Shown here: piece by piece, positions 1-61,651 of the stretch | Numbering within the stretch: the stretch's first letter is position 1 | How the letters are laid out: the number at the start of each line of letters is the position of its first letter | Assembly: GCA_903953935.1 (NCBI GenBank) | Contig: CAJBLF010000046.1 | Coordinates: forward strand, 1 to 61,651 | Direction: 5' to 3' | DNA length: 61,651 nt | DNA from: an uncultured bacterium | GTDB lineage: Bacteria; Patescibacteriota; Gracilibacteria; Absconditabacterales; Absconditicoccaceae | Notes under the pieces: generated by a model | What the model was told of the DNA's origin: nothing | Databases searched by the model: none | The model's input: only the letters and a program-made list of their open reading frames with translations | Made by a program: the position numbers and the translations under genes

Positions 1-59
1 GTCATAATGTGATATCAAAAACTAAATGATAGTCAGTACTACTATTATAGCCCATATCA

Positions 60-91
60 AAAAAAAGCCAAAAAAGTTCTGGCTTTCTTTA
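60..91 (-). terminator. Possible intrinsic terminator
   Basis: On the minus strand a 7-bp stem (AAAGCCA/TGGCTTT) with a 9-nt loop is followed by a run of T. It lies about 130 nt past the stop of the DUF4012 gene. The run on the other side is interrupted, so minus-strand use is more likely. Confidence 0.5.
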
Positions 92-148
92 TATATTAGC
101 TTCTCTTTCTTTGTATACTATATATAGTAGGTGATTAAACGACGAAAC

Positions 149-205
149 GTGGAAACATGGAGGGTGGAGAGTTGAGAATGGAAAATGGGAAATGGAAACA
201 TGGAA
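149..205. repeat. Degenerate purine-rich repeat
   Basis: The spacer is built from variants of GGAAACATGGA and GGAAAATGG, with two exact copies of GGAAACATGGA at its ends. Similar word-repeat spacers recur elsewhere in the window. No coding signal is seen in the first 221 bases. Confidence 0.4.
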
Positions 206-221
206 AATTATATTTGATAGG

Positions 222-1838
222 TTATTTATTTATTGTGATGTTGATTTTTATTGTTTTGGTGGTGTTGTTTTCTATGCTGCCCATTTGATAAAATATTCCA
301 TTAGCAAAAGGAGGAGTAAATGGTGCTTGATAATAGATATCTCCTGTTACATTTGTCACGGTAATATATTTGGGTACATACATTGTTGCTTTTGTTTCCC
401 GTCGTTTTCTTACTTTACCTTGTCCAGGTTCGTCGTATAGTCCTGATTTTAATCCAAGTATAGCTTGTTCTCTATCGGTGATCTGAATTTCGTATTTCTT
501 TTCAAGTTCTTTGATGAATGTTGGATAGTATTCTGGAATAGTGAATTTGTAATAAATATTTATGGTGTATTTTCCGTTTTTCAGGTCGCGAATATCTATA
601 ATATCACTTTTGGTGTCTTTTTGAATCATCCCCTGCTCATCGTTGATCTGAATGTGTTTAGTAATGAATCCGTCGATTTTATTATAACTGACGTTAGTGT
701 CCCGAAAATACATATAATTTGGGTCGAAAATATTGGTTAAATTATGCTTATTGAGCACAGTATTGAATCCTGTCGAGACATTCGAGAGATACATTGTGAT
801 ATATTGTTTATTGGCTATTTCATCAAATCTATTTATTACATTTTTTATAATATTTCATTTCTGACTATCAGCATACTGTTTTATTTCTTTGATGTACAAT
901 TCTTTCTTATTTCCGCGGATTTCTTTTCTAATCAAGTCAACTGATGCGTTGAGAAATTGTCGTTCTTGTACCTTTTGCTTGAAATTTGTGAAGAAGCTTT
1001 CCAAAAGATCTGACCTAATAAAGATTACTCCTTTGATGTTCTGATGTAATAATTTATTATAGAGATCAGGTTGCATTGTCTGTTGTACTTTCCACATCTC
1101 AAATGTCTTGTTGAACATTAGTTCGTATAAATCTTTTAGATTTTTTCCATCGATATCGCTAAATCCAAATTTATTACCTGCAATAAATCCTATTTTACGA
1201 TCTGGCAGAAATGGTGTAGTCCATTCTGGTGCCATGATGCGTGTTCTATATGCGATAAAATCCGGATAATATGAATCTACTATTTCCATTGTTTTGATGC
1301 GTCACTGATCAACTTTTATGAATGCAAATGACCCAAAAAATCATCCGTTTGGTCTTTTTTCGTTGGTGTTTTGTAAGATGACGAGATAATTGAAGGGTTG
1401 GTTTTTTCCCAGGAGATCAAATAGTTCTTTTTCATAGATTTTGAGGTCTGCAAAAAGATTTATGAGTTCATCATAGTTTGAAAACCCTACATTTTTGAGA
1501 TATTCTTTGTTTTTTTGTATATAATCCCGACAAAAATCAATTTCTTTTTCTTTGGTAATGAAAATATTTTCTCCTGCGGTATACGATTGAACTATTTTGT
1601 CCAATACTATCAGAAAGTGTGAAAGGTCTTTGTTAAATGTCCGTGAGTAAAATGCTATCTGTCCAAGATCTTGGGTAAATACATCAACCTTGTTTTTGAA
1701 GAGCATATTGCTCAAATTTGCAAATAATGTGAAAAACACAAAACATAACATTATTACTATGGTAAATGTTCGGTTGATATACCTTATATTGTTTTTTCGC
1801 GTCTTTTTTGTGGTCTGTGTTATGCCGAAATCTTTCAT
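222..1838 (-). CDS. DUF4012 domain-containing membrane protein
   Basis: A 538-aa protein of unknown biochemical role from the DUF4012 family, which is common in Patescibacteria and Gram-positives and often sits near surface-polysaccharide genes. One membrane segment is visible at about residues 26-44 (IMLCFVFFTLFANL), so the N-terminus is probably cytoplasmic and the rest outside. The family signature follows at about residues 162-171 (RPNGGFFGSF, preceded by YLVILQNTNE). The second Gly of that motif is a UGA codon, and further UGA codons join what the standard code would split into three pieces. The start is the first ATG before the basic stretch and membrane segment. No Shine-Dalgarno is seen; an AT-rich TATATAAAG element lies about 15 nt upstream. 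Family call is good; function is unknown. Confidence 0.82.
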
Positions 1839-2054
1839 TTTTCATACAAGAATAATACTTTATATAGTATATTTACCTATTTCTTTTTTCTAAACAAGCA
1901 AATTTTTCTGTTTTTTTGCTTGAAATTGCATATGATATTGTTATATAGTCAACCAGCTTGATTTTTTTGTATTCTTCAAAACGTTTATACGCTATTCCTT
2001 CTAAAGCTGGGTTTCATTTCATTTCAGTCTGCGTATTTATGTGTGTTTGTTGTT

Positions 2055-2131
<77 letters not shown>

Positions 2132-2227
2132 TTATGCCACTTCGTGGAAGTCTCAATTTACAATTTCTAATTTCTAAATATATACTTCGTTTGAAAATTG
2201 AATATTAGAAATTAAAAATTATTTTAC

Positions 2228-2304
2228 GGGCATGTAGCTCAGTTGGTTAGAGCGCGTCTCTGATAAGGACGAGGTCGGAGGTTCGAGTCCTCCCATGCCC
2301 ACCA
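2228..2304 (+). tRNA. tRNA-Ile (GAT)
   Basis: Complete cloverleaf with acceptor GGGCATG/CATGCCC, D arm GCTC/GAGC, anticodon loop CTGATAA (GAT), T arm GGAGG/CCTCC and encoded CCA. The spacer from tRNA-Phe is AT-rich and made of repeated 'aatttctaa'-like words. Confidence 0.95.
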
Positions 2305-2388
2305 GTACATTATTTACCAATTCACTTCTTGATTTACCTTATTGTAATTCATCTTGTGTGTTAGGTCCATGTCAATTCAAGTCTAGCC

Positions 2389-2462
2389 CGGGGATTAGCT
2401 CAGATGGCTAGAGCGCTTGGTTTGGGACCAAGAGGCCGCGAGTTCGAGTCCCGCATCCCCGA
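2389..2462 (+). tRNA. tRNA-Pro (TGG)
   Basis: Complete cloverleaf. Acceptor CGGGGAT pairs with ATCCCCG, the anticodon stem CTTGG/CCAAG holds the loop TTTGGGA (TGG), and the T arm has GTTCGAG. The CCA is not encoded, unlike in the two preceding tRNAs, so it would have to be added after transcription. Confidence 0.93.
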
Positions 2463-2497
2463 AATTAAATAAACTCCAAAAACAGACCTGTAACTTT

Positions 2498-2580
2498 AGC
2501 TGGTGGATGGCTAGAGCGGTCCGATTTAGTATCGGACAGGCCGTGAGTTCCTCCGAAGTGTCGGAGCGCATCCCCGAAAT
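2498..2580 (+). pseudogene. Decayed tRNA-like copy related to tRNA-Pro
   Basis: The stretch repeats three blocks of the tRNA-Pro just upstream: GATGGCTAGAGCG (D arm), a near-copy of GGCCGCGAGTTC, and GCATCCCCGAAAT (3' end). The middle is replaced by a perfect stem, TCCGA/TCGGA, with a 7-nt loop TTTAGTA (would-be anticodon TAG). The T arm is broken by an inserted 6-bp hairpin (CTCCGA/TCGGAG). No 5' acceptor strand complementary to ATCCCC is present, so a normal tRNA cannot form. It is most likely a tRNA remnant or chimera; an unusual structured RNA is the alternative. Confidence 0.5.
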
Positions 2581-2914
2581 CTTAGATTTCGACAATGATA
2601 TGTTTTGGCTAGGTGGATTGCTAAAACGTTAGATCGCTTTCTTCCCGTAGGTTTACGGGAAATATATCCCCTGAGGGCATTTTTGCCTTATTCTATGCTG
2701 TAAATACAATGATTCCATTGAGAATTAATTATGTACAGCACTGTGGTTTCCAAAAGCATGATAGCATACTTCGGTATTGACTACCATGTCTAGTGAAATC
2801 AGTATTTTGTTTAAAATCATTGAAAAAAGCCTTGCAATTCGTGTCTATATTTGTATCTTAATCGTCCATTCGTTTTTTTTGTATATCTATTTTAACTTTT
2901 AATATATTTATCTT
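2581..2914 (+). promoter_or_regulatory. tuf upstream region
   Basis: The 334 bp before EF-Tu hold no open gene. A further weak D-arm-like word (GGTGGATTGCTAAAACG) lies near 2613. It is followed by two hairpins, CCCGTA/TACGGG near 2645 and GGGCA/TGCCT near 2676, the second trailed by a T-rich run. The promoter of the ribosomal cluster is presumably here, but I could not pin a -35/-10 pair. The last 40 nt before the start are T-rich and lack any AGGAGG-like site. Confidence 0.35.
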
Positions 2915-4087
2915 ATGGCTAACAAAATTCATGTTAACGTTGGTACCATTGGTCATGTAGATCATGGAAAGACAACATTGACAGCTGCAATGACTTCTGT
3001 ATTGTCTACAAAAGGTTTTGCTAAATCTATGGCTTTCGATGCAATCGATAATGCTCCAGAAGAAAAAGCAAGAGGTATTACTATTAATACTAGACATGTA
3101 GAATACGAAAGTGAAACAAGACATTATGCTCATATTGACTGTCCAGGACATGCCGATTATGTAAAAAACATGATCGTTGGTGCTGCTCAAATGGATGGAG
3201 CTATTTTAGTAGTAGCTGCAACTGATGGACCGATGCCTCAAACAAGAGAACACGTTCTTCTTGCTCACCAAGTTAATGTTCCTAGAATTGTTGTATTTTT
3301 GAATAAATGCGACATGGTTTCTGATCCTGACGAACTAGAATTAGTAGAAGAAGAAATCAGAGATGTATTGAAGAAAAATCATTATGATGGTGATGCTCCT
3401 ATTATTAGAGGATCAGCTCTTAAAGCTATGAACAATTCAACTGATGAAGCGTGAGATGCTAAATGTATTTGGGATCTTGTTAAAGCTTTGGATGAATATA
3501 TTCCTGTCCCTGAAAGAGATAATGATAAACCATTCCTTATGCCAGTAGAAGATGTTTTCTCTATCAAAGGAAGAGGAACTGTAGCTACAGGAAGAATTGA
3601 AAGAGGAGTTATCAAAATGAATGATGAATTTGAAATTCTTGGACTTGGAGCAGAACCAAAGAAGACAGTTGTTACTGGAATTGAAATGTTTCACAAACAA
3701 TTTGATACTGCTGAAGCAGGTATGAACGTTGGATTACTTTTGAGAGGTATTGAAAAAGACCAAATCGAAAGAGGACAAGTTCTTTGTAAGCCAGGAACAG
3801 TAAAAGCTCACAATAAATTTGAAGCTGAAGTATATGTATTGAAAAAGGAAGAAGGTGGAAGACATACACCTTTTATGACAGGATACAGACCACAATTCTT
3901 TTTAAGAACTACTGATGTAACAGGAACAGTAACTCTTAAATCAGGTGTTGAAATGATTATGCCTGGAGATAATGCAAAGATTGATGTAGAATTGATCTAT
4001 CCAGTAGCTATGGAAGAAGGATTGAGATTTGCTATCAGAGAAGGTGGAAGAACAGTTTGAGCATGAGTTGTAACTAAAATCTTATAA
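2915..4087 (+). CDS. tuf: Translation elongation factor Tu
   Basis: A 390-aa GTPase that delivers aminoacyl-tRNA to the ribosome. All G motifs are present: GHVDHGKT at residues 13-20, the RGITI switch I, DCPGH near residue 75 and NKCD near residue 130. Domains 2 and 3 follow, ending GRTVGAGVVTKIL. Three glycines are encoded by TGA: one near residue 180, and both glycines of the invariant GAG close to the C-terminus. These are among the clearest proofs of UGA = Gly in the window. The gene leads directly into rpsJ. The usual str-operon partners rpsL, rpsG and fusA are not upstream; tRNA genes are. Gly codons are mostly GGA/GGT, as expected for a highly expressed gene. Confidence 0.98.
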
Positions 4088-4181
4088 TAGTTTCTTATTA
4101 TTTATTGCTCCGTCCCGGAGTCCTCTGGGGCGGAGAGCTAAATTGTAAGAAAAATGTTTTACTATATATACCCTTATTAGT

Positions 4182-4508
4182 ATGGCTGAAAAAAACACTC
4201 AAAAAACGAAATTGAGGATTAAATTGAAGAGTTATGATATAAAGATGTTGGAATCTTCCGTTGGGAAGGTTGTCGGACTTCTTATCAAATCTGGGGCAAG
4301 TATTAAATGACCTATTCCACTTCCTAAACAAAGGAAAGTGTATACTGTTTTGAAATCAAACTTTAAATTTAAAAATTCTAGAGAACAGTTTGAAAGAATT
4401 ACGTATTCTAGAATGGTTGATGTTGTAGAAACTGGTTCTAAAACTATGGAATATCTCCAGAATCTCGCGATACCTGTTTGAGTACTTGTAGATGTTAAAG
4501 TATTCTAA
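4182..4508 (+). CDS. rpsJ: Ribosomal protein uS10
   Basis: A 108-aa 30S head protein, also the NusG/NusB partner in antitermination. Recognised from LRIKLKSYD near the N-terminus, GPIPLPKQRKVYTV in the middle and the C-terminal GVLVDVKVF, at normal family length. The Gly of GPIPLP and of the GVLVDV end are TGA codons. It is the first gene of the S10-type cluster, 94 nt after tuf. Upstream is AT-rich sequence without a Shine-Dalgarno. Confidence 0.97.
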
Positions 4509-4551
4509 GCGTTGAAACGATTGTACCTGTACTAGACAGGCGTTGAAACGA
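4509..4551. repeat. Duplicated GCGTTGAAACGA
   Basis: Two exact 12-bp copies lie directly after the rpsJ stop, separated by 19 bp that include an ACCTGT/ACAGG inverted repeat. Related AAACGA words occur in the spacers near 138 and 40,245. The function is unknown. Confidence 0.45.
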
Positions 4552-4590
4552 CTAAACGATACCATTTAGTTTATTAGCTTAAAAAATATC

Positions 4591-5193
4591 ATGAATAAAG
4601 GGTGACTTATCGTAACAAAGCAAGAAATGACCAAAATGTGGATTAATGATAATTTTGTCCCTGTCACTTTGGTGAAGTTGGTTCCACAAGAAATTGTCAG
4701 ATATAAAACCCAAGAAAAAGATGGGTATGTGTCTGCAGTAGTTGGTGTACAGAAAAAGGAGCTAAAAAAAGATAAGGGCCAGAAAATAGCGTATAAAAAA
4801 ACACAAGAATATAAAGTTGATGATGCGTTTGTTACTTCTCATGAAGCATGATCTCTCCTTGATCTTTGATTACTTGAAGGCATCACTGAAGTTGATGTTA
4901 CTGGTGTCAGCAAAGGAAAGGGATTTCAAGGTATGGTTAAAAAATTCCATATCAAGGGCGGATGAGCAACTCATGGTCATAAGTTTACAAGAACTGGTTG
5001 ATCAAAAGGAAATAGAAAACCAAGAAGAACGCTCAAGGGACATCCTCATGCAGGACATATGTGATCTCAACGCATAACACTCAAAAATATTCCTATCATT
5101 GATAAAATTGTTAAAGATAATGAAACGTTGGTTGTCCTTAAAGGTTCATTACCAGGTGCGTACAATTCATTATTAACGTTAACGATAAAATAA
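4591..5193 (+). CDS. rplC: Ribosomal protein uL3
   Basis: A 200-aa 50S assembly-initiator protein. Hallmarks are the N-terminal GLIVTKQEMTKMW, the central VDVTGVSKGKGFQG, the loop HIKGGGATHGHKF that reaches the peptidyl-transferase centre, and the GHPHAGHMGSQR segment. At least seven glycines in these conserved stretches are TGA, so the standard code would give only fragments. Length is typical. It is followed by rplD after 31 nt in the usual S10-operon order. Confidence 0.97.
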
Positions 5194-5224
5194 CTTTTTT
5201 TATGTTTTTTTACCTCTCTAGAAC

Positions 5225-5854
5225 ATGGCATACAATATAGATATATATGACAAAGGTGGTAAGGTTGTTTCTACATTTGCTCTGGATGACAAACTTTTTG
5301 ATGATTCTTTGGTAAATAAAGATCTTATTCATGAATATTACTTGTTACAAACAAGTAATGCTCGTCACAATATTGCTTCAGTTAAAGGAAGAGGTGAGGT
5401 TCGTGGTGCAGGAAGAAAGCTCTACAAACAAAAAGGAACATGAGGTGGAAGAGTTGGAGATAAAAATTCTCCTTTAAGAAAATGATGATGAGTAACTTTC
5501 GGACCTAGAGGTGTAGAAAATTATACCAAAAGTATGAATAAGAAAGCAAGAAGAATAGCTCTTAATAGCATTATTACCTTGAAAGCAAAAGCAGGTGAAC
5601 TTATGGGACTTCAAAATCTTAAGCTCAGTGCTCCAAAAACCAAAGATGCTCAAGAAATTCTCAAAAATATTTGAATAGACACTAAAAAAGTACTTTTTGT
5701 TGTGTCAGAGAAGGATGAAAATGTTCTTAAATCATTTAGAAATCTTCCTAAGGTAAAATACCTTTATGCTGATTATCTTAATCCGTCTGATCTTATGTCT
5801 TACCATACTGTTCTTTTCTTGGAATCAGCATTGACAACTCTAAATAAGAAATAA
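5225..5854 (+). CDS. rplD: Ribosomal protein uL4
   Basis: A 209-aa 50S protein lining the exit tunnel. The conserved loop (VKGRGEVRGAGRKLYKQKGT, then GGGRVGDKNSP and GGGVTFGPRG) lies at about residues 54-100, with several of its glycines encoded by TGA. The C-terminal globular part (VLFVVSEKDENV, LPKVKYLYADYLNP) is normal. The start ATG follows a T-rich leader. Part of the S10 cluster. Confidence 0.97.
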
Positions 5855-5884
5855 TTTTTTTTACATACCTTTATATGTATTCCT

Positions 5885-6226
5885 ATGACTTTTAAGCAAA
5901 TACTTCAAGCTAGAGCGAAGAAAAACGTTACCGGAAAAGTTATCCAAAAACTTTCTCCTTATGGTATTGTTCTCTCTCCTATAGTAACGGAAAAAACTCA
6001 CAAACAACAAGAATCCGCAAATAAATATTCGTTCAAAATTCATAAGGATGCTAACAAAAACGACGTTAAGCAAGCGATAGAGTTTTTGTATAAAGTACAT
6101 CCTGAAGGAGTAAATATCGTTAATGTAGTATATAAATGAAGAAATCAAAGAAAATTGGTTAGAAAATCCTACAAAAAAGCTATTGTTACTCTTTCTAAGA
6201 AAGAGAAAATAGATTTAGGATCTTAA
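5885..6226 (+). CDS. rplW: Ribosomal protein uL23
   Basis: A 113-aa tunnel-exit protein that docks the signal recognition particle and trigger factor. The family core SPIVTEKTHKQQ, YSFKIHKDANKNDVKQAIE and VNIVNVVYKGRNQRKL is intact. The Gly in YKGRNQ is TGA. An N-terminal extension of about 25 residues (FKQILQARAKKNVTG) precedes the core. Gene order rplD-rplW-rplB is canonical. Confidence 0.95.
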
Positions 6227-6302
6227 ATTAATTCATAATTCAAAATTCAGAAAACATATTCACCACGTAACACAAATTTTACTTCTTATAGCATACTAGA
6301 AG

Positions 6303-7151
6303 ATGGCACTCAAGAAATATACACCATATACTCCATCCAGACGTTATATGATCTGATACGATTTTTCTGACTTGACCAAAAAAAGACCCGAAAAATCACT
6401 TACTAAATCATTAGGAAGAACGTGAGGAAGAAACAATTCTGGAAAGGCTGTTTCTAGATCTATGTGAGGTGGACACAAGAGACTTTACAGATTGATTGAT
6501 TTCAAATGATATGATAAACTAAATATTCCTGCTAAGGTTGCAAGTGTAGAATATGATCCATATAGAACATCAAGAATTGCTTTGCTTAACTTTGCAGATG
6601 GAGAAAAAAGATACGTCCTTGCATGGAAAACTATTAAGGTAGGTGATACAGTGTCTTGTTGAGATCAAGCTCCTATAGTTCATGGAAATAGAAAGCAACT
6701 TAAAGATATCCCAGAATGAGTAACTGTATTTAATCTTGAAGTGACACCATTATCTTCAGGAAAACTTATTAAGACTGCATGAACTTCTGCAAATATAGCT
6801 GGTAAAGATAATCTTCTCAAGATTGTATTCATCAAATTACCTTCTGGTGAAGTTAGAAAATTCAATGAAAATTGTTATGCTACTATTTGAGAAATTGGTA
6901 ATGATCAACATCAAAACGTTGTTATTGGAAAAGCAGGAAGACAAAGACGATTAGGAAAAAAACCTCATGTTCTCGGAAAGAATATGAACCCAGTCGACCA
7001 TCCACATGGAGGTTGAGAAGGACACTCTTCTATTGGTCTCAAGAAATGACAAAAATCATTTGCATGAAAGAGAGTTGCTCCAGGTATGAAGACAAGAAAA
7101 AATAGAAAAACATCCACAAGATTTATTATATCAAAGAGAACTAAAAATTAA
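6303..7151 (+). CDS. rplB: Ribosomal protein uL2
   Basis: A 282-aa core 50S protein needed for subunit joining and peptidyl transfer. Conserved features include [37 protein letters not shown] and the HPHGGGEGHSSIG motif near residue 235. Many of these glycines are TGA (within RSMGGG, HGGGEG, LKKGQKSFAG), which makes the gene one of the densest UGA-Gly examples here. Length matches the family. Confidence 0.98.
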
Positions 7152-7239
7152 ACTAACAACTAATAGTGAACAACTAATAACGATGGAAAAATACTTTCAC
7201 TATTCACTATTAACTTTTAATTATTCACTGATTTAATTA

Positions 7240-7497
7240 ATGGCAAGATCGCTAAAAAAATGATTCTATGTGAATGAAAAGATACTTATTAAAGTCAAAA
7301 AGATGAACGAAGCTTGAGACAAAAAGGTCATCAAGGTACGAGATAGAGCATGCCACATAGTGCCTGATATGATATGACTTACTTTTGCTGTCCACAATGG
7401 AAAACAATTTGTAAGTGTATATGTCACTGAAGATATGATTGGTCATAGATTAGGAGAATTTGTCCCTACAAGAACATTTAGAGGACATCCTTTCTAA
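7240..7497 (+). CDS. rpsS: Ribosomal protein uS19
   Basis: An 85-aa 30S head protein that contacts S13 and the A-site tRNA. It begins ARSLKKGFYVNEK and has the conserved [27 protein letters not shown] and [15 protein letters not shown] segments. The Gly in KKGFYV and IGLTF are TGA. The 88-nt spacer from rplB is full of short 'tagtgaa / ctaataa / cactatt' words rather than a ribosome-binding site. Confidence 0.97.
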
Positions 7498-7556
7498 ATT
7501 CAGAATGTAGAATTTAAAATTCAGAACAAAATATTTAGCATTTAAAATTTAGTATT

Positions 7557-7919
7557 ATGGTTACCACTACTAAAAAAACAGAAGATAACAATCTGACAGC
7601 TACATTGAAATATGCTTTGGTGTCTGATAAAAAAATGGCATTGATTGCTCAGATGGTAAAGGGTAAAAAAGTCGATGATGCTTTGACACTTTTGCAGGTA
7701 TTGCCAAAAAAGGCAGCTAAATTTTTGTACAAAGTGATCAAATCTGCATATGCAAATGCTACTACCAATGCTAGCTATGACCCCAAGAAATTATATGTTC
7801 ATAAAATAGAGGTATGAAGAGGGCCAAAGATTCAAAGAGTTAGATTTGCTTCCAGATCTAGAATAAGCCATTATGTAAAATATAGAGCGTTTGTAAAAGT
7901 CTTTTTACATGTTAAGTAA
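7557..7919 (+). CDS. rplV: Ribosomal protein uL22
   Basis: A 120-aa tunnel protein. Visible signatures are LVSDKKMALIAQMVKGKKVDDAL, the KSAYANAT helix and the C-terminal VGRGPKIQRVRFASRSR segment (beta hairpin). The first Gly of GRGPK is TGA. There is a short 15-residue polar N-terminal extension. It lies 8 nt before rpsC. Confidence 0.96.
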
Positions 7920-7927
7920 AGAATACT

Positions 7928-8596
7928 ATGTGATCAAAAGCCCATCCAATTGGAATGAGAGTATGAATAATGAAATCACGACCTGCAGAATGGTTCGCTA
8001 AATATAAGAGAACAGGCGCAGATTTTTTCGTTGAAGATATAAAGATCAGAAAATTCGTAGATGATACGTTTGGTAGATCAGGTATCTCAAAAGTCGTGAT
8101 CAGAAAAACACTTAAAGAGTGAGAAATCATAATCTTCTCGTCTAAAGTTGGTGTTTTGATGGGTAAAAATGGCGCAAAAATCAAAGAATTTGAAGATGCA
8201 CTTAAGAGTAAATTTGGAAAAGATATGAAAGTCATCATCAAGGAAGTAAAGATTCCTGAATTGTCTGCAAAGATTATGGCTGAATTTATCGCTTCTCAAC
8301 TTGAAGCCAGGATGCCATTTAGAAAGGTAGCAAAAAATGTTCTCCAAAAGGTTATGGAAAAATGAGCTGCGGGAATCAAGATACAAGTTGGATGAAGGCT
8401 TTGAGGTACAGATATCGCAAGGACAGAAAAATTTATCGATGGAAGAGTATCATTACAGACATTCAGATCAGATATAGATTTTTATTATCTTCAAGCAAGA
8501 ACAAAATACGGTATGCTTGGGGTTAAAGTCTGGATAGAAAAATGAATTCTTTATAATAAAGCACAAACTAATACCAATAAAAAAATAAGTTTATAA
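7928..8596 (+). CDS. rpsC: Ribosomal protein uS3
   Basis: A 222-aa 30S head protein at the mRNA entry channel with a KH domain. The N-terminus reads [14 protein letters not shown], where the first and third glycines are TGA, so the standard code would stop at codon 2. The KH region ([16 protein letters not shown]) and the C-terminal [15 protein letters not shown] and [12 protein letters not shown] follow, again with TGA glycines. Length is normal. Confidence 0.98.
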
Positions 8597-8630
8597 TTGC
8601 TAATATTTTATTTGTTTTGATCAAAGTACG

Positions 8631-9050
8631 ATGTTGTTGACACCTAAAAGATGGAAATATAGAAAACCTATCATCAGACAGCTCAAAGGAAAAAGTTACA
8701 GAGGTTCTACAGTTGCTTTCTGACAATATGGTTTAAAGGCCATAACTAGCTCTTATATTACCAATAGAGAGATCGAGGCTGCCAGAAAAGTTATTGTAAG
8801 ATCTATCAAAAAAACTGGTAAGATGCGAGTTAGAATATTTCCTGATGTACCTTTCACTAAAAAGGGTCTTGAAATGCCGATGGGTACAGGAAAAGGAGAT
8901 GTCGACATCTATACTGCAGCAGTTAGAAAATGAAGGGTCATGTTCGAACTTATGTGAATCCCTAAAGAAGCTGCCAAAGAAGCGTTGATCAAGGCATCCA
9001 AAAAATTATCAGTCAAAGCTAGATTTGTAGAAAGAGGAGAAGTAAAATAA
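8631..9050 (+). CDS. rplP: Ribosomal protein uL16
   Basis: A 139-aa 50S protein near the A site. The family pattern is clear: MLLTPKRWKYRKP, FGQYGLKAITSSYITNREIEAAR, VRIFPDVPFTKKGLEMPMGTGKGD, and the C-terminal VMFELMGIPKEAAKEAL. TGA encodes the Gly of FGQYG and MGIPK. The start codon context is AT-rich with no Shine-Dalgarno. Confidence 0.97.
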
Positions 9051-9093
9051 GTCTTAGATTGAACCCCAAATTTATTATTTAAATATATTATCA

Positions 9094-9321
9094 ATGAAAG
9101 AAAAGGTTACATTTATGAAAGAGTTACAAGACAAGACTATTAAAGAGCTTGTTCAAATGAGAAGAACGTTCAAACAGGAACTCTATTCCCATAAGATGAA
9201 AAACGCTATCAGGGGGCTCAAAGAAACTCACAAGATAGGTGATACCAAAGTTAAAATAGCAAGAATAAATACCGTTTTAACTCATAAAATTAAAGCACAA
9301 AATGGTGGTAATATGAAATAA
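9094..9321 (+). CDS. rpmC: Ribosomal protein uL29
   Basis: A 75-aa two-helix protein at the tunnel exit, with the pattern ELQDKTIKELVQMRRTFKQEL followed by KIARINTVLTHK. No UGA codon is used. A second ATG at codon 8 is the alternative start and would give a more typical N-terminus (MKELQDKT). Its 3' end overlaps the start of rpsQ by 20 nt. Confidence 0.92.
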   Translation: MKEKVTFMKELQDKTIKELVQMRRTFKQELYSHKMKNAIRGLKETHKIGDTKVKIARINTVLTHKIKAQNGGNMK

Positions 9322-9559
9322 GAGTATCAAAGAATTCATCTGAGAAGTTATTAGTGATAAACTCACTATGACTCGTACTGTTTTGGTGAAAACTGTAAAG
9401 ATGCATCCATTATACAAAAAGAGATTTATCGTAAGAAAGAAATATTATGCTCATGATGCAGAAAATATTTCCAAATTATGAGATTCTGTTAAAATCAGAG
9501 AATGCAAACCCGTAAGCAAACTAAAAAAATGGAAACTTATTGAGGTTGTTAAGGCATAA
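9302..9559 (+). CDS. rpsQ: Ribosomal protein uS17
   Basis: An 85-aa OB-fold 30S protein. The ATG at 9302, inside the end of rpmC, gives the complete N-terminal strand (KEFIGEVISDKLTMTRTVLV), which aligns with the family pattern G-x-V-x-S-D-K-M-x-K-T. Starting at the later ATG (9368) would remove this strand. Two TGA glycines (residues 5 and 14) hide the true start from standard-code callers. The middle (HPLYKKRFIVRKKYYAHD) and GDSVKIRECKPVSK are typical. Confidence 0.93.
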
Positions 9560-9585
9560 TTTTATTTATATTACATCATTCTTTC

Positions 9586-9966
9586 ATGTTAAAGAACGAA
9601 TCAAACGTCATTATAACTGATAACACTTGAGCAAAAAAGTGACAGATATTCAGGATATTAAAATGATCTAATGCAAAAACAGCAACTGTCGGTGATAGAG
9701 TTATGATAGCTATCAAGGAATCTTTGCCTACGAGCACTATCAAAAAATGAACTATTTCTCAGGCGTTGATTGTTAGAATTACTAAAGAGATAGCTAGAAA
9801 AGACTGAACATATGTAAGATTTGGTGATAATGCAGTTATCCTTATGACCAAGGATGCTAAATGAGAAATCAAACCTATAGGAAAGAGAATTTTCGGTCCT
9901 GTAGCTAGAGAACTCAGACAACTTTGATACAAGGCTATTACTAATATGGCTGAAGAAGTTGTATAA
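9586..9966 (+). CDS. rplN: Ribosomal protein uL14
   Basis: A 126-aa 50S interface protein. The signatures SNVIITDNTGAKKGQIFRIL, VGDRVMIAIKES, RFGDNAVILM and GKRIFGPVARELR are intact, and the Gly residues of DNTGAKKG and LKG are TGA. It is somewhat longer than the usual 122 aa. Followed by rplX in spc-operon order. Confidence 0.97.
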
Positions 9967-10016
9967 ACCTATCATTAATTACCAATGCAAAATATTTATT
10001 CTTATCCATTGTTATT

Positions 10017-10310
10017 ATGAAAAAGTTAAAAGCCTGAGATCCTGTGATTATGATCGCTGGAAAATATAAATGAAAAATATCTACGATTCAAAAATTCGTA
10101 GATGATGATCGTATACTTGTAAAAGGAATTAATGAAGTCAAAAAAGCCGTAAAAGGAAAATGATTCATTAAGAAAATACTTCCTGTACATGTATCTAATG
10201 TCATGTATTATATTGAAGATCAAAAAAAGGCTACGAAAATCAAAATCACTATTGATAAGAAATGAAAAAAAACAAGAGAAGCTACAAAGGTAAAGCTTAC
10301 TTTGAAATAA
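10017..10310 (+). CDS. rplX: Ribosomal protein uL24
   Basis: A 97-aa KOW-domain 50S assembly protein. KLKAGDPVIMIAGKYKGK at the N-terminus is the KOW motif; the Gly of AGDPV and of YKGK are TGA. The strand VHVSNVMYYIEDQKKATKI matches the family's HxSNV motif. It ends in a basic tail. Length is on the short side but normal. Confidence 0.95.
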
Positions 10311-10340
10311 TCTATTTTTATTGTCTTTATTCTTCACTTC

Positions 10341-10880
10341 ATGAATACATTAGAAGCGTTCAATACAAAGGTCGTTAAGAACCTCCAAAAACAGCTTGCT
10401 ATCAAAAACGTAAATGCTGTGCCAAAGATCGATAAAGTGATTGTGTCTATTGGAATAGGTTCTTTGGCTACGAGAAAATCTCTCAAGGATTTTGATGAAT
10501 TTGAAAAAGTCATCACTAAGATTACTGGACAGAAAGCTCGTGTATATAAATCAAAAAAAGCTATCTCAAATTTTAAGCTTAGAGAGGGTATTCCTGTCAT
10601 GCTTCAAACGACATTGAGAAAACAAAGAGCATATGATTTTCTTGATAGATTTATGAAATTGGTTATGCCAAGGTTGAGAGACTTCTCTGGTTTCACTGAA
10701 AAGAATTTTGATGGACAAGGAAACTTCAATATCTGACTTCCTAACTACAATATCTTTCCTGAACTTTCATTGGATGATATCGTTACTACTATGGGACTTC
10801 AAATTAATATCGTTACTACTACCAAAAATAATGCACATGCAAAAGCGTTGCTCGAAGCGTTGTGATTTATTTTCAAATAA
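10341..10880 (+). CDS. rplE: Ribosomal protein uL5
   Basis: A 179-aa 5S rRNA-binding protein of the central protuberance. Conserved features are VPKIDKVIVSIGIG near residue 27, ITGQKARVYKSKKAISNFKLREG, the LDRFMKLVMPRLRDFSG segment and the C-terminal DDIVTTMGLQINIVTTTKNNAHAKALLEALGF. TGA supplies the Gly in FNIGLPNY and ALGF near the end. Confidence 0.97.
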
Positions 10881-10918
10881 CAAGCTATCACGTTTATTTA
10901 TTAATTTATCATAGATTA

Positions 10919-11134
10919 ATGGCAAAAACTTCATTAAAGGCAAAGCAATGGAAAATGTATGAATTGAGATTTACTCAATGAAAGGAACTTAAACAGCCTA
11001 CTAAATATTATAATAGATGTAGAATATGTGGCAGATCCAAGTCATATATCAGAGATTTCGGTTGTTGCAGAGTTTGTTTGAGAAAATACGCTAGAGAAGG
11101 TAGTATTATGTGACTAAGAAAAGCTAGTTGGTAA
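10919..11134 (+). CDS. rpsN: Ribosomal protein uS14, zinc-binding type
   Basis: A 71-aa 30S head protein. It has the two Cys pairs of the zinc type (RCRICGR and [10 protein letters not shown]), then the usual basic C-terminus REGSIMGLRKASW. The glycines in TQGKE and MGLRK are TGA. It is slightly longer than the typical 61-aa zinc form because of an N-terminal extension. Zinc binding is inferred from the CxxC pairs. Confidence 0.96.
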
Positions 11135-11226
11135 AATACCTAATAGTGAAAAACTTAAAATGAACAATCTTACCAATTCATTTTTCACTGAATTTACATT
11201 CATTTATCATTAAATTATTCTCGTAA

Positions 11227-11631
11227 ATGACTTATATCAACGCTCCTATCCATGACTTACTCATCAGAATCAAAAATGCGTACATGGCCAGAAAAACTTC
11301 TGTCGAAGATGTTCCTTTTTCTAATTTCAAAATTAATATCCTTGAACTTCTTAAACAATATGGGTTTATCCAAAAATTTGATGTTGTGGCTGATGGAATC
11401 AAGAAACATATCAACATAACGCTCAAAAGAGTTATTAATCCTGTTGATGATGTTCCGAATATCAAATTCTTTTCTAAGCCTTCTAGACCATGGTATGTAA
11501 GCTATAAAAATATCACTTCAGTTGCTGGAGGAAAAGGTATTGGAATTATTTCTACCAATCAATGACTTATGCCTGCACATGTTGCAAAGCAAAAGAAACT
11601 TTGAGGAGAACTTATTGCTGAAATATACTAA
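11227..11631 (+). CDS. rpsH: Ribosomal protein uS8
   Basis: A 134-aa 30S assembly protein. INAPIHDLLIRIKNAYMARK at the N-terminus, ILELLKQYGFIQ, and the C-terminal GGKGIGIISTNQGLMPAHVAKQKKLGGELIAEIY match the family; TGA encodes Gly in NQGLM and KLGGE. The preceding 92-nt spacer is AT-rich with 'tcatttatcat' words and no ribosome-binding site. Confidence 0.97.
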
Positions 11632-11709
11632 AATTAATTCACAACTACCAGTGAATACCTAATAGCGAAAAAATTTATCATATCTCATTTATCATTTATT
11701 GTAAGTCTT

Positions 11710-12255
11710 ATGTCAAAAATCGGAAAAAAGATTATAGAGATACCTGCTTGAGTAGAATTGAAAATCAATGGTTCTCTCGTACATGTGAAGGGTCCTAAGT
11801 GAGAACTTTCTCATACGTTTGCACCAGGAGTCATCATAAAAGTAGAAGATAATCATGCTATCACTGCTGTAGAAAATGAAGATCAATGGAATCTTCGAGG
11901 ACTTTCTAGAACATTGCTTGCAAATATGATTGAAGGTGTAACTCACGGATATGAGAAAAAACTTTTGGTGATGGGAGTTGGATATGCTGTTAAACTTGAA
12001 TGAAAGAAATTTACTTTCGCATTGGGACTTTCCCACAAGGTTAATTTCGATGTTCCTCAAAGTATAGAAGCCAAAGTTGAACAAGATGCAAAATGAAATC
12101 ACATCATCACATTAAATGGTATCGATAAACAATATCTTGGTGAATATGCTGCTAAAGTTAAAGCACTTAAAAAACCTGAACCATACAAAGGAAAATGAAT
12201 CAGATATTTTGATGAAAAGATTAAGCTCAAACCTGGTAAGGCTGCTAAAAAATAA
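11710..12255 (+). CDS. rplF: Ribosomal protein uL6
   Basis: A 181-aa 50S protein next to the sarcin-ricin loop. [53 protein letters not shown], and the C-terminal [22 protein letters not shown] are diagnostic. Several of these glycines (PAGVE, PKGEL, LEGKK, KGKGIR) are TGA. Normal length. Confidence 0.98.
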
Positions 12256-12310
12256 ACCAACAATTACTATATAATAATTAAGAAATCTTTATTATTTATC
12301 GTTCAATGTA

Positions 12311-12670
12311 ATGTTGAAAATCACTAAACGCATAAAAGACGCAACTGCAAAATTTCTTGGAAGAAAAAAAAGGATTAATGCTAAGATAAAATCAAGCTAT
12401 CCTGCTTTTAGAATAGTTGTGGATAAATCAAATATGTTTATCAAGGCTCAGGTTATTAGTGCCGATGGTAATGTAGTTTGTCATATTTCTGACAAAACAA
12501 TCAAGGGTGTAAATAAAACTGATAGAGCACAAAAGGCTTGAGAAGCGTTGGCTGCGCTTATGAAAAAACAAGGTATCGAAAAAGCTGCGTTTGATAGAAA
12601 TGGAAATCTTTATCATGGAAGAGTAAAGGCATTGGCTGACTGAATTAGAACATGAGGTATTGCTATATAA
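12311..12670 (+). CDS. rplR: Ribosomal protein uL18
   Basis: A 119-aa 5S rRNA-binding protein. It shows [24 protein letters not shown], the [45 protein letters not shown]-terminus in pieces, and normal length. TGA encodes the Gly in KAGEA, ADGIR and RTGG. Confidence 0.96.
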
Positions 12671-12696
12671 TTTTATCACTTTAACAATTATTTTTC

Positions 12697-13341
12697 ATGA
12701 GACCTTGAAACAAAGATAAGGTAAAAAAAGAGTTTGACGAGCTTCTTTTGGAAGTCAGGAGAGTAACGAGAGTTACCACTGGAGGAAGAAAGATGTCCTT
12801 TAGAGCTACTGTTTTGGTTGGAAATAAAAAAGGAAAAATCTGAATAGGTGTTTCCAAATGACCAGACGTAAGTGCTGCAGTAAGCAAAGCTTCTCGTGAA
12901 GCATATAAAGCTATGTTTATCGTTCCTATTACAGGAAACCAAACTGTTCCTTATCCTACGACTACAAAATATAAGGCATGTATGATTAAACTTTTGCCTG
13001 CTACTGCTGGTACGGGTTTGAAAGCGTGATCTTCTGTGAGAGCTGTTTTAGAGCTTGCATGATTTGAAAATGTTTTGTCAAAGATTATGTGATCAAATAA
13101 TAAACTTAATAATGCTATGGCTAGTATCAAAGCATTGTCTTCATATAAACATGCTGATCATTTCAATAAACGTGTTGTAGAAAAGGTTAAACGTGAAGAT
13201 ACTGTAGAAAAAGAAGAAGGAACTAAAGAAGTCGCTACTGTAGTCAAAGAAATTCAAGCAAAACAAGTTGCTGTTGAAGAGACAAAGAAACCAGTAGAAA
13301 AGAAAACACCAACTAAACCTGCTGCAAAACCAGCTAAATAG
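12697..13341 (+). CDS. rpsE: Ribosomal protein uS5 with Lys/Ala-rich tail
   Basis: A 214-aa 30S protein of the accuracy centre. The core has RRVTRVTTGGRKMSFRA, GNKKGKIGIGVSKGPDVSAAV, KLLPATAGTGLKAGSSVRAVLELAG and NAMASIKALSS. TGA supplies several core glycines, including those in KIGIG, SKGPD, KAGSS and ELAGF. After the S5 fold (about residue 155) a charged tail of about 60 residues rich in Lys, Glu, Ala and Val follows (VVEKVKREDTVEKEEG, ending KPAAKPAK), which E. coli S5 lacks. Next comes rplO; rpmD (L30), which normally sits between, is absent. Confidence 0.96.
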
Positions 13342-13379
13342 TGTGCAACATATTTTTTATACCGCTTATTATATCTACG

Positions 13380-14144
13380 ATGAAAATCCATCAATTACAA
13401 AAAAGCAAATGACTCAAAGATAAAGCTAGAAGAAGATGAAGAGGAAATGGTACGGGAACAGGAAATTATTCCGGAAGATGACTCAAGGGACAGAAGGCAA
13501 GAAGCTGACATTCTATGAAGCCATTTTTTGAATGAGGACAAACGTCGATCGTTCAGAGATTACCTAAAGCAAGAGGTTTCACTAGATATTATAAACTCGT
13601 AAAAGATGTCACTATTGTTAATCTTGGAGTTCTTGATGCTGATATAAGAATTACTGATGCTATGGAAATCACCAAACAAGTATTGAAAGATTTGTGATAT
13701 ATCAAATCTGTTGGTACCTTCGTTAAGATTTTATGACATGGTGATTATGCAAAACACCTTGTTTTCACTGGTATCGAAGCATTTTCTGCTTCTGCAAAAA
13801 TCAAGATGGAAAAACCAGGAACAACACATTCTGTTGCGAAAAAAACTCCTGTCAAAATAGTTAAGGATCCTAAATCTAAAGTATGAAAGCTAAAGACAAA
13901 AACTGCTGCAGAAAAGAAAGCAGTCAAAAAAGCTCCTGTAGTTAAAGCAGTAGCAGCTAAAGCTGAAAAACTTATTGAAACGACTATTGAAAAGCCAGCG
14001 GTTAAAAAAGTAGTAACTAAAACTGTTGTTGAAAAACCAGTAGTTAAAAAAGTAGCAGCTAAGGCTGTTGTTGAAAAACCAGCAGTTAAAAAAGTTGCGG
14101 CTAAACCTGCTGCAAAAAAGCCTGCTGCAAAAAAAACTAAATAA
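13380..14144 (+). CDS. rplO: Ribosomal protein uL15 with repetitive basic tail
   Basis: A 254-aa 50S protein against about 145 in E. coli. The N-terminal Gly-rich arm (KARRRGRGNGTGTGNYSGRGLKGQKARSGH, in parts) and FEGGQTSIVQRLPKARGF are diagnostic, with dense TGA glycines. The globular part ends near residue 145 (HLVFTGIEAFSASAKIKME). A tail of about 110 residues follows, built from repeats such as EKPAVKKV, EKPVVKKV and AAKPAAKK. It resembles the tail of S5. The tail is probably disordered and RNA-binding; that is inference. Confidence 0.96.
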
Positions 14145-14196
14145 TTAATGTGACACATACTATCATATACTATTTTAAGTTTCTTATCGCTTTTTG

Positions 14197-15558
14197 ATGG
14201 AAAAATTCTTAAAAAAACTTCAAGAGATACGGGAAAATCCAAGCATAAAAAATAAAATTATTTTTACGCTTGTGATGCTTGCATTATATAGACTTTTGGT
14301 CTTTATTCCTGTACCATTTGTAGATATTACTGCGCTTATGGCAAAGACAGCTACTACAACTACCTCATGAGTTGGTTATTTCATCATGTTGTTGTGAGGA
14401 TCTTTGGATCAATTTGCTTTGATTGCTGTAGGATTAGCTCCTTTCATCAATGCATCAATCATTATGCAACTTCTTGGTTCTGTAGTTCCAAAACTTGAAG
14501 AACTTACTGAACAAGGCGAAGTTTGACAACAAAAAATACAACAATATACTAGATATTTATCTGTACCCTTAGCATTTCTTCAGTCTATCGGAATGGTGTT
14601 CTTTATCAATTATCTTCTTGGGGGTAGTGTTATTAGTACAGCTCCATTAAGTCTTGTTGCTACTGCATTTACTATGACTGTTTGATCAGTATTGCTTATG
14701 TGGATAGGAGAGTTGATTACAGAAAAAGGAATTTCCAATGGAACATCAATGTTGATTTTTGCATCTATCGTTGCTGGAATAACACAACAAATTTATTCAA
14801 GTATGGCAGGTTCAAATAATTTTGTAGGAGTAACTTTGTTTATGCTTATCATTGTTCTTGGTCTTGTATTACTTTCTATATTTATTCTTAAATCTATCAA
14901 AGAGATACCTGTTATTTATGCAAGAAGAGGTAAGGTAGAAGAATCATCTTCATTACCTATCCCTATGAATCCTGTAGGAATGGTGCCTATTATCTTCTCT
15001 ATCGCATTTGTATCGTTTCCTTATTTGTTATCTAAATTAATTACTCAGTTTCAACCAATGAATACTAAGTTAGTTGGTATGGCAAACTGGATAGAGGCTA
15101 ATCTCAATATCTATACTCAACAACCAGGTATACCAGCTATTGTTCTCTATTTTGTATTGATTATCGTCTTCACATTCTTCTATACTTTGATTGTGTTCTC
15201 TCCTGAAAGAATCTCTGATAATATTCAAAAGAGAGGTTGATTTGTACCAGGTATCAGACCAGGTAAAGAGACAGCTAAATATATCAATGGTATCCTTATG
15301 CATTTATGTCTTCGATGAGGAGCTGGATTAGCATTTATAGGAATCTATAGTTATATCCTTAATTATATTCCATTCATTCAAACATTGGTACAATCATTGG
15401 GATCACTTCCTGTTGTTGTTACTGGGTCTGGAGTTATCATCATCGTATGAGTAGTGCAAGAAATTATGAATAAAGTGAAAACAGATATGCTTATGCAAAG
15501 ATATGATAAAATTGATTTGAATACGGTTTCAAAAAACCTTAGTCAACTTAATCAATAA
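14197..15558 (+). CDS. secY: Preprotein translocase subunit SecY
   Basis: A 453-aa, ten-helix channel of the Sec translocon. TM1 (IIFTLVMLALYRLLVFIPVP) is preceded by a basic N-terminus. The plug and TM2 region contains PFINASIIMQLL, and the conserved loops GELITEKGISNGTS and QKRGGFVPGIRPGKETAKYI are clear. TGA encodes several glycines, among them those in SGVGYF, LLWGSLD and LRGGAG. The gene closes the spc cluster and is followed directly by an intrinsic terminator. It is needed to export the many signal-peptide proteins seen downstream. Confidence 0.97.
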
Positions 15559-15590
15559 TAGTGAAATGTATCTTGTTACCATAAGAAAAG

Positions 15591-15618
15591 ACTGGGCTTA
15601 ATCGCTCAGTTTTTTTTG
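15591..15618 (+). terminator. Intrinsic terminator after secY
   Basis: ACTGGGC pairs with GCTCAGT (one G-T pair) around a TTAATC loop and is followed by eight T residues. It closes the ribosomal-protein cluster. Confidence 0.85.
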
Positions 15619-15691
15619 TTTTACGTATGCGCCCGGGTGCTAATAAAAAAAAGCCGCAGCAGATATGCTGGGCCAATATTTTTGTCCTTCT

Positions 15692-16063
15692 CTATTTTTT
15701 TGGAATCTTTATGCATCCCATTCTCCTGTATAATCTTTTTTTATTTTCCCATAATGCGACACCAATTTCATTTTCATGGAGTCTTTCCTCATACCAAAAC
15801 GAAATCTTATAGCTCCCATATATTGTTGGACTATTAACCATTCCGTTTGCACCAGGTTTTTGCTCCCTATTTACATGGATTATTAATGTATTTATACAAT
15901 ACATTGTAGAACGCATCTGGGGATTGCATAAATCATCAAACATATTGTCTGTCAGGGCTATTAACTCTGCTTTAATTCTGTTGTGTCTGATAATCAATAT
16001 TGTTGATACCCCCACTAAAATAACAATACCTGTTATTAGGTATATAAAGAGTTCTGTTTCCAT
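15692..16063 (-). CDS. Small single-pass membrane protein, unknown
   Basis: A 123-aa protein that I do not recognise. It begins METELFIYLITGIVILVG, a membrane helix at about residues 5-25, then a basic HNRIKAEL stop-transfer region and a soluble part with four Cys/His-containing stretches (DLCNPQMRSTMYC). The opening M-E-T-E-L and the promoter upstream are shared with the unrelated-looking membrane protein at 38,027-38,401. The reading frame ends in TAG and contains no UGA. The promoter -10 is only about 17 nt from the ATG, so the leader is very short. Confidence 0.7.
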   Translation of the reverse strand: METELFIYLITGIVILVGVSTILIIRHNRIKAELIALTDNMFDDLCNPQMRSTMYCINTLIIHVNREQKPGANGMVNSPTIYGSYKISFWYEERLHENEIGVALWENKKRLYRRMGCIKIPKK

Positions 16064-16079
16064 AGCTTTTGTTTTTCTT

Positions 16080-16107
16080 CTTATATATATTTTTATTTAA
16101 ATGTCAA
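16080..16107 (-). promoter_or_regulatory. Sigma70-type promoter
   Basis: Minus strand: TTGACA, 16 nt, TATAAG inside TATATATAAG. The same architecture (TTGACA or TTGACT, 16 nt, TATAAR) occurs at 38,420-38,447 and 50,842-50,869. Confidence 0.75.
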
Positions 16108-16266
16108 TCTTTTATTGTTTTTTTATTATTTGTCAAATTGTCTTTGTCGGTTTTTGGCTATTTTCTGGTCTTTTGGCCTACATTTGACTATACTTATAGA
16201 TAAGAGTTTGAAAAATTCATGATATGATTTATTTCTTAAGATATCGAGTTAATGCAATCGTATAAA

Positions 16267-17754
16267 ATGAATAACGTGACGGTAATCTGATTGATGATTT
16301 TGTGCTTCTGGCTTGTCATCTTGTTTTTGGATGGAGCATTTTCCTATAAACATAGTGTTCCAACCACACCCAATCTTCCTCCAACGCTTTCTTCTCCTTC
16401 TTTACAAGAACCTACAGATTCTTTTCAATCTGGCACTGTTTCACCTATTTCTGTGCCTTCTATGCTCTCATGAGTTATTCATCAAAATATTTGAAATTCT
16501 GAAATATTCCAAGATTTACATGTTTTAGAATATTTGTATACTAAAAATAAAAACACAGATCTCATTAAACCCTTGGTAGAAAAATTTATTCAATATTATC
16601 AGTTCGATAAAGCCAATCAGTATCTGTCCTTTTTGGTTAAGATGCCCAATGATTATTTCACATTGAATATTGATGCACATAAGGTGATATACACACGTTT
16701 ACATGATTCTAGCATCCGTCTCGATAGTGCTATCGCATTGGATGATATTTTCCTTTTAATTCAGGGATATAGATCTCGTGATATGTTGACTCAAGATGAT
16801 GAATATTTTTATAAAGGACTTAAATCATTGCGAATTTATGATTATACATGAGCCACTGCACAATTCTCAAAAATAACTGATGCTCGTTATGCTGATTTCA
16901 AATCTTCATATGAATCGTCATTGTCTAATTTTGTAAAAATAAAGAATCCTCCGACATATTATAGAGATGGTCTTGTAGCTCTTACCTTGCTTAAGAATTG
17001 ATATTTTTCTTTTGCTAAGAGACTTGCTCTTCATGCACTTGTTTCAAATAATGATTATGTTCTTCCTTATCAGGTCCTTGCTTATGCTAACTTTTTGACA
17101 CATAATCGAGAATCTTCAAAAGAGTATTTTCTCAAACTTGCTGATTTTGATGCTGGTAATGCTTTTCTCTATAAATTTCTCATAGGTATCTCTTATTATC
17201 GATATGGAGATTATGAACAGTCTATTCTTTATCTTAATCAGGTCACTGATCCTGGACTTATGATCGATGTCTATAGATATATGTTGCTCTGATATATTCA
17301 GGAAGAGGATAGTACCAATATGATTCGTATCTGGCAAAATATTCTTGGTGAATCTCAACTTCAGTCATCAGATTTTGCTTTGTTTTTTGATCATTTCTTT
17401 TTTATTCCTTTTCGTACTGCAAAGCCTTTCGATATGTATTTTGAGAATCCTCAGCTTGTTGATCTTTATATAGGAAAGTGTTCTACTCTTTTTACAGGTA
17501 GTCAAGCTGATGTTTGTACGTATGGGCAGGTCTGATTGCAATTAGCTAAACAAAATTTATCTTGAATGTGATCGGATCTTCTTGCTCTGACTACCACCTA
17601 TCACCAATCTCATCTCTATCATATCCTTGCTGACTATTATGTTACTCTCAAACAATATCCTATGGCAAAAGAATATTATCTTAAAGCATTGAGTATTTCA
17701 GATACTGTTATCGAACAGTCGTTAATTCAAAACAAGATTGCTCAGTTGCCGTAA
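16267..17754 (+). CDS. Membrane-anchored TPR-like repeat protein
   Basis: A 495-aa protein with one N-terminal hydrophobic segment (IGLMILCFWLVILFLDGAF) and then a Pro/Ser/Thr-rich linker (residues 27-60). The rest is helical and TPR-like, for example GNAFLYKFLIGISYYRYGDY followed by EQSILYLNQV, and near the C-terminus HILADYYVTLKQYPMAKEYY followed by LKAL. It is probably anchored facing outward as a protein-binding scaffold. An in-frame ATG five codons upstream is an alternative start. Many Gly codons are TGA. It is the first of four consecutive plus-strand genes for exported proteins, so a shared surface structure is plausible. I cannot name a specific family. Confidence 0.72.
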
Positions 17755-17819
17755 ATATTAACTAATAAATTTACTACTTGATTTTAATCCATCGTCACGT
17801 TTTATTTCGTGTGTTGTTG

Positions 17820-19280
17820 ATGAAGAAAATAATTACTCTCTCTCTTGTCTTATGTTTACTGATCACTTCTGTGAGTAATTTTTCTTTTGCACAAAACACC
17901 AATACACCTCCTGCTTCTGATCCTACAGATTCTCTCTATTGCAGCAATCAATCTTCTGTTTGTGGTACGGCACCAGAACAATTTACCCAATTGATGGATT
18001 TTGTCAGAGAGATGACCAATACTATTAAGACTATTTGAACGGAATGAGATTACCTGGGTCAATATGTAAGCCCTAATTGGTTTAAGTGAGATCTATTTTC
18101 TCCTCCAAAAAAAACGCTTGTAGGAAGGGTGGTTAGAAACATTTCACAGAAACTCAAATTCGCTGCTGCTAGTACGGCTATTCTTACTTCTCCCGTCAAT
18201 ATTGCTGGACTCAAAGATATGGTATGATGAATATCTTTGTTGGCTAAAAATCGTGTATTTACGAGAGATAATCTACTCATTGGCCAACTCGAATCACAAC
18301 TCAATGACAAAAAACTAGAGCTTTGACTCTGAGGATGATGGTATGAAACTGTTATACCTGAAAATCGTGCTATTATGCAATCAATCATTCAAAAATATGT
18401 AGATAAATGATTGTTTCTCCCTTGATCAACCGTGAAAGCTGGAGTAACGTATAATAATGTTGCCTCTTTGCTTACTCAGGTACTGTCCTCAGCTAAAACG
18501 TTTCTTTTTTTTGGTAGTATAAGTCAATTTGATGAGATAACGAGATGATCTTCTGATCAGTATATATTTGTTGGCTTTGTTGCTGATGCTCTACAAAAAG
18601 TCGAACGTGTGTATAATTGTGCTAGATGACCTAATTATATTTGTAGTTCTGAATCTAAAAAATTTAAAGAATATTTTTCCAAGATGTGGAAAAGCATCAG
18701 TTTCAAATCTACAGAAAGAAAAAAAACATGGAAAGATGCTATTGATAGACTCAAACAGGTCTTTGCAAAGGAACAGACACAGGCATTTAAAGATAGAGAA
18801 GCAGATCTTTTGAGGTCTATGTATGGAACTACACAGGTTAGCAAGAGTAAGTGAATTAAAGGTCTTTTGATTGATCCTTTCAAAAAAACTCGAGAAGATA
18901 TCAAACAGTCGTGACAGGGAATTGGTCAACAAGCTCAGGATCTAGCAAATGATGTTACTACATTTCGAACATTCCCTCCTTATATTAAGGGTAACGTTCC
19001 TCTATCTCCAACATTACCCTCTGATACTGTATTGACCACAGATCTTACAAAAAGTATAGATACTTATCTTTATGATGTGTTTTTGAATGCGAAATCTGAT
19101 TTGGATTTGGTAAGTATGTCAGAACCAAGAGGCGTTACGCCTGCTTTTCGTATACTTGGCAAACAAATATCAGTGATAGAAAATGATATTCTTGGTTCAA
19201 AAGAAAAAGATGATAGCCTAATCAACTACCTATGAGCTGCTTGTGAATTACAATGTGGTAGAGCACAAGATTGTCGATAA
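17820..19280 (+). CDS. Exported protein of unknown function
   Basis: A 486-aa protein with a clear signal peptide (KKIITLSLVLCLLITSV, cleavage likely after SFA near residue 24). The mature part has a few Cys (LYCSNQSSVCG near the start, CELQCGRAQDC at the very end) and mostly amphipathic helices. The terminal Cys cluster suggests disulfides outside the membrane. I recognise no family. The UGA-Gly frame is continuous, with more than ten UGA codons. It follows the TPR gene by 65 nt and precedes two more exported proteins. Confidence 0.75.
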
Positions 19281-19304
19281 TTTTTATTTTATATTCTTGC
19301 GTGT

Positions 19305-20435
19305 ATGATCAGTAGACGAAAAGCATGAAAATTAGGAATATTACTCGCATGTCTTGCTAGTCTTTCTTTTTCGTATACTCAAGCATTTTCCTTTTCTTCT
19401 AGTTCATTACGTTTATTAGTTGATTTGGATAGTGAAAAAAACCCCTCAGTAAGGAAACTTATAGGAAGTTATTGTGCTTCAGTATTGGAGTCTCCATCTT
19501 TTATAGAAGAACAGTTTGTCTACAATGCTAAACAATCTGTATTTGTTCATTTGCTTTGTAGAAATTTTGGCCTCAGTTCACCATATTTTGCTGACCAAGA
19601 GACAGAGTATTTTAAGCGTCGCGATTTTAATGAACTATGATTTCAGGATATCGTAACTCAAGATGGTTATCAGATTGATTATTGTACTCCAGGTTTTTTC
19701 CGTAATGATTGTGATCTTTCTGTTAATATTCCAAAACTTTTCAATGAAATAATGAATGATTATGTAAATATGAAACAACCAAATATTTATGGTATGACCA
19801 AAAATTTTACAACAGACTCAGATATTATTTCTCAGATTAATCTTTTTTCATCCGGATACTTTGATGGTCTCGAAATATGTGGCAATAAAGATCCTCGTTA
19901 TCCAAAAACCTGCAAGATGATGCAATCTACTATCAAGAATGTTCGTAATGCCTTGAGTGATGTCAGTGTTCTCAATGCGAGTGGGATTCTTGCAATTTCC
20001 GATACAAAAACAAAGACCAATGTGTCTTGTGGTACTACAGGATCTGCTGATATTTTTTATTGTGGGCTGTATGGAGATCGATCATCACGTTTAGTTTCTT
20101 TTGCAAACCTTACCTACAACGAACTTTTTTATTATCGTTTGTTTGTGGGATATTATCTTTCTATGCTTCAACGTTATCCATCATTGTTTAAAAATAATAT
20201 CTATATGACTGATTATACCTATATTCAAAAGACGTTTCTGACCCAATATATACGATCAAAAGATGCTTTATCTTTGAGCTTGAGGATGATGCGTGATACA
20301 TATACTGCATTTCCATTTCATGTATGATTTTCCATATATCAGGAAGATTTAGATAGCTTATGAAGTGCATTGTCTCATATTGTACGTCCTATCTATACTT
20401 TAGATCCTAAACTGAGAAATGTTCAATCTCAATAG
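19305..20435 (+). CDS. Exported Cys-containing protein of unknown function
   Basis: A 376-aa protein. The N-terminus is basic and hydrophobic (RRKAGKLGILLACLASLSF) with a likely cleavage after TQA. Cysteines are spread as pairs (YCTPGFFRNDC, CGNKDPRYPKTC, SCGTTGSADIFYC), which suggests disulfides. No catalytic motif is recognised. Its last 17 nt overlap the start of the next gene, so the two are almost certainly co-translated. Confidence 0.75.
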
Positions 20436-22644
20436 AACATACATATTTTTATGCATTGTCTTTATTGGAATTTCTTCCTCTGTTTTTGCTGTAGATTTTT
20501 CTGAAGCATTTACTCAAGCCAATCAACAATCAAACTCAATAGATTCTCTTTTTAAATGAAAATCTACTGTTAGTAATCTTTATTCTAAAGCATTGAAAAT
20601 CGTTAAGGATAAAGAGATAACATCTACAAATGTAGCTTTTGATAAACTCAAAACCTATTTTGGTGTGTGTACTACACTTCAGAATAAGGATTTCATACAT
20701 ATTCTCTATAATGCAAATTATTCATTCAGAAATACTTTTGCGCTTATTCTTCCTTCATCAACTAAAATTCCTATACAATCTGATATTACTAAGAGTTATC
20801 AAAAATTTTTTACTTGCAAAAATATCCAAAATCCTACGAATACCGATGTTAGCAATCTCAATGCTGAAATAAATCGTGTCTACTATAATATTTATACCAA
20901 CGCATATACGGTATCTACACTCAATAATAGTAATTTTTGATCCGATCTTTTTTGGAACGGAACTTTGGATGATAGTGATTTTGATCTTTTATATGATATT
21001 AATCAGGTAGGAAAAATATTGTTTGAAAGTTTTAAAGATAGTCCTCAGCTTTTATTTTATAGATTGCCTACATTACAACAATCTTCTTCTCAAAATGGAG
21101 ATAATTGAGCATCTTTGTTTCAGCAAGGATCTTATCAGTTGGGTGGAGGAGGTTCATCTTCTATTGGAACTAATTGATTGGTTGGTTGAACTATTCCTTC
21201 TATGTCTCCTGGATGATTATCATCCACAACTACTACCACTACGACAACAACAACGACCACAACAAATACTTCTTCTACCAACACTAAACTACTTCCTTCT
21301 GCAGGAAATTCTTCCGTTCTTGGAGATAAAGAAGTACAGAATCTTATTTCAAAAAACAATCCTAGTGCTTCTTCTATTACCCCTATTGCTGGCCTGCTTT
21401 TTTGAAATCAATGTCTTGTTGATGATACTCCAGGACCTGTGGTTGAAGAAGAAATAGATCCACCTATGACTCCTGAAGCATATATGTCTGGTATCAACGA
21501 CTTTATTGCTGATGCAAATATTGAAGATGTTGTCAATACCACACTCTTACATGAATTTTATGTTAATAATCCTTTGCCATCATGATGAAGTACTTCTACT
21601 TCATGATATGGTGAAAGTATAGCAAATACATATGCTGAACAAGCATTTTGAGAACCTGCTTTAGGTACTTGTGAGTATAGTTGCAAAAATCTTCCTCTTG
21701 ATAAACAAGCCGTATGCCAATTTTCTTGTGCAAAAGCTTGTATTCAAACGTGTACCGATACCCATACTACCGATAAAAATTCTTGTTCTTCTGCTTATAA
21801 TTCTGCTGTTACTGCATGTGATAGTGTTTCTTTCGTTAAAAAACCAGCTTGCCTTGTAGCTGCAGTTGCACAAAGAGCGGCATGTGCATCTCAGGCGACT
21901 ACAGATAATCTTCTTTGTGTCTCTGATTGTACCTGTTTTTTGATAGCTTGACCCAATGGTGTAGGTTGGCAGAAAATGGAAGATATGTTTCGTATTAAAT
22001 TCTGTAAAGTTCCTGTACAATCCAAGTCAGTAAGTCCTGGGAAAACTGTCTATAGTATTCAGGGAATTTTTCAAGAAATAGCTGATGTCTTAGCATGACT
22101 TAAGGATAGTGGAGAAATGGTCAAATATTCAAAAACTAAAGAGTTTCTCGATGGCAACATAAAAATTAAATTTGCAGATAATTTTGCTTTTAAGATTATC
22201 ATATGATTTAAACCTGTGTTTCCTAAAGTTTCCACTACTACTAAAATTCAGCAACAGACACAAGCAAATGTTGATCTCAGTGTCGCTGTCCTCGATATGA
22301 ATGTTAGTGCGCCATTGGCTGATGATTATAATAAATATATCGTTGTTGCTAGTCCTATTCTCACTCAAGCAGGTAAAGAACCTATAATTACTTTTGCAGA
22401 TTTGAATACTAGTATAGCAAAACTTCAGGCAGCATCTGAAAAGGCTAAAGAAGCTAAAATAAGTACCGAATCTATCGATGGGGCTATCACAAATTATGCT
22501 CAAAACAACAAAATTTTGTTTGTCCAAAACATACTTGAATTTCTCAAAGATAATCAATCATTTTTAAATAATCTTAGTGATGCATTGATTGATATGAGAA
22601 AAATGAGTCTTGAGCTCAAGACCAGAATTGAAAATAGTAAATAA
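20419..22644 (+). CDS. Large exported Cys-rich protein with poly-Thr tract
   Basis: A 741-aa protein with a signal peptide (IFLCIVFIGISSSVFA). About residues 265-290 are Gly/Ser-rich with a run of 13 Thr encoded by mixed ACN codons, likely a flexible and possibly glycosylated stalk. A Cys-rich block follows at about residues 410-530 (CEYSCKNLPLDKQAVC, FSCAKACIQTC, CVSDCTC), then an alpha-helical C-terminal part. The organisation suggests a surface or pilus-associated protein. The family is unknown to me. It is the last plus-strand gene; the convergent pilin gene ends 44 nt away. Confidence 0.75.
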
Positions 22645-22688
22645 TTGGTATATATATTGTTGAAATCTTTCTCTAATGATCACATTAT

Positions 22689-23162
22689 TTATGATAGAAA
22701 TGCGCTGGTGAGTAATTTCATAATCGCGTAAGAGAATGCTATTACTAGAACACCTATGATAGCGTTTGTTATTGCTGTTTTTCCTTTTGCCATATTTCAT
22801 GATTCGAAGATGCTACTTGCATAGAGATATCCTGCATAAATTATCATTACGACTCCTATAAATATTCCGATTTGAGAAAGAAATCTTACTAAGTAGACGA
22901 CATAATCTAGTAATGTATCTCGTGTCATGATACCTGATGCTATTTGGTCTCCCACACTTCCGGATAGAGCTGCTGCCTTTTCATTATATGCTTTCCATAC
23001 ATTACCTCCCGTTTGTCCAACAGCATCTACTGCTGTCGTTACCTTTCCACCACTAGTTGCTTCTGGAATTATTTCAAAATCATTGGTTGTTTGCTGTGCA
23101 AAAGAGTAGATTGGCATCATAAACAATCATATCACGACACTATTCAGAATGATTTTTTTCAT
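22689..23162 (-). CDS. VirB2/TrbC-like pilin
   Basis: A 157-aa protein with a signal peptide (KKIILNSVVIGLFMMP, processed near FAQQ) and two membrane helices: about residues 92-113 (YLVRFLSQIGIFIGVVMIIY) and 130-150 (AIIGVLVIAFSYAIMKLL). Between them lies a short basic cytoplasmic turn (GNMAKGKTAI). That two-helix hairpin with a small basic loop is the layout of VirB2/TrbC type IV secretion pilins and their many CPR relatives. UGA encodes the Gly in VIGLF and SGNMA. It is the last gene of the unit led by the giant protein. A second pilin-like gene lies at 49,419-50,003. The pilin class is inferred from topology. Confidence 0.72.
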
Positions 23163-23196
23163 GGGGGTAGATATATAATAAATAAAATACAAAATA

Positions 23197-24060
23197 TTAT
23201 ATACTGCAGGTTTTGGATGCAGGTGCTTGCTGGACTATTGTTTCAAACATATCCATTACTTTAGTAATCAAGTTTCGTAATGCCATCAATTTTTCCTGTA
23301 CAAAATATTTTTTGGTGTAAGCTTTTGTTCCTTCATCGAAGAGCTGATTTGATTTTTGCACCATGAGTATCTTTGTATATCCTATTTCTCTATTTACTCT
23401 ATCTCTGACCATACCTTCACAGGTATTGATAATGCTATTTGATATTAATCCCTTATTGGTATTTGCTACTCCCCCATAAATATCTCTCATTAATCTACAG
23501 ACCGTATCATACTTATCTTTTAGTGATACGGTGCCTGTGCCTTTGTTGTAATTGTTGATAACAACATTTATATCCTCATATTCATGTACTGTTCGATATC
23601 CTGTGAATAAACTTTCAATTGTGCTTGCTTGTTCACCTGTTGCGCTTTTGGCTATTTCTGTGATTTTAGTTCTTCGTTCAAGTCCTGTGGGATCATTTAA
23701 GGCGTATGCTAATCATGTTATACCATCCAATCTTCTTATGGCTACATCTATAAGATGATCGAATAATGATTCGCTTGCAGGAAAATATTTCTGAGGAAGT
23801 TTATCTGCCTCTTCTTTTGGGCAATTTAGTAGATCCGAATTTTTACAGCAATATGCTTTAAGATTGGTAAGTGCTTGCTTAAATCCTGAAACCGAAAGTA
23901 CTTCTTTATATGGTGTTTGACTAAATCCATACGTAACACCATCAATAGCATTACTACCGGATACTATATTACAATCATTGATCTTTGATCCTTCAGCATT
24001 GATAAATGTTCCGCATATACTCCCTAGAACTAGTATTATAGCTCCTATTGTTTTTTTCAT
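23197..24060 (-). CDS. Exported Cys-containing protein, unknown
   Basis: A 287-aa protein with a signal peptide (KKTIGAIILVLGSICGTF, cleavage near INAEG). It has several Cys (NDCNIV, AYCCKNSDLLNC, DTVCRLM, NTCEGM and one near the C-terminus) and is otherwise helical. I recognise no domain. It sits 27 nt after the giant-protein gene and 34 nt before the pilin, so the three are probably one transcript and its product probably works with them at the cell surface. Confidence 0.75.
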
Positions 24061-24087
24061 GTGTGTTATGTTGCAAATAAATGTTTT

Positions 24088-27000
24088 TTATTTTGCTTTA
24101 ATGTCTAACAATAATGTCGTGATGGTAGCGTTTGATTGATCTTTTACGATATATTTTGGTTTTTTACTGATTGCATCGAAAAGATATTCTCCCATTAATG
24201 AGCTTGCATACATTCCAGGAATATATATTGCTCATGCCGTATTTGTATACAGGACACAATCATTGTTTGCGTTTTTGATGCAATATCCACCACTAAAATC
24301 ACCAAAATTTCCTTCTGTCAGTTGTATCTGTTGGTATTCCTGATTATTTTCTCCCATTTGTATAGTAAGACTTTGTATTGGTAATATTATCTGAAAGACT
24401 TTCATGTTTTTTGTTATATCTATCAGTTCGATTACTGGAATATGTGTACTAAAGCTTACATGTATACCTATTGTATTGATATATCATTGGCTTATCTTTA
24501 TTTCACCAGTTTTTGGATCAATAGTAGCGATTTCATTGCCTTGTGTATCATAGAGTCCAATATCATTTCCCATCGTGAATATTCATCCTGTGATTATAGT
24601 CTGTTTTGGTGTGAGATCAAATCAGCTATACATATTTTGATTGGTTCCTTCAATGTTCTTTCGTATTCCATTTCTCATTCTTTGGAATATTACTGTTCAT
24701 TCGTCTAAATCGTGACTAATTTTTGCAATAATATCTGCTGTTTTTTCTCCGCTTTGTTTCACATCAATCACCTCAATATCTGGTATTTGTATGTTTACGG
24801 TAATCACCTCTTTGGTGATATTGTTGTTTTGATCTATTGCTATGAACTCATAACGTTCTTGTGTTCCTCATGTAAAGAATAGTCATCATATATCAATTGT
24901 ACCTGTCTGTGAGGTGTTGTCTTTTTCAGCAATGATTTGGCCATCTTTCAAAACAACCATCTTGGCAACAACAACATTGTCTGTCCATACTGATTTGAGT
25001 GTGTAACTTGTGTTGATAAATCATTCATGCATGAGTCCCGTACTTATTGCTTCATTCGTGCTATTTCTCCAAAGTACTACATCACCTATAGGTGCTGTGC
25101 TATCTCAAAGATTTTGCATACCCGCTACGGTTTGATTGGATCGAGGAGATGTTTTTGTATATAGTGCCAGTGTTTTCTGTTGGTTGATAGTAAGCTCTTC
25201 GGAAGTATTGGTAAGCGTTGCTATGCTTGCATATAATCGTTTTCTTGGAAGATTTTTGAATGTTACATTTATTTGTGATTGTTCTGGATTATAATATTCA
25301 ATCTCTAATATGCTATTGTCTAATTGGCTGATGATACGCTTTTTTACCATATTTTCGTCTACTGTAATCATGGCTCATGTGTAATCGGTGTCTTGAGGAA
25401 GTACTATGATATATTTTGGTTTTTCTCATCCTCAAAAAATATTTCGAAAACTACTTGGCGTATCTTTGTCGTCTATCTTGTTACTCACTTTAATAATATA
25501 TCCATCTGCAGATTCACCTAAATTCTTACTGTTTGTCCATGAAAGTTGAAGTGTGTCAAATGTTTGTCCATCAGTTTTAAAGTTTTTTGGTTCCTTATTT
25601 TTGTCTACAACCTTGATTGTTATATCATTGATGGTCATGTATCCATAAGCATCTGAATCTTCTCTTACCTGATCTAACGATGTGATATATCGTTGTTTGG
25701 GATTTATCCGTGTCGATGGATGTTCCATTTCATAACTATAAAATTTGTTATAATGGGTCACCATTGAATTACTTCCTTCTGAAAGATATTCTGTCTGTTG
25801 TTTTGCATATTTTATATAGATAGCATTTGAATCGTACATCAAGATGTCAGAAAGTTTATCATTGTTGAGATCTGTACGAGTAGTATAGGTTTCTTGTACT
25901 TTTTGTATTTGTTCGCTAGAGCTTATGGTGTTTATCATGTTTTTTGAATTTCCGCTATATGATTCTACAAAGACTCCTTGTACATACGATGAAATGTCTG
26001 TACTGTAATTTGTTTCTGTACTTGAACAATTGGTACATGTTCATTGTGTTTGAGCGATTAGTGGTTGGTCTGTATATGCGAGTAACGCAGTATCTATTTT
26101 GCTTTTGGTTTTTTCTAGATAACTCTTAGATTGTTTGTATGTTGTTTCAGACATATTGAGTTTTTCGGGACCGTCATTGTTTACTGCATCTAGATATCAT
26201 TGCACCATTCTTTTGTTGAGATCCAAATATGTTTTTGTTGGGTCTTCTTGTGATTGTAATATGTTTTTAGTAGGTGCATCAATTGTCATTAGCGGTGTTT
26301 TGAGACTTACTGATGTTGTTGTATCATTTACCAGTACTATCGTATTATTTTGTAGGTTTTTGATAAATGTATCATAATCTTGAATCTGTTTTCCCATCTC
26401 CTTATTTTCTTTGATTTTCTTCTCGATAATGCTTTGTGCTGCTTTTTCTACTGCCTGTATTTGATCAGTAGCAGGAAGAATGATGGATTTGTTTTCTACC
26501 GTTGCTAAAATAGTCTTCACCCTATCATTCATCTTTTTGTCTGTCATTGAACTGTTTTTAAATTGCATGAGTCATTGTCTTAACTCGTTATATGCATCAT
26601 CGTACGCCATCATACCTGTCTCGTTTTCAACTTTGTGATATCCATTGAAGTTGATGTTAATGTTTTGGTCGAGTTCTTCTATTTTGTTTAATCAGCTCAT
26701 TATTGCATTGTTGTTTGCATTTTCTGTAATTCGATTTATTCCTGATTGTATAGGTGTTTCTATTTGTTTTGAAACAAAATCATTTGCAAGTCCTGCTATG
26801 CTATTGAAGACATCATATACCCCATCAAAATTGAATTTGAGTGTTGTATATGCATCAATTTTATAATCAAATCATTGAAGTGGAGGATCTTTGAATTTGG
26901 TGGTCAGATTGAAATAATCAAAGATAGGAACATTCCATGTCCTTTGTGTTATCTGTTCTATTTTTCCTTTGACGCCTTTTTCTCCTACTAGTCAAATACC

Positions 27001-30000
27001 TCATTTGACGATACAAAATATCTTTCCGATAAAATCGGCTACCTTGAGTATCGCACTTATTTCTGGCATTATTTTAGGAATCTTTGGTGCTGGTGGCAAT
27101 ACTGGTAGATCCATTTTGATGCTCGGAATGAAAGATGGTGGTTCCGGCAAAGTCGGTGGTTCAGGAATTACAGGAATAGTAGGTAAGGACATGTTTTTGT
27201 TGAAGAAACTCAAATCCATGTTTATATCCAATTCTACTTCTGGCGGTTCGGGGAGGTTTGGTAGTTGTGGTAATGGTATTTTTGTTGGTATAAAATTTAT
27301 TTTTGGTAGTACAATATTCATACCTAATTCTATATGAGAGATATCCATATAAATATTAGGAATTTTGAATGCTGGTATTGGGAATATCGGCAATTTTGGA
27401 CAAAGGAATGAAAGACTACATGAAAATGATCCATAATTATCATTACTACATTTACTACATCTTTCTGATCGATTTACTGAAAAATCTATGATAGCTTGTC
27501 GTGTTTTTATAGCTCCTACTATGAGAACTATTGCATCTACATATTGCGAGAATCTTGTAGCATTTACATTTAAGAAGTTGTTTATTCCTCCTACAAAATT
27601 TGAGAGCAATGCAGAAAGCTCTGTCAGATATCTGTCGGTAAGATGTGTCCGTTGGTACAACTGTCCCGGAAATTGTTTGTATTTTTCAAGTATCTTAATG
27701 TTCTGTTTTACTGAACCTATGAGGCCCGCAGTATTTTCTCTAAAGGTCAAAAAATTATTTAATGAGCCCGCAGCACCTGAACATTTTTCCATCTGATCCA
27801 CAATTCCATTGATCGTATCAAGTCTTGTTTGATCTGTAGCCGAAAATGATTTTCCTTGTGCTATTTTTTTACTTGATAGATATGTCTGTATTGTTTTCCA
27901 GCGTGGTAATTTAGCTATCTTTTTAGCAGTATTTGCAGAATTGATACCGATATTTTTTATATCCGCACCCATTTCTTGTCGTGTAGTATCTCCTGATAGA
28001 GCAAGTATACTATTCATGTTTGCTATCTCACTATCTATTCGTTTTGTTAAGCTTTCTTTTTCTGATGTCGATAATCATGTTTCCGTACCATTCAATGCTA
28101 TTTTTTCTGCTTCTAGTTTCTCCTTGATATCGGCTGCTTCATCTTTGTCTGTAGTCCCACACATTGCAAGTATTTCATTGATGACACTTGTCCGATCTTC
28201 TAATATCTTTCCATTTTTTTCTATCCATAAGGTCAGATAACTTGTATATTTGTTGATATCGTCACTAGTAAGTGATGGAATTTTTATGTTAAGATCTTTT
28301 GTGTCTATATTTACGAGTGGCACTTCTTTAAACATCTCCTGAACTGCTTCAAATGGATTGTTTCCTATCTTGTTTGATAGGCTACTTATGTTTTTTTTGG
28401 AAAGTTTTTCTGTTCGTTTAATGTCTTTTCATGTGTTGCTTTGGATATATCATGCTTGTTTATCAGCTGCATTTATTGCTTTATATGTTTCTTCAAGATT
28501 GCCTATCTTGTCGAATCATTGGAATACACTTGTTACATCTGGAAGGTCTATTTGGATTGTCATCTTGGTCAAATTGTTTTGAATATATGATATCTGTCTT
28601 GTCATCCAATCTTGTACTATACATTTTACCAATCCTTTTGTTTTGGCTCCAACCTTTTTGAGGGTAACGCTGTCTCATTTTTTGAGGGTATATCCGTCGT
28701 AATTGTTTTCTGCAGTATCTGTTGTTGATTCTATTATTGGCTCCTGATCTATTGAAATGAGTCATCCAAAATTTCCTTGTGGTATAGCTGCAGAGTAAGG
28801 AGGATTGTTTGCTGAAGATCCTGCTGCGACTATTTGAAATGGTGAATTTGCTGTACTTACTATTGTGTTTGTCTGTGTAGTATCATCAAAAGCAATGGTG
28901 TTGCTTATTTTTGGTGGGTTGTTGCACGTACCTTGACCGCCTGCTGCGACTATACTCGGTTGTATGACTTCTGTACTTGGTTGATTGCCTCCTGCATTGC
29001 TATCTTTCGGGCAGTTCGTTATCGGTGGTACGGCAAAGACTACACAATTACCTCCCAAATCCCTAAATGGTTTTGGTAATATGACTGATGTGGCGTAGGT
29101 CCCAAAACACATTGCTATTCCTACTCCTAGCGTAAGTGTTGGTGCAACATATAATCTAAATACTGATGGATATATTCCCATTTGTGGTCCTCATAAAAAG
29201 AAATTATCTGATGATGATTTTGCTGGAAACCCAAAAAATCCAGGTGCTGGAATGTAGGTGACTGGTGATGGTGGAGGAATTGGTCATCGGTTACCTGGAA
29301 TATTTAATAATGGCATACCCTTTCCTATTGTTGTATTGAGTGTCCTAAATATTGAATATAATGGATTTGGTAGTTTAGGTACACAACCAAAGACATGATA
29401 ATCTCCTGGTGCTAAGAATGCCTGATTGAATGGTACTGGAATTCACTGACATCATCATTTACCTAGTTTAAATCCTTGACAGAGTCATTGGAGTGCAGCG
29501 TCAAGTTTTTTAGATACTTTTGCTGTTGCTCCATCTATAAATGTACTTACATTTTGTGATCATCCACCTTGCGAAAACAATGATGAAAGAATGTTTTGTG
29601 CGCTTCGTGCTTCTAGATTATCCATACCTGGTATGTTGGAAACGCTATCTAGATTATCCGTATTTGCTAATTGATCTACTATTCCGTTTATTGCTGTTTG
29701 TTGTGCTGCTTCTGCTCAGCTATTATAATCATTTATCTCTGTTTGTATATCCTCATATATTTGTTCGTATGTTTTTTTAATTCCTGTCTTTTCATTGAAA
29801 AGTAACCATCTATTTTTTTGACAAGCATCGGTTGTGTTGATTATGATATCAGGATATCCATCTTTCTTCTTGTTTTCTTTGAGTATATCTGTGTCTTGAA
29901 CATCGATTGTTGTGGCTGACTGTTCTTGATATATTGCTACATAAGAAAAACTCAATATTTCTCCCGAAGCAAGTTGTATGTTGTCTATGACGAATTGATT

Positions 30001-33000
30001 TTCTGTAGGCATTCCCCAATTGATGATCAATCATCAAGTATTGTTTGTGGTGAATGTCATAGATGTCTGTCTATTTCCTATATTTCGTGGTCATAGAAGC
30101 TGATCTATATAAGTTAATTTATTGTTATTTTTTTTCGACAGGATAGTCGTTTTTATTACAACCTCATCATCTTGTCTCAATACTCATGAATTGATATCTA
30201 CATATTCTTTGTATACGCTTACCACGTCATTTGTTTCGTTGATAGGAAGATAAGTTATTTCTTCAGCTGGAAGTGATTCATATACTGGTGCAGTGGAGAG
30301 TGGATTGTCCGTATATGCTAATTGTGTTTTTCCTGCTGCTACGTAGGTATCTGTATTTGCTACCATAGTTTTGATATCATTCATTGTCTGTTTTTTAAGT
30401 GCTTTTTTTTGTGATTCAGACATCCCTGCTGTTGTGTCTGGTGCTTCGACATCTGTTTCTTCTGTTACTCCTTCCATTGGTATTTCTGCTCCCTTTCGAT
30501 GTATTAGGCTATCATCTTGAATTTTTCGCTCGCTGTTTATTCTGATACCGAAACGTTTTATAGTCTGATATGTATCTTTTTGTCTGATATATCGGTTTTT
30601 ATCGCAGATTCCTGTGACTAATGATAAATAATTCGGTCCATCATTTGTGCTTCATCCATAAAATATTTTAATATCGTTGAATGCGTCGTTGGTTACGATA
30701 TCCAATTTGCTGTCTTTATCCATATCCTCCACAAACATTTGTTTGATGCTTCACAAATCTTCAGGATTCGGATTGATATCATTTGGTTCTGTATTGATAT
30801 TTAGACAAACGTTTTTTCCATCTACTGGGAATATGCCCTGATCATTCAGGTACACAATACCTTTGTCGTTGTTTGTTATTACGAAAATATCTTGATATCC
30901 ATTTCCGTCTACATCACCTATTTTTATCTCTTTAATCGGTTCCGCGATTATCATCAATTCTTGCATGTTTCTATATGGCTCTGTTCCTCAATAATTTTTT
31001 AATAGTTTGACCATACCGTCTGTATAGACTACTATCATATCTTTGACTCCGTCTTTATTGAAGTCGATAGGAAGTGCTTTGAATATCGTTTTGTTTGGAT
31101 CTGCGTAAATGGTCTGTCATATAGATGCGTCAAAATCTGTATTTGGTATACTTGAATTTTTCTCTCTTCTTTCGAGTAATGGATCTCAAAAATTTATAAG
31201 AAATTGTGATCCGTACGGTAGAGTAGATTCTCCTACTGATTTTCCATTTGCAAAATTTGCAATATTCTTGAAGTTGCTTGTAAATCAGATACCTAATAAA
31301 GCATCTGAGCTATCTTCTATTGATGTATATCATTGTTTGCTGAATGCACTCGAGTTTATATAGATACCTATTCCTTGGCTGTTGGTTGATCATTCGCTAA
31401 ATATAGCAATCTTTCCATAGGTAATAGGGTCTTGTATATCTATATTTGCGTCCTCTGTAATGATACCGTCATTGTTTCGTATCATGAGTTTTCCTATTAT
31501 TTTTCCGTTGAGTGTTATTGTGTATGTACTCATATCTGCCAGCATATCATTATCAGCATCGATAGTGAGTCTTGTGTCTATATTTCAATTGTCGATATTG
31601 AAAACATCTATCCCATTGATTGTTATTTTTGTCTTGGTCGATTCATTACCTGTGACCACACTATCTGTTGGTTCTGGGATATATATTACTGTATTTGTGT
31701 TTTTTTTGAATGTAGCTATATCACCTGTGTTTTTTATTGTCTGTATTTTGAAATCGGATATGGCGCCTAGACGTATCTTGGCTATTTCTGGCATAAGCAC
31801 AACAAATTCTTTGTTTTCTATGATTAATGTAGATGCTTTGTTATCTATGCTTTGAATTTCTCCATGTTGATCTATGATATATGCTATTTGTTTAATCTTG
31901 CTAGGATCTACTATTTGTGTTGTGGTTGCTAGAAGTTTCTCGGATTTTTGTGTCAAATTGTTTATTACCTTATTGTTTTCAGAAAAATATCATCGTTGAT
32001 TTCCTCGGTCAGTTCAGAAGAGGTTGAGATACATGATATTGAGTTTATCTTTTGGGATGATACTATCTTGGATTATGAATCTTTCATATCATGGCATTTG
32101 ATCAGTTAGTGCTCTATCTTTTATATAAGCAAAAACATATCCTTCACCACCTTTGCCAGTAGCAGCTATTGTATAAGCATATTCTTTTCCTGTGTAGATA
32201 AATTCATCGATATTGCTTTTGGCTGAACCGATTACTCATATCTTGATTGTTGTTCCACTAGTTACTTTATTGTTCCAACTATCTACCACATGAACTGTTC
32301 ATTTGCTTCCTGTGATTTCCGTAAAGTCCATTTTCGTGTTTTCAAGTTTCATTAGTACTGACTTAGCTTTTCATGGATTCACAAGCACTGGAATAACGAT
32401 AGGGTCGATCCCTGGTATGTTTATTGTTATTGTGTCATTTCCTGCTTTGAAGCTTGGATAGAGTGTGATGCTTAATTTTCAACTGGTAATCACAAAATCA
32501 TTTGCTTGACTAAAGCTTATCTGTTTTTGTGTGGTATTTATCATTTTCTCTTTTATAATTCATGGGATGAGCAATCCTTGTTTGCTTGTTATGTTGGCTG
32601 CCGTCTCCAATGCTTTCCCATTTTTATCTTTTACCGTGATTACCAAACTAGGTATATTTTCTGGTTTGATTTGCAGAAGATTTCCACTGTCTGTGTACTG
32701 GATATCAGACTCTTCCTTTGGTAGATTATATGTTATTTTTGGTGATATTTTTTGGATTATATTGTTCTGATATACCACAATATTGTTTTGTAATACGGTA
32801 ATTATGCCCTTGGCTACGGTTATAGCTTTTTGTGCTACTGTAGCGTCACCTGTAACCTCTCCTCATAATCTTTTTTGCGATAAGTCTGGCTTTACTGTTA
32901 TAGATATATTTCTATTGTCTTTGCTGCCACTTGGTCCTTGATATATAAATGATGAAGTAGAAAAGTTGTCGAATCCAATACTTGAATTTCGACTAGCCCC

Positions 33001-36000
33001 ATCAAAAATTCTTCCATCTCCACTGTTTACACTAATAGTATATGCTTGTACGTTTTGTCCTATCTTGTTTTCATGTGCATCTACTGCGCTTACTATCACT
33101 GGTATCTCTGCTCATTCCATTACTATATCTGGAGATTGTATATTTATTTTTGCAATAGGTCCAGGCATAATGTTTATGATTTGTTTTTTGATGATACATT
33201 TGTTTCCTATAGCTGGACACAGCTCTATCTTGATTGCTGTGCTTCCGGATTTTTTTTCTTTTCCTATAATCATATCAAAGACTATATTTTCAGTGTATGG
33301 ATTATAATATTCTTGTGCTTTTTTAGTGCAAATATTGTTGCTAAGTTGTACTCCGTTTTTTCCTATCTCTAGACAATTGTCTCCTGTTCATGATATTTTT
33401 ACATTGATTTTCCCCATGTCTTGAGCCATAAGAATCTTTATATGCATGGCTCCTGTTTCATTAACACTTACTATCGTCTTATCGATATTAACTAATCCAT
33501 AGGTACTATATCATTGCAAAATCTCTTGTACATTGGTTTCTGCTAATTTGATGGTTTCTTCATTGTTTTCTGCACTTCGTTGTGCTCCATACTCTGTTCG
33601 TTGTCCCGTTACAACCGCAACGGTGTTCATTAACTCTTTTGTTGTTCATAAGAATACTGGTCCAAGTGAATTTTTGAAACTCACCTGTATATCAAACGGT
33701 TTTTTTAGTATTTTTTTTGCTCGACATACCATCGCCTTTCCCCATGGTGAAGAGAATGGGCTCAGTTTAACTAATAATGCCGCACCATCGGTATCTACTC
33801 ATTCACAACTATCTACTTCTTCTTGAAGATCAGCAGATGCTCATTCCTCATAAGCGTTTCTTGGTGTTGTTTTTGTTTTTTTTGCTTGGGCACTCTGAAT
33901 TTGTTGAATGAATGCTGGTGTGGTTTTTGCAGAAACATAATCCTCTCCGTCTGAATTTATATATCCAACTTCATATCATGTAGTATTGTATACTGGTGTA
34001 ATGAATTTTCCTTGATCATTTCATTGTTTTAGATAGGCGTTGGTAATCTGACTTATTTTTTGATTGATGTCGAAGCTGTTTTTTATCTCTACTATATCTT
34101 CTGTTACGGTGCTTTGTTGTAATCTTTCTGGTCGAGTGATGTTTTGATAATAAAAAAGCTTAGCTATCATATCCAATTTTTCATCTATGGTATTTGCCTG
34201 ACTATCTCCGTAGATGGCTTTTTTTCCATATTCTGGAGCGTTTTTTATTGTGTCTAAAAATGAGATGATTTGATTGATGAAATAGTCTGTAGGTAGAAGT
34301 GTGTAATTGTGTGTGTTTGGATTTGCTAATGGATCAAGTTGTCCTAAGAAACTGAATTGAGCGCTGAATGATTGGTAGTATTGATTCTTTTTGTTTAGCT
34401 GTGTTTGGAGTAATGTATTATATTCTACAGCCTTATTTGTCAGATATGTTTTTATTGCTTCTCTAATTTCTCATGTTCCTTTAAGTATAAGTTTATTGTC
34501 TGCCTTTTTATATATTTGTACTTCATAAAGATTTGGATAGTTTAATCTTACTGCATCTCCCCCAATTCCTTGAAAGGTGATGTTTCTTATGTTGTCGATT
34601 GGTCTGTCTTGTGTGGTCAGATTCATTCCTTTGTTGGTTTCTTTTTTTTCTGGATCGGTAGAAATATCAAATGTATTCATCAGTGTTTTAATTTGTGTTA
34701 TTTCTCCAAATACTTCAGGAGAAGAGAATAGCTGGTTGATTTCAACGAATGGTTGTACTTGTCCACCATCACCCTGATAGAGATGTATCTTATCTATCTT
34801 ATCGTTGATATCACTTAGATTGCTCTGTAATGTAGCTGCTATAGTGTCCAATACGTCACATACTGCTTTGTAATGATTGATGTCACATCAACATGGTACC
34901 GGGGTTGGTGCGCCACACATAACTACTGCGTTAATAGCTATTTTCTTTGCTTGTATCGCCACTATATTGTTGTTGAGTTGCCCGATAGTATTATATATTC
35001 CTCGTGCTTGTGTAAATGTATTTTTGAAAGCATTTATATTGGTTGTTATATAATCCAGATTTGTTTTTATTTGATTTTTCCATGTCTCCAATATTTCTAC
35101 CTTTTGATTTTTAAATCTCTCTGATTGGATGATGCTGGTGAAATATGTTGATGTCGTGGTGATATTGAGATTGTTCATATAATCTAATAAAGTGTCCAGA
35201 CCGTTATTGATTTTGTCGACCCTTCCTGATATTTCTATTATCTTGCTTTGATTAAGATTTTTATTGCTCCAATCTAATGCTTTGCCTGTTATCTGTGCGG
35301 TAGTCATATTGAGTAAACTTGCTGGTGCGAATGCTATAATTTCCTGCATCCCATTGTTTCCAGATGCGACTAGTTTTTTTAATTCTGTAAGATTTGAATT
35401 TACTCCTGTTATGTCTGTTATATCTGTACCACTGAATTCAGTCTGTTTATTTATGATGTCGGTTTTGGTCCGTGATAAATCCCTCATTACATTGGTATAA
35501 AACGTTTCTAGATCTGAGGAACCCTTAAATTTATATTTGTCTACACTGGAAATTTGGTCTCGAGTTGGTGAGGTGTTTTTGACTCTCGAATCAATGGTCT
35601 TGTAGGTATAGATGTTTCCATTTCATCAACAAACTCCAGGATTCATAGTGTAAAGAATAGCTTTGCCTGCAGATATTTTGTGAGACGACATTAATGGATA
35701 GATTGTGAAAAAATTGTTTTGTGCATATGTTTTTGGGGGATTATATGCTCGTACTGGATGTTCAAGATCGCTATTGCTTACGATTTGATTCGTAAATTTT
35801 AGATCGATTCCATTTGCGTTAGGATTGTCGATATAACTTGTTACATTGCTGTATCTATTTTCCTGTTTTTCTTTTGCTGCGAATCTTTCTTGTATGATGC
35901 TTGCATATTTTATTGCTCAAATATATGAATTGGCAGCAGCTTCTCCTGTATCTATTTTTTTTGATCATACTATATCGTAAATAGGAAATCTGGCGTCTTT

Positions 36001-37749
36001 ATAATTGTAATTTGATAGTTTCTGAGTTGTAGAATCCATGTTCATTACTGAAGCTCCTCCTCGATATCTTTGTGAAAAATCTTTCATTGTTTCACACCCT
36101 CCCTGTTTTTCTGTATCATTGATATAACACTTATTTTCATCATCCGAATCGTTTGCTTTCCATGTTTTTTTTCGTCGGATACAATATCCGAAAAGATGCA
36201 GGTTACATTCTTTGTTCCATAGACTTTGTTTGTTGGTCTTTAATATGTCGTATGTTTTTACTTCTTCTTGCGTGCTATTGAAATTATATCACCTGTTTGC
36301 CTCTATCTGTGTCGAAAAAATCTTGTATGATCATCCTATGGATTGTCCTGTGGTAGTGATGTTTTGTCCTGAGAGTGATGTCAGATTTTGGAATGTTCAT
36401 CTGTATATATTGGTATCTTGGGCTGTATTTACTTGTTCTGCATTTTTTCCGAAATAATAATTTTCATAATAATTGTATTTTGTTCGGATGCATTTTGGTA
36501 GAGGAATTGCAATTTTTTTTGTTCCTTGAAAGTCCAATTCACTTACTGGTATTGGTATATTCATATAATATTTTTCTTGTTCTATTTTATCATTCAATTT
36601 GCCCTCTAGATAATCGTTTATTTGGATAATGAGTGGTTGTATATTATTGTCTGCATCTCCCACTATTCGGTTGTCTTTTTGAACTATCTTGTCGGTGACT
36701 GAACTATAATCGGTGAACGTTTCTCCTTCGGTAGTTTTATATCGTCTTGCAAGTCAGCCTATATTGTCTTTTACTTTTGCCAAAAATTGTGAACTGATGA
36801 GCCCATCATATCACTTCATCATCTCCTGGGTTGCTGTCTTGAGGGTAAGTGTAGGTAAACTGGAGGTTATCTGTTGGGAGAGTGTTCCTGCTTCTGTATT
36901 TCTGGAATCTATATCTGTAGCATATGCTTTGAGTTCTGGATCTGTTACGTTTTGTAAATCATCTTTGAGATTGCTGCTAAGATCAATTGAACTCTGGTTA
37001 TGTTCGTCTTTGAGTATATTGAGAAGAAGATTATTGAATCTATGGTATCCTATATCTTCTGCAAAGATCATGCTATTTATATAATATTTAGTATTTTCTG
37101 GAATGAAATATTTTTTTAGTCCGATAAAATCTTCATATCGAATTGCTTTGTCAATGAAACCTGTCGGATTGTTATAATATGATTTTACTTTTTTGAAAAA
37201 ATCATTGTATTGTGGTGCTGTATCAAATTTTATAATTCCGTGCCATATTTCTGCTTGACCATTGGGATTATTGTTCTCTATGAAAAATTTCTTATTAGTG
37301 TCATAAATGAATTGTTGGTGTTCGAAATCTACGTATGGATAGATGCTCGGATAAATAAATCCGTTGTTTTGCACTACTGGCAAGGGAACATCTCCTATGA
37401 GTATTGTACCCACTAACTTTGAACTTTCATCTTTGAGACCTTCAAAATACATGTTTTCTAACATCTGTGATATCTCGTGTGCTTTGAGTGTTTGTCTATC
37501 TATCGGGAATACCACCGCCTTACTGTTGGCGATTTTTTTTTGAATATAAGATATGGTATATCGAACAAGATTTGCTTTTATGTCCTCATAGATATTTTTA
37601 TCTACAAAAACCGCTACCAAATTTGTGGTGCTAGGATTTTCAGCTCCGTATACCTTTTTTCGATCAATAAAAACGCTGTTCTGCAAAAAGTATGATATCC
37701 CGTACAGGATAATGAATATTCGTACCATGAGTTTCTTTGATCAATTCAT
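24088..37749 (-). CDS. Giant exported surface protein (about 4,553 aa)
   Basis: One uninterrupted UGA-Gly frame of 13.66 kb; I walked the gaps between the standard-code fragments and found no TAA or TAG. The N-terminus has a short basic stretch and a signal-like segment (residues 9-28; alternative start at codon 8). Residues about 30-300 resemble a C25/gingipain-like peptidase fold (TILIGDVPLPVV, then AEIWHGIIKFDT), but catalytic residues are not identified. Long coiled-coil-rich parts follow. At about 1,520-1,780 come Ig-like/invasin-like strands (PDIVMEGAEIPVIVSAVDA). At about 2,220-2,370 come three FG-GAP/VCBS-type repeats (FNKDGVKDMIVV, DVDGNGYQDIFVI, DMDKDSKLDIV), with another near 3,945 (DLNNDKLSDILMY). 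A Pro-rich stalk lies at about 3,440-3,580 and a fibronectin-like stretch near 4,050. No C-terminal membrane anchor or LPxTG is seen. Probably an adhesin or contact protein; that role is inference. Confidence 0.88.
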
Positions 37750-37834
37750 CAGGTGAGAGGTCGAATTCTAAAGAATTTTATTACTACGAAAATATGCGAT
37801 ACATCAGTATATGCAAATGCATATAAAAATAAAC

Positions 37835-37858
37835 AAAAAATAGCGATTTTCGCTATTT
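37835..37858 (-). terminator. Hairpin with T-run in the giant-gene leader
   Basis: On the minus strand AAATAGCG pairs with CGCTATTT around a 5-nt loop and is followed by six T. The upstream gene already has its own terminator at 37,986-38,014. This second one lies 86 nt before the giant gene and may act as a leader attenuator or as a backup terminator. Confidence 0.5.
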
Positions 37859-37894
37859 CCAAATTGGGTTTTTGTGATACAATATGTTCGTTTT

Positions 37895-37929
37895 TTATTC
37901 ACGATAAAAACCTACCTTATTCGTGATAA
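37895..37929. promoter_or_regulatory. Paired operator-like sites
   Basis: Two near-identical 13-mers, TTATTCACGATAA and TTATTCGTGATAA, start exactly 22 bp apart (two helical turns). Each is nearly palindromic around its centre. They lie between the terminator of the 38-kb gene and the giant gene, where its promoter should be. This fits a dimeric repressor or activator binding on one face of the DNA. Confidence 0.45.
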
Positions 37930-37985
37930 CAATAGACTAAAATTGTTCATGGTTGTTTTATGTTTGTTTGTTTATTTTGTATATA

Positions 37986-38014
37986 TAAAAAAACCCGGGA
38001 CATATATGTCCGGG
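37986..38014 (-). terminator. Intrinsic terminator
   Basis: Minus strand: CCCGGACATATATGTCCCGGG is a near-perfect self-complementary stem followed by seven T. It directly follows the small membrane protein gene. Confidence 0.88.
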
Positions 38015-38026
38015 AGTGTTTAGTAT

Positions 38027-38401
38027 TCATTTTCTTTTTCCTATTGCAATTCCGATACATGTCGAGAATATATAGATTATGAAAGGATAATATTCATCTG
38101 TATATATCCATAGACCGATAGCCCAAGTTATTCCTATGTTTACCAAGCATAAGAACAATAAATACACAAATATGTATGCTATTGTTAGTCCAATGCTCGC
38201 TATGAAAGCAGTTAATCCCGTCAATATCATTCCTATAAAAGATTTTTCTTCCATTTTCGTATGCACAGATACAACTGCTTTCGCTTGTTTCAGGTTTTTC
38301 CATATTTTGACATTGAGAATCCCTGATACGATAGAGATAAGCCCGAAGACTATCAACATACCTAAATTGTTTGTTTGTGAAAATAATAATTCTGTTTCCA
38401 T
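38027..38401 (-). CDS. Small polytopic membrane protein, unknown
   Basis: A 124-aa protein with about four membrane helices: residues 15-33 (MLIVFGLISIVSGIL), 55-75 (FIGMILTGLTAFIASIG), 76-100 and 105-120. The N-terminus METELLF repeats the METEL of the protein at 15,692-16,063, and both have the same promoter design, though the rest is not similar. No family is recognised. It is monocistronic, with its own promoter and a strong terminator. No UGA codon is used. Confidence 0.72.
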   Translation of the reverse strand: METELLFSQTNNLGMLIVFGLISIVSGILNVKIWKNLKQAKAVVSVHTKMEEKSFIGMILTGLTAFIASIGLTIAYIFVYLLFLCLVNIGITWAIGLWIYTDEYYPFIIYIFSTCIGIAIGKRK

Positions 38402-38419
38402 ATGTTTTGTTTTTTATTT

Positions 38420-38447
38420 CTTATATATATTTTCTTGTAAAAGTCAA
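38420..38447 (-). promoter_or_regulatory. Sigma70-type promoter
   Basis: Minus strand: TTGACT, 16 nt, TATAAG, the -10 lying within TATATATAAG. It is placed about 19 nt before the ATG. Confidence 0.75.
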
Positions 38448-38534
38448 TATATAGGTAAAATGGTGAAAGATCATCACATTCGTCACAAACATTGTTTTAA
38501 ACCATGGTCCTATATATTTCTGTTGCTGATGATT

Positions 38535-39554
38535 TTATTTTGTATATTCTTTCTTTGTCTCTTCATATATGTCTTGTGATATGCTTTTTACTATATTTTC
38601 TAAAATTTCTAATGTGTTCCCTCTGGTCATAACACACAAGAGATATGGGTGATTTGGATAATATATGATTCAACAATCATGAAGTTGTTTTTGTTCTATT
38701 CCATTTTGTCATATTATACCCCTTTCTCCAAATTTATGTGCTACGACAATATTCTTTTCTGTCCCTGCAACTAATCATTGTTTGAAATCTACTTGTGTTA
38801 ATAATCATAGTGCGTAATTTGAAAGTTCTTTATTGACATAAGATCCATTAAATAACACCCTAAAAAACTTTGCATAATCTATTACCTTGAGATTATTGTC
38901 AAATTTTCCATCAATAAGATCTGGAAAAAGCATATTGTTGTCGGTAAAGGCTTTTTTATAATCTTCTACGCTGATATTTCTTTCTAGAAGAAGCGATGCT
39001 TTGTTGTCAGAATACCTTATCATATATTCTAGTAACTCTCTTATGCTATATGCTTCATTATCTACTAATTTTTTTGTCGGAACAATATTTTGTATGTATT
39101 TAGACTCGATAGGATCTTCTCTATACATGATTTTTTCGTTTCGTATGTCTGGATTTTGTTCTATTTTTTTGAGATACACCAAGAGAAGTGGTAATTTCAT
39201 TAGGCTTGCTGGAGAAAACATTTCTTTTTCGTTTATACCAAACCAGTTTCCATTATTAAGATTTCTGTAATATACTGATATGTGAGTAACTTCATTGTTA
39301 TATTTTTTTTCTTCAATAAATTCTTGTAATGGCTTTTCAAGATTTATTTCTGAATTATTCATAATGTTTTGTCCATATTCGTAATTTAGTGCTGGATTGG
39401 TTAATTCTCATTCTTTTATGATATTTTCATATTGTTTTATGTTACTGTCTAAATCTGATGATGGAATTAGGAATCCTATCACAAATCCCGCTAAGACTCA
39501 TATCACTATTCCTATCATTCGTTTTCAATTCTGAGGTGTTTTCTTTTCTTCCAT
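38535..39554 (-). CDS. Class A beta-lactamase-fold serine hydrolase
   Basis: A 339-aa protein with an N-terminal membrane anchor (RMIGIVIGVLAGFVIGFLIP at residues 13-32). Penicillin-recognising enzyme motifs are present: S-x-x-K as SPASLMKLP near residue 112, SDN as RYSDNKAS near residue 175, and a K-x-G-type box as HKFGERG near residue 280, where the usual Thr/Ser is Phe. It could be a membrane-bound D,D-peptidase-like or beta-lactamase-like enzyme. The altered third box and the cell-wall context make peptidoglycan processing at least as likely as drug resistance. It is 25 nt upstream of nothing coding on this strand; the HD gene precedes it by 25 nt, which suggests one transcript. Confidence 0.8.
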
Positions 39555-39579
39555 ACGTACTGATAAAAAGTTAAAAAGA

Positions 39580-40233
39580 TTATATTTTTCCTTCTCGTTC
39601 TCCGTAAAATTCCTCTAGGAATTGTTCCATGTATATATGTCTATTTTCTGCCATTTTTCTGCCTGTTTTTGTATTCATTTTATCTTTGAGTAATAATAGT
39701 TTTTCATAGAAATGATTGAGTGTCGGTTCGTTGTTGTGCTTGTATTCTTCCTTTGTCATTTCCAAATTTGGTTTGATGTCAGGATTATATATTTCTCTAT
39801 TTTTGTGTCCTCCATAATTAAATGTTCTTGCGATACCTATAGCCCCTAAAGCATCCAATCTATCCGCGTCTTGTACCACATCGAGTTCTGGAGACTTGAA
39901 TGTTTGCTCAATTTTGCCTCCTTTGAAAGAAATATGTCTAATGATGTTTTCTACATGTGCAATGGTGTTTTCTTCCACGTGAACGGATTCTAAATACTTT
40001 CTTGCTGTTTTTGGTCCTATTTCCTCATCTCCATTGTGAAATTTGCTATCGGCGATATCGTGAAGTAGTGCTCATAATTCAACAATAAACATATCTACTT
40101 GTTCTGTTTTTGCAATATGTTTAGCTGTTTTCCAGACTCTGTAAATGTGTCGTCGATCGTGACCTCCTTCGGCATCAGCCAATGTGTTTTTTACAAATTC
40201 AACTGTTTTGTCGATAATTTCTTGATTGTTCAT
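39580..40233 (-). CDS. HD-domain hydrolase
   Basis: A 217-aa protein of the HD superfamily, closest in pattern to the YedJ/YpgQ group of metal-dependent phosphohydrolases. Visible metal ligands are H26 region (GGHDRRHIYRVW), the HD pair in LGALLHDIADSKFHNGDE near residue 57, and a distal Asp in DVVQDADRLDALGAIG near residue 122. The Gly of ELGALL is UGA. The substrate is unknown; relatives act on nucleotides. Transcribed with the beta-lactamase-like gene downstream. Confidence 0.85.
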
Positions 40234-40296
40234 ACGATACAATGAATAAACGATAAAACGAATAAATGATGATGAAATATAACGATGTAATTTGGC

Positions 40297-40839
40297 TTAT
40301 CAATTGATGATCATCACACCATCATCTAGCTCCAATTTTAAAATCTTGTATTTCATTTGCTTTTTTTCTAGATATCAGTATAATCATATCAACTTGTTAT
40401 GATATTTGATCACATCATCTATGACAATGACCGTATGCGGTGAAGTTATTTTTTCGATAATTTCCATGTATTCACCATATTGGCTTTTCTGTCCATCGAT
40501 AAATATAAAGTCTACGGACTCCTGCATCAATTTTTTGATAGGTGCTTGGCGTATGTCATATGGATAGCTGATGCTATTATAACAATGAGCTTCCTTTGTG
40601 TTTTGTAATCCTTCTTGATATGCGGGATATGAAACCTCGAACGAAGTGATTTTCCCTCCTCGAGTATTTATTATATTGCCCATATATATACTACTGTATC
40701 CTACTGCACCTCAAATTTCCAGACATACTTTTGGTTTATGCTTTCTCAATAACTTTCACAAAAAGTTTTCTGTAGCCAAACTTATGATGGGGATTCTTCT
40801 GCTCTCGCAGGACTTTCTTAGCTCTTTTAGACTTTCCAT
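40297..40839 (-). CDS. Class I SAM-dependent methyltransferase (O-methyltransferase-like)
   Basis: A 180-aa protein. SAM-binding motif I appears as VCLEIGGAVGYSSIYMG (residues 46-62), an acidic strand follows near FEVSYPAYQEG, and motif III-like VDFIFIDGQKSQYGEY and VIVIDDVIKYHN match the O-methyltransferase/TrmR-like fold. It is shorter than the usual 210-220 aa. The first glycine of motif I is UGA. The substrate cannot be read from the sequence; caffeoyl-CoA-type and tRNA-modifying (TrmR) members are both possible. The start is the first good ATG; the leader is AT-rich. Confidence 0.75.
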
Positions 40840-40965
40840 ATATATGGGGTTTATTATGCTAAAACACATCATTGATTACTTATTTGCGAATTTCTCTATT
40901 CAACCAAATTAAACTTCGCTATTTGTACTCTATTATTTTATTACATTTTATACTTAATTATTATT

Positions 40966-43185
40966 ATGAACGAAACACAACTACCAAAACCATTACCACC
41001 TCAACACCCACTAAGAATACAACAACCAAAACCAGCAACAGCACAAACACCAAGACCATTATCACCTCAACAACCAAAGGCACCACAATCATCAATATCT
41101 TCATCAAAACCAATCATGCCACAAGCACCTAGACCACAAATTTCAAGACCACCATTATCACAACAACAAAAGATGCCACAAGTATCAAAACCATCACCAT
41201 CTCAAGTATCAAGACCAACATCACCAGCTGTAAGTAAGATCTCATCAGTATCAACAGCACCGATGCAATGAAATCTCTCTATTGATTTTACTAATAAAAA
41301 CAATGCGAAACTTTCTTACAAGGGCAAAAAACCTCTTCGTCCTCAAGGTCCAAAGATGACCTCTGAAGCCTTTCTTCGTCATAGAGATACTGTAGTTAAA
41401 ACAGTCATTAAAGATCCTAAAACGTTGATTAAAAAAGATGAAGTTCCTGTAAAAATTATTCCTCTCGGTGGACTTAATGAGATTGGTATCAATATGACTT
41501 TGGTAGAATATAAAACAGATATTATCATTATCGATGCTGGTATTGAATTTGCATCTACTGAAATGCATGGAGTGGATTATATTATTCCTGACATTAATTA
41601 TCTTGTAAAAAATAAAAAAAATATCAGAGGTATCCTGATTACTCATGGACACTTGGATCATATCTGAGCACTCAAACATATTCTCAAAGAGATTGATTTC
41701 CCTACTGTACATACAACACCGTTAGCATTGGGACTTATCAGAAAATCGCTTGATGATAAAGACAATAAACAACTAAAATATAAACTCGTTGATCCTGATA
41801 TGGATATTATCAAGCTTGGCTGTTTTACTGTAGAAATTTTTAGAGTAAATCATAGTATTCCAGAAGCTCTTGGATATTCTATCTATACTCCAAAGGGGAT
41901 GATAGTACATGCATGAGATTACAAGATCGATCATACACCATCTATTGATAAACCAGCAGATATCTGAAAGATTTCTAGAATAGGTCAGGAGGGTGTTAAA
42001 GTATTCCTTTGAGAAAGTACTAATGCTACAAAACCTGGACATTCTATTTCTGAAAAAATTATTGGTGATAACCTTGATGGTATCATCAGAGATTGCAAAA
42101 AAAGAATGATTATATCTACCTTTGCTTCCAACATCTGAAGATTGATGCAAATCATCGATTCAGCAGTTAAATATAATAAAGTAGTCTTTCTTGCAGGAAG
42201 ATCTATGATAAATAATGTTAAACTTTGTCAGGAACTTGGATATATTAGAGTCCCTGAACATATGATTAGACCAATGGGTCCTGATGTTAATAGTATGCCC
42301 GATGAACGTGTATTGGTATTGTGTACAGGATCTCAAGGTGAAGAATTCAGTGCACTTGTTAGGATGTCTAGTAAAACATATAAAGATTTTGAACTTAAGC
42401 CAGCAGATGCTGTTCTTTTGTCTAGTCATACAATTCCTGGAAATGAAAAATCAGTTATAGATATGATCAATGATCTAGTTGGTATCGGTGTTGATATTAT
42501 CGATGATAACTCACTTGATGTTCATTCATCAGGTCATGGATATCAAGAAGATATCAAAATGATGCTTGCTATGCTTAAACCTGAATATTATGTCCCTGTT
42601 CACGGAGAACCATTTATGAGACATGCCAACAAAAATATCGCTTTATCTATGAATGTTCCTGATCAAAATATCTTATTGCCCCATAACGGTCAAGCAGTTG
42701 AGATGTATGATAACATCATTATGGTCGGAGAGAAAAAATTGAAACTTGATACTATCATGATTGATGGTAAAGGACAATGACATCTTTCTGGAGAATATGT
42801 AATGAAGGCTCGTGGTATCATGGCAGAAAATGGTATTGTTTCTTTGATTTTCAAAATCGACACCAAAACCAATGAACTTGTAGGAAATATTCAAATAGAG
42901 TCTAGAGGATTCGTTTATTCTAGTGAGGTTAAAACTATACATACACAAATAGTAGAATTTGCTAGAGCAAAATACAATGAACACCAGAAAAAACGTATGG
43001 ATATAAAAGATAACCTTAGACAAATGAAAGAAGATCTCGGTGAATTTATCGAAAAGATTATTGGTAGAGTACCCTTGCTTATGCCTATGTACGTATATAT
43101 CAATAGAGAAGCGCAAGGCGCTGATGTTACTTCGGATGAAGCGGTTGTGGGTATGACCCTCGAAGAACAATGATATGATGACTAA
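40966..43185 (+). CDS. rnj: Ribonuclease J with Pro/Gln/Ser-rich N-terminal tail
   Basis: A 739-aa metallo-beta-lactamase/beta-CASP nuclease for mRNA decay and rRNA maturation. The first 100 or so residues are almost only P, Q, S, K and R (PQHPLRIQQPKPATAQTPR and similar) and look disordered. The catalytic part starts near residue 160 (VKIIPLGGLNEIGINMTLVE), with the zinc motif THGHLDHIGAL near residue 226, HAGDYKIDHTP, the beta-CASP region (IISTFASNIGRL, VLVLCTGSQGE) and DVHSSGHG near residue 524. TGA encodes the Gly after DHI and in HAGDY and SNIGR. The C-terminal RNase J domain is present. It has its own terminator. Confidence 0.93.
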
Positions 43186-43202
43186 AATTTTTTATCATAG
43201 TA

Positions 43203-43233
43203 AAAAATCTCCGTTTATGCGGAGATTTTTTTT
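43203..43233 (+). terminator. Intrinsic terminator after RNase J
   Basis: AAAATCTCCG/CGGAGATTTT stem with a TTTATG loop, followed by a T run. Confidence 0.92.
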
Positions 43234-43682
43234 ATAAGAAATTTCTTAGTTTCTATTTTCCATAAAAATAGAGTATAAAAGTTGTTTACACCCTATTAGT
43301 TTTGGAAATTTCTTCTTTGTCTTTGTATAGGTACGCAAATGTTCTTGCAGTCCGTCGCAGATACACACTTTCATACGTTATTTTTTAATTGCCTTGTTTT
43401 GGATTGTTTCATATCAGCAGTTTTGCAGTCCGTCGCAGGTATTCCGCTCTTACAAAAAATCCACACAAACTCTCGACATAATATACAAGAAGACAACCTA
43501 TCCTATGTTTTCTAGGGTAGACTGTTTTTTTGCATATTGCACCGTCAAGCAGTGTGGATCCAAAAAACAGTTCTCGAAAAAATTTTGAGCAGAGGATGAA
43601 TGGGTAACAGGTATTGTTTCTCTTCATCTGTGCAAGGAAATTATACACATTGACAATCCAAAGTCAATACATTATTTTATAT
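43234..43682. other. Non-coding or interspersed-repeat region
   Basis: About 450 bp without a convincing gene. It contains two 16-bp direct repeats (separate entry). A minus-strand frame of 91 codons under code 25 (43,648 to 43,376) carries the peptide YLRRTAKLL at the repeat. The other repeat would read YLRRTARTF in another frame. The mix of frames argues for an intergenic repeat rather than a gene. Confidence 0.35.
43345..43438. repeat. Two 16-bp direct repeats
   Basis: TTGCAGTCCGTCGCAG occurs exactly at 43,345-43,360 and 43,423-43,438. The unit is GC-rich against its surroundings and contains a short internal inverted repeat (CTGCGACGGACTGCAA on the other strand). Confidence 0.7.
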
Positions 43683-43684
43683 AT

Positions 43685-43711
43685 AAAAAAATCCCTGCAA
43701 GATACGCAGGG
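43685..43711 (-). terminator. Intrinsic terminator
   Basis: Minus strand: CCCTGC/GCAGGG stem followed by T7, directly after the 85-aa gene. Confidence 0.88.
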
Positions 43712-43736
43712 TGTTAGATTGTTACCAAAAACGCTT

Positions 43737-43994
43737 TTATGCAGCTACAAGCTCTTCGTATCCATGAAAATTTCTTATGGTTTCAAGATCTCTTCTGATG
43801 GCATCATCCATACCTGGATATGTTTTTTCCCATGTTTCGAGATATTTTATTAATTCCAAGAAATTTTCTTTGGTCGGTATCCATACAAAATTCTTGTCTG
43901 TCTGTTTACATAGTGGTAAAATTCTAGATAATGAACTTTGTGCTATGATATTCCAATACCATTCGTTGTACTCTTTTTTTCTTTGGTCTGTCAT
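43737..43994 (-). CDS. Small hypothetical protein
   Basis: An 85-aa soluble, Trp/Tyr-containing helical protein (KEYNEWYWNIIAQ, NFLELIKYLETWEKTYPGM). No membrane segment and no family is recognised. The strong terminator right behind it and normal codon use support a real gene. Divergent to the next plus-strand gene. Confidence 0.55.
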   Translation of the reverse strand: MTDQRKKEYNEWYWNIIAQSSLSRILPLCKQTDKNFVWIPTKENFLELIKYLETWEKTYPGMDDAIRRDLETIRNFHGYEELVAA

Positions 43995-44130
43995 ATTTTT
44001 TTGTATTTTTTTTGTTTGTGAGACCTACCATACAAAACCCTCCAACAAAAACAAGAGAAAAACAAATTGTTGCAATCTTTATAGGTATGATTACAAGACT
44101 ATATAGTTTTTTATTTTATTCCATATCTTT

Positions 44131-44334
44131 ATGGAACAGTTACAACGTCATTTTCAAAAAATATTAGCAAAAACCTCCGTCAAAAGACAAGATCTTGTAG
44201 AATTGAAACATGACTGTCAAAGTCGTAATCCACAGATAAGTAATGAATTGGCTCATATATTAGATGGTGTTTCTTGTGATGTTCCTCTTTCCAAAATACA
44301 GAAACTCAAAAAACTCTATGACAAACATTTTTAA
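44131..44334 (+). CDS. Small hypothetical protein
   Basis: A 67-aa basic helical protein (QRHFQKILAKTSVKRQ, ending KIQKLKKLYDKHF) with two Cys. No family is recognised. It lies 56 nt before the nuclease gene on the same strand, so it may be its partner. Confidence 0.5.
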   Translation: MEQLQRHFQKILAKTSVKRQDLVELKHDCQSRNPQISNELAHILDGVSCDVPLSKIQKLKKLYDKHF

Positions 44335-44390
44335 TATTTGTTGCTTTTTTTAGAAAAAATTGCAATAGGATTGGGTATCCTTATAAACCA

Positions 44391-45452
44391 ATGATGAATA
44401 ACCAATGAGTAATGCTACTTGATACATCACAAATCGATGATTTTATTTTCTTATCATATCTTATGAGACCTCAGTACAACCATACTTTGACGTGGTCTAC
44501 CACCAGGATTACTGTCCTAGAATATTGTAACAAGAAATACTATTTCAACTATTATCCTCATTCACTAAAGCCTATCAATGAAGACATTTGGCTTACTACG
44601 CTTATGCTCAAGAATCTCAAGAGTATGGATATGCGAGTTGGTGAAAAAACCCACCATTTACTTTCCGATTATCTCAATGCACTAAAAAAATGAGATCTAG
44701 ATGAAGAGGCTATCCAAACATTCAAAGATCGTGTAGTAGATGAGATGAGAAAAGAATTTGAAATTTCCAAAACTAGGGACTATACTACCTACGATAGAGA
44801 CAAAAAATTCTGACTCTCTGAACATTATTATGGTGAAGATGTAGATGCTAAACTTGAAGAAGTTATAGAAAAGGTACTTCATAACCTTGATGTCTTTCTT
44901 AAAAGTGATCGAAATGAAAAAGTTCAGCATTATTTTAAGACTGCCAAAACTGTTTTTGTTGAAAGACCGAGAGAAAAGGATTTTGATTCTATGAAACTCA
45001 ATCTTTCTTCTCTGCCAGAACTTAAAAACCTCAATGTCATGGCTGCTCCAGATTTCGGTGTAGTATTTTCTGACAATAAATATCTTATTATAGACTGGAA
45101 GACCTGACAGGAAAAAATTGATACTGATTGAACTTCCGATCAGCTCAAGATTTATGCGCTCAAGACTCTTCTCAAATCGAAGATTGATATCGATACCGTA
45201 GAAATAGAATGATATGAAGTTTATTTACCAAGTCTTAACAAAATTGGTAGCAGAATAGAAAAAATAGATATTGATCATATTATCCAGAAACTTAAAGACG
45301 ATATGGAATATCAAAAACAATTTCTTGTCGATGGAGATATTGTTATGAATGAACCATTGTCTCATGATCATTTTCCTAGGACTACTAGTGCAAAAAAATG
45401 TGCGAGTTGTACTTTTAGAAAGGTTTGTGGAGATTTAAAAAATATTGAATAA
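44391..45452 (+). CDS. PD-(D/E)XK nuclease family protein
   Basis: A 353-aa protein with the catalytic core of RecB/Cas4-type nucleases: an N-terminal ITVLEYCNKKYYFNYY motif, VMAAPDFGVV with the metal Asp near residue 224, and the D-x-K strand YLIIDWKTGQEK near residue 237, then a Q-containing helix (GTSDQLKIYAL). A C-terminal cluster (CASCTFRKVC) with the upstream Cys could bind an iron-sulfur cluster, as in Cas4/AddB. No CRISPR array or cas gene is nearby, so a repair role is more likely. UGA encodes the Gly in KTGQE and DTDGTS. The start could also be the ATG seven codons later. Confidence 0.82.
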
Positions 45453-45471
45453 AATGTTATTGAAATATGGA

Positions 45472-45503
45472 AAAATGGAAATGTGAATGTTTCCATTTTT
45501 TTT
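45472..45503 (+). terminator. Intrinsic terminator
   Basis: AAATGGAAA/TTTCCATTT stem with an 8-nt loop, continuing into T8, about 20 nt after the nuclease stop. Confidence 0.82.
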
Positions 45504-45535
45504 ATCTTAAAAATATTTTTGTATATATTTGGTTT

Positions 45536-45952
45536 TTATAAGATGTATACTAGGATACACAAACTTGTAATAATGGCTGAAGCTATATGCCATAAAGAAT
45601 GATTCCGTCAGTAATTTGATTTGGTTTCGTTGAAGTACAACCAAAGTGCTACAATTACTCATAGCATGGCTACTATAAAATATGGTTGAGTGAAATTCCC
45701 TAAAAAGCAGAGATAGAGATTATACGTCATCAGAAATATCGCAAATATTTCATCCTGTATTTTTCGTTTTTTTTCGTTTGCTCTGTGATATGCTAATGAA
45801 CCTATGATTACAAACCCAAGAATCACCGAAAGTGCATATATATTGAAATATACCGCAAGCCCCAAGGGAATTAGAAAAAATATATTACTTCGGGTTTTGG
45901 ATGGTATATGTTTCATGTCAGATATGCAATCAAATAAACGTTTTCTTAGCAT
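45536..45952 (-). CDS. Polytopic membrane protein, possibly CREST-like
   Basis: A 138-aa protein with four or five membrane helices (IFFLIPLGLAVYFNIYALSV, LGFVIIGSLAYH, AIFLMTYNLYLCF, YFIVAMLGVIVALWLYF, IASAIITSLCILVYIL). Polar residues sit where CREST-superfamily hydrolases (ceramidase, TMEM8-like) place metal ligands: YHRANE, IQDE and a C-terminal NHSLWHIASA. The family call is my inference from that pattern. Its ATG lies 2 nt after the stop of the glycosyltransferase gene, so the two are co-transcribed. Confidence 0.55.
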
Positions 45953-45954
45953 AT

Positions 45955-47091
45955 TTATTCCTGGATGAAATGAGGAAAAATTTTAATTTTCTCATTATCT
46001 ATTTTATAGGATGTATGCACTATATCTTTCATAAAACCGGATGGTACCAAAAATGTATCCATTCTTTTTTGTGCTTGTTGTTTTATCAATCAAAGAGACA
46101 AATATTTTCCTATTATTGCGAGTTTTTTTAATGGATTCTTTGTTGGGTAAGATGCTAAGAAATGTTTCCGTGTGAATGGTGTTTTTATCTGATGCTCACT
46201 AGTTAGTTGACTTGGAAATGGGTAAAAATATCCCAAATCATGTATCATCATTCGTTTTTTTGCGGTACTATATCTGCTTACTTGTATGGTCGCTCGCCCG
46301 AGATATCTCATGACGCTGTTATATCGGATGAGATCTGGTTTCGTGTTCTGTATCTTTCTTTTTAGTTTGATTGCTTCGTAAAAATTTCACATTCCCGTAA
46401 TGATTCCTAGATATTTCATAAATTTTCCTAGTGGTCACGATGGTACTGTTCCCCCACATAATTCTACTTCATATCCATGATCTTCCAGTAATTGTTTTGC
46501 ATCGTTGATATAGGTTTCTATTCCTCAAATTTTATTGATGAAATCTGATACTATGATTATTTTTTTGACTTCTTTTCCTGCAAGTGTATGAAAATTGACG
46601 ATCCGACTATCTTTTGAATATTGTTGAAATGTTGAAATGTTGAAATGTTGAAATGTTGAATTTTTTTTGGGGTCTGTACATACTTTTATTAGATTATATA
46701 ATTTTTGACCAGTGGTGGTTCATGGTTGGTGAGTAATATCGAGTTTTGGATCGATAAAATCTTTGAGTCCTCATTTGGCGTATCAGATGACGGGTAGTCA
46801 TCGCTGTATAGCATTTAATGCTGAAAGCCCAAAAGTTTCTAAGCATTCTGATGGCATGAGACAGTAATTACAATTTGATATGTATCTTTTTATGGTATCT
46901 AAGCTTTGTCGTCAAAAAAAATGAATATTTGAGTTTTCATTCGCTAATTCTTGGATTCTCTTTTCTCCGCTTCATGAACCAAAAATAAAAATTTCAACTG
47001 GTAATTCTTTTCAAAATCTTTCAATCATTTCGATTATACCATCGAATCATTTTTCTTTTTCAAGTCTGCCAAAGTAGAGTAGTCCGAGCAT
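45955..47091 (-). CDS. Circularly permuted GT4-type glycosyltransferase
   Basis: A 378-aa GT-B glycosyltransferase whose halves are in swapped order. Residues 1-150 are the usual C-terminal, donor-binding Rossmann domain: LLYFGRLEKEKGFDG, IFIFGSG, NIHFFGRQSLD and the E-x7-E motif in PSECLETFGLSALNAIQRGLPV (in parts). A low-complexity linker (STFQHFN repeats) covers about 145-165. Residues 180-378 are the usual N-terminal, acceptor domain (KIIIVSDFINKIGGIETYI, HGYEVELCGG), ending at the normal interdomain hinge (VPSGFMKDIV, IKIFPHF). In ordinary GT4 enzymes the second half comes first. The linker carries an 8-bp tandem repeat. The frame is continuous. The upstream CYTH gene ends 19 nt before this start. 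Confidence 0.78.
46624..46660. repeat. 8-bp tandem repeat in the glycosyltransferase linker
   Basis: TTGAAATG is repeated 4.6 times without error. It encodes the linker between the two halves of the permuted glycosyltransferase. Since 8 is not a multiple of 3, gain or loss of one unit would shift the frame and disconnect the two domains. Confidence 0.9.
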
Positions 47092-47109
47092 GCTATTTGA
47101 TAAATAAAA

Positions 47110-47661
47110 TTATTCAAATTTGAGTATATTGTAGCTATGAAGATCCATGTTGTGATTTTTGTAAATTTCTATCATTCACATATCCCCGACATCTTTTCAC
47201 TCTAATCATAGTGTTTTAAGCGCTTCTTCTACCTGTTGTTTTGATGGTGCCTCTATTTCTATATATGTAGGTATCATTGGTCGTGTATCTATACAAAATT
47301 CAATATCATTTCGTGAATATACTTTTCTTTTGTTTTCTTGATAAACCATTGTCTGTCGTTCTAGTTTTTGTAGTAATTCAGCCATGATATCAAAATCACC
47401 AACCTCAGTTTCCAATTCTTTTGTAGAACCTATTTCTAATCATCATCTTTCTTTGTACGTTAACGTTGTTTTGTCTCCTTGTTGGCGTAAACGAAATCGT
47501 TTGCCCGTATTTTCACTATGTGCTTGAACGTCAAATACTCGCCTTCTCATAAGCGTTTCTGGTTTAATGAGTTCTGCTCAAAGTTTGTGTAGTTTTTCTT
47601 CAATCTCAACTACGTTGATGTCGAGAATTTTGGTTTCGTATTCGTGAAACATAAATATCAT
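47110..47661 (-). CDS. CYTH-domain protein (class IV adenylate cyclase/ThTPase-like)
   Basis: A 183-aa protein with the family's N-terminal E-x-E-x-K signature as EYETKIL (residues 7-11 or so). Other family features follow: RRRVFDVQ, GKRFRLRQQGDKTTLTYKE, a middle ELETEVGDF strand, and the acidic YIEIEAPSKQQV motif. CYTH enzymes act on triphosphates with divalent metal; which substrate is used cannot be told. An ATG three codons downstream (giving MFHEYETK) is an equally good start. UGA encodes glycine in ERGGLEIG. Confidence 0.8.
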
Positions 47662-47699
47662 GATTACTGATTAAATGATACCACTTTTTTTCTTTTGTT

Positions 47700-48215
47700 T
47701 TATTTGATATGTATTCGATATCTTTGACTTGGTATTCCTTCGTCTTCATATTCTGAATCAAATATTCATCAGTTTTTTTGGATAACTTTTACAGAAGCAA
47801 TATTGCTTGTATCGCAGGTCAATAATGCATCTGTAATATTCATATCTTTACATTTTTCTAATGCTAATTTTAGTGCTTGAGAAGCATATCATTTTTTTCT
47901 TTCACTTGGTGTGATACCGTATCATATGTGTCCACTCGTAAACTTTAATGCATCATTGAGATAATGACGAATAGAAACTCCTCATACTACCTTGTCTTTT
48001 TCATCTATAAGGAAGTAGAGTGTTGCTGGTACGCGATTTGGTTGTATGTTTTTTCCTTCTCTATATTCTTTGCATCTTACAATGAATTCATCGAAGTTTT
48101 CTCATTCTCTTGGCTTCATCTGTCATGGGGTTATATGTTCTTTGTTTTCCAAAAATTCTTGTATCATTTTGAGATAGTCTTTTTCGTGCTTCTTTTCAGG
48201 GAATTCGAGTTTCAT
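47700..48215 (-). CDS. GNAT-family N-acetyltransferase
   Basis: A 171-aa protein. The acetyl-CoA site is visible as GHIGYGITPSERKKGYASQALKLAL near residues 97-121 (in parts), with the family's preceding strand VVGGVSIRHYL and the C-terminal TCDTSNIASVKVIQKNGG. The first 85 residues carry the variable acceptor side. The pattern is that of the large RimJ/YjcK-like group; the substrate is unknown. Several Gly codons are UGA (VVGGVS, SGHIGYG, KNGG). Confidence 0.85.
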
Positions 48216-48313
48216 AACGTGATCATATAAACTAAATAATGTTCCTTCTTTGGTGTAAAGAGGGGGACCGCGAGATGTGCGAGATTTTACTTATAATGTC
48301 TATAAAAATCATC

Positions 48314-48331
48314 TGTTCGTCTAGGCGAACA
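48314..48331 (-). terminator. Possible weak terminator
   Basis: TGTTCG/CGAACA stem with a 6-nt loop, followed on the minus strand after 5 nt by T5. It lies just beyond the 68-aa gene. Confidence 0.4.
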
Positions 48332-48340
48332 CCTCCTTTT

Positions 48341-48547
48341 TTAAGGGAGAAATTTTTCTTTTAATTTTTCTTTTCGTTCTTTTAGACCTAATTTTTGACC
48401 ATCAAGAACTTCTCAAGTATGTAATTTTCGTAGTATTGAAAGTGCTGCACATTCCTCACATTTTGTCGATTTCCCAAAGCTACATCATCCTTGTTCTTCC
48501 CATAATTTCATACAAAAATCTATTTCTTTTTTGATGTCTTCTTTCAT
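48341..48547 (-). CDS. Small Cys-containing protein
   Basis: A 68-aa protein with four Cys, three of them clustered (QGCSFGKSTKCEECAAL), followed by a basic helical tail. Possible metal binding. The start overlaps the end of trmD by 28 nt, which points to co-translation. Two UGA codons are used. I do not recognise the family. Confidence 0.6.
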
Positions 48548-49293
48548 GTTGTTGTCTTCTTATTAGATAAAATTTTAGTCTTTTTCTCTCTTCGTGCTTT
48601 GATATTTGCGTGGTGTCCACTGACAAGAATTTTTGGGATTTTCATTCCAAGTATATTGTCTGGTTTGGTGTATTGTGGATATTCCAGGTTATTCATATTT
48701 TGTGCGACGCTATAACTTTCATCTTGTCGGCTTGCTTCTTCCTTGATGACTCACGGGATGAGTCTTGTTATCGCTTCGATCATGATCATTGCTGGGACTT
48801 CACCGCCGAGCGTGATATATTGTCAGAGGGAAATTTTTTGAAATTGTTTAGGATATTTTTTTTTCATGTATTGCTCAAAGCGGTAGTCGATACCTTCATA
48901 TCTGGTGCAGACAAAAATGATATCCTGCCTTTCGCTTAATGTATGTGCGGTCTTCTGAGTAAAAATGTCTTTTGCGGGAGAAGGTAAGATAATTTTAAAG
49001 TCTTTTTCAACCCCCTCTTTTTGTTTTCTCTCCCTAACAGGGGAACCTTTAGCTTCTTTTAGTTTCTTGATGATGGATTCTACTGCTTGTATTGCAGGTA
49101 ATGCTTTCATGAGTAACCCAGCTCATCAACCGTATATTGTGTCGTCTACTGTTTGATGTTTATCTGGGCAAAATGTTCTAGGATTGGTAAATGTGAACGT
49201 AATAATATTTTTTTCTTGAGCTTTTTTGATAAGCGAAGTTTCGATGAAACTTTTGAAAATATCTGGGAAAATGCTGACTATGTGAATATGCAT
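48520..49293 (-). CDS. trmD: tRNA (guanine37-N1)-methyltransferase TrmD
   Basis: A 257-aa SPOUT-fold enzyme that methylates G37 next to the anticodon and so prevents frameshifting. Signatures: MHIHIVSIFPDIFKSF at the start, DDTIYGGGAGLLMK near residue 52 (two of its glycines UGA), the knot region ILPSPAKDIFTQKTAHTLSE, FVCTRYEGIDYRFEQYM, and SLGQYITLGGEVPAMIM followed by RLIPGV. With code 25 the frame runs seven residues past the apparent TGA end to a TAG. Confidence 0.94.
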
Positions 49294-49363
49294 GACTTTA
49301 AAATAAGTAGTGAAAAACTGGTTTTTGTCGTATTTTCAAATCCTCCATCTGCATCGGCGGATA

Positions 49364-49412
49364 TCCTAAGACTTTCGCTTAGGACTGTAGCCTCCTCCTT
49401 TATCAAGGAGGC
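49364..49412. promoter_or_regulatory. Two hairpins between pilin and trmD
   Basis: TCCTAAG/CTTAGGA (7-nt loop) at 49,364-49,384 and GCCTCCT/AGGAGGC (9-nt loop) at 49,390-49,412. They fall in the 126-nt gap after the pilin stop and before trmD. No T run follows on either strand. They may be an RNA-processing or leader structure. Confidence 0.4.
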
Positions 49413-49418
49413 CATTAG

Positions 49419-50003
49419 TTAGAATCCTTTGGCTATATATTGTACTAATCTGATAATAACATAGGAAGAGACAACTATAAGCAATCCTACGAGTGATCAT
49501 ACAATACCTTTTTTTGCATTAGCAGGATCTTTTCCTGAACTCGCTGCAAAGATAAACATGAGTCCTGATGCAATAAGTGCAACGGTAACTAATGTTCCGA
49601 TAAACATGGTTGCTGAAAGTACTACATCTTGTACAAACTGTCCTACTGACGTTTGATCTCATGTGTTTCTTGTGCTTTGTCTGATGCCTAGAGTATCATA
49701 AATATTGAGTTTGCATTGTCCGTTAACGAGTGAATTTTCATCGCACGTGATTCCCATTACTGAGGTGGGGCTTCAGGTGTTTATGCTATTCATTGTTGCT
49801 TCATATCATGGACATCCAGGTGATCATGGACATTCTCCTCATCCAGCAGGTGGATTTCCTGGAGGAGTAGGGTTTGTTGGATTTTCTCATGGACATCCTT
49901 CTGCTGTAGGATTTGCTAGGCACGGATCAAAAGGTCAACCAGCAAAACTAAAGTTTATTCCTATACATAATACAATAAAAAAACTTAATATTGTTTTTTT
50001 CAT
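49419..50003 (-). CDS. VirB2-like pilin with Cys/Pro/Gly-rich head
   Basis: A 194-aa protein. A signal peptide (KKTILSFFIVLCIGINFSF, cleaved after FAG or nearby) is followed by a 45-residue segment of Pro, Gly, Asn and Cys (NPTAEGCPGENPTNPTPPG, GECPGSPGCPG), with glycines mostly UGA. The C-terminal half has two membrane helices (VLSATMFIGTLVTVALIAS and GSLVGLLIVVSSYVIIRLV) around a basic turn (GKDPANAKKG), as in VirB2/TrbC pilins. The topology matches the pilin at 22.7 kb, but the head is different. Confidence 0.75.
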
Positions 50004-50067
50004 GAAGTAGCTAAGAGACTAAAATTTGCTTAATAATAGCCGAATGATTGACAAACGGTAGCTGTTT

Positions 50068-50409
50068 ATGAACAAAGCGAATATACTAATTCTCCTTGAT
50101 TTTGCAAACACAGATGCTTACCCTCTTGGTATGAAATCACTCAAAGACTCACTTAGAAAAACACTAGCCCATAGGCATCTGTGAAGAGCTATGGTTGGAG
50201 CAGTAGCATTGAATGCAGTCAGAACACTCTTGGATATACCCACCCTTGAATGATATGTCAGTTTCAATGTATTTTTTCTCAAAGTATCAGATCAAGCACT
50301 CAAGATACAGGTTTTCAAACAAAAAAATCAGATTTTACAAGAAGTAAATCTGGCGTTGGAGAAGATTGGCTATAAGACGAGAGTAGAAGAAATTCGTATG
50401 AAAAACTAG
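50068..50409 (+). CDS. DciA-like (DUF721) protein
   Basis: A 113-aa protein. The C-terminal half (VFFLKVSDQALKIQVFKQ, then QILQEVNLALEKIGYKTRVEEIRMKN in parts) follows the DUF721/DciA pattern of strand, helix and a final 'v-x-x-I-R' strand. DciA loads the replicative helicase in most bacteria lacking DnaC. The N-terminal half fits the expected helix (SLRKTLAHRHLGRAMVGAVA). Two UGA glycines. The stop lies 1 nt from the stop of the convergent gene. The call rests on a short pattern. Confidence 0.5.
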
Positions 50410-50410
50410 T

Positions 50411-50719
50411 CTATTCTTCTTTTTGATATTCTTTGAGATACATAGTTTCAAATTCGTCATATACGTTGGCCATAAATTGTTCGTAATTGGGTATTGTTTT
50501 ATCGAGATATTCGTAAATCTCTTTTTCGGGAGATCTTTTTTCTACAAGTTCCATAAATATTTCTGCTTGTTCATCAGTGAATTTGTTTGCTATATTCGTC
50601 ATCACTCGATCAAATATCATTGGTTCGATTTCTTCTATCATAAGATCAATTGCGTCGTCATCCAAATCAGGATTGGCTTTGATGATAAGTTGTTCTATAA
50701 ATGCTTCATTATCAAACAT
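50411..50719 (-). CDS. DUF5663-like acidic protein
   Basis: A 102-aa acidic helical protein (FIEQLIIKANPDLDDDAIDLM, then MIFDRVMTNIANKFTDEQAEIF) that resembles DUF5663, a small CPR family of unknown role. I place the start at MFDNEAF because the 15 codons before it are AT-rich leader sequence with a T-rich 5' side. No UGA codon. Confidence 0.6.
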   Translation of the reverse strand: MFDNEAFIEQLIIKANPDLDDDAIDLMIEEIEPMIFDRVMTNIANKFTDEQAEIFMELVEKRSPEKEIYEYLDKTIPNYEQFMANVYDEFETMYLKEYQKEE

Positions 50720-50841
50720 TATTTTTTTTAATAGTGTAAAATATATTACGTGTTTAGAGTACATATTGTTTTATAAAAAACAACATAAAGTATTTGTCTT
50801 TTCCTCTATATTTTTACATAAAAATAGTTTTTAATTTTCCC

Positions 50842-50869
50842 TTGACATTTGTTAGTAAATATATATAAA
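50842..50869 (+). promoter_or_regulatory. Sigma70-type promoter of the GC-rich gene
   Basis: TTGACA, 16 nt, TATAAA within TATATATAAAG, 90 nt before the ATG. The same layout is used at 16,080 and 38,420. Confidence 0.8.
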
Positions 50870-50958
50870 GATGTCGTCAATAAGAAAATCTCTTCTTGAT
50901 GGGGCAGACACCACCTCATTATAACGGCTCATAACAAAAACGAAAAATATTTGAACCT

Positions 50959-51408
50959 ATGAAAAAGTTATTTGTTCTCTTTATCCTTGTTGCTTTTGCA
51001 ACCGCCGCTATGGCCATCACTCCTGCTGATTCTACCAAAGCATCTGTTGCTAAGGTAAAGGAATTATCCAAGAAGGAGTACACCGTCATTGCCAATGGAG
51101 ACACGCTTACCGTAACTCCTGGGGATACGATCAATCAGGTTACCTTCGCTGTTTCCGACTCTGCCAAAGCTACCGGCAAGGTTGATTACCAGAATATCAA
51201 CGGTAAAAAAACCAAGGTGAAGCAGATTACTGCTCACGGAAAAACCTCCTGGGTAAAAGATGATCAGGATCTCTCCAAACCCATCACTATGTGGTGCGAC
51301 GAGGATGATGATACCAGTGATCCGATTGCCTCCGGTTGGTATGGCCTCATGGGACTTGTTGTCCTTCTCGGCGGATTCGCCTTCTGGAAGTATGTCTTCC
51401 GCGGCTAA
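50959..51408 (+). CDS. Small exported protein with C-terminal membrane segment, compositional outlier
   Basis: A 149-aa protein with a signal peptide (KKLFVLFILVAFATAAMA) and a hydrophilic, Lys/Asp/Thr-rich middle. A C-terminal sorting-like tail follows: an acidic CDEDDDTSD, a hydrophobic helix (GLMGLVVLLGGFAFWKYV) and a final RG. The function is unknown. The gene is about 50% GC in sampled lines, while its neighbours are nearer 25-38%. C-ending codons (ACC, GCC, ATC, TCC) are frequent, and all 11 glycines are GGN, none UGA. The sharp composition change, separate promoter and GC-rich terminator suggest recent transfer from a standard-code donor, or unusually strong codon selection on an abundant surface protein. 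Confidence 0.8.
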   Translation: MKKLFVLFILVAFATAAMAITPADSTKASVAKVKELSKKEYTVIANGDTLTVTPGDTINQVTFAVSDSAKATGKVDYQNINGKKTKVKQITAHGKTSWVKDDQDLSKPITMWCDEDDDTSDPIASGWYGLMGLVVLLGGFAFWKYVFRG

Positions 51409-51433
51409 ACTCCCCGCTATTATTAAAATTTTT

Positions 51434-51466
51434 GACTCCTGGTATGCCCAGGGGTCGCTTTTTTTA
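51434..51466 (+). terminator. Strong intrinsic terminator
   Basis: A 9-bp stem GACTCCTGG/CCAGGGGTC (one T-G pair) with a 5-nt loop, then GC and a T run, 25 nt after the outlier gene. Its GC content matches that gene rather than the surroundings. Confidence 0.92.
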
Positions 51467-51487
51467 TTGTTTTTTTTGGTAATTGTA

Positions 51488-53050
51488 TTATTCTGTACAG
51501 ATATATACTTTGCTTCCTATTTCTATCTGATCGTAAATGATACCAAATCCTGGGATGTTGGGACATCCGTGAGTAATACTATTATCATCTATTGTGCTTG
51601 ATTGTATTGCTTCTTCATATTTTTCTGGATTACTTGGTGGTTCGTAAATAGCATGAAGTGCTAATCATCGTTGTTTGTATTTAAATCTTTCTTCTTCATT
51701 TCCTTCATTGTCTATAGGTACTATGTTTATCCCTCTTTTTGGTCCATCTACTTTGTATCAACTTTGCAATCATTCTATGACTTGTTTGACTTTGAATAAT
51801 CCCGTTGGTGTATTTCTGTTCGTCTCTCATCTCACGTAAATTTTTTTGCCATTTCCTATTTTATAGTGATCATATGGCATAAAAGCACTCCTTTTTCCTA
51901 AGTCTGCGCCTATAAGGATTGGTTGAGTATCTATTAGCATATGATTTTTATCGAAAAAATATTCTTTACATGTTTTTTTGGAAAGTATGAGATAGGAGAG
52001 ATTTTCATGTGAAATTTGTCCGTTGAGAAATTCTTTATATATTTCTTTGACGTCATCTGGAATATTGGTTGAATGTATAACGTCTTCTCATGATAGTCCG
52101 AAGAGAGGATTCTGTATCCTTTTTAGGGTGTTTTGATCTATGATTCCTGTCGCTTGATTGGATGTGTATTCAGATGTCTTTTTCATTCCATACATTTCTT
52201 GAAGTCAGATGATATTTCCTATTTTGATGAAATTTATTGCTTTTTTTTGTATTTCATGTTTTCTTATATTGTTTATTGCATTAGTAATTTCTTCATATGT
52301 TACGCCTTGTATTTTGTTTTCTGGTATATTTTGTTGAAATTCTTCTCTATCTATTGTTTCCTGTTCTGTTATTTGTTCATCGTCAGCTTTCTTTTTGTCT
52401 ATACCTTGTTCTGTATCATATATTCTTTTGTTTTTCGTGTCTTTCTGTGCTCGTGCTCGTATTGCTCGTATTAAGCTTGCTGTAATTGTTATGATACCTA
52501 AACCTAAACATATCTTCTTTACTATTTTTGTTACTACTGGATTCTTGTTTATTTGTATCATCTCCTTTATATCTTTCAAAGATTTTCCTTTGAATGCTTT
52601 TTTTATTTCTGTTTTTTCTTCTGGGGTGATATCTATTTTTTTATGTTCTATTGCTTTCTTAATTTCTGTTTTCTTCTGTTTAATCAAAACATCTCTTCAT
52701 CTTTTTCCTGTAAGAAGTTTGTATGCTTCTCTCACTTTTTCTGGTATTCTAGTTCTTTGTTTCCCTATATAATGATCTAATATCGCTCCTATATTTTTCA
52801 TAAGATCCGACTCATCTTTTTTGATGAGATTACTTATTTGTTTTGGTAAAGGATTTTCCTTGTCTTTTATTTTTTTCCGTACATTATTTTTAAGTTCGTT
52901 TACTCTGATGCTAAATCCATTATCATCATTGTATATTATTATATCCAATCTTTTTCCTTGTGATCTATAGGGAATCTTTACTACTCCTGGTCTGAGTAAT
53001 TCTGTATCTGATATTTTTGCTGTTTTTTCTTTGTTTTGATTGATGTTCAT
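51488..53050 (-). CDS. Membrane-anchored L,D-transpeptidase (YkuD fold) with shared N-terminal domain
   Basis: A 520-aa protein. Residues about 18-117 are the N-terminal domain shared with the next two upstream genes (RPGVVKIPYRSQGKRLDIII through IPEKVREAYKLL). A charged helical region follows, then a membrane helix near residues 173-190 (ICLGLGIITITASLIRAI), and the C-terminal YkuD domain: GLALHAIYE and the catalytic box SITHGCPNIPGFG near residues 495-507, with Cys as nucleophile. Such enzymes cross-link peptidoglycan or attach proteins to it. The ATG overlaps the stop of the VanY-type gene (TAATG). Last gene of the envelope operon. Confidence 0.85.
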
Positions 53051-54072
53051 TATTCTTTGTTTTTTGATAAAACGTGTTTTTTGTCGTAATATTCAGCCAA
53101 ACTCAAATTGTTCTCTGCTAGTCGTGTTGCTAATTCTTTTCCTAGATATCTTCGATGCCATCATTCTTTATTTATTTTGTCTATTTCTATTCCTTTTTGA
53201 TATGTATTATGAAATCCATATTTATGTGCGTGTTTTCTTAATCGATCTTTATATACATTATCTTTTTCGAGATTTATCTTTCTTCCAGATATTCTTTTTA
53301 TTCTTATATCTACCGTTAGTCATAGTTCATGTTCGCTAGAATATTTCTTTGCTACTGTTCCTTTATCTTTAAATGTTTCATATAATGTTTCTTGTCTTTT
53401 TTTGTCTCTATAGGCACTATATATTTCTATCTGATCTCATTCGAATCTTTTCATAAATGCTTTAGCTAATTCCCCAATAGCGGTATTTGCTTCTTTTCTC
53501 AATTTAAATATACGATCATTTTCTTTGTGAAGATATTCTGAGGATATTTCTTCTAAGTCTGTTGGTGTATATGTTTCTTCTATAGGAGTGTATTCACTTA
53601 TGTATTTCTGTATGGAATCATCTGATACAAGATCGACCTCTGGTTCTTTTTTCTGTAAAGATTGTCGTATATTTTTTTTTGTTCTCTCTTTTTCTTTATT
53701 TATTTCTTCTTGGTATAATAATGTGTATGCTTGTTTAGCCTTTTCTGGTATGAGAATTCTTGGTGTCCCCACATAATAGTCTAGTATACTACTTATTGTA
53801 TCCATAAAGTTCTTTTCGTTTTTTATATCTTTTATTGCGATTCATCATTCATTTTTGTTTTTGAGTGTTTTCCATACCCCTTTTTTAAGCTCTTTAACTT
53901 CACACACATATCATGTTTTTTCTTGATATATTATTATTTCAAATTGCTCATTATTGATAGAATACGGAATCTTTACTACTCCTGGTTTGACTAATTCTAC
54001 CTGTTTCACCTCGTTTTCTCTTTTTTCCATTTCTTTTGCAATCATCATTTTATCGGTAATTAAAACCTCCAT
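53050..54072 (-). CDS. VanY-type D-alanyl-D-alanine carboxypeptidase with shared N-terminal domain
   Basis: A 340-aa protein. Residues about 27-125 are the shared domain (KPGVVKIPYSINNEQFEII through IPEKAKQAYTLL). The peptidase M15B domain lies at about 195-325: IEIYSAYRDKKRQ, the zinc motif SSEHELGLTVDI, and NKEGWHRRYLG with the catalytic Glu/His region. It trims stem peptides of the cell wall. No signal peptide or membrane segment is visible, so how it reaches the wall is unclear; the shared domain may help. The start overlaps the upstream gene by 23 nt. UGA encodes Gly in KTGY, HELGL and EGWH. Confidence 0.87.
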
Positions 54073-56041
54073 TATTTATCTTTTCTTCTGATTTTTTTTG
54101 AAGAATTTTTGTTACGTTATTGTCTACTATGATTTTATTGTTTGGTTTTGCATATATTCTATTATCTTGTCCTACCTCTACATCACCATGATTGATCTGG
54201 TACATTTTGGGTGGTATTCCCAATCATCGAGCTAAAGATCTAGAGAAGAGATTATCTATGATTTCTCGTATTTTTTGTGATTTCTCTATTGTAGATGGTT
54301 CTTTACCATTTTTTTCTTTATATTTTTTGATAAATTCTCTATAAATTGCTGATTTTCATTGCATATCTAAAAATTTTGCTCTATAAAATCCACCTATCTC
54401 TTTTTCAAGGTTATCTTTGGTAAGTTCCAATCTTCCTAATCTTTGATCCTTTCCTTTGTTTTGTATTGCTCGTTTTTCTCGATTTATGTTTTTTGTCTTA
54501 TCTTGATCAGAGAATCATTGATTGCTATATCTATCAAAATATGTTCTTCATTGTAGCATTCCATAAATAGCTCTATCTGCACTATTGTCTATTGCATTCT
54601 TTTTTAATATATGTTTTTTTTGATATCACTTTTCTCTTATTTTACTAATCATCCTTCTTACCATATCTGTATCTTCAGAGACTTTTACGTTTCTATGCCC
54701 ATTTATTTCTGCGTAAAGATGCGCTTTGAATGTTCCGTTTCCTACTGTGCTGTTTGCTTTTCCTTTTGCCCAGAATCTGTTGTATGCACTTTCCAGTGTT
54801 GCATCTATTTGAAGTAATGGAAATGCTTGTGCCAATTCGGGATCCATTCTACTTTCTGTCGTGAGTCTTGCTAGTTTAGTATTTTTGTCGAATTCTTCTG
54901 TAATCATTTTGAGAAATTCTGGATTTTTTTTTGTAGAATCTGCTCATCACATCCTCATGATTAGCTGATCAATTTTTTTCTGATCCATATCTGGATATTC
55001 CTTTAATCTTTGGATGTTTCTGTATAAAATCATATCACCCAATAATTTATATATTTCTCCCATATTCACTTTCTCTCATTTTGCAAAATCAAACGTATGA
55101 TTAAATACAGTGATATTGTATTCAGGATGCTGTTGGACGAATCTTTCTATCTTTTCTTTTGTCTCTTTATCAAAAGGAGTCTCTTTGTTTGGTCTATTTA
55201 TAAGAATTACCATTTCATACTCATTTTTGTTTAATCCTGCCTGTTGTGTGGTATATGATAGTAGTGTTTGTTCTATATCTTCATATTTATTTACAGGAAA
55301 AGATACCACAATTTTGGTTTCTTTTTTCATTGGTTTTTGTTTTTTGTATTCTGCTTCTATTTCTTCTTTATATCACTTTTCTTCTCTGAATCTTCCCTCT
55401 AAATATTCTTTTTGATATTGGATGTTTGGTGTTATTTTTTTTACTATATCTATTTTTTTACTGATTGATCACTTCAACATTTCATATGCTTTTTTCACTT
55501 CTTCTGGTATCTTCTTTCTATCTGCTCCTGCATGATAATCTAAGATTTTCCCCATATTTATTAGCAATTCTTGTATATTGTCTTTGATGACCGATTCTTT
55601 CTTGTAGGGGAGTGTTTGCTCTTTGTCTCTTATTTTTTTTCGTTCATTGCCTATCTTTTCATTGATTCTTATTCTGTATCCATCTTCTTCATGATATATC
55701 ACGATCTGAAAGATTCTTTTGTTGGTTGTATAGTCTATTTTACATACTCCTGTTCTTAATATGTTCACTCTTTTTGTTGTCTGTAATTCTTTTTCCATTT
55801 TTTTTTCTTCGGGTTTGGCAGCCATTCACCTTATATAAAGCCCCATACCGCTAAGATTAACTTTTTCTTCTGTATTTGTCGTAGAGAGATAACGTTCGTT
55901 TACTTTTTTTGATAGTGCTTGTTTTTCTTCTGTTGAGAGATCGGATAAAATATCGACCATCTCTTTTCTTTCTTGTGAGGTGGGCAATTTCTTTTTTGAT
56001 AGATTTATTACCTTATCGAATGAGTCGTTAATCTTTTGCAT
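54050..56041 (-). CDS. GT-A-like protein with shared N-terminal domain
   Basis: A 663-aa protein. The frame passes a TGA at residue 72, so the start is MQKINDSF. Residues 1-70 are helical; about 92-190 is the shared domain (RTGVCKIDYTTNKRIFQIV through IPEEVKKAYEML). Residues about 238-420 look like a GT-A nucleotide-sugar fold (KIVVSFPVNKYEDIEQTLLS, EMVILINRP, and an acidic RMGGADS resembling a D-x-D site). The remainder is helical and charged. A glycosyltransferase role is inferred from this pattern and the envelope neighbours. No membrane segment is seen. Confidence 0.7.
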
Positions 56042-56060
56042 ATTTGCTTATATAGTAAAA

Positions 56061-59000
56061 TTATTCCTGTTCATATCTGAACGATCATAAATCTGGTCTT
56101 CTTCTTGTATTATCATTTTGGTTATTATTTCCTCATTGTTTTCATTGTGTTTGATCATTTTCTCTACTTGCGAATGTATTGTCAAATCATAATCCTACTG
56201 CATATCCCTTTGAGCCATCAGTAACGACTTTTTTCGTTGCCTCCACTCCTAGATCAACAAATCTATCTGCCTGTGTAAGGACTGTGGCTCCAGGTGTTGT
56301 GTATGCGGTTGCTATATTCAAATTTAATCCACCAGCGGTTACTGCAGGGTTTGTACTAGTTGCTAATGAATCAGCTAGCTCTTTGATACCTGTATACATT
56401 CTCATACTTGCTAAATTCGCATTTGTGTGTCCTGCATTTGCTGCCGCCATTGCGGCTGGATTATTTGCATTTAATCGTGTTGCGAGTTGTACTTTGTATG
56501 TTAGAGGTAGTCTAGGATCTCCTGCTATAGTGCCCCTTACTGAATTCCATCGTGCAATAAGGTCTGTTCCTGTAAGTTTACCTGCTATAACTTGTGTTTT
56601 ATCTGTTGATCACGTTAGTGTTAGATTTAATGTTCCTCAGTTTTGTACCTGTGTTGTGTTATTTAAAAATGCATCTAATGGGTTCATGTTTTGTCCTGTA
56701 GCATATCCGCTTTCTTGATATTTTCCTAAATCATACTGCGCACGGCTACTCATTGTTCCGGTGTTATCTATCTTTGATGTTGCTTCTTTTGCCGTAAGTA
56801 AACCTGCAGCATACGACATACCAAATGCAATTGCTCATGCTTTTGTTGCTCCTATAAGTGCTTGTCTGTGTTGTCTTGACTTGAATCTTCCTCTTGCTTC
56901 AGTGTATCCTTGGGTGTCGTATGTATTTCCCGTTCCTTTATCTAAAAGATTGATCATTGCATCATAGTTTGGTTCGCTTCTCATGGCTACAAGATCTACT
57001 CCCAACCTTGCTGTTCCTGCAAGTACTGCTCTCTGGAGTTCCTGATATTCTTTTTCTGCAAGTATTTTTTTGTCTGATCATAAGAAATTTTGCCCCTTTT
57101 CTTTGTGATAATCCAAACGAGCTAATCATTCAGATACATATCCTCTGAGATTTCTTTTTTCTATGTCTGTAAGTGTTTCTTTTTTCTCTAACATTCCTCT
57201 GATATCCTGAGTTAGATCAGGTGTCATATCTAATTGATCTTGTGTTGTCTTGATATAATAATTCCATTGTCTTCTATCTTTGAAATTTTTACCTCGAAAA
57301 CGTCATTGATATCGTTTCATTCCTGTAACTGCATTTGCAACCCTTTCACGTTCTTTACGGTTGTTTAATACATTCACTGCCTGTTCTCTTTGATATAATC
57401 TGTGTTCTTTGTTGTAATGTGAGTATTTTGCGAATAATGTTTTGGTAAATGCTACTCATCCTACTATTCCTGCTGATGCTAACAATGGTAATCCTGCTGC
57501 ACTTGCTGCAATACCTGGAGCTACCATAATTCCTAATTTGGTCGCTCATCGCATCCATCAGAACATCTTTCTGAATCCAGGATGTTTTTTGAATCGTTTT
57601 ACGTTTTTTACTGGGTCATCAAGTCGTCTTCCTATTTTTGCCCCGGTATTTAGTTTTTCTTCTACACTATATGCCTCTTCTCATTTGTTGAGTATCTGTA
57701 TCTTGAGCTTTATTGTCTGTCTTGCAATCTGTAATAATGCACGATCGTTTTTTTGTTTGTTTCTTATTTCTTTTAGTGCGTCTTTATCATCAATACTTAT
57801 GCCCATTTGCTTAAGAAAATCAGGCATTTTGTTGTATTTTTTGATATAGTCTGCAATGAAAGGTCTGCATTGTGTATCTAATACCGCATCAGTTGCTGGT
57901 GGTACTTGAGCCTCACCCTTATCTATGATGTCAGCGATATTCCATACTAATTTTTGATGTCCCTTAAATGATACCATTTTCATAAATATATTTGTGCTGA
58001 TTTGTTCCATATCATTACTCTTGAGTAACTTATTGAGTGGTTTCCAATTGCCCATTGTTGATGTTCCTGGTCTTGTCGTATCGAAAGCTGTTCCTGATTG
58101 TCTAAGAATATAATCGAATTGTGTTTGGAATTGTCCTTCTGTCATTCCATCAATCCGATCTGGAGCTGTTCCGATAAATGTATTTGCCAAGGTTATGATT
58201 CTTTTGTATGTGTCTGGATAATCTTTTTCTATTCCCATCATAGTTCCTACTAGGTTTTCTATCTTATCATTAAATCCTGCAGCTTGTTCCATCTCATGTC
58301 TGTCTGCTGCTCTTTTGTTTTCATCGCTTCGATTAAGTTTTTTGGTTTTTTCTCGATCAGTATATTTGAGTTCGTCTTCTACATATCCATCTTTGATAGA
58401 TTTTCTTCTCAAGAAAAGGTTCAATTTGTCGAATGTATTTCGTCATCCTGTCTTATTCCATCTTTCTCTTAATTTATCTCCTGCTTTTCTTTCTGCAATC
58501 ACACGATTTACTTCTATGGTATTTGAAATAGTAGCTAATTCTTCGGTTTGTTTGTATCATTCGATAGGTTCTTCACCAGAAATAGGTTCTTCACCAGAGA
58601 TTGGCTTTTCACCAGAAATAGGTTCTTCACCAGAGATTGGCTTTTCACCAGAAATAAGTTCTTCATCAGAAATAGGCTTTTCACCAGAGATAGATTCTTC
58701 ATCAGAAATGGTTTTTTTCTTTTTTGTTTTTTTCTTTTTATCTTCATCACAACATTCATCCAATTTCTTTTGAAGTAATATAAGTCTGTCTTCCAACATC
58801 TTTATCTGGGCCTTTAAGAGTTCTACTAGTTGTTTAAACATCTCTTCATTGCGTTCTCCAATAAGGTTTATCTTTAGGTTTATCTCTTCTATGGATTTGT
58901 GTATGTTTTCTATATCTTTCTTGGTGTCTCCTATTTCACTTGTGATTTCTGTTTTTGCTTGTTCAATCTTTTCTCCTACAGCTTTTTCTAGTCACTCAAT

Positions 59001-60194
59001 TTTCTCTACGTATTCTTTTTCCATTGCATCTATTTTTTCGCTTATATCTTCCTTTGTCTTTACTATTTCTTCAATCTGCTTTTTGTACATTTCTTCTGCT
59101 TCTTGTTTTTGTTTTTCAAGTGAACTATTGAGTACTCATTCAAAATCTGATAATTTCTCGGTAAATTTTGCTTCTATATCTGTCATAATTTTGTTGTATT
59201 GATCATCGATGAGTTGTTTGATAGCATCAAATTGTGCTGTTGTTCCTTGGGTATTTATCTGATTATTATTTTGGTTGTTTGTCTGATTGTTGTTTTGGTT
59301 GTTTGTTTGGTTGTTTGGTTGCATATTTGATTGTGTATTTGTTTGATTAATTGGTTGATTGATTGATTGGTTGCTTGTTTGATTAGTTGGTTGCGTATTT
59401 GTTTGGATAGTGTTTGGATTAATTCCTTGGGTATTTGTTGTCATATAGATGTTTCTTGTTGCTTCTTCCAATAATGCATTGATACGTTGCTGATCAAATC
59501 CTGTATGTATGTTGATTGTGCCTGTGTTATTTTTTATTATTATGTTTTTGTTTCCTATTGTGTTAGTTTTTGTTGTATCTTGTTTTTCTCACTGGTTCTT
59601 TTCCATTTCTTGTGCCTTTTTGATTATTTCTTTGAGTTGTTTGTCTGTTCGTTTAATTATAAAATAATCTCTGCCTTGTTTGTCTTTTTTGGAAACAAGA
59701 TCTATTTTTCCTGTATATTGATCTAATTTACTTAATTCTTCATATGCAATTTTTGATTCTTCTTTTGCTTGTTTTCCTCAATCAAAAGTGTCTGACGATT
59801 TAAATTCTATCATATTTCCTCAATCTAGAATCATTCTTTCTACCAATAATGTATCTAGTTTTTCTAATTTTGTGTTTTTTATATCACTTGGTGGTTCGGT
59901 AATTGTTTTTTGATATTCGTTGAGAATATCTTTATATTTTTTTTCATTGATCCTGATTGTTATGTTATCTCTTATGTTTATCTCTCCAGCAGGAATTCCC
60001 GAATTAACCTTATTGTTTCCATTTTCAAATCTGTTTTTTGCTATAGCATCCGCCATTTGGTTTCTGTTTACCAATTTTGAATCTATCTGCAAAGTTTCCA
60101 AAAGCTCTTCCTTTGCCTTTTTAATGTACTTTGCATCTAGTTTTTCTGCAAGAACATCTTGCTTGGAGATGATATTCAAATCTTTAGTTACCAT
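56061..60194 (-). CDS. Large coiled-coil, low-complexity protein of the envelope cluster
   Basis: A 1,377-aa protein in one continuous UGA-Gly frame; I recognise no family. Parts in order: a charged helical region (1-250); an Asn/Gln/Thr-rich, prion-like stretch (about 255-323, QPNNQTNNQNNNQ); a long coiled coil (about 330-490, EEMYKKQIEEIVKTKED); Lys-rich KKKKTKKKK; eight hexapeptide repeats of the ISGEEP type (about 496-544). A large helical region follows, with a hydrophobic Ala/Gly-rich segment near 880-915 (GIAASAAGLPLLASAGIVGG) and another near 1,120 (GATKAGAIAFGMSYAAGLL). The tail is Gly/Asn/Ala-rich. No signal peptide. It could be a scaffold of the cell envelope. It ends 20 nt before the GT-A-like gene. 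Confidence 0.78.
58563..58710. repeat. 18-bp in-frame tandem repeat (hexapeptide ISGEEP)
   Basis: About eight 18-bp units encode ISGEEP, ISGEKP or ISDEE(S/L). Alternating units give a 36-bp super-repeat of very high identity, so length variation in frame is expected. Confidence 0.88.
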
Positions 60195-60547
60195 TTTACA
60201 TAAACAGTATATAAAATTATACCTCTTTTCTTTGTGTAATTATATTTTAGTGATGATGTAAAATATAATTTCTATGCTACAAAAACGTTCAAAAATATTC
60301 CGGTTTTTATTGCATCTCAATTATACTTGTAAATCCGATTTTTGTCAAATTTTAGGGGACTTTTTTCTTACTATAAAAACTTGCTAAATAACAGCTTTTG
60401 AACTAATTTTTGCTGATATAAAATTACCATCATTCAATCAAAACCACTGAAACGTATTTTTGAAGGATGATGTGTAGGTTTTAGAGTATTTTTTTCTTGC
60501 TATAAAAACTTGCTAAATAGTAAGCTCTATCTAGTTTTTTTGTTATG
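60195..60547. other. Intergenic region with long direct repeats
   Basis: No gene is seen in these 353 bp. Two direct copies of about 30 bp (TTTTTTCTT[A/G]CTATAAAA and onward through CTTGCTAAATA) lie at 60,361-60,392 and 60,491-60,520, 130 bp apart. Both are upstream of the 1,377-aa gene and may be regulatory. Confidence 0.55.
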
Positions 60548-60569
60548 AAAAAAGCCCGAACATACGGGC
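60548..60569 (-). terminator. Intrinsic terminator after the lipoprotein
   Basis: Minus strand: GCCCG/CGGGC stem with a 6-nt loop followed by T6, about 20 nt after the stop. Confidence 0.9.
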
Positions 60570-60589
60570 CTACCTTTTTCGTGTATTTT

Positions 60590-60919
60590 TTATAAGTTTT
60601 CGCTTTCTTTCTGAAGTTCTTCTTTGGCTTCTGCTGCCTCTCTTTCTGCGTTGCTTATGTCTGTTATTGTATTGTTTATTTCTTCTTCAAGTTCTTTCAA
60701 ATCTTCCTTTTTGTCTTTTAGTTTGTTTTTTAGTTTATCGACTTTTTCGGTTTTTGACTGAAATTTGTCTGCGGCTTTTTTTACATTCAAATCTGCAGGT
60801 CAGCATGAATTAAGTAATATTATGAGTGATAAAGCACTCGCTCATCCCAATGTTTTGAGTTTTTTTCTGAGATTGTTTCGTGTGTTTGATTTAGATAATT
60901 TTTTTTCTTGATCTTTCAT
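60590..60919 (-). CDS. Small lipoprotein with coiled coil
   Basis: A 109-aa protein. After a basic N-terminus comes a hydrophobic segment ending in a lipobox, LLNSC, with the lipidated Cys near residue 39 (next residues GPADL, the Gly being UGA). The mature part is a charged coiled coil (KVDKLKNKLKDKKEDLKELE). It resembles small anchoring lipoproteins in shape; the partner is unknown. It has its own terminator. Confidence 0.78.
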
Positions 60920-60957
60920 GTGTTTTGTTGTAATAAAATATAAAATTGGTTTTTTTT

Positions 60958-61651
60958 TTAAAAACGTAGCATTTTTCTGTTCATCTCTTTAACCATTCTT
61001 CCCATAATTACTGGATTCATAAATGCTTCTTTTGTTTCTTTTTCGTTACATCAACGTCTTCCTCATCTTGCATCTACATCATCTATCTCTGTTTTTGGAA
61101 CTATTCTGGATGATCTTCCTTGGAGGATGTTTCCAGGGTCTTCAGGAGAGATTATGTGAAGTTTTCCGTCTTCATCTATGGTATATATATTTTGTGTCAA
61201 AGGATCACGCACACAATAATTACCACGATTTATTTTTGAATTTTCTCTTAGTTTTTTCACTAATTCATCGTAAAATGCAAACACGATATTTCTTTCTACA
61301 CCATCAAAAACACGCATTTTATTTTTTCTATATTCTAACATTTTTCCTATATTTTTTCCTTTGAGCTCTATATCTCACATCTTAAGCGTAATTACATTTT
61401 TTTCAAAACCAATTTCTACACTTTTTTTTCCATCTTCGCTTTTTGCTGAGGTAGTAAAATCGAATTTACGTACTGTTTTTAGATTCATTATTGTTTTAAT
61501 TGGAGATGTCCAGAATCCGTTTGCGGATACCTTTGTTTTCAATAAACGTGACGTCGTTGCGTTTCTATATTGATCGTGATATTCATTCATAGCATAATTG
61601 AAATGTCCCATCAGTTCGTCGATTGCCGTCTGTAAAGATCTATTGTCTCCA
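60958..61651 (-). CDS. Partial hypothetical protein (5' end outside window)
   Basis: The frame is open to the window edge; 230 residues are visible. The internal ATG at 61,611 is not necessarily the start, because the frame continues upstream (SLQTAIDELMGHFNYAMNE). No clear domain. A stretch (NIGKMLEYRKNKMRVFDG, then FAFYDELVKKL) loosely echoes the end of the shared N-terminal domain of the cluster, but too weakly to claim. Three UGA glycines are visible. Confidence 0.6.

Follow-up and report, generated by a model that had tools for sequence, protein, structure and literature searches.

Why should three neighbouring enzymes with unrelated catalytic parts share one and the same domain? To our knowledge, the enzymes that Patescibacteria, which live on other bacteria, use on host walls, and the route by which these enzymes leave the cell, are largely unknown. 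The question is raised by a stretch of DNA of 61,651 nucleotides, hereafter the window, which is the whole of contig C46 from a genome of 1.3 Mb in which TGA is read as glycine. Its source bacterium belongs to a group of small organisms that parasitise or prey on other bacteria. Because one genome of the same GTDB family bears an Absconditabacteria name, the family is probably one of the Absconditabacteria, among which the predator Vampirococcus has been placed (PMC8080830). We propose that the domain is probably a tag that positions or delivers wall enzymes, since its scarce relatives are found mostly on or next to wall enzymes that lack a standard export signal.

Translation with genetic code 25 (TGA as glycine) yielded the three open reading frames where the sequence-only reading had placed them, all on the minus strand. 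The L,D-transpeptidase (LDT) gene (51488..53050) lies in a frame open to 53164 and encodes a YkuD part (PF03734, E 1e-6, residues 392-555) in which the HGC motif is present. Its start is probably Met39, the ATG at 53050, because this codon overlaps the stop of the preceding frame as TAATG. That frame, the VanY-type M15 peptidase gene (53050..54072), was recognised by PF02557 (E 1.4e-16, residues 190-312). The third gene (P0003, 54050..56041) encodes a glycosyltransferase-like protein that we tentatively assign to the GT2 type on the basis of motifs and distant homologues rather than of a Pfam hit: DxD-like and ED motifs are visible, yet no Pfam GT2 match was obtained, and homologues in other families were found at E 3e-35 and 6e-18, the latter (from G235) with GT2-like NDAD and GG..GED motifs. 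A GT2 homologue of G235 (L117, 5087-7648) is fused to a serine/threonine-kinase-like C-terminus and adjoins a 1576-aa protein that also has a GT2-like part. Since a GT2-type enzyme would need cytoplasmic nucleotide sugar, the label of envelope enzyme is uncertain for this partner.

A domain of about 100 residues was located on the minus strand in the N-terminal parts of the LDT (52706..53002, profile match E 1.6e-50) and the VanY-type peptidase (53710..53997, E 5.6e-43), and at residues ~92-191 of the GT2-type protein (55472..55765, E 1.2e-48). The earlier claim that the three regions align was confirmed by pairwise BLASTP (34-41% identity; LDT/VanY E 3e-20, LDT/GT 1e-22, VanY/GT 2e-12), by alignment scores of 146-229 against a maximum of 70 among 1000 shuffles per pair, and by a profile made solely from copies at other loci, which recovered the three window copies with E values of 4.8e-14, 5.5e-11 and 6.8e-9, its best decoy scoring 0.17. 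The window copies are 34-44% identical to each other, with 23 invariant columns, as against 22-28% identity to copies elsewhere. Their placement had been described as N-terminal, which holds for the LDT and the VanY-type peptidase when the likely starts are used and fails for the GT2-type protein, in which the domain begins at about residue 92, behind another shared module.

In the LDT, a hydrophobic segment (residues 214-232; 52469..52525, minus strand; hydropathy scan 1.9) lies between the domain and the YkuD part, and both this segment and the catalytic part are kept in orthologues without the domain. Such orthologues, found in the rest of the genus, hold other sequence in the slot before the membrane segment, which in G007 is the helical module described below. 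The LDT copy precedes the membrane segment and would therefore lie on the cytoplasmic side if the topology is the usual one, a position that suits docking more than wall binding. As judged by hydropathy and inspection of N-termini, all domain-bearing proteins lack a signal peptide, and two of them contain an internal hydrophobic segment. For the window, this absence had been reported in two of the three enzymes; with respect to cleavable signal peptides it applies to all three.

When the copies or the proteins that carry them were scanned against Pfam, NCBIfam and PHROGs, nothing over the domain exceeded the curated cut-offs, and no Pfam family, LysM and other wall-binding ones included, passed its cut-off for the 13 copies scanned. 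Two AlphaFold2 models that differ in their first sequence both show three to four strands and then two helices (pLDDT 73 and about 78). According to these models, I-L-D-x-x-x-G-x-x-R would form the end of helix 1 and the next turn, and P-E-x-x-x-x-A-Y-x-L-L would form helix 2; the charged stretch in mid-domain, previously taken for a helix, is predicted as strand and loop instead. Foldseek searches of both models against solved folds, and of model 1 also against viral folds, returned no match at E <= 0.001, a result that could miss a fold because the models have pLDDT of 73 and about 78 and were made from 3-4 sequences. PUR-repeat and Hsp70 hits were weak, differed between the two models and were discarded. 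A phage origin was likewise rejected: the LDT has no match among phage records, and for no viral contig could a relative of the domain be confirmed.

Copies do exist beyond this locus. Iterated profile searches found the domain in 8 of the 353 genomes of the class, that is, in 7/49 of its own family (among them G066, 'Candidatus Absconditabacteria bacterium isolate STCSWMC_146') and in G325 from another family; these figures are minima, since identity between copies falls to ~20%. Apart from the source genome, no occurrence was detected in a 380-genome sample of the phylum. With one genome left out at a time, the profiles still recovered all genome groups (E 9e-20 to 2e-6), as against 0.17 for the best among 1590 decoys. 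One further weak match was obtained in G141 (E 6e-5), and matches in G024, G127, G136, G138, G279 and G338 (E 0.0035-0.009) proved to lie in unrelated proteins and were dropped. The source genome itself has a fourth copy, a stand-alone protein of 154 aa on contig C64. The gene immediately upstream of it encodes a Tat-like signal, a transglycosylase-like core (E 0.011, below cut-off) and an end that resembles LysM.

As for partners, the G029 protein joins the domain to a LysM-like stretch and to an end resembling a muramidase (Pfam E 0.009, below cut-off), and the next gene encodes a NodB deacetylase (E 5.7e-22). The G325 protein has two copies ahead of an NlpC/P60-like end (E 6e-4, below the Pfam cut-off). 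The LysM-like stretches of G029 and C64 score E 0.05-0.06. A 605-aa protein of G012 with a lysozyme-like end (by eye) has one weakly detected copy (E 0.014) and two more possible copies by eye, and the gene after it carries a clear one (E 5.5e-8). G021, G066 and G068 have stand-alone or two-copy proteins, and in G065 the domain sits on large proteins without assigned function. The short stand-alone forms have 153-154 aa. All fusions place it before the enzyme part, with no Gln-rich tail, and by their sequences the recognisable partners are nearly all murein enzymes. The sequence-only reading, which spoke of an undescribed domain on unrelated catalytic parts, thus stands in that respect: there is no family model, copies occur elsewhere and partners differ. 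Neither outcome that it had named as refuting, a match to a known family or a lack of copies beyond this locus, came about. Its description of a domain shared by three envelope enzymes was right in that all three carry it, and too narrow in view of the stand-alone copy and the other enzyme partners.

The three enzyme genes end a cluster in the order giant1, giant2, enzymes, all features of which lie on the minus strand. Of giant1 the window contains just the C-terminal part (60958..61651), which is truncated at the contig end and can be aligned with giant1 from nine further loci, and giant2 (P0004, 1377 aa, 56061..60194), directly followed by the enzymes, has homologues in 22/49 family genomes. 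What follows giant2 varies by genome: a GT2-type gene (window and G021; two GT2-like genes in G067), a methyltransferase-like part (by eye), an LDT, or a protease-like protein with an HELLHG motif (by eye). The LDT gene is followed by small proteins and a TrbC/VirB2-like pilin gene (49419..50003; PF04956 E 0.0015, below cut-off), an order common to the window, G001, G006 and G008. A small acidic protein (50411..50764, pI ~4.1) belongs to a family that stands close to giant2 at 12 of the 16 further giant2 loci read; its members have ~100 aa (117 aa in the window) and a pI of 4.1-4.6, a size and charge like those of secretion chaperones. A match to the coupling ATPase of type IV secretion (PF02534, over cut-off) is also present in the source genome. 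In G021, a two-copy domain protein directly follows giant1, and the genomic link between the domain and the giant-protein locus accordingly extends to two genomes, this one and the source genome. The end of giant1 (L092-L094, L096, L099, L102, L103, L105, L046 and the window) has a conserved LGKLL..R...R.FDG.ER.I that faintly resembles the second half of the domain. Kinship between the domain and the giant1 segment RSLGKLL..R.FDG.ER.., which was chosen by eye, was not retained (hhalign P 0.0015, probability 16%).

The module that precedes the domain in the GT2-type protein is a basic helical N-terminus of ~80 residues (55796..56041, minus strand), found by a profile of five other proteins at E 1.2e-5; a profile of five others finds its counterpart in G021 at 4e-5. 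Among the 49 genomes searched, it occurs as one strong copy per genome in 8, always in the gene next to giant2. In the seven genomes other than the source it starts at residue 1, on GT2-type, methyltransferase-like, LDT and protease-like enzymes encoded by the gene after giant2 (L044, L092-L095, L100, L102). One module per locus on changing enzymes would look like the pattern expected of a docking piece for the giant complex, and the helical module may be a better candidate for a docking signal than the shared domain.

For the shared domain, the account we tentatively prefer, at somewhat less than even odds, is that of an accessory docking or delivery module for murein-active cargo. Placed mostly in front of, and sometimes beside, murein-active enzymes without a signal peptide, it would recruit them to a complex of the envelope or of secretion, most probably one associated with the giant-protein/pilin locus, and they would reach the wall, their own or that of a prey, without the Sec signal route. 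Such a domain would bind a protein rather than wall glycan, with the giant complex or the coupling ATPase of type IV secretion as candidate partners, and its bearers would act outside the cell. Several observations are consistent with this. The partners differ in fold yet mostly act on one substrate, murein (YkuD, M15, muramidase-like and NlpC/P60, with NodB next door), and no bearer has a signal peptide. The domain-less LDT orthologues fill the slot before the membrane segment with other sequence, the helical module included. The window genes directly follow giant2 and the G021 two-copy protein giant1, and the source genome has the coupling ATPase match. Finally, the short stand-alone forms parallel the bare XVIPCD proteins of Xanthomonas. 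On the other hand, tandem copies (G021, G325) are common among binding modules but unusual in an export signal, the domain is rarer in the family than giant2 (7/49 versus 22/49 genomes), known XVIPCD signals are C-terminal, and the GT2-type partner should act in the cytoplasm. A bolder version, in which the domain is a translocation signal by which parasitic or predatory Absconditabacteria inject murein-attacking effectors into their hosts via a type IV-like apparatus, appears improbable to us; if true, it would reveal the first effector class for a Patescibacteria secretion system. A domain that marks murein enzymes devoid of signal peptides would offer a sequence handle for finding host-wall cargo, and a giant-protein locus with a single changing enzyme a concrete place to look.

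The tandem copies lead to a rival that we regard as possible though doubtful, a cell-wall binding module that, as a lineage-specific counterpart of LysM, holds murein enzymes on glycan or another wall polymer after export by some other route. All 15 copies are basic (pI 7.8-10.1), a LysM-like stretch stands at the place of the domain in the G021 homologues of the GT2-type protein, the G029 fusion sits beside another, and on C64 the domain follows a gene with one. The LysM reading itself is weak, with the E values given above for G029 and C64 and, in G021, a visible motif that was not significant, had no Pfam hit and was rejected. Moreover, a wall binder would be misplaced before the LDT membrane segment, and the GT2-type partner and the absent signal peptides fit it poorly. 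A further rival is a cytoplasmic domain for regulation or oligomerisation, which would hold wall enzymes inactive or in a multi-enzyme complex until they are needed and would have no role in transport: the domain always precedes the catalytic part, its LDT copy would be on the cytoplasmic side if the topology is usual, one partner is a GT2-type enzyme, and stand-alone proteins could regulate or inhibit in trans. We nevertheless consider this unlikely, since it leaves unexplained how murein hydrolases without signals reach their substrate and why almost every recognisable partner is a murein enzyme. Least probable of all, and very unlikely in our view, is that local duplication and gene fusion, carried by recombination at the locus, spread a domain of little selected function. 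The window copies are indeed closer to each other than to the rest, and LDT orthologues elsewhere in the genus do without the domain; however, other murein-enzyme fusions exist in G029 and G325, and an identity of this level with so many invariant columns points to long retention under constraint.

The docking account finds its closest analogue in XVIPCD, a C-terminal domain of ~120 residues with a Gln-rich tail that binds VirD4, tags many murein enzymes for the bacteria-killing type IV secretion of Xanthomonadales and also occurs in short bare proteins (PMC6536674). In both cases a domain of ~100-120 residues is common to unrelated, mostly murein-attacking enzymes, NlpC/P60 included, that lack signal peptides (here LDT, M15, muramidase-like and NlpC/P60-like, the last two below Pfam cut-offs), some proteins are little more than the domain, and the genome has a type IV coupling ATPase. 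The present domain differs in that it precedes the enzyme, can be tandem, is fused to a GT2-type protein, belongs to a different phylum and has no Gln-rich tail; the comparison is one of analogy, no sequence relation is claimed, and secretion here is putative. Type IV secretion clusters of Patescibacteria mostly lack a relaxase, and their co-option to other functions has been proposed (PMC12102498). Their VirB1-type murein hydrolases (PMC12102498) also carry accessory domains and occur in genomes that have parts of type IV secretion, but VirB1 has a transglycosylase or CHAP core and helps to build the channel, whereas the partners here include a transpeptidase, an M15 peptidase and a GT2-type protein. 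LysM and PG_binding modules are likewise repeatable accessories of murein enzymes, and a LysM-like stretch occupies the G021 GT2 slot; LysM, however, has ~45 residues as opposed to ~100, and the present domain has predicted strands followed by two helices and no LysM profile match. Polymorphic toxins (for example TANFOR, PMC7073777) also combine one N-terminal piece with varying enzymatic ends, a likeness clearest for the helical module after giant2, but most enzymes here look like wall enzymes.

Cognate immunity genes, which adjoin the genes of XVIPCD effectors, were also looked for: none was recognised in the window, and lipoprotein genes face both G065 bearers. These two bearers (L049, 7407-9554; L052, 1-1899) lie at contig ends and are near-identical over their first ~60 residues (97% DNA identity over 218 bp) and divergent thereafter, and the first 70 residues of the facing lipoproteins are 79% identical. 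The pair is either a recombining cassette or an assembly repeat. Elsewhere in the window we observed a class A beta-lactamase-like protein (38535-39554; PF13354, E 5e-35) and a giant protein of 4553 aa (24088-37749) with a signal-like N-terminus and stretches resembling FG-GAP/VCBS repeats.
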